64,000 nt of DNA from Alloyangia mangrovi (lineage in GTDB: Bacteria; Pseudomonadota; Alphaproteobacteria; Rhodobacterales; Rhodobacteraceae). The notes below the pieces were generated by a model. It made no database searches. It was given only the letters and a program-made list of their open reading frames with translations, and was not told the DNA's origin. Made by a program: the position numbers and the translations under genes. Each line of letters opens with the position of its first letter. Position 1 is the first letter of the stretch. Shown in pieces: positions 1 through 64,000 of this stretch. The stretch spans positions 62,001 to 126,000 of the forward strand of contig NZ_NTHN02000008.1 in assembly GCF_002300555.2 (NCBI RefSeq), given 5' to 3'.

Positions 1-329
1 TCCGTGCCGGTTTCGCGCCGGGCGAGGCGAAGGAGAACTGGGCGATCCTGCGGGCGCTTTCGGCCGAGGTCGGCAAGACCTTGCCGTGGGACAGCCTTGC
101 GCAGCTCCGCCAGGCGCTGGTCGCCGCGGTGCCGCACCTCGCGCAGATCGACATGGTGCCGGAGAACGAGTGGGTGGCGCTGGAGACCGACAAGCTGGGC
201 GATGCGTCGTTCCGCAACGCGGTCAAGGACTTCTGGCTGACCAACCCGATCGCCCGCGCCTCGGTGCTGATGGCCGAGCTTTCGGCAAACGCGAAGGCGC
301 GCCGCGAAGCGCCCATGGCCGCCGAGTGA
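1..329 (+). CDS. nuoG: NADH-quinone oxidoreductase subunit G, C-terminal end (partial)
   Basis: The first complete codon starts at base 3 and the frame stays open to the TGA at 327-329, giving about 108 residues with no start inside the window. The peptide ends in ...[18 protein letters not shown]..., which resembles the tail of alphaproteobacterial NuoG, the large iron-sulfur subunit of the peripheral arm of complex I that carries electrons from NADH to the quinone site. All its Fe-S and molybdopterin-fold parts lie upstream of the window. The assignment rests mainly on the position just before nuoH and nuoI in the same direction. ATG codons inside the fragment, such as at 81, are internal. 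Confidence 0.8.
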
Positions 330-332
330 TCC

Positions 333-725
333 ATGCGCGCGCGGATATCCCTTTCCATGGCGGCACTGGCCGCGCTCTGTGCCTGCGAACAACACTCGCA
401 GGAGCGGGCGCCGTTCGTGCCGACCTACGAGGGGATCGAAACGCGCCTGCTGGACGGCGATCTGGTGAATTTCCTCGTGGCCATGCGCGGTGCGCGTGGC
501 TCGGAGGACGTAGAGAGCTACGCAGATTGCGCCGCGGCGCAATATGCGCTGATCCGGGGCTACGGATTTGCGCGACATCTGCGGACGAATGTATCGGAAG
601 AGGGTGGCCTCTGGCGCGGAGATGCTGTTTACACCATCTCGGCGGCGCTGCCCCGCGGGCTCAAGACGATCGACGCGGAAGTCGTCGCGTCAGCCTGCGC
701 CGAGAACGGAATACCGATGGTGTGA
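333..725 (+). CDS. Small putative lipoprotein inside the nuo operon
   Basis: 130 residues, starting 3 bases after nuoG and ending 10 bases before nuoH, so almost certainly co-transcribed with complex I. The N-terminus has two Arg, a hydrophobic stretch and the sequence LAALCAC, which fits a type II signal peptide with Cys19 as the lipidated residue. The mature part has further Cys residues near 66 and 119 that could form a disulfide. I recognise no named domain. A role as an accessory or assembly factor of complex I is guesswork from position. Small unannotated genes at this place are familiar in nuo operons of this bacterial group, but I cannot name the family. Confidence 0.72.
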
Positions 726-735
726 GGGACACTTG

Positions 736-1774
736 ATGGCAGACTTCTTCGCAACCCCCTTCGGCATCTTCATCCTTGTGCTCGCGCAAACCCTTGCGGT
801 CGTGGCCTTCGTGATGATCTCGCTGTTGTTCCTGGTCTATGGCGACCGCAAGATCTGGGCCGCCGTCCAGATGCGGCGCGGCCCCAACGTCGTGGGGGTG
901 TTCGGCATTCTCCAGTCGGTGGCGGACGCTCTGAAATACATCCTCAAGGAAGTGGTGATCCCGGCGGGCTCTGACAAGAGCGTCTTCCTCATGGCGCCGC
1001 TGATTTCCTTCGTCTGCGCGATGATCGCCTGGGCGGCGATCCCGTTCAACGATGGCTGGGTGCTGGCGGATATCAACGTGGCGATCCTCTACGTGATGGC
1101 GATCAGCTCGCTCGAGGTCTACGGCGTGATCATGGGGGGGCTGGGCGTCGAACTCGAAGTACCCGTTCCTGGGCTCGCTCCGTTCGGCCGCGCAGATGAT
1201 CTCCTACGAGGTGTCGATCGGCCTGATCATCATCGGCGTCATCATCTCCACCGGCTCGATGAACTTCGGCGACATCGTGCGCGCCCAGGACGGCAGCTTC
1301 GGCCTGTTCAACTGGTACTGGCTGCCGCACTTCCCGATGGTCTTCCTGTTCTTCATCTCGGCGCTGGCCGAGACCAACCGCCCGCCTTTCGACCTTCCGG
1401 AAGCGGAATCCGAACTGGTGGCCGGCTACCAGGTGGAATATTCCTCGACGCCCTTCCTGCTGTTCATGGCAGGTGAATACATCGCGATCTTCCTGATGTG
1501 CGCGCTGACCTCGCTGCTGTTCTTCGGCGGCTGGCTGTCGCCGATCCCCGGCCTGCCCGACGGCGTGCTGTGGTTGGTCGCGAAGATGGCGTTCTTCTTC
1601 TTCATCTTCGCGATGGTGAAGGCGATCACCCCGCGCTACCGCTACGACCAGCTGATGCGCCTTGGCTGGAAGGTCTTCCTTCCGTTCAGCCTGTTCTGGG
1701 TGGTTTTCGTGTCCTTCGCGGCGAAATTCGGATGGTTCTGGGGCGTATTCGCCCGCTGGACCACGGGAGGTTAA
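736..1774 (+). pseudogene. nuoH: NADH-quinone oxidoreductase subunit H, frameshifted as sequenced
   Basis: NuoH is the membrane subunit that forms much of the quinone-binding pocket of complex I. From the ATG at 736 the frame reads a good NuoH N-terminus ([20 protein letters not shown], then [16 protein letters not shown]) up to [12 protein letters not shown] near residue 135. There a run of seven G (1134-1140) shifts the frame. With six G the text continues as [18 protein letters not shown] and joins the second frame ([33 protein letters not shown]), ending at 1774. The repaired product would be 345 residues, the usual length. As written, the first frame runs out of family sequence and stops at 1476. 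A one-base sequencing error is the simplest explanation because complex I genes on both sides are intact. Confidence 0.9.
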
Positions 1775-1780
1775 GCAACC

Positions 1781-2275
1781 ATGGCATCGATCGATTACGG
1801 CCGGGCAGCCAAGTATTTCCTGCTGGCGGACTTCATCAAGGGGTTCCAGCTGGGCCTGAAGTACTTCTTCGCGCCCAAGTCCACGCTGAACTACCCGCAC
1901 GAGAAGGGCCCGCTGTCGCCGCGCTTCCGCGGCGAGCACGCGCTGCGCCGCTACCCGAACGGGGAAGAGCGCTGCATCGCCTGCAAGCTCTGCGAGGCGA
2001 TCTGCCCGGCGCAGGCCATCACCATCGACGCCGAGCCGCGCGATGACGGCAGCCGCCGGACCACGCGCTACGACATCGACATGACGAAATGCATCTACTG
2101 CGGCTTCTGCCAGGAAGCCTGCCCGGTGGACGCGATCGTCGAGGGGCCGAACTTCGAGTTCTCGACCGAGACCCGCGAAGAGCTTTTCTACGACAAGGAA
2201 AAGCTGCTGGCGAACGGCGATCGCTGGGAGGCGGAGATTGCCCGCAACCTGGAACTGGACGCCCCCTACCGCTGA
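1781..2275 (+). CDS. nuoI: NADH-quinone oxidoreductase subunit I
   Basis: 164 residues. NuoI carries clusters N6a and N6b, the last iron-sulfur relays before cluster N2 in complex I. Two classical 2x[4Fe-4S] ferredoxin motifs are visible: C65-x2-C68-x2-C71-x3-C75 ([14 protein letters not shown]) and C104-x2-C107-x2-C110-x3-C114 ([16 protein letters not shown]). The following segment [18 protein letters not shown] is characteristic of the family. It starts 6 bases after the nuoH stop and is preceded by GGGAGG (1766-1771). Confidence 0.97.
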
Positions 2276-2396
2276 GACCCTCAAGACCTGACGCATCAAA
2301 GGACGCCATGACCGCCACCGCCGCCAGTACCCTCCGCCAAGCCCTCCGCGCCCACGCGCGGGGCCGGGCAGGGTGTGCGCAGACAGGAGCGCGGTC

Positions 2397-2819
2397 ATGA
2401 CCGATCCCAAGGTGCCCTTCGACAAGACCCCCTTCGAGCTGATGATGACCCAGGCGCAGGAGATGGCAAAGGCCTTCAACCCCGCGCTGGAGAGCTTTGC
2501 ACCGAAGGAGTTCGAGAAACTCTGGCCGACCATGCCCAAGGACATCATGGAGTTCTGGTTCGGCAAGGGCATGTCGAAGGACGGGCTCGATGCGAAGACC
2601 CGGCTGCTGCTGACGCTGGCCGGGCTGACCATGCAGGGCGCACAGGCGGACACGCCGGTGCGCATGACCGTGCGCCACCTCATGGAGGCCGGCGCCACGA
2701 AAGACGAGATCGCCGAGACCATCGCCCATATGTCGATGTTCGCCGGCATACCCGCCATGACCCGCGCCATGGAGCTTGCGCGCGAGGTGATGGAAGACAA
2801 CAAGGATGACGCAAAATGA
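2397..2819 (+). CDS. Carboxymuconolactone decarboxylase-fold protein within the nuo operon
   Basis: 140 residues from the ATG at 2397, chosen because AGGAG (2385-2389) sits 7 bases upstream; an in-frame ATG at 2373 has no comparable site. The central part ([20 protein letters not shown], then [20 protein letters not shown]) has the helical hairpin pattern of the CMD/AhpD family. It has no Cys, so the CxxC peroxidase chemistry of AhpD is excluded, and no enzymatic function can be given. The stop overlaps the nuoJ start by 4 bases (ATGA at 2816-2819), showing translational coupling to complex I. The 121 bases between nuoI and this gene contain no convincing gene. Confidence 0.8.
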
Positions 2820-3424
2820 CCGTGTTCGCCTTCTACCTCTTTTCGCTCTGCGCCATCGTGGGCGGGCTTTTCACGGTGATTGCCCGGAACCCGGTGCACT
2901 CGGTGCTCTGGCTGATCCTCGCCTTCCTCAGCTCGGCGGGGCTTTTCGTCCTGCTCGGCGCGGAATTCGTGGCGATGCTGCTGGTCATCGTCTACGTCGG
3001 CGCCGTGGCGGTGCTCTTCCTCTTCGTCGTGATGATGCTTGACGTCGACTTCGCCGAGCTGCGCGCTGGGATGGCGAAATACATGCCGCTGGCGCTGCTG
3101 ATCGGCATCGTCATCCTGATGCAGCTCGGCATGGCCTTCGGTGGCTGGCAGGCCTCGGAGCTGGCCTCGAGCCAGCTTTCGGCCCCGACACCCGCGCCCG
3201 AGGACATGCAGAACACCGTTGCGCTCGGCGTCCTGCTCTACGACCGCTACTTCCTGCTGTTCCAGCTGGCGGGGCTGATCCTGCTGGTCGCGATGATCGG
3301 GGCGATCGTGCTCACGCTGCGCCACCGCACCAACGTCAAACGCCAGAACGTGCTGGCGCAGATGTGGCGCGACCCGGCCACGGCGATGGAGCTGAAGGAC
3401 GTGAAGCCCGGGCAGGGGCTCTGA
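2816..3424 (+). CDS. nuoJ: NADH-quinone oxidoreductase subunit J
   Basis: 202 residues, five predicted membrane helices. NuoJ (ND6 homologue) links the quinone-site subunits to the antiporter-like subunits and holds the flexible TM3 helix with a pi-bulge. The family pattern is clear: [20 protein letters not shown], then [20 protein letters not shown] and [11 protein letters not shown]. It ends with a basic tail rich in Lys and Arg ([10 protein letters not shown]). It begins inside the stop codon of the CMD-fold gene. Confidence 0.97.
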
Positions 3425-3431
3425 GTTACGC

Positions 3432-3467
3432 CCCGCCGCGCCGCCCGGGAGGGGCGGGCGCGGCGGG
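3432..3467. repeat. GC-rich perfect hairpin between nuoJ and nuoK
   Basis: CCCGCCGCGCC (3432-3442) and GGCGCGGCGGG (3457-3467) form an 11-bp perfect stem with a 14-base loop. No T run follows, so it is not a standard terminator. It sits in the longest gap (122 bases) inside the nuo operon and could be an RNA-processing or stability element; that function is inference. Confidence 0.55.
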
Positions 3468-3546
3468 CAACGGGATATGACGCGGACCCACCCGTCAAAG
3501 GGCCGCGAGGGACTAGAAGAATCGGGGCAGAGACCCGGAGGGATGC

Positions 3547-3852
3547 ATGATCGGACTTGAACATTACCTGACGGTGGCGGCCGTGCTGTTCGTCATCGGG
3601 ATTTTCGGGATTTTCCTGAACCGGAAGAACGTGATCATCCTGTTGATGTCGATCGAGCTCATCCTGCTTTCGGTGAACATCAACTTCGTCGCCTTCTCGT
3701 CCTTCCTGGGCGACCTGGCGGGGCAGGTCTTCACGCTCTTCGTGCTGACCGTGGCCGCCGCCGAGGCGGCGATCGGCCTGGCGATCCTGGTCTGCTTCTT
3801 CCGCAACCGCGGCTCGATTGCCGTGGAAGACGTCAACGTGATGAAAGGCTGA
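3547..3852 (+). CDS. nuoK: NADH-quinone oxidoreductase subunit K
   Basis: 101 residues and three membrane helices, the standard NuoK (ND4L) size. The sequence [20 protein letters not shown] opens helix 1. The conserved membrane glutamates of the proton path lie in helix 2 ([13 protein letters not shown]) and helix 3 ([14 protein letters not shown]). CCGGAGG (3536-3542) lies 4 bases before the ATG at 3547. Six bases separate it from nuoL. Confidence 0.97.
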
Positions 3853-3858
3853 TCGCCC

Positions 3859-6021
3859 ATGGAGACGATTATTCTCTTCGCCCCGCTGCTGGGCGCGGTG
3901 CTGGCCGGGTTCGGCTGGCGCTTCATCGGCGAGAAAGGGGCCATGTGGGTGACCACCGGCCTGCTGTTCCTGGCCTGTCTGCTGTCGTGGATCGTGTTCC
4001 TCACGCTCGGCGATGCGGAAACCATTCCGCTGTTCCGCTTCATCGAGTCCGGCTCGCTGAGCACCGAATGGGCGATCCGCTCGGACCGGCTTACGGCGAT
4101 CATGCTGATCGTGGTCACCACGGTCTCGGCGCTCGTGCACCTCTACAGCTTCGGCTACATGGCGCATGATCCGCAATTCAAGCACGGCGAAAGCTACAAG
4201 CCGCGCTTCTTTGCCTACCTGTCGTTCTTCACCTTCGCGATGCTCGCGCTGGTGACCTCGGACAACCTGGTGCAGATGTTCTTCGGCTGGGAAGGCGTGG
4301 GCGTCGCGTCCTACCTGCTGATCGGTTTCTACTACAAGAAACCCTCGGCGGGCGCGGCGGCGATGAAGGCGTTCATCGTCAACCGGGTCGGCGACTTCGG
4401 CTTCCTGCTCGGCATCCTCGGCCTGTTCTTCCTGACCGACTCGGTGCGCTTCGACGACATCTTCGCCGCGGCACCGCAGCTGGCGGAGACGCAGCTCACC
4501 TTCCTCTGGACCGACTGGAACGCGGCGAACTTGCTGGCCTTCCTGCTCTTTGTCGGCGCCATGGGCAAATCGGCGCAGCTCTTGCTGCACACCTGGCTGC
4601 CCGACGCGATGGAAGGCCCGACCCCGGTGTCGGCGCTGATCCACGCCGCGACCATGGTCACCGCCGGCGTCTTCCTCGTCTGCCGCATGTCGCCGCTGAT
4701 GGAATACGCGCCCGAGGCAACGGCCTTCATCACCTTCCTCGGCGCCACCACCGCCTTCTTCGCGGCGACGGTCGGCCTCGTTCAGAACGACATCAAGCGC
4801 GTCATCGCCTATTCGACCTGTTCGCAGCTGGGCTACATGTTCGTGGCGGCGGGCGTCGGCGTCTACTCGGCGGCGATGTTCCACCTGCTGACACACGCCT
4901 TTTTCAAGGCGATGCTGTTCCTCGGCGCCGGCTCGGTGATCCACGCGATGCACCACGAGCAGGACATGCGGAACTACGGCGGGTTGCGCGGCAAGATCCC
5001 CTATACCTTCTGGGCGATGATGATCGGCACGCTGGCGATCACCGGCGTCGGCATTCCGCTCACCCACATCGGTTTTGCCGGCTACCTGTCGAAGGACGCG
5101 ATCATCGAGAGCGCATGGGCAGGCACCGCGGGCGGCTACGCCTTCTGGATGCTGGTCATCGCGGCGCTCTTCACCTCGTTCTACTCGTGGCGGCTGATCT
5201 TCCTGACCTTCTATGGCCGTCCGCGCGGCGACAAGCACACGCATGAGCACGCGCATGAAAGCCCCAAGGTGATGACCATTCCTCTGGCGGTCCTCGCCGT
5301 GGGCGCGGTCTTTGCCGGGATGGTCTTCTACGGCCCGTTCTTCGGCGACCATGACAAGGTGAACCGTTTCTTCGGCATCCCCGCGCATCACGCGGAAGCC
5401 TCGGCAGAGAGCCACGGTGAAGCCGGGCGCGAAGAGCACGCGGCTGCCACCGAGGAGCACGGGGAAGACACCGCCGTCGCGACCGAGGAGCATGGCACCG
5501 AAGCGACCGAAGCCGCGGCCGAGGAAGGGCACGCCGAGGCAGCGACGCATGTCGCGACCGGCATGGCGCCCCAGGGCGCGATCTTCATGGGCCCGGACAA
5601 CCACGTCATGGACGAGGCGCACCACGCGCCGGTCTGGGTCAAGGTCTCGCCCTTCTTCGCCATGCTGATCGGCTTCGGGGTCGCCTATCTGTTCTACATC
5701 GTGAACCCGGCGCTGCCGAAGCGGCTCGCGGAGAACCAGCGTCCGCTGTACCTCTTCCTGCTGAACAAGTGGTATTTCGACGAGATCTACGACTTCATCT
5801 TCGTGCAGCCGGCCAAGGCGATCGGGCGCTTCTTCTGGAAGCGCGGTGACGGCAAGGTCATCGACGGCTCGATCAACGGCGTGGCGATGGGGATCATCCC
5901 CTTCTTCACCAAGCTCGCGGGCCGCGCCCAGTCCGGCTACATCTTCACCTACGCCTTCGCCATGGTGATCGGCATCGCCGTTCTTGTCACCTGGATGTCG
6001 ATCCTCGGAGGGGCGCACTAA
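3859..6021 (+). CDS. nuoL: NADH-quinone oxidoreductase subunit L with a His/Glu/Ala-rich insertion
   Basis: 720 residues, about 60-100 more than many NuoL proteins. NuoL is the distal antiporter-like proton-pumping subunit of complex I, with a long lateral helix at its C-terminal end. Typical segments are [19 protein letters not shown], the [19 protein letters not shown] region with the conserved lysine helix, and [20 protein letters not shown]. Between roughly residues 508 and 572 there is a hydrophilic stretch built from His, Glu, Ala, Gly and Thr (for example [17 protein letters not shown] and [16 protein letters not shown]), preceded at about 460 by HTHEHAHE. The C-terminal family sequence ([18 protein letters not shown]) resumes afterwards, so the gene is intact. 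The stop overlaps nuoM by one base (TAATG). Confidence 0.96.
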
Positions 6022-7595
6022 TGGCCAACCTTCTTTCCATCGTCACCTTCCTGCCCGCGCTGGCGGCGCTGATCCTCGCGCTCTTCCTGCGCGGAGGGGA
6101 CGCTGCTGCGGACCGGAACGCCAAGTGGCTCGCGATGATCGCGACCACGGCGACCTTCGTGATCTCGCTTTTCATCCTGTTCCAGTTCGACCCGGCCAAC
6201 ACCGGCTTCCAGATGGTCGAAGAGGGCACCTGGATCATGGGGCTCAAGTACAAGATGGGCGTCGACGGCATCTCGGTGCTCTTCGTCATGCTCACCACCT
6301 TCATGATGCCGCTGACCATCCTCGCCTCCTGGGGCGTGAAGTCCCGGGTCAAGGAGTACATGATCGCCTTCCTGCTGCTGGAGACGCTGATGCTCGGCGT
6401 GTTCATGGCGCTGGACCTGGTGCTCTTCTACCTCTTCTTCGAGGCGGGCCTCATTCCGATGTTCCTGATCATCGGCATCTGGGGCGGCAAGGAGCGTATC
6501 TACGCCTCGTTCAAGTTCTTCCTCTACACCTTCTTCGGCTCGGTGCTGATGCTGGTGGCGATCGTCGCGATGTATGCCGATGCCGGCACGCTCGATATCC
6601 CCTCGCTGCTGACGCATGAGTTCTCGACCGCGGGCTTCTCGGTGCTTGGCATCCACGTCGTCGGCGGGCTGCAGACCATGCTCTGGCTGGCCTTCTTCGC
6701 CTCCTTCGCGGTGAAGATGCCGATGTGGCCGGTGCATACCTGGCTGCCCGACGCCCACGTTCAGGCGCCCACGGCGGGCTCTGTGGTGCTGGCGGCGATC
6801 CTGCTGAAGATGGGCGGCTACGGTTTCCTGCGCTTCAGCTTGCCGATGTTCCCCGTGGGCTCGGAAGTTCTGGCGCCGCTGGTCTTCTGGATGTCGGCCA
6901 TCGCCATCGTCTACACCTCGCTCGTCGCGCTGGTGCAGGAGGACATGAAGAAGCTCATCGCCTATTCGTCCGTCGCCCACATGGGCTACGTGACGCTGGG
7001 CATCTTCTCGGCCAACCAGCAGGGCGTCGATGGCGCGATCTTCCAGATGATCAGCCACGGCTTCGTCTCGGGCGCGCTCTTCCTCTGCGTGGGCGTGATC
7101 TACGACCGGATGCACACCCGCAAGATCGACGCCTACGGCGGCCTCGTGAACCGCATGCCGGCCTATGCGCTGATCTTCATGTTCTTCACGATGGCCAACG
7201 TCGGCCTGCCGGGCACCTCGGGCTTCATCGGTGAATTCCTCACCATGATGGGCATCTTCCAGGTCAACACCTGGGTCGCCGCGGTGGCCGCGACCGGCGT
7301 GATCCTCTCGGCGGCCTATGCGCTCTGGCTCTATCGCCGCGTGGTCTTCGGAGATCTCATCAAGGAGAGCCTGAAGACCATCCAGGACATGAACACCCGC
7401 GAGCGCTGGACCTTCGCGCCGCTGGTCGTGATGACCCTGTGGCTGGGGGTCTATCCCTCCGCCGCGCTGGACATCATCGGCCCGTCGGTCGAGGCGCTGG
7501 TCAACCACTATGATACGGCCGTGGCGGCGCCGATCTCGGCGGCACCTCCGTGGCCGAAGCGAACCACTGAGGGGGCGAGGCATGATCTCGGCTGA
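6021..7595 (+). CDS. nuoM: NADH-quinone oxidoreductase subunit M (3' end probably frame-shifted)
   Basis: 524 residues as written. NuoM (ND4 homologue) is the second antiporter-like subunit, with the conserved ...[20 protein letters not shown] and LLKMGGYGF segments. The last 20 or so codons read as out-of-frame protein ([20 protein letters not shown]) and run 14 bases into nuoN. If one base were added near 7530-7534, the frame would read [13 protein letters not shown] and stop at 7568-7570, just before the GAGGGGGCGAGG ribosome-binding region of nuoN. The true end is therefore probably 7570, but without homologues this is an inference. Confidence 0.93.
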
Positions 7596-9024
7596 TCTGA
7601 ACACCATCCTTCCGGAGATCCTGCTGGCGGTCTACGCCATGCTGGCGCTGATCGGCGCGGTCTATACCGGCAAGGACAAGCTCGCCCCGGCGCTGGTCTG
7701 GCTCACCGCCGCGGTGATGGCGATCCTCGCACTGTGGATCGGCACCGCCGGCTCCGGCACCAACCCGGCCTTCCACGGCATGTTCATCGATGACGCCTTC
7801 TCGCGCTTTGCCAAGGTGGTCATCCTGATCGCCGCGGCCTGCGTGCTGGTGATGGGCCTCGGCTTCATGCAGAAGACCAAGATGCTGCGCTTCGAGTACC
7901 CGGTGCTCGTGGCCCTCTCGACCGTCGGCATGATGGTCATGGTCTCGTCCGGCGACCTGATGACGCTCTACATGGGGCTCGAGCTGATGTCGCTCGCGCT
8001 CTACGTGGTCGCCTCGCTGCGCCGCGACAGCGAGATGTCGACCGAGGCGGGACTGAAGTACTTCGTGCTGGGCGCGCTGTCGTCGGGCATGCTGCTCTAC
8101 GGTGCCTCGCTGACCTACGGTTTCGCCGGCACGACGCTGTTCTCGGGCATCATCAACGCCGCCTCCGAGGGGCACCTGTCGATCGGCCTGCTGATCGGCC
8201 TCGTGCTGATGATCTCGGGCTTCTCGTTCAAGGTCTCGGCAGTGCCGTTCCACATGTGGACGCCCGACGTCTACCAGGGCGCGCCGACCCCGGTCACCGC
8301 CTTCTTCGCCACCGCGCCGAAGGTTGCCGCCATGGCGCTCTTCGCGCGTGTGATGCATGACGCCTTCGGCGGTGCCGTCGCCGACTGGAGCCAGGTGGTC
8401 GCGCTGATCGCGGTGCTGTCGATGTTCCTCGGCTCGATCGCCGCCATCGGCCAGACCAACATCAAGCGCCTGATGGCCTATTCCTCGATCGCCCATATGG
8501 GCTACGCGCTGATCGGCCTTGCCGCCGGCACCGAGGCGGGCGTGCAGGCGATGCTGATCTACATGGTCATCTACGTGACGATGAACGTCGGCACCTTCGC
8601 CTTCATCATGTCGATGAGCAAGGACGGCCAGCCGGTCACCGACATCCGCGCGCTCGGCATGTACTCCAAGCGCGAGCCGGGCCGGGCGCTGGCCATGCTG
8701 GTGCTGCTGTTCAGCCTCGCCGGGGTGCCGCCGCTGCTTGGCTTCTTCGCCAAGCTGGGCGTCTGGCAGGCGGCCATCGCGCAGGACATGGTCTGGCTGG
8801 TGGTGGCCTCGGCCGTCGCCTCTGCCATCGGTGCCTTCTACTATCTGCGGATCGTCTTCTACATGTACTTCGGCGAAGATCGCGAGGATGCGCTGGATGC
8901 GGGCGGCTCGCCGATCCTCTGGGGCTTCCTGGTGGTCTCGGCCTTCATCATGGTCGCGGGGGTGGTGAACCTCTTCGGGATCGAGGGCCCGGCAGCGGCT
9001 GCGGCAGCGACGCTTGTCAACTGA
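7582..9024 (+). CDS. nuoN: NADH-quinone oxidoreductase subunit N
   Basis: 480 residues from the ATG at 7582 ([20 protein letters not shown]). NuoN (ND2 homologue) is the third antiporter-like proton-pumping subunit. Family signals include [57 protein letters not shown], the helix [20 protein letters not shown] and [18 protein letters not shown]. The start is supported by GGGGGCGAGG at 7571-7580. It is the last gene of the nuo operon and is followed by a terminator. Confidence 0.97.
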
Positions 9025-9049
9025 GCGCCCAGCCAGCACGGAAACATCG

Positions 9050-9081
9050 AGTGGCGCGCCTCTGGCGCGTCACTTTGTTTT
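9050..9081 (+). terminator. Rho-independent terminator closing the nuo operon
   Basis: AGTGGCGCGCC (9050-9060) pairs with GGCGCGTCACT (9064-9074) in an 11-bp stem with one G-T wobble and a 3-base loop, followed by TTGTTTT. It lies 25 bases after nuoN and separates complex I from birA. Confidence 0.8.
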
Positions 9082-9140
9082 CGCCTATGCCGCAGCGGCC
9101 CGTTGCGGGCGCGAAGTGAAATGGACGAAAGGGCAGGCGC

Positions 9141-9884
9141 ATGTGGCCTGACGGCTATGGCCGGCGCGTGCTGGCGGAAGTGGACAGCACCAATGCCGAG
9201 GCGGCGCGGATCGTCTCCGGTCTGACCGGCCCCGAGTGGATCCTCGGGCTGAACCAGGTGGCCGGGAGGGGCCGCCGCGGGCGGCCCTGGACCATGCCCG
9301 CGGGGAATTTCGCCGGGACGCTGGTGCTGCCGGTCTCCGAGCCGCCGCAGGTCGTCGCATTGCGCAGCTTCGTCGCCTCGCTGGCGCTGCACGAGGCCTT
9401 TGTCGCGGTGACCGGCCGGGCCGACATGCTGGCGCTCAAATGGCCCAACGACGTGCTGGTCAACGGCGGCAAGGTGGCCGGCATCCTGCTGGAAAGCCTC
9501 GGCCGTCATTGCGGGCGCGATTGGCTGGCGATCGGCATGGGCGTGAACCTTGCCGGGGCACCCGACGTGGGCGAGGTCGAGCCCGGCGCCCTTCGCCCGG
9601 TCTCGCTGATGTCCGAGACCGGGGTGCGGGTGACGCCCGAAGAGTTCCTGACCTTGCTCGCCGCCGCCTATGCACAAGAAGAGGCACGGTTCAGGACGCT
9701 CGGCTTTGCGGGCATCCGCGAGGCCTGGCTCTCGCGCGCGGCGCGGCTCGGTTCGGTGATCACCGCGCGCACCGGACGCCACGAATTTACCGGCACGTTC
9801 GAAACGGTGGACGATGCTGGCAATCTTGTCCTAAGGACAGCCAGCGCGCGGCAGGCGATTGCCGCGGCAGACGTGTTTTTCTGA
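9141..9884 (+). CDS. birA: Biotin--[acetyl-CoA-carboxylase] ligase
   Basis: 247 residues. The enzyme makes biotinyl-5'-AMP and attaches biotin to the carboxyl carrier protein. The substrate segments are clear: LAEVDSTNAEAARI, the biotinyl-AMP binding loop GRGRRGRPW near residue 43, KWPNDVLVNGGKVAGILLE with the catalytic lysine, and IGMGVNL. There is no N-terminal helix-turn-helix, so this is the monofunctional type without repressor activity. The next gene, coaX, begins 11 bases after the stop. Confidence 0.95.
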   Translation: MWPDGYGRRVLAEVDSTNAEAARIVSGLTGPEWILGLNQVAGRGRRGRPWTMPAGNFAGTLVLPVSEPPQVVALRSFVASLALHEAFVAVTGRADMLALKWPNDVLVNGGKVAGILLESLGRHCGRDWLAIGMGVNLAGAPDVGEVEPGALRPVSLMSETGVRVTPEEFLTLLAAAYAQEEARFRTLGFAGIREAWLSRAARLGSVITARTGRHEFTGTFETVDDAGNLVLRTASARQAIAAADVFF

Positions 9885-9895
9885 GGGAGCGGCCC

Positions 9896-10678
9896 ATGCT
9901 TCTGGCCATCGACTGCGGCAACACCAATACCGTGTTCTCGATCTGGGACGGGGAGCGCTTCCTTGCGACCTGGCGCACCTCGACCGAGCACCAGCGCACC
10001 GCCGACCAGTATTACGTCTGGCTCTCGACGCTCATGGCCTTTCAGAAGATCGAGGCCGAGATCACCGACGTGATCGTCTCCTCGACCGTGCCGCGCGTGG
10101 TGTTCAACCTGCGCGTGCTGGCGGATCGCTATTTCAACACCCGAGCCATGGTGGTAGGCAAGCCCGAATGCGCGCTTCCCGTGGACGTGCGGGTGGACCT
10201 CGGCACCAACGTGGGGCCTGACCGCCTCGTAAACACGGTGGCGGGCTATGATCTTTATGGCGGCGATCTCATCGTCGTCGATTTCGGCACCGCGACAACC
10301 TTCGACGTGGTGGCACAGGACGGCGCCTACGAGGGCGGGGTGATCGCACCGGGCGTCAACCTCAGCCTCGAGGCGCTGCACCAGGCTGCCGCCGCGCTGC
10401 CGCATGTGGACATCACCAAACCACAGCGCGTGGTCGGAACAAACACCGTCGCCTGCATGCAGTCAGGCGTTTTCTGGGGCTATGTCGGCCTCGTCCGTGA
10501 AATCTGCGCGCGCATCAAGGCCGAACGTGACCGGCCGATGCGCGTCATCTCAACCGGTGGGCTGGCACCGCTCTTCCAGCAATCCGAAGACCTCTTCGAC
10601 GACTGGCGGGAGGATTTGACCATGCATGGTCTCACCGTCATCCACGCATACAATCTTGGCAGGAGCCAAAGCACATGA
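9896..10678 (+). CDS. coaX: Type III pantothenate kinase
   Basis: 260 residues. It phosphorylates pantothenate, the first step of coenzyme A synthesis. The ASKHA-fold phosphate-1 motif is at the N-terminus (AIDCGNTNTVFSIWDG), the family signature GTNVGPDRLVN lies near residue 104, and DFGTATTFDVV plus GGVIAPGVNLSLEAL follow. GAGGGAGC precedes the ATG at 9896. The stop overlaps the start of the RNase J gene (ATGA at 10675-10678), so the two genes are translationally coupled. Confidence 0.96.
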   Translation: MLLAIDCGNTNTVFSIWDGERFLATWRTSTEHQRTADQYYVWLSTLMAFQKIEAEITDVIVSSTVPRVVFNLRVLADRYFNTRAMVVGKPECALPVDVRVDLGTNVGPDRLVNTVAGYDLYGGDLIVVDFGTATTFDVVAQDGAYEGGVIAPGVNLSLEALHQAAAALPHVDITKPQRVVGTNTVACMQSGVFWGYVGLVREICARIKAERDRPMRVISTGGLAPLFQQSEDLFDDWREDLTMHGLTVIHAYNLGRSQST

Positions 10679-12342
10679 GCAGTGAACGCATCATCTATCT
10701 TCCCCTCGGGGGTGCCGGCGAGATCGGCATGAACGCCTATGTCTACGGTTACGGCAAGCCGGGCGAGGAACGTCTGATCCTCGTCGACATCGGCGTTGCC
10801 TTCCCCGACATGGACACGACGCCCGGCGTCGACATCATCTTTGCCGACATCAGCTGGCTGAAGGAAAACCGCGAGCGGCTCGAGGCGGTGTTCATCACCC
10901 ACGCCCACGAGGACCACGTCGGCGCCATCGGCCATTGCTTCGAGGACCTTGGCGTGCCGATCTATGCGCGCGCCTTCACCGCCAACCTCGCGCGCGGCAA
11001 GCTCGCGGAATACGGCCATTCGCCCGAGACCGTGACCACCGTGTCGCGCTGGCCGGAAACCGTGAAGGCTGGCCCGTTCACCGTTGGCTTCCTGCCGATC
11101 TCGCACTCGATCCCGGAAAGCTCGGGGCTGGTCATCGACACCCCCGGCGGACGGCTCATCCACACTGGCGACTTCAAGCTCGACGCGAACCCGGTGGTCG
11201 GTGAGGCCTTCGATCCCGAGCTCTGGGCGGAAGTGTCGAAAGGGGGCGTGAAGGCGCTGATCTGCGACTCGACCAACGTTTTCTCGCAGCACCCCGGGCG
11301 CAGCGAGGTGACCGTGGGGCCGGAGATCGAGACGCTGGTGGCCAGCGCGCCGCAGATGGTCGTCGCGACCACCTTCGCCTCGAACGTTGCGCGGGTGAAG
11401 ACGCTGGCCGAGGCCGGTGAGCGGGCCGGGCGCTCGATCTGCCTTCTGGGCCGCGCCATGCGCCGGATGATCGAAGCGGCGATCGAGACCGGGGTTGTCA
11501 CATCCTTCCCCAAGGTGATCTCGCCCGAGGATGCCACGCAGATCCCGCGCGAGAACGTCATGCTGATCGTCACCGGCTCGCAGGGCGAGCGCCGGGCGGC
11601 CTCGGCGCAGCTGGCGCGCGGCAAGTACAATGGCATCGAGCTGAAGGAGGGCGACCTGTTCCTCTTCTCCTCGAAAACCATTCCGGGCAACGAGAAGGGC
11701 GTCATCCACATCATGAACTCGCTCTCGGAGAAGGGCGTGGACATCGTCGATGACGACGGCGGCAAGTACCACGTCTCGGGCCACGCGAACCGCCCCGACC
11801 TCGAGCGGATGCAGGACATCGTGAACCCGCAGATCGTGGTGCCGATGCACGGCGAGCACCGCCACCTGCGCGAGCACATGAAGCTGGCCGAGGGCCGCGG
11901 CCGCGCCGGTGTACTGGCGATCAACGGGACCATGGTGGACCTCTCGGGCAACGCACCGACGGTGGCGGGCTATGTCGAGACCGGCCGCACCTATCTCGAT
12001 GGTTCGGTGCAGATCGGCGCGCTCGACGGCATCGTGCGCGACCGTATCCGCATGGCGCTCAATGGCCACGTCGTTGTGACGGTGATCCTCGACGAGGAAG
12101 ACGAGCCGCTCGGCGAGCCCTGGTGCGAGTTGATGGGCCTGCCGGAGATCGGCCGCTCGAATGCGCCGCTGGTGGATATACTGGAAGAGGACCTGAGCCA
12201 GTTCCTCGGCCGCGCCGGAGAGAAGACCCTCGGCGACGACGACAAGCTCGAGGAAGGCATGCGCCGCATCGTGCGCAACTCGTCGGTCAATGAGATCGGC
12301 AAGAAGCCCGAGGTGACGGTGGTGATCAGCCGCCTGTCGTAA
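10675..12342 (+). CDS. rnj: Ribonuclease J
   Basis: 555 residues. RNase J is a metallo-beta-lactamase/beta-CASP nuclease with endonuclease and 5'-3' exonuclease activity in RNA turnover and rRNA maturation. The zinc motif HAHEDH (ITHAHEDHVGAIGH) lies near residues 76-81. Further metal and beta-CASP parts are visible in HTGDFKLD, ICDSTNV, VTGSQGERRAA and the C-terminal VSGHANRPDL...VPMHGEHRHL segment. The coaX-rnj order with a 4-base overlap is familiar in Rhodobacteraceae. A strong terminator follows. Confidence 0.96.
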   Translation: MSSERIIYLPLGGAGEIGMNAYVYGYGKPGEERLILVDIGVAFPDMDTTPGVDIIFADISWLKENRERLEAVFITHAHEDHVGAIGHCFEDLGVPIYARAFTANLARGKLAEYGHSPETVTTVSRWPETVKAGPFTVGFLPISHSIPESSGLVIDTPGGRLIHTGDFKLDANPVVGEAFDPELWAEVSKGGVKALICDSTNVFSQHPGRSEVTVGPEIETLVASAPQMVVATTFASNVARVKTLAEAGERAGRSICLLGRAMRRMIEAAIETGVVTSFPKVISPEDATQIPRENVMLIVTGSQGERRAASAQLARGKYNGIELKEGDLFLFSSKTIPGNEKGVIHIMNSLSEKGVDIVDDDGGKYHVSGHANRPDLERMQDIVNPQIVVPMHGEHRHLREHMKLAEGRGRAGVLAINGTMVDLSGNAPTVAGYVETGRTYLDGSVQIGALDGIVRDRIRMALNGHVVVTVILDEEDEPLGEPWCELMGLPEIGRSNAPLVDILEEDLSQFLGRAGEKTLGDDDKLEEGMRRIVRNSSVNEIGKKPEVTVVISRLS

Positions 12343-12364
12343 GGCTTCTTGCTGAGGGAACAAA

Positions 12365-12392
12365 GGCGCGCCGCGAAAACGGCGCGCCTTTT
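12365..12392 (+). terminator. Rho-independent terminator after rnj
   Basis: GGCGCGCCG (12365-12373) and CGGCGCGCC (12380-12388) form a perfect 9-bp stem with a 6-base loop, followed by TTTT. It lies 22 bases after the rnj stop and also separates it from the convergent P450 gene. Confidence 0.85.
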
Positions 12393-12418
12393 CGTTTGCG
12401 GTTGCTGAGCCTGGCGGA

Positions 12419-13612
12419 TCAGCGCGTGATTTTCAGCGCCTCGAGGCCGTGGAAGTGGTAGAGGTCCGCGTATTTCGGGGTGCAGGCCAATTGCATCCCG
12501 GCAAGGCGCTCGAAGAGGATCGGCAGCGCCGTGACCAGTTCGAGCCGGGCCAGCGGGGCGCCTACGCAGAAATGCATGCCGCCGCCAAAGCTGGTGTTGG
12601 TCACCACCGGCCGTGCCGGGTCAAAGCTTGCGGGCTCGGCCCAGACCGCGGGGTCGCGGTTCGCCGCGCCCAGCATGAGCGCCACCTGATCTCCACGCTG
12701 GAAGGTATGGCCATAGGCCTCGACCTCCTCGTAGGCAAAGCGGGTGAACATGTGCAGCGGCGGGTCGTAGCGTAGCACTTCCTCGACCACCGGCGCGGCA
12801 TTCTCCTCGGTGATGGTCACGCCCTGTTCCAGCAGCGTCTTGATGCCGTTGCCCATGGTGTGCACCGTGGCCTCGTGCCCGGCGTTGAGCAGCAGGATGC
12901 AGGTGGTGATCAGCTCATCGGTCGAGAGCTTCTCGCCGCCTTCCTCGGCCGCGATGAGATGCGACAGAAGGTCATCCCCGGGGCTCTTGCGGCGCGTTTC
13001 CACGTAGCCGCGCAGGAAGTCCGAGAACTCGGTGGCCGCCGTCGCCGCCGCGATCTCCATCGCCATGTCACGGCGCGCCTGGTACATGCCCACCATGTCC
13101 GCAGACCAGCGCAGGAGTTGCGGCGCCATCTCCTCGGGCACGCCGAGCAGCCGGGCGATGACGATCACCGGGATTGGCTGGCAGAAGGCGGTCAGCAGGT
13201 CGATCTCGCCGGTCGCAGGCATCTCGTCGATCAGCCGCTGCGCCAGCGCGGCGATCTCCGACCCCAGCGCGGCGATGCGGCGCGAGGTGAAGGCGCGCAG
13301 GACAAGGCCGCGTAGCCGGGTGTGCCGGGGCGGCTCGAGCTCGAGCATGGAATGCGCCTCGACCGCGTAGAAGGGCGCCTGATGCGCGGGGATCTCGGGG
13401 GCCATCTCGGGCGGCACCTCGCGGCCGAAGCGGCGGTCCTTGAGCAGTGCCGAGACGGCGCGCTGCGACACGGCGCAGGGCAGGGCGTAATCCTCCCAGA
13501 AGGCGAGGTCGCCCGCGGCGCGCATCTCGTCATAGAAAGGGTAGGGATCCTGCACGAAGGCGGGGTCGGTCGGGGATTTGGAAAAGCGTTGCATGGGTCT
13601 CACTTCGGTCAT
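12419..13612 (-). CDS. Cytochrome P450
   Basis: 397 residues, the size of a soluble bacterial P450. The heme loop FGGGMHFCVGAPLARLE gives the thiolate ligand at about Cys349. The K-helix ExxR motif is in VVEEVLRYDPP, and the I-helix oxygen-activation motif reads LLNAGHEATV (AGxE/AT type). Substrate cannot be deduced. No ferredoxin or ferredoxin reductase lies nearby, so its redox partners must be encoded elsewhere. Start choice is uncertain: Met1 has no good ribosome-binding site, and Met7 (13594) is an alternative with GAAGTGAG upstream. It is divergent from dctB. Confidence 0.92.
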   Translation of the reverse strand: MTEVRPMQRFSKSPTDPAFVQDPYPFYDEMRAAGDLAFWEDYALPCAVSQRAVSALLKDRRFGREVPPEMAPEIPAHQAPFYAVEAHSMLELEPPRHTRLRGLVLRAFTSRRIAALGSEIAALAQRLIDEMPATGEIDLLTAFCQPIPVIVIARLLGVPEEMAPQLLRWSADMVGMYQARRDMAMEIAAATAATEFSDFLRGYVETRRKSPGDDLLSHLIAAEEGGEKLSTDELITTCILLLNAGHEATVHTMGNGIKTLLEQGVTITEENAAPVVEEVLRYDPPLHMFTRFAYEEVEAYGHTFQRGDQVALMLGAANRDPAVWAEPASFDPARPVVTNTSFGGGMHFCVGAPLARLELVTALPILFERLAGMQLACTPKYADLYHFHGLEALKITR

Positions 13613-13672
13613 GCGGCAACCCTAGGCCACGCACGCGCTTTCTTGGCAAGAGCGGTCTTGCTATGAGAGATC

Positions 13673-15451
13673 ATGAGCTGGGACCTGCTGACCCGGAGCC
13701 GCGCCCTCTGGCTGGCGCTGACGCTCGCCTTCGTGGCCGCGCTGTCGGGCAGCGTGTGGCACTACGGCTACCTGCAGGCGCTGGGGCCGCTCGCCGCGCG
13801 TGGGCAGAGCGACCTCGACCTTGCCTCGGACCGCCTCGTCAGCCAGTTGCAGCGGTTTCGCGAGTTTGCGGTGCTCACCACACGTCACCCGGCGCTGGAG
13901 GCGCTGCTCGACGGCGGGCCGCGCGCCCCGGCGGACGAGATGCTGCTCAGCGCCGCCGACCGGACCGGCGCGGTGAGCGCTTTCTATGTCGCCGGTTCAG
14001 GCGAGGTGCTGGCCAGCTCCGGCGACATGGTCCCCGAGGACGTCGCCCGCAGTGCCTATTTTCGCCGCGCCCTGACCGGGGCGCTCGGCGTCGCCCATGG
14101 CGAGGGGCCGGGCGACGTGGACCGTGCCTTCTTCTTCGCCGCGCCGAACTTCGCCCCCTCGGGCGAGGTGCGCGGCGCGCTGGTGGTGATTGTCGATGCG
14201 GCGGTTCTGGAGCGCGACTGGCGCGGCTCGCTGCCCGCGGTCTTCTTTCTCGACGAGAGCGGCACGGTCTTCGTCACCAACCGCACCGAGCTGCTCGGCT
14301 GGCGACGTGAGGGCGACGGGGCCATGGTCTCGCCCTCGGGGCAGCGGCGCGACACCGAGACCGTGCAGCTCGGCGCCTATACGATCCTGTCGCAGAACTG
14401 GTCTCCCTATATTCCGGCGCGCGCGCTGCGCCGCGTCGTCGACCTGCCGGTGATCGGCATGACCGCCGTGCTGATGATCGACGTGCGCCCGGCCCGGCGC
14501 TACGCGCTCTTGCAGGCGCAGGCGGTGGCGGCGGGGGTGCTCTTCTTCGTGGCGTTGCTGTGGTTCGCGCTCGAGCGCCGGCGGGCACTGGCGGCGATCA
14601 ACCTCGAGCTTGAAGAGCGCGTCACCGCGCGCACCCGCGATCTCGAGGAGGCCAACCTCGCGCTGCGCCGTGAAGTGGTCGAGCGGCAGGAGGCCGAGGC
14701 CGCGCTGAAGCGCGCGCAGGCCGAGCTGGTGCAGGCCTCGAAGCTGACGGCGCTTGGCAAGATGAGCGCGGGGATCAGCCACGAGCTGAACCAGCCGCTG
14801 ATGGCGATCCGCTCCTTCGCCGAGAACGGTGCCGCCTTCCTCGAGCGCGGCAAGCCAGAGCGGGCGGCGGAGAACCTCGGGCGGATCAGCGACATGGCCG
14901 GGCGCATGGGGCGGATCATCAAGAACCTGCGGGCCTTCGCCAAGGCCGAGCCGGGGCCGGCGCATCGCGTCGGGCTGGCAGCGGTGGTCGAGCAGGCGCT
15001 CGAACTGATGCAGCGGCGGATCGAAAAGACCGGCGCCAGCGTCGACTGGCAGCGCCCGGACCGGCCCGCCATCGTCATGGGCGGCGAGGTGCGGTTGAGC
15101 CAGGTGGTGGTGAATCTCATTTCCAATGCGCTCGACGCCATGGAGGGGTTGGAGGTCCGCCACCTGACCCTCCGGATGAGCCATGACGATGCCGCGGGCG
15201 TGGTGCGGCTGACGATCCGCGACACCGGCTCTGGCATCCGCGAGCCCGACCGCATCTTCGATCCGTTTTACTCGACCAAGGAGGTCGGCCCGGAAGAGGG
15301 CATGGGGCTTGGCCTGTCGATCTCCTACGGGATCGTCGAAGGCTTTGGCGGCAAGCTGCGCGGCGAGAACCTACCGGGCGGCGGCGCGCAGTTCACGCTC
15401 GACCTGCGGCAGGCAGAGCTGGAGATCACGCAGATGGAGAGACGCGCATGA
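13673..15451 (+). CDS. dctB: C4-dicarboxylate sensor histidine kinase DctB
   Basis: 592 residues. A membrane helix near residues 12-30 and another near 281-303 enclose a periplasmic PDC-type sensor domain of about 240 residues. A coiled-coil linker (LELEERVTARTRDLEEANLAL) follows, then the H-box AGISHELNQPLMAIRSF with phospho-acceptor His370 and the ATPase motifs NLISNALDAM, DTGSGI and GMGLGLSISYGIVEG. The absence of a HAMP domain and the HELNQPL box fit the DctB/NtrB-like group. The stop overlaps dctD by 4 bases. It likely senses external C4-dicarboxylates for control of dctPQM downstream. Confidence 0.93.
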   Translation: MSWDLLTRSRALWLALTLAFVAALSGSVWHYGYLQALGPLAARGQSDLDLASDRLVSQLQRFREFAVLTTRHPALEALLDGGPRAPADEMLLSAADRTGAVSAFYVAGSGEVLASSGDMVPEDVARSAYFRRALTGALGVAHGEGPGDVDRAFFFAAPNFAPSGEVRGALVVIVDAAVLERDWRGSLPAVFFLDESGTVFVTNRTELLGWRREGDGAMVSPSGQRRDTETVQLGAYTILSQNWSPYIPARALRRVVDLPVIGMTAVLMIDVRPARRYALLQAQAVAAGVLFFVALLWFALERRRALAAINLELEERVTARTRDLEEANLALRREVVERQEAEAALKRAQAELVQASKLTALGKMSAGISHELNQPLMAIRSFAENGAAFLERGKPERAAENLGRISDMAGRMGRIIKNLRAFAKAEPGPAHRVGLAAVVEQALELMQRRIEKTGASVDWQRPDRPAIVMGGEVRLSQVVVNLISNALDAMEGLEVRHLTLRMSHDDAAGVVRLTIRDTGSGIREPDRIFDPFYSTKEVGPEEGMGLGLSISYGIVEGFGGKLRGENLPGGGAQFTLDLRQAELEITQMERRA

Positions 15452-16672
15452 CCCGGCGGGTGCTACTGGTGGACGACGATGCGGCGGTGCGCGAGGCACT
15501 TGGCCAGACGCTGGAGCTGGCCGATCTCGACACGGTGACCGCGGGCAGCTTCGTCGAGTGCAAGGAGTTGATCGAGCCCGCCTTCGAAGGGGTGATCGTC
15601 TCGGACATCCGCATGCCGGGCCGCGATGGCTTCCACCTGCTGGACTACGCGCACCGCAAGGACCCCGAGCTGCCGGTGATCCTGCTGACCGGCGAGGGCG
15701 ATATCCCGATGGCGGTGCGGGCAATGGCGGCGGGGGCCTTCGACTTTCTCGAGAAACCCTGCGCGCCGGGGGGATCTGACTGCGGTGGTCGAGCGCGCGC
15801 TGCGTACCCGCGCGCTGGTGCTGGAGAACCGCCGCCTGAAGGCCGAGCTGGAGACCGGGGACGCCGCCGCGCGGATGCTCTTCGGCATCTCGCGCAAGGC
15901 CGACGGGCTGCGCGCGCGCTGCCGGGTGGCGGCGCGGGCCGGGACCGACGTGTTGATCACCGGGGCGCCGGGGTCGGGACTCTCGAAGGTCGCCGAGGTG
16001 GTGCACCTCTGTTCGAACCGGTCCAAGGGCCCGTTCGAGAAGCGCTCGGCGGCGGGGCTCGATCGGGTCGCGCTCGGCGAGTTCTGGCGCGGCTGCGCGG
16101 CGGGCACGGTGTTCCTTGACGAGATCTGCCAGCTGCCGAAGGACAGCCAATTGGCGCTTGTCGACCTACTGGAGGAAGGCGGCTCCCGACTGATCGCTGG
16201 CACGGTGCGCGATCTTGCCAGGGAAGTGGAGAGCGGCGCGTTCTCCGCCGAGCTCTTCTACCGGCTCGAGGTCATGCAGATCCACATTCCGGCGCTCGGC
16301 GAGCGGCCCGAGGACATCCCTGTGCTGTTCCGGCACTACGTCGCGCAGGCCGCCGAGCAGGCCGGGCTCGAGCCGCCGGAGATCACCGAGGAGGTGATCT
16401 CGGGGCTCATCGCGCGGGACTGGCCGGGCAACACCCGCTCGCTGATGTCGGCGGCGATGCGCTTCGCGCTGGGGCTCGGCGAGAGCGAGGACATGGGCGA
16501 GGGCCTCGGGCTGACCGAGCGCTTGGCGCAGGTCGAACGCTCGCTGCTTGTCGAGGCGCTGAAGCGCACCGGCGGGCAGGCCAGCGCCGCCGCGCAAGCG
16601 CTGAAGCTGCCGCGGAAGACCTTCTACGACAAGCTGGCGAAATACGGCATTCGCGCGGAGGACTATCGCTGA
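15448..16672 (+). pseudogene. dctD: DctD-type response regulator, frameshifted as sequenced
   Basis: The first frame gives a receiver domain (LLVDDDAAVREALGQTLELA, phospho-acceptor Asp53 in VSDIRMPGRDG, then LLTGEGDIPMAVRAM and FLEKPCAPG). At the run of six G (15768-15773) the frame breaks. With five G it continues as DLTAVVERALRTRALVLENR into an AAA+ domain (Walker B GTVFLDEICQLPKD), LEVMQIHIPALGERPEDIP, and a Fis-type helix-turn-helix (AAAQALKLPRKTFYDKLAKYG) ending at 16672. The repaired product would be about 407 residues. The Walker A region reads TGAPGSGLSKV rather than GxxGxGKE, and no GAFTGA sigma-54 contact loop is visible, so it may not work as a normal sigma-54 activator. Start ATG 15448 overlaps dctB. 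Confidence 0.88.
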
Positions 16673-16715
16673 GCAGCGATTCCGGGCGCTGCCGCATTTT
16701 CGGGCTGGGAGAAAA

Positions 16716-16768
16716 CTGTGCGGATTCTCGCACAGTCTTGGAGGATCGGCGTGCGGGATTTCACACAG
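16716..16768 (+). promoter_or_regulatory. Paired palindromic sites upstream of dctP, candidate DctD binding sites
   Basis: A perfect inverted repeat CTGTGCG-6-CGCACAG lies at 16716-16735. A related, less perfect 20-base site at 16749-16768 matches it at 14 of 20 positions. Their centres are 33 bases apart, about three helical turns, as expected for cooperative dimers. They lie about 200-250 bases before the dctP start, in the gap between dctD and dctP. The remaining gap (16800-16880) is unusually AT-rich. I could not find a convincing -24/-12 sigma-54 promoter there. Confidence 0.6.
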
Positions 16769-16966
16769 GGCCATCCTCATAGCGCTCTGTATCTGTGGGG
16801 GATCATTCTTAAATACCTAAAAATAAACAAAAAACCCAAAATTCACGGAAATCTCTCAAAAACGTTGCGCGAAAATTCACCGGGGTATTTCTTCGTGCCC
16901 AGATCGATCGTGACGGTAGGAGGTCGCGGTCGGTGCTTCGACAAACGGAAGTTCCGGGAGGATTTC

Positions 16967-17971
16967 ATGAAAAAGTTCCTGATGACCGCTGCCGCGGTTA
17001 CCGCACTCGTGTCCGGCACCCAGGCCGCAACCGCCGCATGCGACGAGGGCGAGATCGTGGTGAAGTTCAGCCACGTCACCAACACCGACAAGCACCCCAA
17101 GGGCATCGCGGCGCAGCTTTTCGCCGACCGCGTGAACGAGGAGATGGACGGCAAGGCCTGCGTCGAGGTCTTCCCGAACTCGACGCTCTACAACGATGAC
17201 CAGGTGCTCGAGGCGATGCTGAACGGCGACGTGCAGATGGCCGCGCCCTCGCTGTCGAAGTTCGAGCAGTTCACCAAGGTGTTCCGCATCTTCGACCTGC
17301 CGTTCATGTTCGTGAACATCGAGGCCGTGGATGCGTTCCAGAACAGCGACACCGGCCAGGCGATGAAGGAATCCATGGTTCGGCGCGGCCTGCTCGGCCT
17401 TGGCTTCTGGCACAATGGCCTGACCCAGTTCTCGGCCAACAAGCCGCTGATCACGCCGGAAGACGCGAAGGGCCTCAAGTTCCGCGTGCAGCCCTCCGAG
17501 GTGCTGAAGGCGAACATCGAACAGCTCGGCGCCTCGCCGCAGCCGATGGCCTTCTCGGAAGTCTACGGCGCGCTGCAGACCGGCGTCGTCGACGGTCAGG
17601 AGAACACCTGGTCGAACATCTACGGCCAGAAGTTCTTCGAGGTTCAGGACGGCACCACCGAGACCAACCACGGCGTGCTCGACTACATGGTCGTGACCTC
17701 GGTCGACTGGTGGGAAAGCCTGCCCGAGGATGTGCGTACCCAGATGGGCCAGATCCTCGATGAGGTCACCGCGACGCGCAATGCCGCGATCGCCGAGGTC
17801 GATGCCGACAACCGTCAGGCCGTGCTCGACGCCGGTGGCGTCATCCGCGAGCTCACCCCCGAGCAGCGCCAGGCCTGGGTCGATGCGATGAAGCCGGTAT
17901 GGGAGCGCTTCGAGGGTGACGTCGGCGCTGACAACATCGCCGCCGCGCAGGAATTCAACGCGCAGTTCTGA
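16967..17971 (+). CDS. dctP: TRAP transporter C4-dicarboxylate-binding protein DctP
   Basis: 334 residues from the ATG at 16967 with GGGAGG 5 bases upstream. It has a signal peptide (MKKFLMTAAAVTALVSG...AAATAA) for export to the periplasm. The DctP-family features are present: KFSHVTNTDKHPKG, VFPNSTLYNDDQVLEAML, FDLPFMFVN, the substrate-carboxylate arginine region GLKFRVQPSEVLK, and EVYGALQTGVVDGQENTWSN. It delivers malate, succinate or fumarate-like substrates to DctQM. It is separated from dctQ by an attenuating terminator, which would allow more binding protein than membrane subunits. Confidence 0.96.
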   Translation: MKKFLMTAAAVTALVSGTQAATAACDEGEIVVKFSHVTNTDKHPKGIAAQLFADRVNEEMDGKACVEVFPNSTLYNDDQVLEAMLNGDVQMAAPSLSKFEQFTKVFRIFDLPFMFVNIEAVDAFQNSDTGQAMKESMVRRGLLGLGFWHNGLTQFSANKPLITPEDAKGLKFRVQPSEVLKANIEQLGASPQPMAFSEVYGALQTGVVDGQENTWSNIYGQKFFEVQDGTTETNHGVLDYMVVTSVDWWESLPEDVRTQMGQILDEVTATRNAAIAEVDADNRQAVLDAGGVIRELTPEQRQAWVDAMKPVWERFEGDVGADNIAAAQEFNAQF

Positions 17972-17989
17972 TCCGGCGCGGATGCCTTC

Positions 17990-18024
17990 GGCCCGGTCCT
18001 GCGCAGCGCGGGGCCGGGCCTTTT
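17990..18024 (+). terminator. Intra-operon terminator/attenuator between dctP and dctQ
   Basis: GGCCCGGTCC (17990-17999) pairs with GGGCCGGGCC (18011-18020) in a 10-bp stem including one T-G wobble, with an 11-base loop and TTTT at 18021-18024. Partial termination here would explain high DctP relative to DctQM. Confidence 0.8.
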
Positions 18025-18076
18025 CACACCCGAACACTCATCTTGGGGCAACCCATCCGGCATAGCGGGGGACTAG

Positions 18077-18766
18077 ATGTCCAATACCATGCACGGCGGC
18101 TCTGCACTCGGCCGCTTCGTCAACGAGCTCGAGGAAACGGCCATCGCCGTGATCCTCGGGCTGATGACGATTCTCACCTTCGTCAACGTCGTCCTGCGCT
18201 ACGGGTTCAACACCGGTGTGGTCTGGGGCCTCGAGGCGGTGACCTTCCTCTTTGCCTGGCTGGTGCTCTTCGGGGTGAGCTACGCGGTGAAGGTCACCGC
18301 GCATCTCGGGGTCGACGCGGTCACCAGCCTGCTGCCCTCCACCGCACGCCGGGTGCTGGCGCTGATCGCCGCCGCGCTCTGCATCTTCTACGCCTTCCTG
18401 CTGATGAAGGGAGCCTGGGACTACTGGGCCAACTTCGCCAACCTGCCGCAGACCACCGGGCGCTGGCTGCCCACCGGCTTCGAGGAGATGAAGCGCACCT
18501 CCTACCGCTCCTGGTACGAGGTCGTCGACATCCCGATGCCTGACTGGCTGCGCTTCATCGAGCCCTGGATCAACGAGGGCGAGCACTACGAGAAGCTGCC
18601 TCGCTTCATCCCCTATTTCATCCTGCCTTTCGGCATGGCGCTGCTGCTCTTCCGCTTCATCCAGGCCGGGGTCCGCATCTGGACCGGCAAGTCGGACAGC
18701 CTGATCGTCAGCCACGAAGCCGAAGACGCCGTCGATGACGTCGCCCACCTGAACCGCGAGGACTGA
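18077..18766 (+). CDS. dctQ: TRAP transporter small permease DctQ
   Basis: 229 residues, four membrane helices. The first helices (ETAIAVILGLMTILTFVNVVLRY, then LEAVTFLFAWLVLFGVSYAVK) carry the typical NVVLRY signature. A soluble stretch of about 60 residues (GRWLPTGFEEMKRTSYRSWY through LRFIEPW) is inserted before the last helix, making the protein longer than the common 160-180 residues; this longer DctQ form occurs in proteobacterial C4-dicarboxylate systems. It ends 5 bases before dctM. Confidence 0.94.
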   Translation: MSNTMHGGSALGRFVNELEETAIAVILGLMTILTFVNVVLRYGFNTGVVWGLEAVTFLFAWLVLFGVSYAVKVTAHLGVDAVTSLLPSTARRVLALIAAALCIFYAFLLMKGAWDYWANFANLPQTTGRWLPTGFEEMKRTSYRSWYEVVDIPMPDWLRFIEPWINEGEHYEKLPRFIPYFILPFGMALLLFRFIQAGVRIWTGKSDSLIVSHEAEDAVDDVAHLNRED

Positions 18767-18771
18767 GTCCG

Positions 18772-20148
18772 ATGGAAGTCTTTCTCCTTTTCGTCTGCAT
18801 CATCGGTCTGATGCTCATCGGTCTGCCGATCGCGGTTTCGCTGGGCCTGTCGTCGATCATCTTCCTGCTGGCGCTGTCGGACACCTCGCTGGCCTCGGTG
18901 GCGCAGTCGATGTTCCAGGCCATGGCAGGGCATTACACGCTGCTCGCCATTCCCTTCTTCATCCTCGCCTCCTCCTTCATGTCGACGGGCGGCGTGGCGC
19001 GGCGGATCATCCGCTTCTCGATCTCGCTCGTGGGGCACTTCCACGGCGGTCTGGCCATCGCCGGTGTCTTCGCCTGCATGCTCTTCGCCGCGCTCTCGGG
19101 CTCGTCGCCCGCGACCGTGGTGGCGATCGGCTCGATCGTCATCGCCGGGATGCGCCAGGTGGGCTACTCCAAGGACTTCGCGGCGGGGGTCATCGCCAAC
19201 GCCGGTACGCTGGGCATCCTCATCCCGCCGTCGATCGTGATGGTGGTCTACGCCTCGGCCACTGACGTCTCGGTCGGACGGATGTTCCTCGCCGGGGTCA
19301 TCCCGGGCCTGCTCGCGGGCACCATGCTGATGATCACCATCTACGCGATCGCCCGCGTGCGCGGCCTGCCCAAGGGCGAATGGCACGGCTGGGGCGAGGT
19401 GGTCCGCTCGGGGCGCGACGCGATGTGGGGGCTGTTCCTCATCGTGATCATCCTGGGCGGCATCTACGGCGGCATCTTCACCCCGACCGAGGCGGCTGCG
19501 GTGGCTGCGGTCTACGCCTTCCTCATCGCCAACTTCGTCTACCGCGACATGGGCCCGCTCGCCGGCAAGGACGGCGCGCCGAACCTGCCGTTGTTCCGCA
19601 AGCCCATCGCGCTGGTCACCGCCTTCTTCCACCGCGACACCCGCGACACGCTCTTCGAGGCCGGCAAGCTGACGGTCACGCTGATGTTCATCATCGCCAA
19701 CGCGCTGATCCTCAAGCACGTGCTGACCGACGAGCAGATCCCCCAGCGCATTGCCGGGATGATGCTGGACGCTGGCTTCGGACCGATCATGTTCCTGGTG
19801 ATCGTCAACGTGATCCTGCTGATCGGCGGCCAGTTCATGGAGCCCTCTGGCCTCATCGTGATCGTCGCGCCGCTGGTCTTCCCGATCGCCATCGAGCTCG
19901 GCATCGACCCGATCCACCTCGGCATCATCATGGTGGTCAACATGGAGATCGGCATGATCACCCCGCCGGTGGGTCTCAACCTCTTCGTCACCTCGGGCGT
20001 CGCGGGCATGTCGATGATGCGCGTGGTGAGGGCGGCGCTGCCGTTCCTTGCCGTGCTCTTCGTCTTCCTGATCATGGTGACCTACATCCCCTGGCTGTCG
20101 ACCTGGCTGCCGACCACCTTCATGGGGCCGGAGATCATCACCAACTGA
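18772..20148 (+). CDS. dctM: TRAP transporter large permease DctM
   Basis: 458 residues with about 12 membrane helices. It forms the sodium- or proton-driven channel of the DctPQM uptake system. Family patterns include GLPIAVSLGLSSIIFLL, FFILASSFMSTGGVARRII, the LFAALSGSSPATVVAIGSI loop, GTLGILIPPSIVMVVYA, GGIYGGIFTPTEAAAVAAVY and EIGMITPPVGLNLFV. An extra soluble loop of about 45 residues (FVYRDMGPLAGKDGAPNLPL...) sits between middle helices. It is the last gene of the operon. Confidence 0.96.
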   Translation: MEVFLLFVCIIGLMLIGLPIAVSLGLSSIIFLLALSDTSLASVAQSMFQAMAGHYTLLAIPFFILASSFMSTGGVARRIIRFSISLVGHFHGGLAIAGVFACMLFAALSGSSPATVVAIGSIVIAGMRQVGYSKDFAAGVIANAGTLGILIPPSIVMVVYASATDVSVGRMFLAGVIPGLLAGTMLMITIYAIARVRGLPKGEWHGWGEVVRSGRDAMWGLFLIVIILGGIYGGIFTPTEAAAVAAVYAFLIANFVYRDMGPLAGKDGAPNLPLFRKPIALVTAFFHRDTRDTLFEAGKLTVTLMFIIANALILKHVLTDEQIPQRIAGMMLDAGFGPIMFLVIVNVILLIGGQFMEPSGLIVIVAPLVFPIAIELGIDPIHLGIIMVVNMEIGMITPPVGLNLFVTSGVAGMSMMRVVRAALPFLAVLFVFLIMVTYIPWLSTWLPTTFMGPEIITN

Positions 20149-20168
20149 GCCCTTCCGGCACAGGCACG

Positions 20169-20202
20169 AAAAAAGCGCGGCGCCCGTCATCGGGCGCCGC
20201 GC
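20169..20202 (-). terminator. Terminator hairpin on the minus strand between dctM and tpiA
   Basis: GCGCGGCGCCCG (20175-20186) and CGGGCGCCGCGC (20191-20202) form a perfect 12-bp stem with a 4-base loop. The adjacent run of six A (20169-20174) is a U run on the minus strand, so it stops minus-strand transcripts coming from tpiA. Confidence 0.75.
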
Positions 20203-20232
20203 GTGGTGCGGGGGCAGGACCGCCTCCGGCGG

Positions 20233-20300
20233 GCGTATTTTAAAAGAGAAGAAGCCGGGGACTGCGCAGGGCCCCCGGCTTCTTCTTTTTCCAAATACGC
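20233..20300. repeat. Bidirectional hairpin element with GCGTATTT / AAATACGC arms
   Basis: GCGTATTT (20233-20240) with AGAAGAAGCCGGGG on the left mirrors CCCCGGCTTCTTCT and AAATACGC on the right; the inner GAAGAAGCCGGGG/CCCCGGCTTCTTC stem is perfect. It lies in the convergent gap between dctM and tpiA and has T-rich arms on both strands, fitting a bidirectional terminator. A second copy of this type is at 27885-27948. Confidence 0.75.
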
Positions 20301-21055
20301 ATTTCGCCGGCGGTCAGGCCTGGCCGAGCGCCTCGATGATGGGCACGAAATCCGCCGCCTTGAGGCTCGCGCCCCCCCACCAACGCGCCGTCGACGTTGG
20401 AGACCGCGAAGATCTCGCCCGCGTTGCCGGGTTTCACCGAACCGCCGTAGAGCAGGCGGACCGAGCGGCCGACGCCTTCGCCGAAGCGCTTCTCGAGCTT
20501 GGCGCGCATGAAATCATGCACCTCGCCGATCTGGTCGGTGGTGGGCACCTTGCCGGTGCCGATGGCCCAGATCGGCTCGTAGGCGACGACGAGGCTGTGG
20601 CCGGTCGCGCCATCGGGGATCGAGCCCGCGAGCTGCCCGGCGATGATGTCGAGCGTATTGGAGGCCTCGCGCTCGGCGAGGCTCTCGCCGACGCAGACCA
20701 CGGCGGTCAGCCCGGTGTCCCAGGCGGCGCGGGTCTTGTTGCGCACGTCCTCGTCGGTCTCGCCATGATCGGTGCGGCGCTCGGAGTGGCCGAGGATCAC
20801 GTAGCTTGCGCCCGCGTCCCTGAGCATCTCCGCCGAGATGTCGCCGGTGTGGGCGCCCGAGGCTTTGGCGTGGCAGTCCTGCCCGCCGATGGCGATGTCG
20901 CCGGCGCGCGCAGCGGCCTGCGCGACCAGCGTGGCGGGCGGGCAGATCAGCACCTCGGTCTCGCCGCCGTCGGCATCCGCCATGGCCTTGAGTTCATCCA
21001 GGGCGGCGGCCAGCCCGTTCATCTTCCAGTTGCCGGCGGCAAGTTTCCTGCGCAT
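20240..21055 (-). CDS. tpiA: Triosephosphate isomerase (3' end frame-shifted)
   Basis: It interconverts dihydroxyacetone phosphate and glyceraldehyde 3-phosphate. The catalytic parts are complete: Asn and Lys in GNWKMNG at the N-terminus, His in ILGHSERR, Glu in [12 protein letters not shown], and the phosphate loop YGGSVKPGN. After [11 protein letters not shown] the frame is broken by a run of seven C (20372-20378 on the plus strand). With six, the protein continues [18 protein letters not shown] and stops at 20314, giving 246 residues. As written it runs on to 20240 into the hairpin element, adding about 40 foreign residues. A homopolymer error is likely. Confidence 0.92.
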
Positions 21056-21173
21056 CGTCGCTCCTCTCGTTGAAGTTCGCGCGTATCATCGCGGCGCAGC
21101 CCGCAGCGTCAAGCTTGGTTGCGCAATCAAGGAGATAGGGCAGGAGGCGCCGCAGGGGAAGCGGGGGCCGGGC

Positions 21174-21557
21174 TCATTCCGAGCCGCGGCGCTCGGCCTC
21201 AAGTTCCTCGATGTCCTTGAACTTGATCGACTCGCCGCAGCCGCAGGCGTCGGCGACATTGGGGTTGTTGAACTTGAACCCCGATTCCAGCAGCGAACTC
21301 TGGTAGTCGATCTCGGTGCCGAAAAGGAACATCTGCGCCATGGGCGCGATCAGCACGCGTGCGCCGTCCTGTTCGACAACCTCGTCGTTCGACTCCGCCA
21401 CATCGACGAAGTCCATGGTGTATTCCATGCCGGCGCAGCCACCCTTCTTGACGCCGATGCGCAGGCCCGCACGCCCGTCGCGTTCCATGAGCTTGCGCAC
21501 CTGCGTCACCGCGGCCGGGGTGATGGTGACCGCCTGTTTTCCGGGAATGCCGAACAT
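21174..21557 (-). CDS. A-type iron-sulfur carrier protein (HesB/IscA/SufA family)
   Basis: 127 residues. These proteins accept [4Fe-4S] or [2Fe-2S] clusters and pass them to target enzymes. The three conserved cysteines are present: one in KKGGCAGMEY and two in the C-terminal CGCGES. A core of about 107 residues is followed by a charged tail (KFKDIEELEAERRGSE). It stands 118 bases upstream of tpiA on the same strand. It may be the SufA-like carrier, but ErpA cannot be excluded from sequence alone. Confidence 0.9.
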   Translation of the reverse strand: MFGIPGKQAVTITPAAVTQVRKLMERDGRAGLRIGVKKGGCAGMEYTMDFVDVAESNDEVVEQDGARVLIAPMAQMFLFGTEIDYQSSLLESGFKFNNPNVADACGCGESIKFKDIEELEAERRGSE

Positions 21558-21727
21558 CCGCGTCTCCTATGAGCTTTGTCAGGAATTTAAGGCCCGAGGG
21601 CCGGGGAAACAAGGGGCCGCGGGGCTTGACAGCTGGGCGGGCCCGGCCGCATGGCCCAAGCCCGGAAGACCAACCCGGAACACCACCCCGGGAACCATCC
21701 CGACGTACAGCAGGCGAGGGATCGCGC

Positions 21728-22279
21728 ATGAACATGATCGAGACGGCGCGTACGCGGATCGCCCCGATCGGCGAGGCGGACGCGGGCCCGCTGCGGTCTT
21801 ACTATCTGCGCAACGCGGCGCATCTGGAGCCCTGGGAGCCACGGCGACCGGCGGGATATCACGATGCGGCAGAGTGGCAGGCCCGGGTGCAGGCCCAGGT
21901 TGCCGAAGCGCAGGAAGGGCGCGCTTATCGCTTCGTCGCGCGGCTGCGTGGGGCGGACGAGGTGCTTGCGGTGGTCAATTGCACCGGTGTCGCGCGAGGG
22001 CCGTTCCCGGCTTGCCTGCTGGGCTATTCGATCGATGCCGCGCAAGAGGGCGCGGGGCTGATGCAGGAGGTTCTGGAGGCGGTGATCCCCTGGCTCTTCA
22101 ACGAGGCGGGCCTGCACAGGATCATGGCCAATCACCTGCCCGAGAACACCCGCAGCGCGGCCCTGCTGGCGCGGCTCGGCTTCGAGGTCGAGGGGCGGGC
22201 GCGCGACTACCTGAAGATCAACGGGCGCTGGCGCGACCACGTGCTCACCGCCTGCATCAACGATGCGCTGATGCCCTGA
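21728..22279 (+). CDS. GNAT N-acetyltransferase, RimJ/RimL-like
   Basis: 183 residues from the ATG at 21728; GAGGG lies about 7 bases upstream, and the reading frame before it is low-complexity. The fold is recognised by LLGYSIDAAQEGAGLMQEVL, where the acetyl-CoA loop is degenerate, and by LHRIMANHLPENTRSAALLARLGFEVEGRARDYLKINGRWRDHV, which is the typical RimJ/RimL C-terminal pattern. It likely acetylates a protein N-terminus or small amine. It is divergent from the A-type carrier gene. Confidence 0.88.
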   Translation: MNMIETARTRIAPIGEADAGPLRSYYLRNAAHLEPWEPRRPAGYHDAAEWQARVQAQVAEAQEGRAYRFVARLRGADEVLAVVNCTGVARGPFPACLLGYSIDAAQEGAGLMQEVLEAVIPWLFNEAGLHRIMANHLPENTRSAALLARLGFEVEGRARDYLKINGRWRDHVLTACINDALMP

Positions 22280-22294
22280 GGCGGCGGCCCGGGC

Positions 22295-23957
22295 TCAGGC
22301 CGCCTCGGCAGGTCTTGCATCGGGGAAGATCGGCTCTGCCGAGCTGTCGAGCTCCTGCGCCGCCGCCAGCAGCCGTTCGCGGGCCTCGCATTCGAGCGAC
22401 CAGGCGATGTTCGGATCGGGGCAGGGAATCAGGAAGAGCACCTCCTGACCGAAGACATCGTGGCCGGAAACGTAGACGCCGCGCGATTCGGGGCGATCGG
22501 CGAGACCCTCCATGTTGTCGAGAATCTCCTCGTAGCGCTTGCGCAGCGCATCGACATTGGCGGCATGGGACAGCCGCAGGACGACTTCGCGGATCAGGAA
22601 ATGCTCCTGCATGGTCCAGTTCTCGAAGGGCTCGGCGACAAAATCGACCACCGGCACCACCAGCCGCTGCCCGGTCCAGACGCGCAGCTGCACGTAGGTG
22701 AAATGGATGCGCTCGACCGAGCAAAGGTGGCCCTTGAAAAGCACCTTGTCGCCGATGCGCGCCGATTGGTTCAGCGCGATCTGCATCGAGGCCATGATGT
22801 TGGTCAGCACGTTGCGCCCGGCGTAAGCGAGGATGATTGTCGCGGTGCCCGCCGAGGCGAGAAGCGAAATGCCGAGCGAGCGCATGACGCTGGCCTCGGA
22901 GATCACGATGCCCGCGCCGACCAGCGCCACCAGAACGATCACCGCGCGGCGGGCGGCGGAGACGCGGGTCGCGATGTTGCGGCGCTGCTCCTGGCCCTCG
23001 CCCATCTCGGCCAGTTCGTCGCCGTCGAATTTCACCAGCCGGTTGAGAATCACGTCGGCCACGTTGATCACCAGCCAGAGCACCGTCGAGACGAATCCGA
23101 GGATGAGGAGCGGCGAGAGAATCGTGTCGATTCGCCCCGAGAAGACCAGCACGTGCCGGGTAAGCAGCGACATGGTCAGGGTGACCACGGCCAGCGTCGT
23201 CGGGCCGCGCAGCGCCACGAGCGTGGAGTAGGGCGCATCGCGCAACGTGCGGTTCAGACCGCGCGACATGAGCCTGTTGACCAGAAATCCGATGATCGCG
23301 GTGACGGTCAGCACAAGTGGCAGTGCGATGACCTCCCACCAGCGCAGGCCCCAGAAGGCGCGCTCGCGCAGCGGCGCAGGGAGCGCCTTTTCCAGCTCGG
23401 TGGGGCCGAAGGCCTCGGCCAGCGCGGGCAGCGCCTGCACCGTCTGGCGCGAGACCAGCCAGACCGGGTCTCCGGTGGCAGGTTTCACGCGGTTGATGCG
23501 GATCGGCACCGGGCGGTCGCCGAGCTTGACGTACCACAGCAGCAGCGAGCGGCGCGGCTCGCCCGCCATGGGGGCATCAGGGGTCCGGGCATCGACGCCA
23601 TCGGGCCGGTCGCGCAGGTCGTACCAATCGATCATGATCTTGCGATCCATGAGCGTGGCGAACTGCCGGGCGCGCTCTGGCCCAAGCTCGGCCTGATCGC
23701 CGGGCTCGATGGGGGAGAGGTCGAGAAGATGCGCCGCACCCTCCCAGTCCTCGTCGTCGGCGCGGAAGAGGAAGCTTTCGAGCGCGGCGCGCGGGGTGGA
23801 CCTGTCGATGTTCTGGGGGGGCGGCGCCGAGACCGGGGTTGACCATCTCGACCTCGTACCAGCGATCGAGATCGCCCTGCTGCGCGCGGCCCGGCGCAGG
23901 CAGGGCCAGAAGCAGCGTCAGCAGCGCAAGCGGGAGGAGGCGGGCGAGCAGGGTCAT
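22295..23957 (-). pseudogene. MscS-family mechanosensitive channel, frameshifted as sequenced
   Basis: The start at 23957 gives a signal peptide (MTLLARLLPLALLTLLLALP...RAQQ) and DRWYEVEMVNPGLGAAP. A run of seven G on the plus strand (23815-23821) then breaks the frame. With six, it continues QNIDRSTPRAALESFLFRAD and joins a frame with MDRKIMIDWYD, several membrane helices, and the pore-helix region (LLASAGTATIILAYAGRNVL, NIMASMQIALNQSARIGDKV) of MscS channels. The repaired product is about 553 residues and has a large periplasmic N-terminal domain. It is predicted to open upon membrane tension and release solutes. It ends at 22295 with a cytoplasmic domain. Confidence 0.87.
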
Positions 23958-24055
23958 CGCAGCCTAACGGCAGCCGCGCGCCAATGGTTCCGCGCCCTCA
24001 GGTGCGGAGCGTGCCGCCAATGCGGGAGGCCCAAGGAAAAATGGCAGAGGCCCAA

Positions 24056-24082
24056 AGAAAAAGCGCGCCACGGGGGCGCGCT
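24056..24082 (-). terminator. Terminator after the SufT-like gene
   Basis: On the minus strand AGCGCGCC (24075-24082) and GGCGCGCT (24062-24069) form an 8-bp stem followed by a U-rich stretch. It sits about 30 bases downstream of the stop of the 24112-24468 gene. Confidence 0.75.
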
Positions 24083-24111
24083 CTGCGTGTCTGTTCCGCA
24101 GTGGCGGTGGC

Positions 24112-24468
24112 TTACATGAAGCCCAGCTCCAGCCGGGCCTCGTCGGACATCATGTCCATGCCCCAGGGCGGATCGAAGACCATGTCGACATCCACGTCCT
24201 TGACCCCTGGCACCGAGGCCACGGCATCCTGCACCCAACCCGGCATCTCACCCGCCACCGGGCAGCCCGGCGCGGTTAGCGTCATGATCACCTTCACCTC
24301 GTTCTCGGCGGCGATCTCGATCGTGTAGATCAGGCCGAGGTCGTAGATGTTCACCGGGATTTCCGGGTCGAACACGGTGCGGCACGCTTCGACGACCGAA
24401 TCGTACAGCGGGTGATCGGTGCTGGAGGGCGCGATCAGCGGGGCGCCTTCAAGCGGTGCGTCGGTCAT
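24112..24468 (-). CDS. SufT/MIP18-type iron-sulfur assembly factor
   Basis: 118 residues from the ATG at 24468; GGAAGGAC lies just upstream on the minus strand. The conserved MIP18 core is present: TVFDPEIPVNIYDLGLIYTI, then VKVIMTLTAPGCPVAGEMPGW with the conserved Cys, and DVDMVFDPPWGMDMMSDEAR. SufT-like proteins help load clusters onto client proteins. The gene stands alone rather than in a suf operon, although an A-type carrier lies 2.5 kb away. A PaaD role is less likely because there are no paa genes here. Confidence 0.9.
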   Translation of the reverse strand: MTDAPLEGAPLIAPSSTDHPLYDSVVEACRTVFDPEIPVNIYDLGLIYTIEIAAENEVKVIMTLTAPGCPVAGEMPGWVQDAVASVPGVKDVDVDMVFDPPWGMDMMSDEARLELGFM

Positions 24469-24912
24469 GGCGGGTCCTTCCTCGGGGTTCCTGAGCGAAG
24501 ATATAGGAAAAGCGCGCGCCGGGGTAAAGGGTGCGCGCTGGGGCTGGGCGCCCGTGTCGGTCCCGCCGCAGCATATCCAAAGGTATAAAAAATGACTTTT
24601 TGTGGGCGGAGGATGTGCTATCTTGATGCTATTCGGCGTCACGCATCCAAAGAATGCGCCTGCCAGGGACTGACGTCCCGCAGGCACGCCAGACAGGAGT
24701 CCAAGCCTCAACAGGGAGGAGGCGACGACGCAAAGCGACCGAGGGGTGCAGCGCTGGCAGCGCCCCGAAGAGACTGCGCGCCGGACGGGGGTGTCCGGGG
24801 TGAAGGGGGATGGACCGGTGTTGTGGGGGCGCCGGACCGCTGTCGAGGCGCCTGCCGAAGGCCGGGACAGGCCAGCAAGGGGCGCATCTCGACAAGGAAC
24901 GGGGAAGGGGAC
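24469..24912 (+). other. Structured 444-base region upstream of an 80-residue gene, candidate RNA leader
   Basis: No convincing protein is encoded here, although a frame in line with the next gene is open from 24592. Three strong hairpins follow each other: 24658-24685 (GCCTGC and GCAGGC outside, GGGAC and GTCCC inside), 24743-24766 (GGGGTGC with GCGCCCC) and 24781-24798 (CCGGAC with GTCCGG). The AT-rich stretch with TATAAAAAATGAC and TATCTT around 24580-24625 could hold a promoter. The structure suggests an untranslated leader or a small RNA, but I recognise no family. Confidence 0.4.
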
Positions 24913-25155
24913 ATGGGAATGCTTCATTCGATAAAGGAACCCGCGGCCGAATATGCCGCGTTCGAAGACGTGATCGCCAGGGCGCATGGTATGCAGGGCA
25001 GTCGTGCGGTCTCGGAACTGCTGCGCCTCTCGGCGGCGCTGCTCGAACATTGCGCTTATGAAATGGCGCGCAGCGACGGGCGGGGGCAGGTGTCGCGGAT
25101 CATCCTCATTTCGGCGGAGCTGGAACGCATGGCGCGCGAGGCCGCGGCGCAATAG
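24913..25155 (+). CDS. Small protein of unknown function
   Basis: 80 residues starting at 24913, with GGGAAGGGG immediately upstream at 24901-24910. The sequence is mostly helical (AFEDVIARAHGMQGSRAVSE, then LLRLSAALLEHCAYEMARSD, RIILISAELERMAREAAAQ) and I recognise no domain. A longer frame from 24592 would add an Arg/Gly/Pro-rich N-terminus with the look of non-coding sequence, so the shorter start is preferred. It is isolated between the structured region and tRNA-Asp. Confidence 0.6.
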   Translation: MGMLHSIKEPAAEYAAFEDVIARAHGMQGSRAVSELLRLSAALLEHCAYEMARSDGRGQVSRIILISAELERMAREAAAQ

Positions 25156-25305
25156 GCGTTGCGACGTCCGGGGTGACCAAGCGTAACCATCTGACATGGC
25201 GGCATAATCCGCAGTAACCCTGGCCCGCTGCCGCACGCGTACGGCTGGCGCGGCAGGTTTTTTCTGGCTCTGCAGAAAAATCCGCAACTGCCCCTAGGAA
25301 AGCGC

Positions 25306-25334
25306 TTGACGGGGTCCGGCCCCCCGCCTAAAAG
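25306..25334 (+). promoter_or_regulatory. Promoter of tRNA-Asp
   Basis: TTGACG (25306-25311) and TAAAAG (25329-25334) are separated by 17 bases and lie about 37 bases upstream of the tRNA. This matches the housekeeping sigma pattern of alphaproteobacteria. Confidence 0.7.
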
Positions 25335-25370
25335 CGCCCCACGTTCGGGACACAGTCCAGACGGTAGCGA

Positions 25371-25447
25371 GCGGTTGTAGCTCAGTTGGTTAGAGTACCG
25401 GCCTGTCACGCCGGGGGTCGCGGGTTCGAGCCCCGTCAACCGCGCCA
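25371..25447 (+). tRNA. tRNA-Asp (anticodon GTC)
   Basis: 77 bases including an encoded CCA. The acceptor arm GCGGTTG pairs with CAACCGC, the D arm reads GCTCAGTTGGTTAGAG, the anticodon stem is CCGGC/GCCGG around CTGTCAC, and the T arm contains GGTTCGAGCC. The anticodon GTC reads aspartate codons. Confidence 0.97.
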
Positions 25448-25554
25448 CTTTCTTCGGAACGCAGACGCCTCGCAGCCTCCGGGCCGCGCGGCGTTTCTGC
25501 TTTTGGGGCCTCCGATTTCGGGCGCCCGGACCGGAAGCGCGGAGCAGCTCTCCG

Positions 25555-25615
25555 TTTCTTCTGGGCAGAAATATCCCGGGGGAGTCGCGCGCAGCGCGGC
25601 GGGGGCAGCGCCCCC
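25555..25615 (+). repeat. Composite intergenic element, copy 1
   Basis: TTTCTTCTGGGC (25555-25566) continues to AAATATCCCGGGG (25570-25582). A GGGGGC-AGC-GCCCCC hairpin follows at 25601-25615. The gap from 25448 to 25719 holds no gene; it contains this element between tRNA-Asp and obgE. Related copies are at 33003-33027, 46749-46792, 47848-47895 and 58051-58129. Confidence 0.75.
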
Positions 25616-25638
25616 ATGACGCCCCGCCAGCAACTTGA

Positions 25639-27845
<2,207 letters not shown>

Positions 27846-27884
27846 GCGCGCCTGCCCGGCACCGCGCAGGCGGGACGGGCAGAC

Positions 27885-27948
27885 TGCGTATTTGCAAAGA
27901 GAAGAAGGGTGTGGACAGCCAGCCGCTTCTTCTCTTTCCAAATACGCA
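27885..27948. repeat. Hairpin element of the GCGTATTT type, second copy
   Basis: TGCGTATTTGCAAAGAGAAGAAG at the left (27885-27907) mirrors CTTCTTCTCTTTCCAAATACGCA at the right (27926-27948), with a loop of about 18 bases. It lies between proB and proA. It is the sister of 20233-20300. It could end most proB transcripts or stabilise their 3' ends. Confidence 0.75.
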
Positions 27949-28064
27949 CGGCGCGGCGCCAGCCATCCGCGACAGGCAGCGAGGTGGCGCGCAATCGGCT
28001 CTGTATCCCCCAAGGTCACGGCGCTATAAGGAGGCTCCAAACCCCAAACCTAGGGTAAAGAGCG

Positions 28065-29330
28065 ATGAAAGACCTGACAGACATCCACGCGACCATGATC
28101 GACCTCGGCAAACGCGCCAAGGCCGCCGCCGCGGAGCTCGCCTTTACCCCGCCAGAGCGCAAGACCGAGGCGCTGGAGGCCGCGGCGGATGCCGTCTGGG
28201 CCCGCCGCGCGGAGATCCTTGCCGCCAATGAAAAGGACATGCAGTTCGGTCGCGACAAGGGTCTGTCCGAAGCGATGATGGACCGGCTGCTGCTCACCGA
28301 GGAGCGCCTGCAGGGCGTCGTCGACGGGCTGCGCGCCATTGCCGCGCAGCGCGATCCCGTGGGCGAGGTGATCACCGAGTGGGACCGTCCCAGCGGGCTG
28401 CAGATCAAGCGCGTGCGCACGCCGCTCGGCGTCATCGGGGTGATCTACGAATCCCGCCCGAACGTCACCGCTGACGCGGGCGCGCTCTGCCTCAAGTCGG
28501 GCAACGCGGTGATCCTACGCGGCGGCTCCGAGAGCTTCCACAGCTCCTCGGCGATCCACGCCTGCCTCGTTGACGGCCTGCGCAAGGCGGGCCTGCCCGA
28601 GGACGCGATCCAACTGGTTCCGACGCGCGACCGCGCCGCGGTGCAGGAGCTGCTGACCATGACCGACTATGTCGATGTCATCGTGCCGCGCGGCGGCAAG
28701 GGGCTTGTGGGCCTCGTGCAGCGCGAGGCGCGGGTGCCGGTCTTTGCCCATCTCGAGGGTATCGTGCACATCTACATCGACCGCGCCGCCGATCCGGTGA
28801 CCGCGCTCAAGGTGGTGCTCAACGCCAAGACCCGGCGCACCGGCATCTGCGGCGCCGCCGAATGCCTGCTGATCCATCGCGAGGCGATGGACACCATCGG
28901 CCAGGGCGTGATCCGCGCGCTGCTCGACGCCGGGGTCGAGGTGCGCGGCGACGCAGGCGTGCAGCAGGTCGAAGGCGTGACCCCGGCCACCGAGGTCGAC
29001 TGGGGACGCGAGTATCTCGACAAGATCATCGCAGCCAAGGTGGTCGCCGACGAGGACGACGCCATCGCTCACATTCGCCGCTACGGCTCGCAGCACACCG
29101 ACTGCATCCTGTCGCAGGACGAGGCGGCGGTGGAGAAGTTCATAAAGCGCGTCGACAGCGCCATCGTCATGGTCAACTCCTCGACCCAGTTCGCCGACGG
29201 CGGCGAATTCGGCATGGGGGCCGAGATCGGCATTGCCACCGGCAAGATGCACGCCCGCGGCCCGGTGGGCGCCGAGCAGCTGACCAGCTTCAAGTACGTG
29301 GTGCGCTCCGAAGGCGCGGTGCGCGGCTGA
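28065..29330 (+). CDS. proA: Glutamate-5-semialdehyde dehydrogenase (gamma-glutamyl phosphate reductase)
   Basis: 421 residues. It reduces glutamyl phosphate to glutamate semialdehyde with NADPH. Key parts are the [20 protein letters not shown] nucleotide region, [16 protein letters not shown], the [20 protein letters not shown] stretch, [20 protein letters not shown] with the catalytic Cys, and [21 protein letters not shown]. It starts 219 bases after proB. Confidence 0.96.
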
Positions 29331-29333
29331 GGC

Positions 29334-29939
29334 TCAGTTGATCTCGATGGTGACCGCGGCCTCGCCCGCGGTAACCTCGATGTTGCGGCCGCGCTCCTCG
29401 GCCAGGGCGGCGAAGATCGGGAAATGAACCTGCGCGCCGGTGAGCGCGGGCAGCTTGCCGGGGTGGCCGAGCAGGCTCCAAAGCGCCGCATCATGGGCGA
29501 TGCGCTTGCCGGTGCCGGTGATCCTCCAGCCCTGGTTCAGCTCCTCGACCTCGATGCGCCCGCCCAGCGGCAGGGCGCTTTCGCAGCAGAGCACCGCCAG
29601 CAGCGCGAGCTGAACCTCGGGGCGCGGCGCGGCGCTCTGGCGGCGCCAGTCGCAGCTGAGCCGCCCGCCCTCGCAGTAGTCGCGCAGCAGGCGCGCGGCT
29701 TCCGGCGGGCCGATCATCTGCTCGCCCTCGGCATGGCCGAACGCCACCCGGAACAGGCTGAGCCTTGCGCGGGCGGCGCGACAGCTGTCGTCCACCAAGG
29801 TCAGTTCCGGCGTGTCGAGCTGCGTGCCCGAGAGCGCCAGGAGTTCGAGCCCGTTGGCGATGGCGCCGACCGGGCTGACCAGGTCATGGCAGAGGCGCGA
29901 GGCTACCAGCGTCGCGAGTTTGGCGTTATGCTGTTGCAT
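29334..29939 (-). CDS. chpT: Histidine phosphotransferase ChpT
   Basis: 201 residues. ChpT passes phosphoryl groups from the CckA kinase to CtrA (and CpdR) in alphaproteobacteria. The histidine box is at SRLCHDLVSPVGAIANG with His18 as phospho-site, and the rest resembles a degenerate histidine-kinase ATPase fold lacking catalytic motifs, as expected for ChpT. In this group the pathway controls motility and gene transfer agent genes more than essential cell-cycle steps. It is convergent with proA and divergent from the DUF3553 gene. Confidence 0.88.
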   Translation of the reverse strand: MQQHNAKLATLVASRLCHDLVSPVGAIANGLELLALSGTQLDTPELTLVDDSCRAARARLSLFRVAFGHAEGEQMIGPPEAARLLRDYCEGGRLSCDWRRQSAAPRPEVQLALLAVLCCESALPLGGRIEVEELNQGWRITGTGKRIAHDAALWSLLGHPGKLPALTGAQVHFPIFAALAEERGRNIEVTAGEAAVTIEIN

Positions 29940-29965
29940 CAGGGCCTCGTGGAAAGGGGATGGAT

Positions 29966-30148
29966 ATGAACGATCTCAACGCATTACTGGAGCCGGGCAT
30001 GCTGGTGCAGCATCCCGACAGACCGGATTGGGGGATCGGGCAGGTGCAATCCAATATCGGCGGCCGCGTGACTGTCAACTTTCGGGAGCAGGGCAAGGTC
30101 GTGCTCGACGGCGAACGTGTGACCCTCCTGCCGGTATTCGACACATAG
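29966..30148 (+). CDS. DUF3553-like small protein
   Basis: 60 residues from the ATG at 29966. An in-frame ATG at 29960 touches the GGAAAGGGG site (29951-29959) with no spacing, while 29966 has a proper 6-base gap, so the latter start is preferred. The sequence LLEPGMLVQHPDRPDWGIGQ, then VTVNFREQGKVVL, has the SH3-like pattern of DUF3553 proteins (related to the GTVxx nucleic-acid-binding tudor-like folds). Function is unknown. Confidence 0.85.
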   Translation: MNDLNALLEPGMLVQHPDRPDWGIGQVQSNIGGRVTVNFREQGKVVLDGERVTLLPVFDT

Positions 30149-30291
30149 GCTTAGGGCGCAGTCGTTTACGAATGGTTAACCAACCTTGCAGAAGTCCCGG
30201 CGAACGGCCACCGCGCATGCCAGGCCGTGCAAAAGCTGTTTTCCTCTGCGCCCTTCCGCATTAGAACCGCGCCAACAAGCAGAGGACGGCC

Positions 30292-31050
30292 ATGGCGCTG
30301 GACGACAGGAACTTGACGGTGCGGCTGGCGCGCACGGTGGATGAGATCACGGCGGCGCAGCGCCTGCGCTACGAGGTTTTTGTCGCTGAACTGGGCGGTG
30401 GCGGGGACTTGGTGGATCACGAGAACCGGCTCGAGCGCGACCGGTTCGATCCCTACTTCGATCACCTTCTGCTGACCGATGCCCGCAAGCAGGGCGCGGT
30501 GGTCGGGGTCTACCGGCTGCTGCGCGACGACCAGGCAGAAGCGGCGGGACAGTTCTATTCCGAGGATGAATATGACCTCGCGCCGCTGCGCGCGAGCGGG
30601 CGGCGCCTGCTGGAGTTGGGCCGATCCTGCCTGCATCGCGACTATCGCGGCGGGCCGGGGGTCATGCTGATGTGGCAGGCGCTGTCCGATTACGTGGCCG
30701 AGCATGGGATCGAGATCCTCTTCGGCACCGCCTCCTTCCATGGCACCGATGTGCAACGCCTGGCGCATCCGCTGTCGCTGCTGCACGCGCGACATCTGGC
30801 GCCCGAGGACGTGCGCGTGCGCAGCCGGGCGTTCCAGCCGATGGACCTGCTCCCTGAGGAGGAGATCGACCGCCGCCGCGCCATGGTCGAGACCCCGGCG
30901 CTGATCAAGGGCTATCTGCGGCTCGGCGGCACTGTGGGCGAGGGCGCCTTCGTTGACCACGCCTTCAACACCACCGACGTCTGCCTGGTGATGGACACGC
31001 AAAGGCTCAACGAGCAGGCAGCGGCGCGGGTCCGGCGGGGGCGCGGGTGA
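30292..31050 (+). CDS. olsB: Ornithine-acyl-ACP N-acyltransferase OlsB
   Basis: 252 residues. OlsB transfers a 3-hydroxyacyl chain from ACP to ornithine, giving lyso-ornithine lipid. The GNAT-like acyltransferase fold is recognised from ITAAQRLRYEVFVAELGG, DHLLLTDARKQGAVVGVYRLLR, RLLELGRSCLHRDYRGG and LFGTASFHGTDVQRLAHPLSL. The stop overlaps the next gene, olsA, by 4 bases (GTGA). Ornithine lipids are often induced when phosphate is short, but I saw no clear Pho box in the 143-base gap upstream. Confidence 0.9.
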   Translation: MALDDRNLTVRLARTVDEITAAQRLRYEVFVAELGGGGDLVDHENRLERDRFDPYFDHLLLTDARKQGAVVGVYRLLRDDQAEAAGQFYSEDEYDLAPLRASGRRLLELGRSCLHRDYRGGPGVMLMWQALSDYVAEHGIEILFGTASFHGTDVQRLAHPLSLLHARHLAPEDVRVRSRAFQPMDLLPEEEIDRRRAMVETPALIKGYLRLGGTVGEGAFVDHAFNTTDVCLVMDTQRLNEQAAARVRRGRG

Positions 31051-31904
31051 GCGATCCGTCGGGTGAAGCGGGTCCGACAGGTCCGACTTGGCGCGGGGCC
31101 GAGCCGCCGGAGATCGCGCTCGGCTGGGCGGACTACCTGCGGGCGGCGCTGCGCGGGCTGCTGATCGTGCTGCTGCTCTTGGGGGGCATCGTTGTGAAGC
31201 TGGCGGTGCTGCTGGCCGAGCGGGTGATCCGGGGCGGGCAGCGTGTCTGGTCGCCGGTCGTGACGCAGGTGGTCTGCCGTCTGGTCTTCGTCATCCTCGG
31301 GATGCGTCACGCGGCGCGGGGGGCACGGATGACCGGGCGGGGTGCCTATGTCGCCAACCATTCGTCGTGGCTGGACATCTTCGCGCTCAACGCGCGGCGC
31401 AACGTGCTGTTCGTGTCGAAGGCCGAGGTGGCGGGCTGGCCGGGGATCGGCCTTCTGGCGAAACTCACCGGCACGGTCTTCATCAAGCGCGACCGGCGCG
31501 AAGCGAAGGCGCAGCCCAAGGTGATCGAAGGGCGGCTTCTGGAGGGCGACAGGCTGCTCTTTTTCCCGGAGGGGACATCGACCGACGGGCGACGCGTTCT
31601 GCCTTTTAAAACAACGCTTTTTGAGGCGTTCCTTTCAGATGCGTTGAAGCCTGACCTGCAGGTTCAGCCAGTCACGGTGATCTATCATCCGCCGCCGGGC
31701 GCCGATCCGGCTTTCTACGGCTGGTGGGGTGACATGGCCCTGGGGCCGCATCTGCTGCAGGTGCTGGGCGCGCGCCGTCAGGGGCATCTGGAGGTGGTCT
31801 ATCACGACCCTCTGCGGGTCGCCGACTTCGCCAATCGCAAGGCGTTGGCGCGGGCGGCGGAGGCGCGGCTCAGAACCGCGCATCCGTCCGAAGGTAATGT
31901 GTGA
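31047..31904 (+). CDS. olsA: Lyso-ornithine lipid O-acyltransferase OlsA
   Basis: 285 residues with a GTG start at 31047. It completes ornithine lipid by acylating the hydroxyl of the lyso lipid; it may also act as a 1-acylglycerol-3-phosphate acyltransferase. The PlsC-type motifs are visible: NHSSWLD (HX4D) near residue 103 and FPEGTSTDG. One or two hydrophobic segments (LRGLLIVLLLLGGIVVKLAV) anchor it to the membrane. It is translationally coupled to olsB. Confidence 0.9.
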   Translation: MSDPSGEAGPTGPTWRGAEPPEIALGWADYLRAALRGLLIVLLLLGGIVVKLAVLLAERVIRGGQRVWSPVVTQVVCRLVFVILGMRHAARGARMTGRGAYVANHSSWLDIFALNARRNVLFVSKAEVAGWPGIGLLAKLTGTVFIKRDRREAKAQPKVIEGRLLEGDRLLFFPEGTSTDGRRVLPFKTTLFEAFLSDALKPDLQVQPVTVIYHPPPGADPAFYGWWGDMALGPHLLQVLGARRQGHLEVVYHDPLRVADFANRKALARAAEARLRTAHPSEGNV

Positions 31905-31930
31905 GAAGTCTTACGTAACGCGCTGAAATA

Positions 31931-32551
31931 TCAGCGTATCGCGGAAATCAGGGACTTCAGCGCCGCGGCCGGATCCTCGGTGTTCCAGATCTCCTCGCCG
32001 ATGCTGAGGAAGTCGGTCACCGGGGCGAGTTGCGCCACCAGTTCAGGGGTGAGCCCTCCCTCTGCCACCACCGGCACCTCGATGAGCTGCGACCACCATT
32101 CGAAGAGTTCGAAGTCGGCCAGAACGCCATCGCCGATCACCTCGCCGCTGAGCGGGCCGAACGCGACATAGTCCGCCCCCGCCTCGCCGGCGACCATGCC
32201 GTCATGTCGGAAGCTGCCGCAGAAGGCGCCGACGATGGCGTCGGGGCCGAGGTCCTTGCGCGCGGCGCGCACCGAGCGCGAGCCGTCGGTGAGGTGGACC
32301 CCGTCGAGTCCCAGGCGCTGCGCGAGCACCACGTGAGTGTCGATCACCAGCGCGATGTCATAGCGATGTGCCACCTCGCGCACCGCGTCTGCGGCGCGCA
32401 GCAGCCGGTCCTCGTCGCGGGTGGCGAGCGAGAGACGCATGCAGGCGATCTCTGCGGTGTCGAGCACCGAGGAGAGCTTGTCCGGGAAGCTCGAGAGATC
32501 GAACTCCGGCGGGGTGACGAGATAGAGCTGAGGCTGGTCTGCTTCGGCCAT
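31931..32551 (-). CDS. Thiamine-phosphate-synthase-like protein
   Basis: 206 residues with a TIM-barrel ThiE pattern: QLYLVTPPEF at the start, LRAADAVREVAHRYDIALVI, LGLDGVHLTD, ARKDLGPDAIVGAFCGSFRH, GADYVAFGPL and VPVVAEGGLTPE. Several substrate positions differ from active ThiE (IDTH instead of the usual INDR-like motif, no clear pyrophosphate-binding Ser/Thr loop). No other thi genes are near. It may be a thiazole-recycling or TenI-like protein rather than an active synthase. Confidence 0.78.
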   Translation of the reverse strand: MAEADQPQLYLVTPPEFDLSSFPDKLSSVLDTAEIACMRLSLATRDEDRLLRAADAVREVAHRYDIALVIDTHVVLAQRLGLDGVHLTDGSRSVRAARKDLGPDAIVGAFCGSFRHDGMVAGEAGADYVAFGPLSGEVIGDGVLADFELFEWWSQLIEVPVVAEGGLTPELVAQLAPVTDFLSIGEEIWNTEDPAAALKSLISAIR

Positions 32552-32619
32552 GGCGCGGCTCCTGACTTGCGAATTGCGCTCCTATATCGCGGCTTTAGGG
32601 CACAAGGAAGGGGGCAGCG

Positions 32620-32949
32620 TCATTTCGGCGGCAGGCTGCGGACAAACTCCAGCGCCAGCGCGGTCAGCCGGGCGCGGGTGGTGTCATCGGCCATGGCCTC
32701 GGGCGCGGCCTCTACGTAGCCGCCCATGCGCCGCCCGCCCATGATCGCGGGGCCGACGTCCTCGAGCGCGGTCGCGGCCTCCTGCGCCTCCTTGCCGACG
32801 CGGTAGAGCCCGCCCTCGGCCCGCACGCCGCAGATCATGTTGCCGTCGAGCAGGAAGCACAGCGCGCCGAACATGCGCTTTTCTGTCAGCCCGGGGAGCG
32901 GGCCGATGTCGTCGCGGAGGGTCTCGGCGAGGCCTTCGTCGTAGCTCAT
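32620..32949 (-). CDS. TfoX/Sxy N-terminal domain protein
   Basis: 109 residues. LRDDIGPLPGLTEKRMFGAL, then FLLDGNMICGVRAEGGLYRV and RMGGYVEAAPEA match the TfoX N-terminal domain. Full-length TfoX/Sxy activates competence genes with CRP in gamma-proteobacteria, but short single-domain homologues like this are common in alphaproteobacteria and their role is unknown. It is 68 bases upstream of the thiE-like gene on the same strand. Confidence 0.85.
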   Translation of the reverse strand: MSYDEGLAETLRDDIGPLPGLTEKRMFGALCFLLDGNMICGVRAEGGLYRVGKEAQEAATALEDVGPAIMGGRRMGGYVEAAPEAMADDTTRARLTALALEFVRSLPPK

Positions 32950-33002
32950 GCGCGGCGCTCCTTGCGGGGGATGCGCGCAGCATATCCTTCGGAGGCCTCC
33001 GG

Positions 33003-33027
33003 CGGGGATATTTTTACCTAGAAGAAG
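33003..33027 (-). repeat. Intergenic element, short copy without the hairpin
   Basis: CGGGGATATTTTTACCTAGAAGAAG is the reverse-complement form of the composite element (TTCTTCTAGG...AAATATCCCC). It is preceded by GCCTCCGG, as is the copy at 20233. It sits between the TfoX-like gene and a GNAT gene. Confidence 0.65.
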
Positions 33028-33036
33028 CGGAGGCGC

Positions 33037-33552
33037 TCAGTGCCGGGGGAAGGCGAAGCGGAAGACCTCGTTGGGATAGGCCTCTTCGCCGAGACGGAAA
33101 TAGGTCCGGCCGATCCGCTCGAAGCCCTGCGCCTGGTAAAAGGCGATGGCGGGCGTGTTCTCGGTATTGGTTGCCAGCCAGACCGAGGGCGCATCGAGGG
33201 CCAGCGCCGCGCCGAGGCCCGCCTGCAGCAGGTCGCGCCCGATGCCGTGGCCCTTGTGGCGGGGCTGGACGTAGAGCGTGGTGATCTCGGTGTCAGAGCA
33301 GCCGGGGATCGGACCGGGCGCGCCCTGCGTGAGCCTGAGGAAGCCGTCGATGCCTTCTTCGTTCTGGCTGACGATGAAGCGTTCGGCGGGAAGTGCCAGC
33401 CAGCGCTCGAAGTTCGCCTTGGTAAAGGTGTCCAGCGCGTAGTCGGCGAATTCGGCGGTCACGCCGCGGCGGATGTAGGTGCCGAGCCAGACCTCGATCG
33501 ACAGGGCGGCGAGGGCGGAGGCGTCTTCGGGTCTGGCGTCTCTGAGGGTCAT
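33037..33552 (-). CDS. GNAT N-acetyltransferase
   Basis: 171 residues from the ATG at 33552 (MTLRDARPEDASALAALSIE), with GCGGAG upstream. The acetyl-CoA motif is in TTLYVQPRHKGHGIGRDLLQ, and LATNTENTPAIAFYQAQGFERIGRTYF is the C-terminal strand-helix-strand. Substrate is unknown. It is divergent from trmJ. Confidence 0.9.
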   Translation of the reverse strand: MTLRDARPEDASALAALSIEVWLGTYIRRGVTAEFADYALDTFTKANFERWLALPAERFIVSQNEEGIDGFLRLTQGAPGPIPGCSDTEITTLYVQPRHKGHGIGRDLLQAGLGAALALDAPSVWLATNTENTPAIAFYQAQGFERIGRTYFRLGEEAYPNEVFRFAFPRH

Positions 33553-33708
33553 GCGGGCTCCGCTTTTCAGGCTGCGCCCCTCTTGGCAGCCACGGGCGCG
33601 GGCGGCAAGGATTGCTGGCGGCTGCGAGAAATCCGGGCACCGAGGTGTCGCTTTCTTGCTCTTCTGCCCGCGCGGGACTATGCGGGAGCCGAATTTACGG
33701 AGTTTGTC

Positions 33709-34452
33709 ATGCCGAGCGAGACGAGGCAGCCCGCATTCGTGCTGGTGCGGCCGCAGATGGGCGAGAATATCGGGGCCGCGTCGCGGGCCATGTGGAATTT
33801 CGGGCTGGACCGGATGCGTCTGGTGAGCCCGCGGGACGGCTGGCCGAACCCCTCGGCCACGGCCATGGCCTCGGGCGCCGGGCGGCTGCTCGACGAGGCG
33901 CAGCTGGTCGAGACCACCGCGCAGGCGGTCGAGGATTGCGACCTGGTCTTCGCCACCACGGCGCGAATGCGCGGGCTGACCAAGCCCGTCTACTCGCCCG
34001 AGCAGGCGATGAAGGAAGCCGCCGAGCGCATCGCGCAGGGCGGCAAGGTCGCTGTGATGTTCGGGCCGGAGCGCGCCGGGCTCGAGAACTCGGACGTGGC
34101 GCTGGCCAATGCGCTGATCAACGTGCCGGTGAACCCCGAGTTCCCCTCGCTCAACCTCGCGCAATGCGTGCTGCTCTGCGCCTATGAATGGCAGCGGGCC
34201 TCCTCGGAGATCGAGGCGCTGCGGGTCGAGATGGCAGGGGCCGAATGGGCCAGTGGCATCGAGGTCGAGAAGCTGGCCGAGCACTACGAAGAGCGGCTGA
34301 CCGAGGCGGGGTTCTTCTTCCCGGAGCACAAGGCGGAGAGCATGAAACTCACCCTGCGCAACCTCTGGAGCCGCATGCCGCTGACCCGCGAGGACGTGAA
34401 GACCCTGCACGGGGTGATGCGCCAGATGGTGCGCTGGAAAGAGCGCGGCTGA
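33709..34452 (+). CDS. trmJ: tRNA (cytidine/uridine-2'-O-)-methyltransferase TrmJ-like
   Basis: 247 residues from the ATG at 33709, with ACGGAG upstream. It belongs to the SPOUT methyltransferases: FVLVRPQMGENIGAASRAMW at the N-terminus, VAVMFGPERAGLENSDVALAN and the knot region VNPEFPSLNLAQCVLLCAYEW. It should methylate position 32 of tRNAs. The C-terminal part (residues 160-247) is a helical extension. It is followed by ctaA after 82 bases. Confidence 0.9.
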   Translation: MPSETRQPAFVLVRPQMGENIGAASRAMWNFGLDRMRLVSPRDGWPNPSATAMASGAGRLLDEAQLVETTAQAVEDCDLVFATTARMRGLTKPVYSPEQAMKEAAERIAQGGKVAVMFGPERAGLENSDVALANALINVPVNPEFPSLNLAQCVLLCAYEWQRASSEIEALRVEMAGAEWASGIEVEKLAEHYEERLTEAGFFFPEHKAESMKLTLRNLWSRMPLTREDVKTLHGVMRQMVRWKERG

Positions 34453-34534
34453 GCCGCGCCTTGCTTGGGTGATGGCGGCTTGAAGGGGGCCGGGAGCGCC
34501 CCTATCGTCGCCGCGACGGATGTAGGAGAAGACC

Positions 34535-35677
34535 ATGGCCGGAAACCGCAAGCTCTTCGAGGAGGTTGGGGCGGAGACCCCGAAGGCCGCCCCAACGGGC
34601 GGCATGATCGACAAGGGGCGTGGCGGAGCCCGCGGCGCGATCCGGGTCTGGCTGATGCTGCTTTTCGCGCTGGTCGTGGCGATGATCTGCGTTGGCGGGC
34701 TGACCCGGCTCACCGACAGCGGCCTGTCGATCACCGAGTGGAAGCCGCTGCACGGCGCAATCCCGCCGCTGAGCGAGGCCGAATGGCAGGAGGAATTCAC
34801 CCTCTACCAGCAGATCCCGCAGTACGAGCTGCTCAACAAGGGCATGACCCTGTCGGAGTTCAAGGGCATCTACTGGTGGGAATGGGGCCACCGGCAGTTG
34901 GGCCGGGTGATCGGTCTCGTCTGGGCCCTCGGCTTCCTCGTCTTCCTCGTGGCGCGGCAGATCCCGAGCGGCTGGACTGGGCGGCTGCTGCTTCTGGGCG
35001 CGCTTGGCGGGCTGCAGGGGGCCGTGGGCTGGTGGATGGTGTCCTCGGGCCTCGTCGGCGACATGGTGGCCGTGGCCTCCTACCGGCTGGCGACGCACCT
35101 TGGCCTTGCCTTCATCATCCTCGGCTTCATCGCCTGGGACATCTTCCTGCTGGGCCGGCAGGAGCGCGACCTGATGCAGGCGCGGCGCCTGCGCGAGCCG
35201 AAGCTCTTCTCGATGTCCACCGGCCTGCTGCACCTTGCCTTCGTGCAGATCCTGCTGGGCGCGCTGGTGGCGGGCATCGACGCGGGCCGGTCGTTCACCG
35301 ACTGGCCGCTGATGGCGGGCGGCTTCTTCCCGCCGCAGCCCTTCGACCTGGTGCCGCTCTGGCGCAACTTCTTCGAGGACCCGGGGCTCGTGCAGTTCAT
35401 GCACCGGATGGTGGGCTACCTGCTCTTCGTCTTCGGTGTGGTGGTCTGGCTGCGCGGCCGCAAGTCCGCGAACGCCGACACCCGCTTCCGCTTCAACGCG
35501 GTCATGGCGATGCTCTGCGTGCAGGTGGTGCTGGGCATCACAACGGTGCTCTACGTCGCACCCTGGCATATCGCCATCACCCACCAGCTCGGGGCCGTGG
35601 TGCTCTGGGTGCTGATCCTGCGCGCCCGTTTCGGCGCGCAGTTCCCGAAAACCCAGTCGATCCGCGAGGCCCGCTGA
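34535..35677 (+). CDS. ctaA: Heme A synthase (COX15/CtaA type 2)
   Basis: 380 residues with eight membrane helices in two four-helix halves. It oxidises the C8 methyl of heme O to form heme A for aa3-type cytochrome oxidase. Histidine heme ligands are recognisable in WWEWGHRQLGRVIG, ATHLGLAFIILGF, QFMHRMVGYLLF and ITHQLGAVVLW. The segment GGLTRLTDSGLSITEWKPLHGAIPPL near the N-terminus is characteristic. It ends 1 base before the M32 peptidase gene. Confidence 0.94.
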   Translation: MAGNRKLFEEVGAETPKAAPTGGMIDKGRGGARGAIRVWLMLLFALVVAMICVGGLTRLTDSGLSITEWKPLHGAIPPLSEAEWQEEFTLYQQIPQYELLNKGMTLSEFKGIYWWEWGHRQLGRVIGLVWALGFLVFLVARQIPSGWTGRLLLLGALGGLQGAVGWWMVSSGLVGDMVAVASYRLATHLGLAFIILGFIAWDIFLLGRQERDLMQARRLREPKLFSMSTGLLHLAFVQILLGALVAGIDAGRSFTDWPLMAGGFFPPQPFDLVPLWRNFFEDPGLVQFMHRMVGYLLFVFGVVVWLRGRKSANADTRFRFNAVMAMLCVQVVLGITTVLYVAPWHIAITHQLGAVVLWVLILRARFGAQFPKTQSIREAR

Positions 35678-35678
35678 G

Positions 35679-37151
35679 ATGAGTGCATATGATGATCTGA
35701 TGGCGTTCCAGCGCGAGACCGGCGCGCTGGCGCAGGTGGCGGGCCGGCTTGGCTGGGACCAGGAAACCACCATGCCGCATGGTGCGGCGGACCAGCGCTC
35801 CGAGGAGATGGCGGCGCTGGAAGGCGTGCTGCACGCGCGGCGCACCGATCCGCGCGTCGGCGAGTGGCTGGCGGCGATCGACGCCGCCACGCTTGACGAG
35901 GTCGGGCAGGCGCAGCTTCGGCACATCCAGCGCAGCTTCACCCGCGCGGGCCGCGTGCCGGGCAAGCTGGCGGCGGATCTGGCGCGGCTGACCAGCCGGG
36001 CACACCGGGTCTGGGCCGAGGCCCGCGCCGACGACAATTTCGCCGCCTTCGCGCCGGTGCTGAAGGACGTGGTTGCGCTGAAGCGCGAGGAGGGCGCCGC
36101 GCTTGCGGGTGGCGGCGACGTCTACGACGCGCTGCTCGACGACTACGAGCCCGGCGCCACGGCGCAGCAGCTTTCCGAGATGTTCGGCGCGCTGCGCCCG
36201 CGCCTCGTGGACCTGCGGCAGGCGATCCTCGAGCGGCCAGCGCCGAAGCCGCTTTCGGGCACCTTCGACGATGCGAAGCAGATGGAGCTGGCGCGCAAGC
36301 TGGCCGAGGTCTTCGGCTACGACATGGCGCGCGGCCGGGTCGACAAGGCGGTGCACCCGTTCAGCTCGGGCAGCGGCGACGACGTGCGGATCACCACGCG
36401 GACCAACCCGCTCGACCCGTTCAACTGCGTCTACTCCACCATCCACGAGACCGGACATGCTGCCTACGAGCAGGCCATCGCGCCCGGCTACCGCTTCACC
36501 CCGCTGGGCGAAGGCGTGTCGATGGGCGTGCACGAGAGCCAGAGCCGCATCTACGAGAACCAGCTCGGCCGCTCGCGCGCCTTCACCGGCTGGCTGCATG
36601 GGCAAATGCAGGCGCAGTTCGGCGACCTGGGGCTGAGCGCCGAGGAATTCTACGCAAGCGTCAACTCGGTGCAGAACAATTACATCCGTACCGAGTCCGA
36701 TGAGGTGCAGTACAACCTTCACGTCCTGCTGCGCTTCGATCTCGAGCGGGCGCTGATCTCGGGCGATCTGACGGTCGATGACCTCGAGGCGGCCTGGAAC
36801 GAGCGCTTCGCGGCGGACTTCGGCTTTGCCGTCGACAAGCCCTCGGACGGGGTGCTGCAGGACGTGCACTGGTCGGCGGGGCTCTTCGGCTATTTCCCGA
36901 CCTACAGTCTCGGCAATGTCTATGCCGGCTGCCTGCACAAGGCGCTGCGGCAGGCGGTGCCCGATCTCGACGCGCAGATGGCCGAGGGCGACCTTACCGC
37001 CGCCACCGGCTGGCTGCGCGAGGCCGTGCAGCGCCATGGCGGGCTCTATGCCCCGCGCGAGGTGATCGAACGCGCCTGCGGCGTTGCCCCCTCGGAAGCG
37101 CCACTGCTCGAGTATCTCGAGGCCAAGTTCGGCGCTCTCTACGATCTCTGA
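35679..37151 (+). CDS. M32-family carboxypeptidase (Taq type)
   Basis: 490 residues, the standard M32 length. The zinc motif HETGH lies near residue 257 (TIHETGHAAYEQ), with the third ligand Glu in GVHESQSRIYENQLGRS. Other family stretches are RLGWDQETTMP, RTESDEVQYNLHVLLRFDLE and VHWSAGLFGYFPTYSLGNV. It is a metallo-carboxypeptidase with broad preference, acting in the cytoplasm. It starts immediately after ctaA and is followed by a terminator. Confidence 0.95.
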   Translation: MSAYDDLMAFQRETGALAQVAGRLGWDQETTMPHGAADQRSEEMAALEGVLHARRTDPRVGEWLAAIDAATLDEVGQAQLRHIQRSFTRAGRVPGKLAADLARLTSRAHRVWAEARADDNFAAFAPVLKDVVALKREEGAALAGGGDVYDALLDDYEPGATAQQLSEMFGALRPRLVDLRQAILERPAPKPLSGTFDDAKQMELARKLAEVFGYDMARGRVDKAVHPFSSGSGDDVRITTRTNPLDPFNCVYSTIHETGHAAYEQAIAPGYRFTPLGEGVSMGVHESQSRIYENQLGRSRAFTGWLHGQMQAQFGDLGLSAEEFYASVNSVQNNYIRTESDEVQYNLHVLLRFDLERALISGDLTVDDLEAAWNERFAADFGFAVDKPSDGVLQDVHWSAGLFGYFPTYSLGNVYAGCLHKALRQAVPDLDAQMAEGDLTAATGWLREAVQRHGGLYAPREVIERACGVAPSEAPLLEYLEAKFGALYDL

Positions 37152-37172
37152 GCCACCCGCGCTGAACAAATG

Positions 37173-37199
37173 AAGCGGCCCCGAGGGGCCGCTTCTGTT
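37173..37199 (+). terminator. Rho-independent terminator after the M32 peptidase
   Basis: AAGCGGCCCC (37173-37182) and GGGGCCGCTT (37185-37194) form a stem with a tight loop, followed by CTGTT. It lies 21 bases after the stop. Confidence 0.75.
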
Positions 37200-37227
37200 A
37201 TCCGGGTGCGTGAGTGGTGGACCGGAC

Positions 37228-37617
37228 TTAAACTGTTTCGGGGAAGTGCGGGGAGATCACGCTGAAGCGGCCCCCGCCGAAGATGACCAGTGGCAACGCC
37301 AGAAGCGCGACGACAATCACCCGCTGCGCGGTCTCGAGGTCGAAGACCGTGAAATCGGGCAGAAGGAGCTCGTGGCAGAGGTAGATGGCGAAGCCGGAAA
37401 GGGCGACGGTGCGGGTCGCGACGCCGAGGATCAGCCAGATGCTGATCGACGCGAGCACGGCGCAGATCAGCGCGGCCAGCGGCCCCGGCATGCGCACATC
37501 GAGGGCGCCCGTGAGAACCGGATCATCGGTGAAGATTTCCAGCGCGACCGTATGACCCAGCAACAGGGCAAACAGAATTCGCAGCGCGCATTGAAAAGTG
37601 GGGAAAAAGCTCACCAT
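37228..37617 (-). CDS. Small membrane protein, possibly DoxX-like
   Basis: 129 residues from the ATG at 37617; a longer frame from 37689 would add a polar N-terminus. Four hydrophobic segments are visible (CALRILFALLLGHTVALEIF, AALICAVLASISIWLILGVA, ALSGFAIYLCHELLL and VIVVALLALPLVIFGGG), suggesting a four-helix protein resembling DoxX. No catalytic or binding motifs are recognised. It is 117 bases downstream of a LysR-type gene on the same strand. Confidence 0.65.
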   Translation of the reverse strand: MVSFFPTFQCALRILFALLLGHTVALEIFTDDPVLTGALDVRMPGPLAALICAVLASISIWLILGVATRTVALSGFAIYLCHELLLPDFTVFDLETAQRVIVVALLALPLVIFGGGRFSVISPHFPETV

Positions 37618-37734
37618 CGTCCTGCTCGTTAATCCGGAATCAAATGGTCCGGTTGGAAACATGTCGCCACTGTTACACTTGGCCAGCACAAAACCAAGCT
37701 GGAAATTTTCAAGTCTAACTTTGCGTAAACATTG

Positions 37735-38595
37735 TTAGTCAGCCGCGACAGAAGTCGCGGATATGCTGCCAGATGCCTCGAAACATTGAATAATCCAGTC
37801 CACGGCGCGGCGCATGCCCGAATCCGTCCGACGGCTTTCATGATAGAAGAGCCAACATTCCAGCGTCTCGGGGGCTGTCTCGGGTGCGGCGGGCACGAGG
37901 TCCGGTGTCTGGCATGCCAAAAGATCGGGTAGAGGGCCCGACATTCGCGTGATCTGCATGAGCCGATGCAGGGCGATGAAATTGTCGACGGTGATCTTCG
38001 GCTCCTTGGCAAAGACTTCATAGGCCTGCCTCAGGATGCGCGACCGGCTGGTGCTGGTGTTCAGGCCGACCCAGCCGCCATCGGCATCGCTGTCGCGGAA
38101 GCGATAGGGGCGGAAGCTCATCTCGCCAGCCTTGCGGGCGACGATGCGGCCCTGGTCCGGGCGTCCGAACTGCACCACGAGATCGTTCTCGCCCAGCCCT
38201 TCGCGCTCGCGCCGTTCGGTCACCGTCAGCTGCACGTTGGTCAGCAGGTCGGCCTGCGGTCCGAGCCCGGGAAACAGCACCAGTGAAGCGATGATCGGCG
38301 ACGCACCAAGGCTCAGGGACACGGATTCAACATCCAGCCCCGCGCCCTGGTTGTTCAGCGTCGACTTGAGCTGCCCGTCAAAGTTCTGCGCCACGTTGAT
38401 CAGCTCGCGCACCGCCTCTGAAGGGCGCCATCCGTCGGCCGTCTTGACGAAGGCGGGCACCCCAAGCGTGTCGGAGAGCCGTTCGATCCGGCGCGAGACC
38501 GTCGCAGTGTTGGTGCCCAGCAGCTTCGCCGCTGCGGTCATCGTGCCGGTCTTGGAAAGTGCGACGAGGAACCGGAGGTCGTCCCAATTGTTCAT
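37735..38595 (-). CDS. LysR-type transcriptional regulator
   Basis: 286 residues from the ATG at 38595 (MNNWDDLRFLVALSKTGTMT). The winged helix-turn-helix is ALSKTGTMTAAAKLLGTNTATVSRRIERLS with an unusual TNTATVS recognition segment. The ligand-binding half is weakly conserved. The target is unknown; the only close gene is the membrane protein downstream on the same strand. Two inverted repeats lie upstream. Confidence 0.9.
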   Translation of the reverse strand: MNNWDDLRFLVALSKTGTMTAAAKLLGTNTATVSRRIERLSDTLGVPAFVKTADGWRPSEAVRELINVAQNFDGQLKSTLNNQGAGLDVESVSLSLGASPIIASLVLFPGLGPQADLLTNVQLTVTERREREGLGENDLVVQFGRPDQGRIVARKAGEMSFRPYRFRDSDADGGWVGLNTSTSRSRILRQAYEVFAKEPKITVDNFIALHRLMQITRMSGPLPDLLACQTPDLVPAAPETAPETLECWLFYHESRRTDSGMRRAVDWIIQCFEASGSISATSVAAD

Positions 38596-38687
38596 GGTCT
38601 TTTTCTGCTCGGGCTTTGAATCGCCTGTGTCGGCGGTCGATCGCGCGAGACACCCCTCTAGGTTGCATGGGTTTTTGTCGCGCGCTC

Positions 38688-38765
38688 TTAACGGGTGAAT
38701 TACCGTTAATTTAGGGCGTTGCACACGGCAGGCAAGCAGGGACGTCCTCAAATTGGTGACAATTT
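38688..38765. promoter_or_regulatory. Two inverted repeats upstream of the LysR gene
   Basis: TTAACGG-8-CCGTTAA at 38688-38709 and AAATTG-4-CAATTT at 38750-38765 are both perfect. They lie in the 298-base gap between this LysR gene and purL, 93-170 bases before the LysR start. They are candidate operator sites for autoregulation. Confidence 0.4.
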
Positions 38766-38790
38766 GTGTCAGCTTGACGCTGGGGCAGGT

Positions 38791-38823
38791 AAAACGCCGC
38801 GTCCGGGATGGAACGCGGCGTTT
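38791..38823 (-). terminator. Terminator after purL
   Basis: AAACGCCGCGT (38792-38802) and ACGCGGCGTTT (38813-38823) pair perfectly. On the minus strand the stem is followed by a short U run. It lies 70 bases downstream of purL. Confidence 0.75.
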
Positions 38824-38893
38824 ATATGGGCGGAAAGCCGCCTCTCGTGGCCTTGGTCTGGAGCCCGGCGCGCGGGAGGCGCGCCGCTTCGAA

Positions 38894-41053
38894 TCAGCCG
38901 AAGTAGGCGCCGAAGCTGCCGCGGTAGGCTGCGGCCAGCTCCGTGAGCGGGGCCTCGCTGCCACCGAAGCGGACTGTGTCGCCGGTGAATTTGCCGACGG
39001 TGGCGAGGGTGACGCCCGCCGCGGAGGCCGCGCTCATCAGCGCCTCGGCGGCGTCGAAGTTGCAGGCGATCAGGTAACGGGCCTGGTCCTCGCCGAAGAG
39101 CGTGGGGGTGTCCGCCGCGTCGATGTGCACGCCGACGCCCGAGGCCTCGGCCATCTCGAAGGCGGCCATGGCGAGGCCACCGTCCGAGAGGTCGCAGCAG
39201 CTGCGGATGAGGTCGCGGTTGGCGAGGATGAACTCGCCGTTGCGGCGCTCGGCGTCGAGGTCGACCGCCGGGGCGTCGCCTTCCTCGCGGTTGAACACCT
39301 CTGCGAGCAGGGCGGACTGGCCGAGGTGGCCCTTGGTCTCGCCGACGAGCAGCGCAATGTGTCCGTCGCGGGCATAGCCGAGGATCGGCTCTTCGCCGGC
39401 CGCGATCAGCCCCACGGCGCCGATGGTCGGCGTCGGCAGGATCGGCTCGCCGTCGGTCTCGTTGTAGAGCGAGACGTTGCCCGAGACGATCGGCGTGTCG
39501 AGCGCGAGGCAGGCCGCGCCGATGCCGTCGATGGCGCCGACGAACTGGCCCATGATCTCGGGCTTCTCAGGGTTGCCGAAGTTCATGTTGTCGGTGGTCG
39601 CCAGCGGGCGGGCACCGACCGAGACGAGGTTGCGATAGGCTTCCGCCACCGCCTGCTTGCCGCCCTCGACCGGGTTGGCGCGCACGTAGCGCGGCGTCAC
39701 GTCCGAAGTGAAGGCCAGCTTCTTGTCGGTGCCATGCACGCGGATTACACCGGCGCCGAAGCCGGGGATGCGCACGGTGTCGGCCATGACCTGGCTGTCG
39801 TACTGCTCGTAGACCCACTCGCGCGAGCAGTAGTTCGGCGAGGAGAGCAGCGCCTTCAGCCCGTCGATCGGATCGACGCCCGGGACGTCGGCCAGCGGCG
39901 CGGCGGCGGGGGTGGCGACCCAGGGGCGGTCATACTCGGGCGCGGTGCCCGACAGCGCCTTGAGCGGCAGGTCGGCCTTCACCTCGCCGTTCAGCACGAT
40001 GAGGAAGCGGTCCTCGGCGATGGTCTCGCCGACGATGGCGAAGTCGAGGTCCCACTTGTCGAAGACGGCCTTCGCCTCGGCTTCCTTGGCCGGGTCGAGC
40101 ACCATGAGCATGCGCTCCTGGCTCTCCGAGAGCATCATCTCGTAGGCGGTCATGTTCTTTTCGCGCACCGGCACCTTCTCGAGGTCGAGGCGCACGCCGA
40201 GGTTGCCCTTGTCGCCCATTTCCACGGCCGAGCAGGTCAGGCCCGCAGCGCCCATGTCCTGGATCGAGATCACCGCACCGGTCTGCATCAACTCGAGGCA
40301 GGCCTCCATCAGACGCTTCTCGGTGAAGGGATCGCCGACCTGAACGGTGGGGCGCTTCTCTTCGATGGTCTCGTCGAATTCCGCCGAGGCCATGGTCGCG
40401 CCGCCGACGCCGTCACGGCCGGTCTTGGCACCGAGGTAGACCACCGGGCGGCCGACGCCCGAGGCGGCGGAGTAGAAGATGCTGTCGGTGTCCGCGAGGC
40501 CCGCCGCGAAGGCGTTGACCAGGCAGTTACCGTTGTAGGCGGGATGGAAGCGTACCTCGCCGCCGACCGTCGGCACGCCGAAGCAGTTGCCGTAGCCGCC
40601 GACGCCCTCGACGACGCCATGCACGAGTTGGCGGGTCTTGGGGTGGTCCTTTTCGCCGAACGACAGCGCGTTCATCGCCGCAATCGGGCGGGCGCCCATG
40701 GTGAAGACGTCACGCAGGATGCCGCCCACGCCCGTCGCCGCGCCCTGGTAAGGCTCGATGTAGGAGGGGTGGTTGTGGCTTTCCATCTTGAAGATGACCG
40801 CCTGGCCGTCGCCAATATCGACGACGCCGGCGTTCTCGCCCGGGCCGCAGATGACCTGCGGACCCTTGGTCGGCAGCTTGCGCAGGTGGATCTTCGAGCT
40901 CTTGTAGGAGCAGTGCTCGTTCCACATCGCCGAGAAGATCCCCAGCTCGGTGAACGTCGGCTCGCGGCCGATGATCTGCAGGATCCGCTCGTATTCGTCG
41001 GGCTTGATCCCGTGGGCGGCGATGAGCTCTTCGGTGATGGACGGTTCCTGCAT
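38894..41053 (-). CDS. purL: Phosphoribosylformylglycinamidine synthase subunit PurL
   Basis: 719 residues, the normal size of the small PurL used with separate PurQ and PurS. It converts FGAR to FGAM in purine synthesis. Features: [80 protein letters not shown], the Mg-ATP site region [18 protein letters not shown] and [17 protein letters not shown]. No other pur genes are in the window. Confidence 0.97.
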
Positions 41054-41116
41054 CCTGACTCCCCTTAGCGTGGTTGGGGGCTCTTTAAGGCAAGGGCGGC
41101 AAAGGGGGAAGAGGGG

Positions 41117-41977
41117 TCAGGGCCTGCGGGCGGTCACAAGGTTCATTCTTGCGGGCACTTTGGCCCCTTCGGATGCCTCAAAAGGCGCGAAGGCGGTGTG
41201 GATGCCATCCTGAATGGCCTGCGCCTGCGCCTCGGTGGCGCCCATGTCGCGCATGTGCCGCACCGCGGGGCCGACCCGGGTGGCCAGATCGGCGGCCTTC
41301 ATACCCCGCGGCAGACGCAGCTCGGCGGCGACGGTTTCCATGGCGATGTCGGCAAACCCCGCGCTGGCGAGAATGCCTCGCACCCGTTCGGGGTCGCGGA
41401 ATGCCATGGGGCCGGGGGCATCGGGATCTCCGGGGGCGGCCGGGCCGAGATGATCGACCGCGACCTTCATCGGCAGGTCAAACCACGGGTTTTCCTCGCG
41501 CGCACGCCAGCAGATGAAGGCGAGCCTGCCTCCGGGGCGGAGAAACCGCAGGATATTGGCGAAAGCGGCCACGGGGTCGGCAAAGAACATCACCCCCATG
41601 CGCGACATGCACAGGTCGGCGGGCTGCTCCGGCTCCCAGACCTGAACATCGGTATGGATGAACTCGGGGCGGAGCCCCTCGAGCCCTGCAGCCCGGGTGC
41701 GCGCCACCTCGAGCAACGTGCTGGAGACGTCGAGCCCGGTGACATGGCCGTCGGGGCCGACCGCCTCGGCCAGCGCCAGCGTCGTTGCACCGGCACCGCA
41801 GCCCAGATCGATGACCCTCTCTCCGGGCCGCGGGGCGGCGGCCGCCAGCACCAGTTCGGAGAGATCGGCGTGCAGCGTGTCGAGTTCCTCGCGCAGGGTG
41901 ACCCAGTTGAGGCCGGGGCCCTCGGTCCAGAAGGTCTGTTGCGCCGCGTTGTCCGGGGAAATCTCGTCTGCTGCCAT
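41117..41977 (-). CDS. SAM-dependent class I methyltransferase
   Basis: 286 residues from the ATG at 41977, with GGAGGATG upstream on the minus strand. The SAM-binding motif is VIDLGCGAGATTLALAEAV, followed by GLDVSSTLLEVARTRA and the FADPVAAFANILRFLRPGGR motif typical of UbiE/COQ5-like methyltransferases. The N-terminal QQTFWTEGPGLNWV segment is shared with this subgroup. Substrate is unknown. It ends 64 bases after the purL start. Confidence 0.9.
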   Translation of the reverse strand: MAADEISPDNAAQQTFWTEGPGLNWVTLREELDTLHADLSELVLAAAAPRPGERVIDLGCGAGATTLALAEAVGPDGHVTGLDVSSTLLEVARTRAAGLEGLRPEFIHTDVQVWEPEQPADLCMSRMGVMFFADPVAAFANILRFLRPGGRLAFICWRAREENPWFDLPMKVAVDHLGPAAPGDPDAPGPMAFRDPERVRGILASAGFADIAMETVAAELRLPRGMKAADLATRVGPAVRHMRDMGATEAQAQAIQDGIHTAFAPFEASEGAKVPARMNLVTARRP

Positions 41978-42049
41978 GTCATCCTCCCTGCCTTGGGGGA
42001 AGGTTAGTGCAGGCCACCGTCCTGCCCAAGCAAGCTCTGGCGCGTCGGC

Positions 42050-42132
42050 AAAAAAAAAGGCCGAGCACAAAGCTCGGCCGAAGTCCAACAGGGAGGTTGA
42101 AGATGACGCGCACGAGGGCGCTTCAAGCTTCG
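42050..42132 (-). ncRNA. Candidate small RNA with strong terminator and exposed CCUCC motif
   Basis: On the minus strand a promoter-like pair TTGATC / ATATTC (plus-strand GATCAA 42162-42167 and GAATAT 42139-42144) has 17-base spacing. About 50 bases later a perfect GGCCGAGC/GCTCGGCC hairpin (42059-42079) is followed by nine T (42050-42058). The expected transcript of about 80 bases contains CAACCTCCCTG, an anti-ribosome-binding-site motif. It could also be an attenuator in the leader of the methyltransferase gene, whose start lies 73 bases downstream. Confidence 0.5.
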
Positions 42133-42237
42133 TGTGCTGAATATGTGATCAGTCTTGAGTCGATCAAGGGAAGAAACGGTCTCAATCGGACATTGCTGCC
42201 ATGCGCTGTTTGCATGGCGCCTGTTTTTTGGGCGCCG

Positions 42238-43143
42238 TCAGTCGGCGCCCATTGCCTTGAGCTGCCGCCGGTGCGCGAAGATCTCGTCCTGCACGAAGTC
42301 GCGGAAAGCAGTTACCCGCTTGGAATGGCGCAATTCTTCGGGGTAGGCGAGGAACACCGGCACCTCGTTGCTCTCGACGTCGGGCAGCACCCGCACCACA
42401 TGCGGGAAATCCTCGATGATGTAGTCGGGCAGCACGCCGATGCCGAGATTGGCGATCACCGCCTGCAGCACCCCGAAGTAGTTGTTCACCGTGAGACCTG
42501 TGCGGATGTCATAGGTGAGCAGCTTCTGCACCAGCGCCTTGCCCGAGAGCACCTGCGCCGAGTTGGGATTCTGGCAGATCAGCCGGTGCGAGGAGAGATC
42601 CTCGAGCGACTCGGGCAGGCCGTTCGCCTCGAGATAGGCGGGCGAGGCGTACATCCGCATGCGGATCGACATCAGCCGCTTGCGGATCAGGTCCGCCTGG
42701 CTGGGCTCCTTCATGCGGATCGCCACGTCGGCCTCGCGCATCGGCAGGTCAAGCACCCGCTCCTCGAGCATCAGGTCGATCTTCAGATCGGGGAACTTCT
42801 CGTAGAGCTTGGTCAGCCGCGGCGCGAGCCAGAGCACGCCGAAGCCATGGGTCGTGGTGACCTTGAGTTCGCCGAAGACCTCTTCCTCGCTGTCGCGGAT
42901 GCGCGCGGTGGCGCTGTCGATGCGCTTCACCATGGCGGCGGTCGCGTCGAACAGCAGCTCCCCCTGCTCGGTGAGAATCAGTCCCCGGGCATGACGGTGG
43001 AAAAGAGTGGTATCCAGCGCCTCTTCGAGCGCCCGGATTTGCCGTGACACGGCGGATTGCGACAGATGCAGCGCATCTCCCGCATGAGTCAGACTGCCCG
43101 CATCCGCGACAGCGTGAAAGATCCTGAGCTTATCCCAATCCAT
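42238..43143 (-). CDS. LysR-type transcriptional regulator
   Basis: 301 residues. The N-terminal winged helix (FHAVADAGSLTHAGDALHLS, then QSAVSRQIRALEEALDTTLF) is followed by HRHARGLILTEQGELLFDAT and a type-2 periplasmic-binding-like effector domain. It is divergently placed from the 2-oxoacid:ferredoxin oxidoreductase gene 165 bases away and may control it; that is inference from the divergent layout typical of LysR regulators. Confidence 0.93.
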   Translation of the reverse strand: MDWDKLRIFHAVADAGSLTHAGDALHLSQSAVSRQIRALEEALDTTLFHRHARGLILTEQGELLFDATAAMVKRIDSATARIRDSEEEVFGELKVTTTHGFGVLWLAPRLTKLYEKFPDLKIDLMLEERVLDLPMREADVAIRMKEPSQADLIRKRLMSIRMRMYASPAYLEANGLPESLEDLSSHRLICQNPNSAQVLSGKALVQKLLTYDIRTGLTVNNYFGVLQAVIANLGIGVLPDYIIEDFPHVVRVLPDVESNEVPVFLAYPEELRHSKRVTAFRDFVQDEIFAHRRQLKAMGAD

Positions 43144-43217
43144 GGCGGCATCTTATTCAACTTTGGCGCCCTGTATACGACAGGAACGATTAACGGGAAC
43201 ACATCTTAGCCGAGTGT

Positions 43218-43239
43218 GGGAAAATCACGAAAATTTCCC
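43218..43239. promoter_or_regulatory. Inverted repeat between divergent LysR and oxidoreductase genes
   Basis: GGGAAA (43218-43223) and TTTCCC (43234-43239) flank 10 bases. It lies in the 165-base shared promoter region and may be a regulator site. Confidence 0.35.
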
Positions 43240-43308
43240 TATCCGGGTCAGCATGTGTGACCTATCATGGTGCATGGCTGCAAGCACTATGAGCGATGGG
43301 AGGCGCGC

Positions 43309-46300
43309 ATGAGCAAGCAAGCAATTTCCCTGCAGGACAGGTTTGATTTAAACAAGAATTCCGTCCTTTTGAATGGGACACAGGCGCTGGTTCGCCTGAT
43401 GCTGATGCAAAAAGAGCGCGATCGTGCCGCCGGGTTGCATACGGCGGGTTACGTGACGGGCTATCGCGGCTCTCCGCTGGGCGCCGTCGACATCCAGATG
43501 AAGCGCGCCGGAAAGCTGCTGACCGAGAATGACATCCTCTTCCAGGAAGGGCTGAACGAGGATCTCGCTGCCACGGCGCTCTGGGGCGCGCAACAGGCAG
43601 AGTTGCGCGGCGAGGGCAAGTACGATGGGGTCTTCGGGCTCTGGTACGGCAAGGGCCCCGGCGTCGACCGCTCGGGCGACGTGATGCGGCACGCCAATAT
43701 GGCGGGCACCTCGAAGCACGGCGGCGTGCTCATGGCCATGGGCGACGACCACACCGGCGAAAGCTCGACGGTGCTGCACCAGTCCGAATGGGCGCTGGTG
43801 GATGCCTACATGCCCGTGGTTTCGCCCGCAGGCGTGCAGGAAGTGCTGGATTTCGGCATCTACGGTTTTGCGCTGTCGCGCTTCTCGGGCCTATGGGTCG
43901 GCCTCAAGACCATGAAGGACACGGTCGAGGCCACCGCCGTCGTCGATGGCCGCCCGGACCGCATGTCTTTGGTGATGCCGGAGTTCCTGATGCCCGAGGG
44001 CGGGCTCAACATCCGCCTCGGCGACACCCCGCACGCGCAGGAAGCGCGGATGATCGACTTCAAGCGCTTCGCCGCCGAGGCCTTCTCGCATGCCAACAGG
44101 ATGGACAAGCGCGTCTGGGGCAAGCCCGGGGCCAAGATCGGCCTTGTCGCGGCGGGCAAGAACTGGCTCGACCTGCAGCACGCCATGTCGCTGCTGAACA
44201 TCGACGAGGCGGAGGCCGAGCGTCTGGGGATCACCACCTACAAGGTGGGCCAGACCTTCCCGCTGGACATGAAGGGCTTCCACGACTGGGCCGAGGGGCT
44301 CGAGCTGATCGTCATCGTCGAGGAAAAGCGCAAGCTGATCGAGGTGCAGGTCAAGGAGGCGATCTTCGACGACCGTCGGGGCCGCCGGGTCTACGGCTGG
44401 TACAAGGGCGGGGCAGGCGGCATGCACCGCGAAGAACTGTTCCCCACCCGCGGCGCGCTCGATCCGGTGTGGATCGCGCAGAAGCTCGGCGAGATCTTCG
44501 TCGAGGAGGGCCGCGGCACCGAGGGCATCAAGGCCGGGCTGACAGCGCTCGACGAGGCGCGCAAGGCGGACAATGCCCCCGATCTCGCCGCGCGGCTGCC
44601 CTATTTCTGCTCGGGCTGCCCGCACAACACCTCGACCAAGGTGCCCGAGGGCTCGCGCGCCTATGCCGGGATCGGCTGCCACTACATGGTGCAATGGATG
44701 GACCGCAGCACCACCGGCTTCACCCACATGGGCGGCGAGGGGGTCAACTGGGTCGGCGAGGCGCCCTTCTCCAAGCGCAGCCACGTCTTCCAGAACCTCG
44801 GCGACGGCACCTACAACCACTCCGGCTCGCTGGCGATCCGCGCCGCGCTCGCCGCGGGCACCAACATCACCTACAAGATCCTCTACAATGACGCCGTCGC
44901 CATGACCGGCGGCCAGCCCAACGAGGGCGGGCTGACGGCCGACCGCATCGCGCGCGAGCTCAAGGCCATGGGCGTCGAGCACCTTGCCGTGGTCTACGAC
45001 GAGAAAGAGGAGGTGAACTTCGACCTCTTCCCCGGCGGCATCGAAAAGTTCGAGCGTTCGGAAATGAATGCGGTGCAGAAGCGCTTCGAGAAGATCGGTG
45101 GCGTCTCGGTCATCCTTTATATCCAGACCTGTGCGGCCGAGAAGCGCCGCCGTCGCAAGAAGGGCACCTTCCCGGACCCCGACAAGCGGGTGTTCATCAA
45201 CACCGATGTCTGCGAGGGCTGCGGCGATTGCGGTGTGCAGTCGAACTGCGTCTCGATCGTCCCCGCCGAGACCGAGCTTGGCCGCAAGCGCGCCATCGAC
45301 CAGTCGAGCTGCAACAAGGACTATTCCTGCCTCAAGGGGTTCTGCCCCTCCTTCGTCACCCTCGAGGGCGCGAAGATGCGCAAGGGCGAAACTACCGATC
45401 TCGACCTGCCGCACCTGCCGCAGCCGCAGCTGCCGCAGATCGACAAGACGCACAACGTGGTGATCACCGGCGTCGGCGGCACCGGGGTTGTCACGGTCGG
45501 CGCAGTGCTGGCGCAGGCGGCGCAGATCGCCGGCATGGGCGCGGGCATGATGGAGATGGCGGGCCTCGCCCAGAAGGGCGGCGCGGTGCACATCCACCTG
45601 CGGCTGGCCATGCGCCCCGAGGACATCTCGGCGGTGCGCGTGGCGACGGGCGAGGCCGATGCGCTGATCGGCGGCGATCTGGTGGTCAGCGCCGGGGCCA
45701 AGACCCTCGGCCTCACAAAGCGCGGTCGCACCGGCGCCGTGGTCAACGGGCACGAAATCATCACCGGCGAGTTCACCCGCAACACCGAGTTCCAGCTGCC
45801 TTTCGACCAGCTGCGCGTGGCGCTCGCGGCGCGGATGCAGGACCGGCTGGCGATCTTCGATGCAACCGAGCTGGCGCGCATCACCATGGGCGACTCGATC
45901 TTCTCGAACATGATGATCCTCGGCGCCGCCTGGCAGCAGGGGCTGCTGCCGCTGCCGCATGACGCCATCGAGGAGGCGATCCGCCTCAACGGCGCGGCGG
46001 TCGAGCGCAACCTGCGGGCCTTCGAGATCGGCCGCTGGGCGGTGCTCCACCCCGCCGAGGCGGCGGCGCTGATCACCCCCAGGGTGACCCCGAAGCCGAA
46101 GTCTCTGGAAGAGAAGATCACCTTCCGCGCCGACCACCTCGCGGTCTACCAGAACAAGCGGCTGGCGAAGAAATACCGTGCCCTGCTGGACGGCATAACC
46201 GACAAGCGCCTGCGCGAGGCGGTGGCCAGGGGCTATCACAAGCTGCTCGCCTACAAGGACGAGTACGAGGTGGCCCGCATGCATCTCGAAACCCGCAAAA

Positions 46301-46728
46301 AGGCCGAAGAGACCTTCGAGCCCGGCTTCGCGATGAGCTTCCATCTCGCCCCGCCGATGCTCTCCAAGGAAGGCTCCGACGGGCGACCGCAGAAGAAGAC
46401 CTACGGCGAGGGCATGCTGAAGGCCTTCGGCTTGCTGGCCAGGCTGAAATGGCTGCGCGGCACCGCGCTCGACCCCTTCGGCCGCACGGCGGAGCGGAAG
46501 ATGGAACGCGCGCTCATCGCGCAGTACGAGCGCGACATGGCCGAGCTGCTGCCCAAGGTGACGCCCGAAACCCTCGACGCCACCATCGCGCTGGCCGAGC
46601 TTCCGCTGCAGATCCGCGGCTATGGCCCGGTGAAGGAGAAGGCCGAACGCGCCGCCGCCAAGCGCCGCGAGGAGCTCCTCGCGGCCATCCGCGCCGGCGG
46701 CAGCCCCATGGCCCGGGCCGCCGAATAG
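43309..46728 (+). CDS. Indolepyruvate ferredoxin oxidoreductase, fused subunits
   Basis: 1139 residues from the ATG at 43309, preceded by GGGAGG. It oxidises aryl-2-oxoacids such as indolepyruvate to acyl-CoA and reduces ferredoxin. The N-terminal part ([20 protein letters not shown]) is the pyrimidine domain, [20 protein letters not shown] begins the TPP-binding domain, [13 protein letters not shown] is a cluster site at about residues 641-653, and the C-terminal gamma-type domain carries [20 protein letters not shown]. The fused alpha-beta form is common in Proteobacteria. A LysR gene is divergent upstream. Confidence 0.92.
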
Positions 46729-46748
46729 GCGCGGCGGCCCCGCCGCCC

Positions 46749-46792
46749 TTTCTTCTGGGCAAAATATCCCGGGGGTGCGGGGGCAGCGCCCC
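46749..46792 (+). repeat. Composite intergenic element, copy 2
   Basis: TTTCTTCTGGGC (46749-46760) then AAAATATCCCGGGGG (46761-46775), followed by a GGGGGC-AGC-GCCCC hairpin (to 46792). It lies just after the oxidoreductase stop. The rest of the 256-base gap to murI shows no gene. A mirror-image copy lies beyond murI at 47848. Confidence 0.75.
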
Positions 46793-46984
46793 GTCTCCCG
46801 CGCTCGGGCGGCGGCGGAGCTTGCGCACCTTCGCCGTAGGGCGCAATGGATCTCCTCGCGAAAGCGCCGTAAGACCGGACCCCGGGGCTTCCGCCACGTG
46901 AGTCGGCGGGGTGACATGAGGCAGGTCGGGCAGGTGCCCGGCACGGTGCAGGCCGGGCGTGCGTCCCGGCAAGGAGGGCAGAGA

Positions 46985-47797
46985 ATGGCGGTTGGTGTGT
47001 TCGATTCCGGGCTTGGCGGGCTCACGGTTCTCGACGCGGTGGCGAAGCGGCTGCCCGAGGTGCCCTTCGTCTATTACGCCGACAGCAAGCACGCGCCCTA
47101 CGGCGTGCGCGACGCGGATGACATCTACGATCTGACCACCAGGGCCGTCGCCAACCTCTGGGACGCGGGATGCGATCTGGTGATCCTCGCCTGCAACACG
47201 GCCTCGGCGGCGGCGCTGCGCCGCATGCAGGAGAACGGGCTGCCCAAGGGCAAGCGCGTGCTCGGGGTCTTCGTGCCGCTGATCGAGGCGCTGACCGAAC
47301 GGCAATGGGGTGACAACTCGCCGCCGCGCGAGGTCGCGGTGCAGCATGTCGCGCTCTTTGCCACCCCCGCCACAGTGCGCAGCCGCGCCTTCCAGCGCGA
47401 GCTGGCTTTCCGCGCCATCGGCGTCGACGTCGAGGCGCAGGCCTGCGGCGGGCTGGTCGATGCCATCGAGGAGGGCGACATGATCCTCGCCGAGGCGCTG
47501 GTGCGCAGCCATGTGGACGCGCTCAAGCGCAAGATGCCGCACCCGCAGGCGGCGATCCTCGGCTGCACGCATTACCCGCTGATGCTGGAGGTCTTCCAGG
47601 AGGCGCTTGGCGCCGATGTCACGGTCTACTCGCAGGCGAACCTCGTGGCCTCCTCGCTCGATGACTACCTCAAGCGCCACCCCGACATGCTGGGGACGGG
47701 GACCGAGAGCCGCTTCCTGACCACCGGCGATGCGCGCAAGGTCTCGGTCCATGCGACGCAGTTCCTCAAGCGGCCGCTCAGCTTCGAGGCGGCCTAG
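46985..47797 (+). CDS. murI: Glutamate racemase
   Basis: 270 residues from the ATG at 46985, with AAGGAGG about 8 bases upstream. It makes D-glutamate for peptidoglycan. The two catalytic Cys are in [12 protein letters not shown] and LGCTHYPLM; the N-terminal [14 protein letters not shown] and [11 protein letters not shown] are also typical. It is flanked by inverted copies of the composite intergenic element. Confidence 0.95.
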
Positions 47798-47847
47798 GAC
47801 TCTGCGAAGGAACAACGCGGGCGCACCGCCCTCATGCGCAGGTCCGA

Positions 47848-47895
47848 GCGGGGGCGCTGCCCCCGCACCCCCGGGATATTTCCGCCTAGAAGAAA
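47848..47895 (-). repeat. Composite intergenic element, copy 3 (inverted)
   Basis: GCGGGGGC-GCT-GCCCCCGC hairpin (47848-47866) joined to CCCCCGGGATATTT...CTAGAAGAAA (47868-47895), the reverse of copy 2. It lies between murI and ccmE. Confidence 0.75.
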
Positions 47896-48009
47896 GGGGC
47901 GGGAGCGCGGGCGGGGCGCGGCGCGGTGACGCAATTTGATTTGGAGCGGTTCTCTCGGCGCCCTAAGGTGCCATATAGGGAGAACGGCATGCATGTCGGG
48001 GAGAAGACG

Positions 48010-48465
48010 ATGGGTCTCAAATCGCTGAAGAAGCAGCGGCGCATCCAGGTCGTGGCGCTGGCCGCGGTGGCGCTGGTCGTCTCGACCGCGCTGATCGGCT
48101 ACGCCATGCGTGACGGGATCAACTTCTTCCGCTCGCCGAGCCAGGTGGTCGAGGCCCCGCCGTCGCCGAACGAGACCTTCCGCATCGGCGGGCTGGTCGA
48201 GGAAGGCTCGCTGGTGCGCGGGCAGGGCCATGAGATCAGCTTCTCGGTAACCGACGGTGGCGCCTCGGTGCCGGTGGTCTTCGAGGGTGTGCTGCCCGAT
48301 CTCTTCGATGAGAACCAGGGCATGGTCGGCACCGGGCGCTATGTCGACGGCGTGTTCCGGGCGACCGAAATTCTCGCCAAGCACGACGAGACCTACATGC
48401 CGAAAGAGGTGATCGACGCGCTGAAGGAGCAGGGGGTCTACGAGGATCCCAACGCCGGCAGCTGA
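48010..48465 (+). CDS. ccmE: Cytochrome c-type biogenesis heme chaperone CcmE
   Basis: 151 residues from the ATG at 48010, with GGGGAGA upstream; an earlier in-frame ATG at 47989 is less likely. One membrane anchor (VVALAAVALVVSTALIGYAM) is followed by a periplasmic beta-barrel. The heme-binding His125 and Tyr129 are in AKHDETYMPKEV. CcmE takes heme from CcmC and passes it to CcmFH. No other ccm genes are nearby, so the set is split in this genome. Confidence 0.94.
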   Translation: MGLKSLKKQRRIQVVALAAVALVVSTALIGYAMRDGINFFRSPSQVVEAPPSPNETFRIGGLVEEGSLVRGQGHEISFSVTDGGASVPVVFEGVLPDLFDENQGMVGTGRYVDGVFRATEILAKHDETYMPKEVIDALKEQGVYEDPNAGS

Positions 48466-48489
48466 CACCTTTCGCTGATCGCAAGCGCA

Positions 48490-48514
48490 GGGCGTGCCGA
48501 TGGCGCGCCCTTTT
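48490..48514 (+). terminator. Rho-independent terminator after ccmE
   Basis: GGGCGTGCC (48490-48498) and GGCGCGCCC (48502-48510) form a 9-bp stem with one wobble and a 3-base loop, followed by TTTT. It is 24 bases after ccmE. Confidence 0.8.
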
Positions 48515-48625
48515 GCCTTGCGGCTTGCAGCGGGTGCAACCGGGCTGCCCGCTCATGGCGGAGGACATTGCCGCCGCGCGCCGCTAGTCTGGGCTCCCGT
48601 ACCGCGACAAAGCTGAGAGCCCCGG

Positions 48626-49375
48626 ATGACGATCAACGACATGGACGACCTCGAGGGGCTGAAGGACATCGGCCGGATCGTCGCCAACACCCTGCAGGGA
48701 ATGGCGAAGGCGATCGAGCCGGGGATGACGACGCTCGAGCTCGACGAGATCGGCCGCGGGATGCTCGAACGCGAGGGGGCCGAATCCGCACCCGAGACCA
48801 GCTACAATTTCCCGGGTGCCACCTGCATCAGCATCAACGAGGAAATCGCCCATGGCATCCCCGGTCCGAGGGTGATCCAGCGCGGCGATCTGGTGAACAT
48901 CGACGTATCGGCCTCGAAGAACGGCATCTTCGCCGACACCGGCGCGACGTTCCGGGTCGAGCCGGTGAAATCGCCGCTCGACCGGCTCTGCAAGGACGGC
49001 CGGAAGGCGATGCAGATCGGCATCTCGCAGGTCGGCGCGGACCGGCCACTCGCGGGGATCGGCAATGCCATCGGGCGCTTTGCCAGTGAGAAGGGTTATA
49101 CGCTGATCCGCAACCTTGCCAGTCACGGCGTCGGCCACTCGCTGCATGAATACCCCGAGGAAATCCCCACATGGCCCTCGCGTGGCGAGCGGCGGCGGAT
49201 CACCAAGGGACTGGTGCTCACGGTCGAGCCCTTCCTGTCGATGGGCGGGCTCTGGGCCAGCGAGGGCGAGGATGGCTGGACGCTCTATAGCGAGCCCTGC
49301 GCGCCGGTGGTACAATACGAACACACGGTGGTGGCGACCGAGACCGGCGCGCTCGTTGTCACCCAGCCGGGGTGA
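48626..49375 (+). CDS. map: Type I methionine aminopeptidase
   Basis: 249 residues. It removes the initiator Met from new proteins. The metal ligands are recognised in VNIDVSASKNGIFADTGATF (two Asp), NLASHGVGHSLHEYPE (His) and LTVEPFLSMG and VQYEHTVVATE (two Glu). It stands alone after the ccmE terminator and converges with a GNAT gene. Confidence 0.95.
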   Translation: MTINDMDDLEGLKDIGRIVANTLQGMAKAIEPGMTTLELDEIGRGMLEREGAESAPETSYNFPGATCISINEEIAHGIPGPRVIQRGDLVNIDVSASKNGIFADTGATFRVEPVKSPLDRLCKDGRKAMQIGISQVGADRPLAGIGNAIGRFASEKGYTLIRNLASHGVGHSLHEYPEEIPTWPSRGERRRITKGLVLTVEPFLSMGGLWASEGEDGWTLYSEPCAPVVQYEHTVVATETGALVVTQPG

Positions 49376-49382
49376 TCCGGTC

Positions 49383-49883
49383 TCAGGCTTTCCGTTCGAA
49401 GAAGCGCAGGTGCGGCAGCGCCACCTCCGGGATGGGCTGGTAGGGCCCGCGCTCGGCGAATCCCAGCTTGGCATAGAGGTGGCAGGCGGCGCCCAGCGTC
49501 TTCATCGTGTCGAGCCGCAGCAGCGGCACGCCGGCGGCACGGGCGCGGCTTGCCAGGTCTTCCACCAGCAGCGCCGCGAGCCCCTGGCCGCGCGCCTCCG
49601 GGGCGACGAAGACCCGCTTGATCTCGGCACTGCCATCGGGCAACCGCTGCGACATGGCGCAGCCGACGGGCACGCCCTGAAGCTCCGCCAGCAGCACGGC
49701 GTCATGCTTGCCGGGCAGGGCGTTCAGAAGCTCGGTGTAAGCGGGGTCGGGATAAAAGAGGTCCACCAGCGCCGGGGCGGCGGGGTGATGGGCGCGCAGA
49801 TCCTCGCGGTAGGCGAGGCAGAGTGCGCGCACGGCGGCGAAATCCCGAGGACTCGCCGCCGTGCGGAGGGTGATCTGGGTCAC
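49383..49883 (-). CDS. GNAT N-acetyltransferase
   Basis: 166 residues. The core acetyl-CoA motif is EIKRVFVAPEARGQGLAALL with VEDLASRARAAGVPLLRLDT and CHLYAKLGFAERGPY at the end. It resembles small-molecule or amino acid acetyltransferases. Substrate is unknown. It ends 7 bases from map, convergently. Confidence 0.9.
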   Translation of the reverse strand: MTQITLRTAASPRDFAAVRALCLAYREDLRAHHPAAPALVDLFYPDPAYTELLNALPGKHDAVLLAELQGVPVGCAMSQRLPDGSAEIKRVFVAPEARGQGLAALLVEDLASRARAAGVPLLRLDTMKTLGAACHLYAKLGFAERGPYQPIPEVALPHLRFFERKA

Positions 49884-49902
49884 GCGGTCAGATCCGGAAT
49901 GA

Positions 49903-50268
49903 TCAGGCGTTGGCTTCGCGGATCTTCTCGGCGGCGTCCTTGTCGTAGGTCACGCCGCTGGTCTCGAACAGGGCGTCGAGCTCGCCCGAGAGGGTCATCT
50001 CGGTGACGATGTCGCAGCCGCCGACGAATTCGCCCTTGATGTAGAGCTGCGGAATCGTCGGCCAGTCCGAGTAGTCCTTGATGCCCTGGCGGATGGCGTC
50101 ATCGGCCAGCACGTTCACGTCGAGGTAGTCGACGCCCATGTAGTTGAGCACGCCTGCGACGCGGCTCGAGAAGCCACATTGCGGCATGGTCTTGGTGCCC
50201 TTCATGAAGAGCACCACGTCGTTCGCCTTCACCGTTTCTTCGATACGGGTGGTTGCGTCGGTCGTCAT
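49903..50268 (-). CDS. grxD: Monothiol glutaredoxin (Grx4/GrxD type)
   Basis: 121 residues. It has the CGFS active site with Cys31 in MKGTKTMPQCGFSSRVAG, and WPTIPQLYIKGEFVGGCDIV is the glutathione-binding part. CGFS glutaredoxins bridge a [2Fe-2S] cluster with glutathione and often with BolA. The bolA gene lies 71 bases upstream on the same strand, supporting a Grx-BolA pair in iron or Fe-S handling. Confidence 0.95.
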   Translation of the reverse strand: MTTDATTRIEETVKANDVVLFMKGTKTMPQCGFSSRVAGVLNYMGVDYLDVNVLADDAIRQGIKDYSDWPTIPQLYIKGEFVGGCDIVTEMTLSGELDALFETSGVTYDKDAAEKIREANA

Positions 50269-50339
50269 CTCTGTCTCCTGTCTGCGCGCGCCGCCCGGCA
50301 GAGGGCGCGGCGTGGATGTCTGGTCTTGCTATGTGTGTC

Positions 50340-50582
50340 TTACTCGGGGGCCTTGGTGGTGAGCGCCAGCGCGTGCAGCTCGCCATGGTTGCCGTCCATC
50401 TTGCCCTTCAGCGCGGCGTAGACGGCGCGCTGCTGCTGGACACGGTTCTGGCCGCGGAAGCTTTCGTCGATGACCTCGGCGGCGTAGTGATTGCCGTCTC
50501 CGGCGAGGTCGGTGATGGTGATCTTGGCCTCGGGGAAGGCGGCGCGGATGAGCTGTTCGATCTCCGTCGCTTCTATTGCCAT
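50340..50582 (-). CDS. BolA-family protein
   Basis: 80 residues. The class II KH-like BolA fold is recognised from IEQLIRAAFPEAKITITDLA, then DGNHYAAEVIDESFRGQNRV and GNHGELHALALTT, with the conserved C-terminal His as a possible cluster ligand. It precedes grxD on the same strand, and these proteins commonly form a [2Fe-2S]-bridged complex. Confidence 0.94.
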   Translation of the reverse strand: MAIEATEIEQLIRAAFPEAKITITDLAGDGNHYAAEVIDESFRGQNRVQQQRAVYAALKGKMDGNHGELHALALTTKAPE

Positions 50583-50696
50583 GTGGGCGGACTCCGCTGT
50601 CAGACTGTTCTACTCAGATGTAAGACGGGCGCCGCGCAGGTGCAAGCGCGGGCCATTTGCTTGGCAGGCTTCGGGGGCGAGCTGCGGGGCGGGGGC

Positions 50697-51506
50697 TCAG
50701 AGATCCAGCTCGACCCAGACCGGCACGTGGTCCGACGGCTTGTCGCGGCCGCGGATGTCGCGGTCGATGCCGCAATCGGTCATCAGGTCGGCGCAGGCGG
50801 GGGTCATCAGCACGTGGTCGATGCGGATGCCGTTGTTTCGCTGCCAGGCGCCCGCCTGGTAGTCCCAGAAGGAATAATGCCCCGGTCCCTGCACCCGGGC
50901 GCGGAACGCCTCGGTGAAGCCGAGGTTGAGAATGCGGCGGAAGGCATCGCGGCTCTGCTGCAGGTAAAGCGCGTCCTTCTCCCAGGCCTGCGGCTTGGCG
51001 GCGTCCTCGGCCTGCGGAATGATGTTGTAGTCGCCCGCCATCAGGGCGGGGGTCTCGTCGGCCAGCAGTTGCTGCGCGCGGGCGTGCAGCCGGTCCATCC
51101 AATCGAGCTTGTAGCCGTATTTGCCGTCGCGGATCGGCTGGCCCTCCGCGTCGAACTCCACCGGGTTGCCGTTCGGCAGGTAGAGCCCGCAGAGGCGCAC
51201 GGCTTCCTTCTCGCCCACGACCGTCGCCTCGATCCAGCGCGCCTGCTCGTCGCTGTCGTCGCCGGGCAGGCCGCGGCTGACGTCCTCGAGCGGGTGCTTC
51301 GACAGGATCGCCACGCCGTTGAAGCTCTTCATGCCGTGGGTCTCGACGTTGTAGCCGCGCTCTTCGAAGAGTTCGCGCGGGAAGGCCTCGTCGACCGACT
51401 TGATTTCCTGCAGCAACGCGACATCGGGCTGGGCCTCGTCGAGCCAGTCCGTCAGCGCGCCGGCGCGCGCCTTGATGCCGTTGATGTTGAAGGTGGCAAT
51501 CTTCAT
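50697..51506 (-). CDS. xthA: Exodeoxyribonuclease III
   Basis: 269 residues from the ATG at 51506. It is an AP endonuclease and 3' exonuclease of base excision repair. The EEP fold motifs are FNINGIKAR, LLQEIKSVDEAFP, MAGDYNIIPQAEDA, RIDHVLMTP and KPSDHVPVWVEL, which include catalytic Glu, Asp-Asn and Asp-His residues. A frame upstream to 51815 is open but runs through AT-rich regulatory sequence, so the shorter start is preferred. Confidence 0.95.
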   Translation of the reverse strand: MKIATFNINGIKARAGALTDWLDEAQPDVALLQEIKSVDEAFPRELFEERGYNVETHGMKSFNGVAILSKHPLEDVSRGLPGDDSDEQARWIEATVVGEKEAVRLCGLYLPNGNPVEFDAEGQPIRDGKYGYKLDWMDRLHARAQQLLADETPALMAGDYNIIPQAEDAAKPQAWEKDALYLQQSRDAFRRILNLGFTEAFRARVQGPGHYSFWDYQAGAWQRNNGIRIDHVLMTPACADLMTDCGIDRDIRGRDKPSDHVPVWVELDL

Positions 51507-51649
51507 CTGGAGCCCTCCGAAGTTGCGCCAGCTATCGCGCAAAGCCGGCGGAGGGACAAGGCCGGCTGTCCGGATTCGGTGGCGATTCGGCCGCAAAAGG
51601 CCGCGATTCGGAGGCAATTTTCGAATTTGGGTGACGCTAGGGAAACTAT

Positions 51650-51835
51650 CCCCAGAAAAAAAACTTTCTGTGGGGAAACGAGATTGTCGCGCGGGGTGAC
51701 GAAATTGTAAGTCATTGTTTCTGTGAAGAACTTCTGTATTAATACACCTTAACAAGAAACCATATTGCCTGAAGCAAGCATCGCAAGAAACCCTGAAGCA
51801 CGTTTCTCGTGTCAATCCAACCAGGGAGATCTTCC
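51650..51835 (+). promoter_or_regulatory. AT-rich regulatory region before the FTSGA-repeat gene
   Basis: The 329-base gap between xthA and the repeat gene contains CCCCAGAAA / TTTCTGTGGGG as an imperfect hairpin (51650-51675), a possible promoter TTGTTT (51715-51720) with TATTAA (51737-51742) at 16-base spacing, CAAGAAACC twice (51753-51761 and 51784-51792, 31 bases apart) and CTGAAGCA twice (51769-51776 and 51793-51800). The base composition is clearly more AT-rich than the surroundings. The ribosome-binding site AGGGAG is at about 51823. Confidence 0.5.
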
Positions 51836-52171
51836 ATGACTGCTCAACTCAAGGAAATCGTGACTGCAGAAGCCCGGGACCGCATCGACGCCGATCTGTT
51901 CGGCGGCGAGGGCTGCGCCATGTTCACCTCGGGCGCCGCACCCGCCGGGGCCGAAACGCTGCTCGGCGGCGGAGTCGAGATGTTCACCTCGGGGGCGGCG
52001 CCCGCGGGGGCCGAGATTGCCTCGGGCGAGGGGGCGGCGCTCTTCACCTCGGGCGCCGGGCCGGTGACTGCCTCGGGCGAGGCGGTCGGCCTCTTCACCT
52101 CAGGGGCAGCGCCACTGCGCTCCGAGATCGGCGCAGGCGACGCCACGGCGCTCTTCACCTCGGGCGCCTGA
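51836..52171 (+). CDS. FTSGA-repeat protein, candidate multi-core peptide precursor
   Basis: 111 residues from the ATG at 51836, with AGGGAG upstream. The N-terminal 26 residues (MTAQLKEIVTAEARDRIDAD, then LFGGEG) look like a helical leader. After Cys27 come five copies of [M/L]FTSGA, with Phe at 30, 50, 70, 87 and 107, spaced 20, 20, 17 and 20 residues, mostly followed by APAGAE-like linkers; the last copy ends the protein. Third-base differences between copies show selection on protein rather than DNA. There is no signal peptide or membrane helix. I do not recognise the family; it may correspond to an existing DUF that I cannot verify. Confidence 0.8.
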   Translation: MTAQLKEIVTAEARDRIDADLFGGEGCAMFTSGAAPAGAETLLGGGVEMFTSGAAPAGAEIASGEGAALFTSGAGPVTASGEAVGLFTSGAAPLRSEIGAGDATALFTSGA

Positions 52172-52260
52172 GCCCTCGCGCACGGGCGGGCGCCGCTCCG
52201 GTGCCCGCCTGTCACCGCCTGTGTCCTGTTCTTGCTCCCGCGCGCAGAAAGGCTCTCCGC

Positions 52261-53334
52261 ATGTCCAATGTCGTCGCCCTTCGCCCTTCGCCCCGCGTCG
52301 CCGACCCGGACAGGCGCATCGCGGCGCTGATCGCCTGTTTCGCGCTGCATCGCCGCAGCGAGGAGGATGTGTTCTGGCTCAAGGAGAACGCCGAGCTTTT
52401 GAACATCCTCGACTGTACCGGCGCGGCGAGATGGGCCGGGATCGGCCCGCAGGCGCTGCTGCCGCATGCCGAGTTCTACACCAGCGCCGAGGCGCGGCTG
52501 GCCTTCTTCCCGCAATACTACCGCTTCCTGCTGTCGATGGTGCTCGACCTCGAGGACCTCGGGATGCCCGGAGAGACCGGCGCGCGTATGGCGCGGAGCA
52601 TCGCGGCGTCCGGCGCGCCCGGGACCGAGCTGTCGGACCTGCAGCGCATGGAGGCGCGGCGGCTGCTGGCGCGGCGAGCGGTTTCCGGTCCGGCCGATCC
52701 CGGCCTCGAGGACCGGCTGCGCGATTTCTGCGCCCGGCCGGGCACCTTTGCGCTGCCGAACAAGAAGGCGGCCTACGAGCTTACCCATATCGTCTTCTAC
52801 CTCAGCGAATACGGCCGCCGTGATCCGCGCCTGGCCCCCGAGGCGCTGACCAGCCTGCAGTTCGCCGGCCACCTCGCCTTTCTCGAGCAGAACTCCGACC
52901 TGCTGGCCGAGGTCTGCATCGCGCTGCGCTACGCCGGCGAGCTGCCGCCGGCGCTCTGGACAAGCTGGCTAAGCCGCGAGACGCAGCTCTTCCATGTAGA
53001 GGCGGACCCGCAGGGCCCGCTGCAGGACGGCTACCACGATTTCCTCGTCTGCAATTGGCAGCTGGCCCTGTCGGGCGACGAGCCCTTCCGCAAGCCGCTG
53101 GTGCCGGGGCGCATGCGCTTCGACCGGGCGGCACAGCGGCTCGCGCCGCTGCGCGAACTGTCGCGGGCGCTCTTTGCCATGAAGGGCGGGCGCAGCGCCG
53201 ATTGGGTGGTGATGCGCCGCCGCATGGAGGGAGCACTGCCGCCCATGGTGCTCGAACTGCTCGACGTCATGGCCCGCGAGACGGCTCATTTTGACGCATT
53301 CTTCGAGGGGTTCGCCCGGGCGGGCCGGGCATGA
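52261..53334 (+). CDS. Protein of unknown function next to the FTSGA-repeat gene
   Basis: 357 residues from the ATG at 52261, preceded by AGAAAGG. The protein appears helical and soluble, without signal peptide or membrane segments. Recurrent features are FWLKENAELLNILDCTGAAR, KKAAYELTHIVFYLSEYGRR, a Cys in LLAEVCIALRYAGELPP and DGYHDFLVCNWQLALSG; conserved-looking His, Asp and Cys could be catalytic or metal-binding, but no known motif matches. The stop overlaps the EamA transporter start by 4 bases. Its place directly after the repeat gene suggests it acts on that product. Confidence 0.85.
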   Translation: MSNVVALRPSPRVADPDRRIAALIACFALHRRSEEDVFWLKENAELLNILDCTGAARWAGIGPQALLPHAEFYTSAEARLAFFPQYYRFLLSMVLDLEDLGMPGETGARMARSIAASGAPGTELSDLQRMEARRLLARRAVSGPADPGLEDRLRDFCARPGTFALPNKKAAYELTHIVFYLSEYGRRDPRLAPEALTSLQFAGHLAFLEQNSDLLAEVCIALRYAGELPPALWTSWLSRETQLFHVEADPQGPLQDGYHDFLVCNWQLALSGDEPFRKPLVPGRMRFDRAAQRLAPLRELSRALFAMKGGRSADWVVMRRRMEGALPPMVLELLDVMARETAHFDAFFEGFARAGRA

Positions 53335-54208
53335 GGGCGGCGCTCACCGGCGCAGCGCTGGTCGCGGTCTACACCGCGCTCATCGCCGCGGCGGACGGGA
53401 TCACCAAGCTGATCGCCGGAGGCTACGCGGCCCCGCAGTTCTTCGCCCTGTCTTCGGCCATGGTGCTGGTCTTCGCGCTCTGCGCGGCACGGCGGCAGGG
53501 GCCGCTGCGCGAGGCGCTGAGCCTGCGGAGCCGCCGCATCATGGCGCTGCGCGCGCTGCTGACCGTGCTTGCCGCCACCGGCTTTTTCCAGGCGTTCCGC
53601 CTGCTGCCCTTTGCCGATGTCTTCCTCTTCATCGGGCTCATGCCGCTCATCGCCGCCGCGCTTTCCGGCGCGGCGCTTGGCGAGCCGGTCCGTCCCGCCT
53701 CGTGGCTGGCGCTGGGGGTCGGCGCCGCGGGCATCCTCGTGCTGGTGCCCGAGGGCCGGGCTGGCTGGGCGCGGGGCACCTCTGGGCGCTGCTGGCCGCT
53801 GTGTCGGGCACCGCCTCGATGGTCGCCTCCCGCGCCATCGCGCGGCGCGAGCGCAAGCCGCTGGCGCAGGTCTTCTGGCCCAACCTCGCGCTGGCGCTGG
53901 TCATGGGCGCGGCGCTGCCCCTCGTCTGGCAGCCGATGCCGCTTGCTGACTGGCTCTGGGTGGCGGGCTACGCGCTCTTCCTCTTCGGCGCGCGCTATGT
54001 CTCGGTCGAGGCGCTGCGGCTGCTCCCGGCCTATGTCGCGACGCCGCTGATGAACCTGCAGTTCGTCTGGATGGTCGGCATCGGCTTTTTCGGCTTCGGA
54101 GAGCTGCCCGGTGTCGGCCCCATGTTCGGCGCCGCGCTGGTGATCGGCTCGGGGCTCTGGCTGGTGGCCGACGAGGCGCTGCCGGCGCGGCGGCGGCTGC
54201 GCGCGTAG
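53331..54208 (+). pseudogene. EamA/DMT-family transporter, frameshifted as sequenced
   Basis: The first frame gives MRAALTGAALVAVYTALIAA and several helices up to LGVGAAGILVLVPEG near residue 142. Near 53753 one G seems lost: with GAGGGGCC the frame continues PGWLGAGHLWALLAAVSGTA and joins a second frame with [40 protein letters not shown] and [20 protein letters not shown], ending at 54208. The repaired product would be about 292 residues with roughly ten membrane helices in two EamA halves, the family standard. It is translationally coupled to the unknown gene before it and may export a product of this cassette. Confidence 0.85.
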
Positions 54209-54357
54209 GCAAGCCCGGGCCCGACGGTGTCGCCCCGACCCCGGGTTGGAAGACGCCCCTCGCGCCGACCACGCTTTTCGCGGGCGGCTTATGGACAGGG
54301 ACCGGATGGGGATATACACCCGTCCGGAACCCGCAGACGAGGCGCAAGAGAACACCC

Positions 54358-57033
<2,676 letters not shown>

Positions 57034-57055
57034 TCAAAAGCTTAGGGAGGAGCTT

Positions 57056-57340
57056 ATGACCGCTTACATGATCGCCCGCATCGAGGTCACCGACCCCGAG
57101 GAATACGCCAAGTATGCTGGCCAAACCGTTGCGCTCGCCGAGAAATTCGGCGGGCGTTTCCTTGTGAAGGGCGGCCCGCAGGCCTTCGTCGAAGGCGAGG
57201 GGCCGGGCCGGCACGTGGTGGTGGAATTCCCCAGCCGCGTCGCTGCTGAACGCTGGTACAATTCGCCCGAATACCAGCGCATCCTGCCCATCGCCCTGCG
57301 CGCCTCGACGCGCGACCTTGTCATCGTGGAAGGACTCTGA
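57056..57340 (+). CDS. DUF1330 domain protein, first of a tandem pair
   Basis: 94 residues with the ferredoxin-like DUF1330 pattern: AYMIARIEVTDPEEYAKYAG, then GGRFLVKGGPQAFVEGEG and VVVEFPSRVAAERWYNSPEY. Function is unknown. GGGAGG lies upstream and the stop overlaps the next start (TGATG). Confidence 0.9.
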   Translation: MTAYMIARIEVTDPEEYAKYAGQTVALAEKFGGRFLVKGGPQAFVEGEGPGRHVVVEFPSRVAAERWYNSPEYQRILPIALRASTRDLVIVEGL

Positions 57341-57627
57341 TGCCCGCTCTCTGGATCGCCCATGTCACCGTCACCGACGAGGAGGCCTATGGCCGATACG
57401 CCAAGCTCGCCGGTCCCGCGATCGCCAAGCACGGTGGCGCCTTCATCGCCCGCGGCGGCCGCTACGTGCAGCTCGAGGGCAAGGAGCGCCCGCGCAATGT
57501 GGTGGCGAAATTTCCCTCGGTCGAGGCGGCCGAGGCCTGCTACCACTCGCCAGAGTACCAGGAGGCGCTCAGCCACGCCCGCGGTGCCTCCGAGCGCGAA
57601 CTGCTGATCGTCGAAACCAGCGAGTGA
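57340..57627 (+). CDS. DUF1330 domain protein, second of a tandem pair
   Basis: 95 residues, a paralogue of the gene before it (ALWIAHVTVTDEEAYGRYAK, FIARGGRYVQLEGKERPRNV, FPSVEAAEACYHSPEYQEAL). The one-base overlap with the first copy and the shared fold point to a duplication. Both are likely translated together. Confidence 0.9.
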   Translation: MPALWIAHVTVTDEEAYGRYAKLAGPAIAKHGGAFIARGGRYVQLEGKERPRNVVAKFPSVEAAEACYHSPEYQEALSHARGASERELLIVETSE

Positions 57628-57637
57628 GCGCCTGCGA

Positions 57638-57988
57638 TTGAGCCTCGCGCACCTGCTGCCGGTGCTCTTGCTGGTGGCCTCGAACTTCTTCATGACCATG
57701 GCCTGGTACGGGCACCTGCGCTTTCCCGGCGCGCCGCTCTGGGCCGTGGTCTTCATCAGCTGGGGCATCGCGCTGGTGGAATACTGGCTCGCGGTGCCCG
57801 CAAATCGGCTTGGCCACCGCGTCTATTCCGCCGCGGAACTGAAGACCCTGCAGGAAGTCATCACGCTGATCGTCTTCGCCGGCTTCTCGGCCCTCTGGCT
57901 GAAGGAGCCGCTGACGCTCAACCACGCGGTCGGCTTCGGTTTCATCGCCCTCGGCGCCTTTTTCATCTTCCGCGGCCCCTTCGGCTGA
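57638..57988 (+). CDS. DUF486 family membrane protein
   Basis: 116 residues read from a TTG at 57638 because no ATG or GTG is available in the frame. Four membrane helices are visible. The family pattern is VLLLVASNFFMTMAWYGHLR, then WGIALVEYWLAVPANRLGHR and EVITLIVFAGFSALWLKEPL. The family is related to small DMT transporters, and its function is unknown. It follows the DUF1330 pair by 10 bases. Confidence 0.88.
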   Translation: MSLAHLLPVLLLVASNFFMTMAWYGHLRFPGAPLWAVVFISWGIALVEYWLAVPANRLGHRVYSAAELKTLQEVITLIVFAGFSALWLKEPLTLNHAVGFGFIALGAFFIFRGPFG

Positions 57989-58016
57989 GTAGTCGACGGC
58001 CTGCACCGGCAAAGGA

Positions 58017-58047
58017 AAACGCGGTCCCCGTCATAGGGACCGCGTTT
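58017..58047. terminator. Terminator hairpin between DUF486 and typA genes
   Basis: AAACGCGGTCCC (58017-58028) pairs with GGGACCGCGTTT (58036-58047), a 12-bp perfect stem with a 7-base loop, followed by GTGTTTCTT on the plus strand. It probably serves the plus-strand operon. Confidence 0.75.
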
Positions 58048-58050
58048 GTG

Positions 58051-58129
58051 TTTCTTCTAGGCCGAAATATCCCGGGGGTGCGGGGGCAGAGCCCCCGCTT
58101 GATCCCGTGTGCGGGGGCAGAGCCCCCGC
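58051..58129 (+). repeat. Composite intergenic element, copy 4, with duplicated hairpin
   Basis: TTTCTTCTAGGC (58051-58062) then AAATATCCCGGGGG (58065-58078). Two identical GCGGGGGC-AGA-GCCCCCGC hairpins follow (58080-58098 and 58111-58129). The element lies between the terminator and the typA stop. Confidence 0.75.
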
Positions 58130-58139
58130 GTCTTCCGGC

Positions 58140-59957
58140 TTACTGGCTGCGCGACTGGCGCTTGCGCTCGTGCGGGTCGAGGTAGCGCTTGCGCAGGCGG
58201 ATCGCGTTCGGGGTCACTTCCACCAGCTCGTCGTCGTTGATGTAGGCGATCGCCTCTTCCAGCGTGAAGGTGATCGGGGTGGTCAGGCGCACGGCCTCGT
58301 CGGTGCCCGAGGCCCGCACGTTGGTCAGCTTCTTGCCCTTCAGCGGGTTCACCTCGAGGTCGTTGTCGCGGCTGTGCTCGCCGATGATCATGCCGGTGTA
58401 GACCGGTGCCTGCGCCCCGAGGAACATCTTGCCGCGGTCCTCGAGGTTCCACAGCGCATAGGCCACGGCCTCGCCGTTCTCCATCGAGATCAGCACGCCG
58501 GCGCGGCGGCCTTCGATGGCGCCCTTGTGCGCGGTCCAGCCGTGGAAGGTGCGGTTCAGAACGCCGGTGCCGCGGGTGTCGGTGAGGAACTCGCCATGGT
58601 AGCCGATCAGGCCGCGCGAGGGCACGTGGGCCACGATGCGGGTCTTGCCGGCGCCGGCGGGCTTCATCTCGACCAGCTCGCCCTTGCGCGGGCCGGTGAT
58701 CTTCTCGATCACCGCGCCGGTGTATTCGTCATCCACGTCGATGGTGACTTCCTCGACCGGCTCCATGCGGGTGCCATTGTCGTCCTTCATGATCACCTGC
58801 GGACGCGAGATCGACAGCTCGAAGCCCTCGCGGCGCATGTTCTCAATGAGCACGCCCATCTGCAGTTCGCCGCGGCCCGAGACCTCGAAGGCCTCGCCAC
58901 CGGGGGTGTCGGCGATCTTGATCGCGACGTTGCCCTCGGCTTCCTTCATCAGGCGCTCGCGGATGACGCGCGACTGCACCTTCTTGCCGTCGCGGCCGGC
59001 GAGCGGGCTGTCGTTGATGCCGAAGGTCACGGTGATGGTCGGCGGATCGATCGGCTGGGCGTCGAGCGGCTCGTCCACGGCCAGTGCGCAGATCGTGTCG
59101 GCCACGGTCGCCTTGGTCATCCCGGCGAGCGAGACGATGTCGCCTGCGAGGCCTTCCTCGATGTCCGCCTGGGCAAGGCCGCGGAAGGCCTGCACGCGGG
59201 TGACGCGGAACTGCTCGATCTTCTGGCCGATGCGGCTGATCGCCTGCACGGTCTGGCCGACCTTGACGCGGCCGGACTCGATACGGCCGGTCAGCAGGCG
59301 GCCGACAAAGGGGTCGGAGCCGAGCGTGGTGGCCAGCATGCGGAAGTCTTCGTCCTGGTGCTTGATCTGCTTGGGCGCGGGAACGTGGTCGACGATCAGG
59401 CGGAACAGCGCGTCGAGGTTCTTGCGCGGCCCGTCGAGTTCGGCATCGGCCCAGCCGTTGCGGCCCGAGGCGTACATGTGCGGGAAGTCGAGCTGGTCCT
59501 CGTCCGCGCCGAGCGAGGCGAAGAGATCAAAGCACTGATCGAGCGCGCGGTCGGGCTCGGCGTCGGGCTTGTCGACCTTGTTCAGCACCACGATCGGGCG
59601 CAGGCCGAGGCGCAGCGCCTTCGAGGTGACGAACTTGGTCTGGGGCATCGGGCCCTCGGCCGCGTCCACCAGCAGCACCACGCCATCGACCATGCTCAGG
59701 ATGCGCTCGACCTCGCCGCCGAAGTCGGCGTGGCCGGGGGTGTCGACGATGTTGATGCGGGTGTTCTTCCACTCGACCGAGGTCGGCTTGGCAAAGATGG
59801 TGATGCCGCGCTCGCGCTCGAGATCGTTGCTGTCCATGGCGCGCTCGGCCACGGCTTGGTTCTCGCGGAACGCGCCGGACTGTTTGAGCAGCTCGTCCAC
59901 CAGGGTGGTCTTGCCATGGTCAACGTGTGCGATGATCGCGATATTGCGCAGGTCCAT
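58140..59957 (-). CDS. typA: Translational GTPase TypA/BipA
   Basis: 605 residues. The G domain carries the P-loop IAHVDHGKTTLVDELLKQ, DTPGHADFGGEVERI and VLNKVDKPDAEP, followed by EF-G-like domains and the BipA C-terminal domain (ENGEAVAYALWNLEDRGKMF, GEHSRDNDLEVNPLKGKKLT, NVRASGTDEAVRLT). It helps ribosome assembly and stress adaptation, notably at low temperature. It is followed by the composite element and preceded by an SMR gene. Confidence 0.96.
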   Translation of the reverse strand: MDLRNIAIIAHVDHGKTTLVDELLKQSGAFRENQAVAERAMDSNDLERERGITIFAKPTSVEWKNTRINIVDTPGHADFGGEVERILSMVDGVVLLVDAAEGPMPQTKFVTSKALRLGLRPIVVLNKVDKPDAEPDRALDQCFDLFASLGADEDQLDFPHMYASGRNGWADAELDGPRKNLDALFRLIVDHVPAPKQIKHQDEDFRMLATTLGSDPFVGRLLTGRIESGRVKVGQTVQAISRIGQKIEQFRVTRVQAFRGLAQADIEEGLAGDIVSLAGMTKATVADTICALAVDEPLDAQPIDPPTITVTFGINDSPLAGRDGKKVQSRVIRERLMKEAEGNVAIKIADTPGGEAFEVSGRGELQMGVLIENMRREGFELSISRPQVIMKDDNGTRMEPVEEVTIDVDDEYTGAVIEKITGPRKGELVEMKPAGAGKTRIVAHVPSRGLIGYHGEFLTDTRGTGVLNRTFHGWTAHKGAIEGRRAGVLISMENGEAVAYALWNLEDRGKMFLGAQAPVYTGMIIGEHSRDNDLEVNPLKGKKLTNVRASGTDEAVRLTTPITFTLEEAIAYINDDELVEVTPNAIRLRKRYLDPHERKRQSRSQ

Positions 59958-60020
59958 AGGAATGCCTTTGAAGGGAGGTTTGCGCGCGGGTTAGCCGGGG
60001 AAGGGGGAAAATGCCAGCCC

Positions 60021-60350
60021 TTAATGCGGCGAGGCCCCGGAAAACAGGTGAATCACGAGGATCCCGGCAACAATCAGCCCCATTCCGAGGATTGCCGCGA
60101 GGTCCAGCTTCTGCCCGAAGGCCACCAGCCCGATCACCGAGATGAGGACGATGCCCAGCCCCGACCACATGGCATAGGCCAGCCCCACCGGCATGGCGCG
60201 CAGCACGATCGACAATAGGTAGAAGGCCGCGGCATAGGCGACCACCACGATCGCCGAGGGCAGCGGCCGGGTGAATTGCTGACTGGCCTGCAGCGCGGCG
60301 GTGCCGATGGTCTCGGCAAGCACGGCGAGGGCGAGAGTGAGGTAGGGCAT
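60021..60350 (-). CDS. Small multidrug resistance (SMR) transporter
   Basis: 109 residues from the ATG at 60350, four membrane helices. The essential Glu of SMR pumps is present in the first helix (LALAVLAETIGTAALQASQQ), and the family stretch AYAMWSGLGIVLISVIGL follows. It exports cationic drugs or guanidinium-like compounds by proton exchange. The length and motif favour the EmrE type over the SugE type. It is upstream of typA on the same strand. Confidence 0.92.
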   Translation of the reverse strand: MPYLTLALAVLAETIGTAALQASQQFTRPLPSAIVVVAYAAAFYLLSIVLRAMPVGLAYAMWSGLGIVLISVIGLVAFGQKLDLAAILGMGLIVAGILVIHLFSGASPH

Positions 60351-60529
60351 TGCGAACTCCGCTGAGACTGACCCCGTTCTGACCCGGCCCGGGGGCGGCT
60401 GCAAGCCGGGAGGCGGCGCCGAAGGGGGCGGTGCGGCGGCGGGTGTACCGTCAAAAATCTGCCTGTCTTAACTCGGTGTGAGGAAATCGCCGCTAGACGA
60501 GGGCTGAAACCCTATTGCGGAGGTGTTCC

Positions 60530-61147
60530 ATGTCTATCCGTCGCTCATCAGCCCTGTGTCGCTGCCCGGTCGTTCCCGATTGGATGGCGCTCGCGCTCTC
60601 CGCGCTGCTCTTTCTTGCGCCGGCCGCCCGCGCGGCCGAGATCGACGCGCCGCTGCAGGCAGTGATCGCGCAATACGTGCAGCCGTTCCTCGAGGATGCC
60701 GCTCTGATTGCGGCGATCAAGGCGCAGAACGACGTCACAAGCCGCTATGACGACGCAAGGATCAACGAACTCGACGCAATGTGGCAGGCAGAGATCGGCG
60801 CCACCGAGATCCCGACGATAACCCCGGTCTGGGACAACCCGGTGGCCGACGCGCTGCGCGCAGAGGTGGCCAGTTCCGGCGGCCTGATCCGCGAGATCCT
60901 CGTGATGGATGCGCGCGGACTGAACGTCGCCGTGTCCAGCGTGACCTCGGACTATTGGCAGGGCGACGAGGCCAAGTATCTCGAAACCTACGCGCGCGGC
61001 CCCGACGCCGTACATATCGGCGATGTGGAGTTCGACGAATCGAGCCAGGTCTACATGCAGCAGCTGTCGCTGAGCATCGCAGACCCGCAGTCTGGCGCAG
61101 TGATCGGCGCGCTGACCGTCGGGCTCGACGCGGAGAGGCTGCAATGA
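60530..61147 (+). CDS. Secreted PDC-like sensor protein paired with a chemoreceptor
   Basis: 205 residues from the ATG at 60530, with GGAGGTG 5-9 bases upstream. A signal peptide is clear (DWMALALSALLFLAPAARAA). The mature part resembles a periplasmic PDC sensor fold: DNPVADALRAEVASSGGLIR, EILVMDARGLNVAVSSVTSD, then YWQGDEAKYL and SSQVYMQQLSLSIADPQSGA. The stop overlaps the chemoreceptor start by 4 bases (ATGA), so a soluble sensor working with that receptor is a reasonable inference. Confidence 0.8.
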   Translation: MSIRRSSALCRCPVVPDWMALALSALLFLAPAARAAEIDAPLQAVIAQYVQPFLEDAALIAAIKAQNDVTSRYDDARINELDAMWQAEIGATEIPTITPVWDNPVADALRAEVASSGGLIREILVMDARGLNVAVSSVTSDYWQGDEAKYLETYARGPDAVHIGDVEFDESSQVYMQQLSLSIADPQSGAVIGALTVGLDAERLQ

Positions 61148-62976
61148 AGGTGCGGGCGCTTAGGCTGTTCAGGTCAGGGCGCAGCTCGCGCGACCCGGCA
61201 GCGGGCAAACCGGACGCGGGCAAACCAGCAGACCCGGTCTGGATCCCGGGCAAGCCCGCCACAGGGATCCGGCGTGTCGTGGGATCGGTGTTTGCGCAGG
61301 TGGCGGGGCTCGTGGTGCTATCGAGCCTGGTCGTCGCCGCGGTGCTCGCAGCGCAGGTGTGGCGGCTCAGCGACAAGGCGACCGAGACAGGGATTGCCGG
61401 CACGGCGCGGCATTCCGTCGAAGCCACCGCCGCCAGCCTGCTGCCCTCGGTGCGGTTTCGCGACGAAGCACGGCTGGCGCAAATCCTGAAGGAAAAGGCC
61501 CAAAGCGCCGGGACGGATCTTCTGGGCGGCCTGGTGCTGGGCGCGGAGGGCGAGGTTCTCGCGCGCACGGGCAATCTGGGCGACCGCGAGGCGGCACTTC
61601 TGGCATTGGCGCAGAAAGCCCTGGCGGAGGGCGGGCGCCAGGGCATGCTGGGGGATTTTGTCGCGACCGAAGCGGTCGCGCTGCCGGGCGAGGGTGCGCC
61701 GCTCGGCGCGCTGGCGATGGCCTGGACCGACAGCGCCATGCGCGCCTCGATCCTCCGCGACAAGCACATCATGCTGGTGAGCGCCGCGGCAAGCCTCTGT
61801 CTCATGCTCGTCGTGTCCCTGGTGCTTCTGCGTCGTATCGTGCTCGCGCCGCTGAGCGCGCTGCGCAGGGGCATGTCGCGGGTGGCGGCGGGGGATTACG
61901 ATGTCACGCTTCGCGCCGAGCGGCGCCGCGACGAATTTGGCGAGTTGGGGCGCAACCTGGCGGATCTCACCAAGACCCTGGCGCGGGGTCGCGATGCGCA
62001 AGAGGCCCGCGGGCGCGCCCATGAGGCGCAGAACCAGGTGGTGCGCCATTTGAGCGATGCGCTTGATGCCCTCGCCGGGGGCTCGCTGCGGCACACGATC
62101 ATCGAGGCATTTCCCGGGGAATACGAAGAGTTGCGCGCCAACTACAACCGTGCGGTCGAGAGCCTGCGCGCCACGATGACCGAGGTGAACTCGGGGGCGC
62201 TCAACATCCACAGCAGCGCCGAAGAGATCGCGCGCGCCTCCGATGATCTCTCCCGCCGCACCGAGACGCAGGCGGCCACGCTGGAGCAGACGGCGGCTGC
62301 TCTCGACGAGATGCTGGCCCGGGTGCGCGAGGCCGCACAGGCGGCACGCGACGCCGAGAGCAGCGTCCAGACGGCTTCGAAGCTCGCGGATCAGAACGGC
62401 GAGGTCATGCGCTCGGCGATCGAGGCCATGGGCGGCATCGAACGCAGTTCGCAACAGATCAACGAGATCATCGGGGTGATCGACGACATCGCTTTCCAGA
62501 CCAATCTTCTTGCGCTCAACGCGGGGGTTGAGGCAGCGCGCGCCGGGGCGTCGGGCAAGGGTTTTGCGGTCGTGGCCTCCGAGGTGCGGGCGCTGGCGCA
62601 ACGCAGTTCGGACGCGGCGCAGCAGATCAAGACGTTGATCAGCGGCTCGGCGGACCGGGTGCGCGACGGGGTGGAACTGGTCGAACGCTCGGGCGAGGCG
62701 CTGGGCGAGGTGGTCGCGCAGGTGAGCCAGATCTCGACGCTGGTCAGCAACATCGCCGGGGTGGCCGCCGAACAGGCGCAGGGCCTCAACGAGATCAACG
62801 TCGGTGTCAGCAACCTCGACCGGGTCACCCAGCAGAACGCCGCCATGGTCGAGGAAAGCACCGCCGCCGCCCATATGCTGCGCGGAGACGCGGGCCGTCT
62901 GTCTGACCTGATGCGCGGCTTCAGCGTCGGCGAAGAGGGGGCGGCGCCTTCGGGGCGGGCAAGCGCCGCGGCCTGA
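61144..62976 (+). CDS. Methyl-accepting chemotaxis protein
   Basis: 610 residues from the ATG at 61144, which overlaps the previous stop. A membrane helix (VFAQVAGLVVLSSLVVAAVL), a periplasmic domain of about 140 residues, a second helix (IMLVSAAASLCLMLVVSLVL) and a HAMP domain are followed by the signalling hairpin (IIGVIDDIAFQTNLLALNAG, VEAARAGASGKGFAVVASEV). No C-terminal CheR-binding pentapeptide is present. It is likely coupled with the secreted protein just upstream for ligand detection. Confidence 0.95.
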   Translation: MKVRALRLFRSGRSSRDPAAGKPDAGKPADPVWIPGKPATGIRRVVGSVFAQVAGLVVLSSLVVAAVLAAQVWRLSDKATETGIAGTARHSVEATAASLLPSVRFRDEARLAQILKEKAQSAGTDLLGGLVLGAEGEVLARTGNLGDREAALLALAQKALAEGGRQGMLGDFVATEAVALPGEGAPLGALAMAWTDSAMRASILRDKHIMLVSAAASLCLMLVVSLVLLRRIVLAPLSALRRGMSRVAAGDYDVTLRAERRRDEFGELGRNLADLTKTLARGRDAQEARGRAHEAQNQVVRHLSDALDALAGGSLRHTIIEAFPGEYEELRANYNRAVESLRATMTEVNSGALNIHSSAEEIARASDDLSRRTETQAATLEQTAAALDEMLARVREAAQAARDAESSVQTASKLADQNGEVMRSAIEAMGGIERSSQQINEIIGVIDDIAFQTNLLALNAGVEAARAGASGKGFAVVASEVRALAQRSSDAAQQIKTLISGSADRVRDGVELVERSGEALGEVVAQVSQISTLVSNIAGVAAEQAQGLNEINVGVSNLDRVTQQNAAMVEESTAAAHMLRGDAGRLSDLMRGFSVGEEGAAPSGRASAAA

Positions 62977-62983
62977 GCGCTGC

Positions 62984-63847
62984 TCAGCCCTTGGTGCTGA
63001 TCGCCGCGGCCACCACCGCGACGAAGTCCGCCTCGTCCCGCACCGTGGCCATGTCCGAGGCGTCGACGGTCACGCCCCAGTTGCGCGCCATTTCCTCGTA
63101 GCGCGGCTGCCGGTGCGCCAGCGCCTGTGCGTAAGTCCAGCGGATAAACGCGTCGGGATCCACGGCCGTCTCGGACACGCCCATCTCGTCGAGGTAGCGC
63201 GTCCAGGCGGCCTCGAGGAACTCGGGCTGGTAGGCCATGGGCTTTGGCGCGCGGTCGAACCGGCGGATCAATTCCTCGGTATGCGTCTCGCTGCCGCGGA
63301 TCCAGACCATCAGCGCCTGGCGCGAGAGCTCCGACAGGATTGGATCACGCGGGTTCCGGGCGTCCACCCATTCGCAGATCGATCCGCCGGTGTCGCAGAC
63401 GAAATGCGGATAGCCGTAGAGCTGCTGGGCGCGTTCGATGAAATAGCCCGTGTCCAGCAGGGCCTGTTCCTCGGCGCGGCGGAACTGGTCCTGCCGCATG
63501 CGGTAGCTGTTCATCGCCTGACCGCCCTTTGCCGGATCGCCGGGTTTGCCGAGGTAGGTGGAGACCGGGGTGAGGTTTTCGAAGGTGATGTTCGAGCCGA
63601 TGTAGATCGAATCCGACAGGAGAAGCTCGCGCAGGAATGGATTCTTCATCGCCTCGGCCTTGGCGTTGTCGGCGATGTATTCGCCCATGTAACGCGTGCC
63701 GATACGGTAATCGATCGAATAGTGGAACCAGTCGCCCGACTGCCGCAGCATCGAAGACACGTGGGTCTTGCCAAGCCCCGACATGGCGAAAAGCACGACG
63801 TGCTTGCGCGCGGCATCCTGCCAGTCGGCGGCGGTTTCATACAGCAT
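62984..63847 (-). CDS. P-loop ATPase of unknown role
   Basis: 287 residues from the ATG at 63847 (MLYETAADWQDAARKHVVLF). A P-loop SGLGKT is close to the N-terminus (FAMSGLGKTHVSSML). The remainder, with GYPHFVCDTGGSICEWVDAR and MVWIRGSETHTEELIRRFDR, is not a known domain to me, though it appears to be conserved as an ATPase in this bacterial group. It is convergent with the chemoreceptor gene. Confidence 0.85.
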   Translation of the reverse strand: MLYETAADWQDAARKHVVLFAMSGLGKTHVSSMLRQSGDWFHYSIDYRIGTRYMGEYIADNAKAEAMKNPFLRELLLSDSIYIGSNITFENLTPVSTYLGKPGDPAKGGQAMNSYRMRQDQFRRAEEQALLDTGYFIERAQQLYGYPHFVCDTGGSICEWVDARNPRDPILSELSRQALMVWIRGSETHTEELIRRFDRAPKPMAYQPEFLEAAWTRYLDEMGVSETAVDPDAFIRWTYAQALAHRQPRYEEMARNWGVTVDASDMATVRDEADFVAVVAAAISTKG

Positions 63848-63913
63848 GGGACGGCTCCTGGTTCGTCTGCCCCGACAGGTACTTGCGCCCGCGCGCCGCG
63901 TCAAACACCGCGC

Positions 63914-64000
63914 TTACGCCACCGCACGGCGCGCGGCGCGGGTTTCGCGCAGGATATTGGCGTAATTGGCAGCAAAGATGATCGCCGCGCCAAGCAGGAC
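63914..64000 (-). CDS. EamA/DMT-like membrane transporter, C-terminal end (partial)
   Basis: The frame reads back to a stop at 63914 from the end of the window, giving 28 residues (VLLGAAIIFAANYANILRET...), a final membrane helix with a short basic tail. It resembles the C-terminus of DMT-family permeases. The start is beyond the window. Confidence 0.5.
   Translation of the reverse strand, partial: VLLGAAIIFAANYANILRETRAARRAVA

Follow-up and report, generated by a model that had tools for sequence, protein, structure and literature searches.

The locus lies in a 64,000-nucleotide stretch of Alloyangia mangrovi DNA (the window), which is part of contig C158 of a 5.53 Mb draft genome. Between the exonuclease III gene (xthA, 50697-51503, minus strand) and alaS (54358-57033), both assigned by Pfam, are three units on the plus strand: a repeat protein, a 357-residue protein and, immediately upstream of alaS, a split EamA-type transporter. 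xthA is divergent from the gene of the repeat protein, and the intergenic region separating the two (51504-51835) is presumed to hold the promoter of the latter. Glutaredoxin and GNAT proteins are also found on this upstream side in a Pfam scan. The closest named loci are those of two Alloyangia pacifica strains, in which the protein corresponding to that of 357 residues is 86% and 80% identical. Alloyangia pacifica is placed in the Roseobacteraceae in the NCBI taxonomy.

The first unit is an open reading frame of 111 residues (51836-52171, plus strand) encoding a putative multi-core precursor peptide. As the preliminary description had reported, it contains a single cysteine, at residue 27 (counted by eye), and five copies of FTSGA (51923-51937, 51983-51997, 52043-52057, 52094-52108 and 52154-52168) spaced by 20, 20, 17 and 20 residues, the last forming the C-terminus; the codons of the copies differ, as had also been said, at their third positions. 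The first 29 residues (MTAQLK...LFGGEGCAM, 51836-51922) resemble a leader. Features of this leader recur in relatives, where an MxA start is seen in 78 of 88 and a lysine at position 6 in 79 of 88, four contig-cut loci and L103, L118 and L080 being left out of these counts and of those for the promoter. By eye, the leader has neither a double-glycine motif nor a signal peptide. Each module that follows consists of a constant frame, G-D/E-x-x-x-x-F, and then a short core. The number of copies varies among relatives from 2 to 20 with a median of 8, bearing out the variation that had been looked for, and 94% of 662 repeat spacings are 20 or 21 residues. The precursor ends with its last core in 63 of 95 cases and is separated from the next gene by a median of 64 bases (range 27-342). 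No family is matched by the window precursor in Pfam or NCBIfam. When 30 precursors were compared with these curated families only scattered matches were obtained, each in three members at most (the best in Pfam being zf-FCS, 1.5e-11, in two precursors, and those in NCBIfam including an FlmA-family RiPP peptide, 0.0081, in one); these were taken as composition matches and rejected.

The second unit (52261-53334, plus strand) encodes the 357-residue protein, and the start that follows overlaps it by 4 bases, both in agreement with the preliminary description. The protein had also been described as belonging to no recognised family, which is wrong: it matches Pfam DUF6902 (PF21843) with 512 bits against a cut-off of 27, over positions 1-351 of the 351 in the model (E 6.9e-154). 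There is a second Pfam match, to DUF6895 (80.3 bits against a cut-off of 23.8, E 2.1e-22), with DUF6902 remaining the best family. Both are families of unknown function in Pfam. The two are homologous, as seen when 31 DUF6902 sequences were aligned to 7 of DUF6895 with hhalign (96% probability, E 4e-9, residues 84-240, 18% identity), an alignment that pairs His176, Asp213 and Glu217 with their DUF6895 counterparts. In a joint alignment His176, Gly185, Asp213, Glu217, Tyr258 and His259 do not vary in any of the 99 distinct DUF6902 proteins, a set with three members from a genus of another class and with the protein of G039 (see below) left out, or in any of the 8 of DUF6895. Judging by the title of the paper concerned, the DUF6895 family includes a lasso-peptide epimerase (Shi et al., ACS Catal 2026, 10.1021/acscatal.5c08590; cited in PMC13352647).

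The predicted structure of the DUF6902 protein (pLDDT 91.4, pTM 0.90) is almost entirely helical. Neither the DUF6902 nor the DUF6895 alignment matched a solved structure by sequence, and a Foldseek search with the predicted model gave none at E ≤ 0.001 among the best 50 of 319 matches. Of those listed, the one of highest probability was a complement C3 convertase chain (0.90, TM 0.39, E 0.3), followed by an RNA-editing protein (0.75), a C3b chain (0.47) and a C4b chain (0.38). At most these matches give a weak hint that the model may adopt an alpha/alpha toroid, a fold that is used by the LanC cyclases.

Some genes of the DUF6895 proteins also have small open reading frames near them. In 6 of 12 DUF6895 loci (L114, L115, L122, L123, L124 and L192) a small precursor-like open reading frame is located upstream, with a loosely similar leader, e.g. 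SGLIDMNTTLEQL, and a hydrophobic end such as GPWFVL, GPWYIY, LAWDKYVLVV or LATKHFLLRG; in the other six (L125 and L180-L184) no clear precursor was visible by eye. These upstream frames support, without proving, the idea that the superfamily may act on small ribosomal peptides.

The pairing of repeat protein and 357-residue protein from which the preliminary description had started holds well beyond the window. A profile search found DUF6902 in 55 of 198 genomes of the window's family and in none of 14 control genomes. The precursor profile matched 52 of the 198, all of them among the 55 (52/55), and 0 of the 143 DUF6902-negative genomes. Of the three positive genomes that were missed by this profile, G099 has a small upstream open reading frame with two copies of MMCCS and in G139 the end of a contig cuts the locus. 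The third, G039, has a 365-residue DUF6902-type protein (129 bits) beside xthA, which by eye has none of the TH, E and YH motifs and is not preceded by a repeat open reading frame. From its sequence this is a degenerate copy without a precursor, and it serves as a natural control, single (n=1) but telling. It scores above the DUF6902 cut-off without the common residues, and so membership of the family alone does not imply function. When GTDB species genomes were scanned with the query, 336 relatives came up, and 80 of these were kept; together with the own-genome, family-genome and further loci, and with loci merged where the DUF6902 protein was identical, these gave 97 distinct DUF6902 proteins. 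An in-frame tandem-repeat open reading frame is present upstream at 95 of these 97 loci, having been entered by hand after inspection at L043, L064, L109 and L118, where the unit pattern failed. The remaining two (L024/L045 and L044) have runs of N, and in L044 repeats flank the run on both sides. Recurring at 95 of 97 DUF6902 genes, with a profile limited to DUF6902-positive genomes, the repeat open reading frame is real beyond chance.

Only a single locus was found in the window's own genome (G000) by the precursor profile. A DNA search for second copies returned two more matches, of 33-37 bases, and among the open reading frames at one of them (L003) none looked related. In 289 genomes of the window's class three scored above the DUF6902 cut-off, all in the window's family and one being that of the window itself. 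The cassette is also found in another class of the same phylum, where, in the order of G537, 3 of 4 genomes of one genus have DUF6902. Two of these (L179 and L187) have an upstream open reading frame with three [FLY]GCY cores, and the third (L188) is cut by the contig upstream; an EamA match (Pfam) lies behind DUF6902 in all three. No xthA was noted beside these other-class cassettes. Among 62 distinct loci of the contig scan, xthA is upstream in 60 and alaS adjoins the cassette in 4, so that the position next to alaS is not general. A search of plasmids gave no match to DUF6902. No second maturase or receptor was recognised beside the cassette, nor, judged by sequence and position, was a protease among the recurrent neighbour families. 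Pfam gave no lasso protease or cyclase in the DUF6902 protein, the two EamA halves, the three upstream proteins or the downstream alaS.

The cores are constant within a precursor and vary between precursors. Modal cores include FTSGA, FTSGS, FSSGS, FTSWS, FVSWS and FTCGL, as well as FTSAA, FTSCA, FCSAS, FTTSC and IMSAS; the +2 position is mostly serine and may also be cysteine, threonine or asparagine, no single core residue being required in every species. Units were aligned with an anchor blind to the core, which does need a glycine at -6 and the phenylalanine at 0, retaining 90 of 95 precursors (676 units; L118 and those with fewer than three anchored units were dropped). With this anchor, identity within precursors is 0.98-0.99 at each of positions +1 to +4, and between precursors it is 0.50, 0.85, 0.44 and 0.49, respectively. 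Cores are fully homogeneous in 83 of the 90, and tetramer identity is 0.97 compared with 0.13 after units were shuffled among precursors. Two cores are mixed in a few precursors (L094, L095 and L103). Across 94 precursors pN/pS was 0.08 in the core, at a pS of 0.51, compared with 0.41 for the frame before it and 0.78 for the spacer; the copies came from a first core detector, whose limit of one core mismatch biases it towards homogeneity. The low core value at this pS means that many of the copies are not recent duplicates and that the core is kept identical at the protein level; as judged from these ratios, the cores are under strong purifying selection. On the DUF6902 tree (93 rows) the core label changes 41 times compared with a mean of 65.8 after shuffling. 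Replacement can be complete between near relatives: L008 and L087, separated on this tree by 0.046 changes per column, carry FTSGS in 7 of 7 and FSSGS in 6 of 6 copies, respectively, and copies with matching flanks differ in having threonine or serine codons.

The third unit (53331-54208, plus strand) is an EamA-type membrane transporter, the putative exporter, with a Pfam match in both halves. The preliminary description was right in placing such a transporter next in the row, and wrong in that the gene is not one uninterrupted reading frame: the frame that begins with the ATG at 53331 can be matched with EamA as far as about 53774, and only a different frame (53774-54208) stays open through the second half, the break lying near 53760-53775. 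Intact orthologues exist in near relatives, and the break may be either an assembly error or a real lesion. With the intact EamA of L034 as query, a match of at least 200 bits was found beside DUF6902 in 18 of 22 sampled positive genomes (of 55) and in none of 17 sampled negative genomes (of 143), in which the best score was 131 bits. EamA follows DUF6902 in 43 of the 62 distinct contig-scan loci, being partial in L088, where the contig is cut, and in L106. It is missing from 19, 15 of them belonging to Marivita or grouping with that genus on the DUF6902 tree, and it is apparently split in G009 as well. The co-distribution, together with these absences and splits, indicates that EamA is a dispensable part of the cassette, one that can drop out. 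That it might simply be a neighbour of xthA was considered and rejected, since 15 DUF6902-negative xthA loci had no EamA or alaS match and no repeat open reading frame within 8 kb, and since the orthologue is missing from the 17 negative genomes.

In most relatives the region upstream of the precursor contains a match to the DnaA box. The nonamer was first noticed by eye in these same upstream regions and then counted, making the test post hoc. At least 200 upstream bases were needed for inclusion, which left 87 regions, with xthA found in 86, and a nonamer on either strand is present between xthA and the precursor in 59 of these 86. The sites fall into two clusters, roughly 101-116 and 154-211 bases before the start of the precursor. 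Within 200-base upstream windows 58 of 87 have a nonamer, whereas 50 dinucleotide shuffles gave 0.1 on average and 2 at most; on the precursor strand alone it is seen in 54 of 87, as against 1 among 4016 windows taken elsewhere in these loci. In 15 DUF6902-negative genomes none was found within 500 bases upstream of xthA, nor is there one upstream in the other-class loci L179, L187 and L188. The window itself has no exact nonamer and contains degenerate forms only, e.g. TGTGAAGAA at 51722. It would seem from this enrichment that DnaA may bind at the precursor promoter in relatives. An exact CtrA-type site, TTAAN7TTAA, is present in 4 of the 87 upstream regions.

The linkage and the repeat anatomy place a gene-encoded leader and core precursor beside a candidate modifying enzyme, which is the arrangement expected of a ribosomally made and modified peptide (RiPP). 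A RiPP-type multi-core system is the best fit because the frame is constant, the core is homogeneous within and variable between species, the partner is near-obligate and related to an epimerase, and the transporter is co-distributed. The modified-peptide reading of the preliminary description is thus supported, as a candidate, by the co-occurrence, the varying number of repeats, the epimerase-family kinship and the transporter. Points that count against it are the transporter missing or split at some loci, the leader lacking a double-glycine motif or signal peptide by eye, no protease or second maturase recognised in the neighbourhood, the 18% identity between the two Pfam families, the six DUF6895 loci with no clear precursor, the Foldseek search with nothing at E ≤ 0.001, and the degenerate G039 protein that still passes the DUF6902 cut-off. 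We infer that a precursor made up of a short leader followed by 2-20 modules, mostly of 20-21 residues, would be bound through its modules by DUF6902, the constant frame possibly being the part recognised, and that the core (FTSGA in the window) would be altered, most likely by epimerisation at an alpha-carbon to give a D-residue, for which the His, Asp, Glu, Tyr and His residues held in common with DUF6895 would be used. The cores would then be freed by a host protease encoded outside the cassette and leave through EamA as short species-specific peptides. Such a system as a whole, with maturation by DUF6902 (probably an epimerisation) and export by EamA, appears reasonably likely from the sequence data. 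The assignment of the repeat protein as precursor and DUF6902 as its modifying enzyme seems very likely; that the core peptides are exported by EamA is itself a probable step. Epimerisation is the most likely reaction, proposed from the homology, the six common residues and the title of the DUF6895 paper, and we hold it with slightly less than even confidence.

The same cassette could instead carry out a different chemistry on the core, such as dehydration, cyclisation or a backbone modification, which we consider rather unlikely. The cores are rich in serine, threonine, cysteine and glycine, DUF6902 and DUF6895 are separate Pfam families with only 18% identity over the hhalign region, and the C3 convertase match would be, at most, a weak pointer to the toroid fold of the LanC cyclases. 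The six common invariant residues argue, though, for a catalysis that has probably been kept, and the lack of any universally required core residue is consistent with a backbone carbon as the site of reaction. It is improbable that the repeat protein serves, without modification, as a scaffold or an array of ligands, with DUF6902 as its binding partner or chaperone: an almost wholly helical predicted structure, with weak solenoid-like matches among those listed by Foldseek, would suit such a role, but near relatives switch the core in all copies while the enzyme stays conserved, DUF6902 is homologous to a family in which, by the title of the paper, an epimerase has been published, and the transporter is co-distributed. 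That the repeat protein has a storage, surface or regulatory function unrelated to its neighbours is very improbable indeed, for although xthA is upstream in 60 of 62 loci and adjacency could reflect a stable chromosomal site, the repeat protein occurs in 0 of 143 DUF6902-negative genomes and the cassette recurs in a genus of another class with no xthA noted beside it.

The preferred RiPP-type system has partial likenesses among known ones. In fungal alpha-factor-type pheromone precursors identical short peptides are repeated and differ between species, as in the DUF6902 precursors; unlike the DUF6902 cassette, these undergo eukaryotic secretory processing and have no such modifying enzyme. 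The lasso-peptide epimerase of DUF6895, as titled, is kin by Pfam and profile comparison and has the six invariant residues (8 DUF6895 proteins aligned), and half of the 12 DUF6895 loci inspected have a small precursor-like frame upstream; DUF6902 differs in being a Pfam family of its own with 18% identity and a proposed tandem-repeat substrate, and in having none of the lasso protease or cyclase of a lasso cluster in its scanned neighbours. MslH, from the biosynthesis of the lasso peptide MS-271 (PMC10406935), acts as an epimerase on an alpha-carbon in a ribosomally made peptide, the reaction proposed for DUF6902, but is metal-dependent as described there, whereas the Pfam matches of the DUF6902 protein are to DUF6902 and DUF6895 only. 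Microviridin precursors, as presented in PMC5934393, also have several cores served by one enzyme; those are cyclised by a peptide cyclase, which DUF6902 is not known to be, and the DUF6902-linked precursor has no curated-family match.

In the texts searched there was no mention of DUF6902, PF21843 or PF21836, and among the matches listed no description of the repeat precursor, as judged by title and the start of the abstract; FTSGA appeared, by title, in unrelated uses only. While RiPPs are a known kind, the precursor family, its partnership with DUF6902 and the promoter appear undescribed in the literature searched, and the cassette looks like a new route by which marine bacteria may produce modified peptides particular to each species. 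The position beside xthA in 60 of 62 loci and the plasmid search without a match tend to favour an endogenous role over that of a mobile bacteriocin. A broader proposal, possible but doubtful at present, is that of a new RiPP class in many Rhodobacteraceae and one proteobacterial genus of another class, in which a lone DUF6902 enzyme would mark every tandem core, with D-residues or otherwise, from a promoter with DnaA boxes in most relatives, and the exported species-specific peptides, switching in all copies, would act as a replication-linked signal or weapon.

DUF6902, with 336 relatives in the scan of GTDB species genomes, gains a testable substrate and a likely class of reaction. The precursors provide a natural series of short cores with which leader- or module-guided peptide modification could be studied, and if DUF6902 does epimerise several sites per chain it would offer a compact means of producing peptides with D-amino acids. 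For bacteria in the environment, cores that most precursors repeat unchanged, that are replaced throughout between near sisters and that are under strong purifying selection allow a direct test of what selects for a given peptide sequence.

The putative exporter gene of the EamA type at 53331-54208 of the window is shared between two reading frames and is intact in close relatives; the split reflects either an assembly error or a recent loss, and the EamA gene of genome G009 seems to be split likewise. A degenerate protein of the DUF6902 type, the family of the putative peptide-modifying enzyme, adjoins xthA in genome G039 (L172:2331-3428) and is without the shared His, Glu and Tyr-His residues. 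No repeat ORF was found with it at this locus; in this one genome, loss of the putative active-site residues thus coincides with loss of the precursor.

The core is the short peptide carried by each precursor module (FTSGA in the window). In a few cases two different cores occur within one precursor, as in L094, L095 and L103 (TSGS/TTSA, CSWS/SSLS, STSC/SSGS). In the precursors of L012, L110, L112 and L116 pairs of cores lie 8 residues apart (FTSGLVQMFTSGL and similar), and these close pairs may constitute a nested two-core module. The title of contig L085 names an actinobacterium, Enemella evansiae. Its precursor ORF is identical to that of G002 (L029), a genome of the window's family, and the record is probably mislabelled or contaminated.

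Small ORFs are also present upstream of genes of the related DUF6895 family in other bacteria (L114, L115, L122, L123, L124 and L192). They have a leader loosely in common and a hydrophobic end part and are likely to form a second precursor family. On plasmid p1 of Streptomyces fungicidicus (L125:2718-4603) two DUF6895-type genes lie side by side, with a P450 and a serine hydrolase nearby; the small ORF at this locus does not have the usual leader.

An imperfect inverted repeat, ctatccccagaaa ... tttctgtggggaa, was identified by eye at 51640-51679 between the divergent exonuclease III gene xthA and the window precursor. DnaA-box nonamers lie upstream of the precursor, at clustered distances, in 58 of the 87 loci (shuffle mean 0.1), and are present at 51504-51835 of the window as degenerate forms only. 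Their occurrence in most relatives suggests that expression of the precursor may be under replication-linked control.
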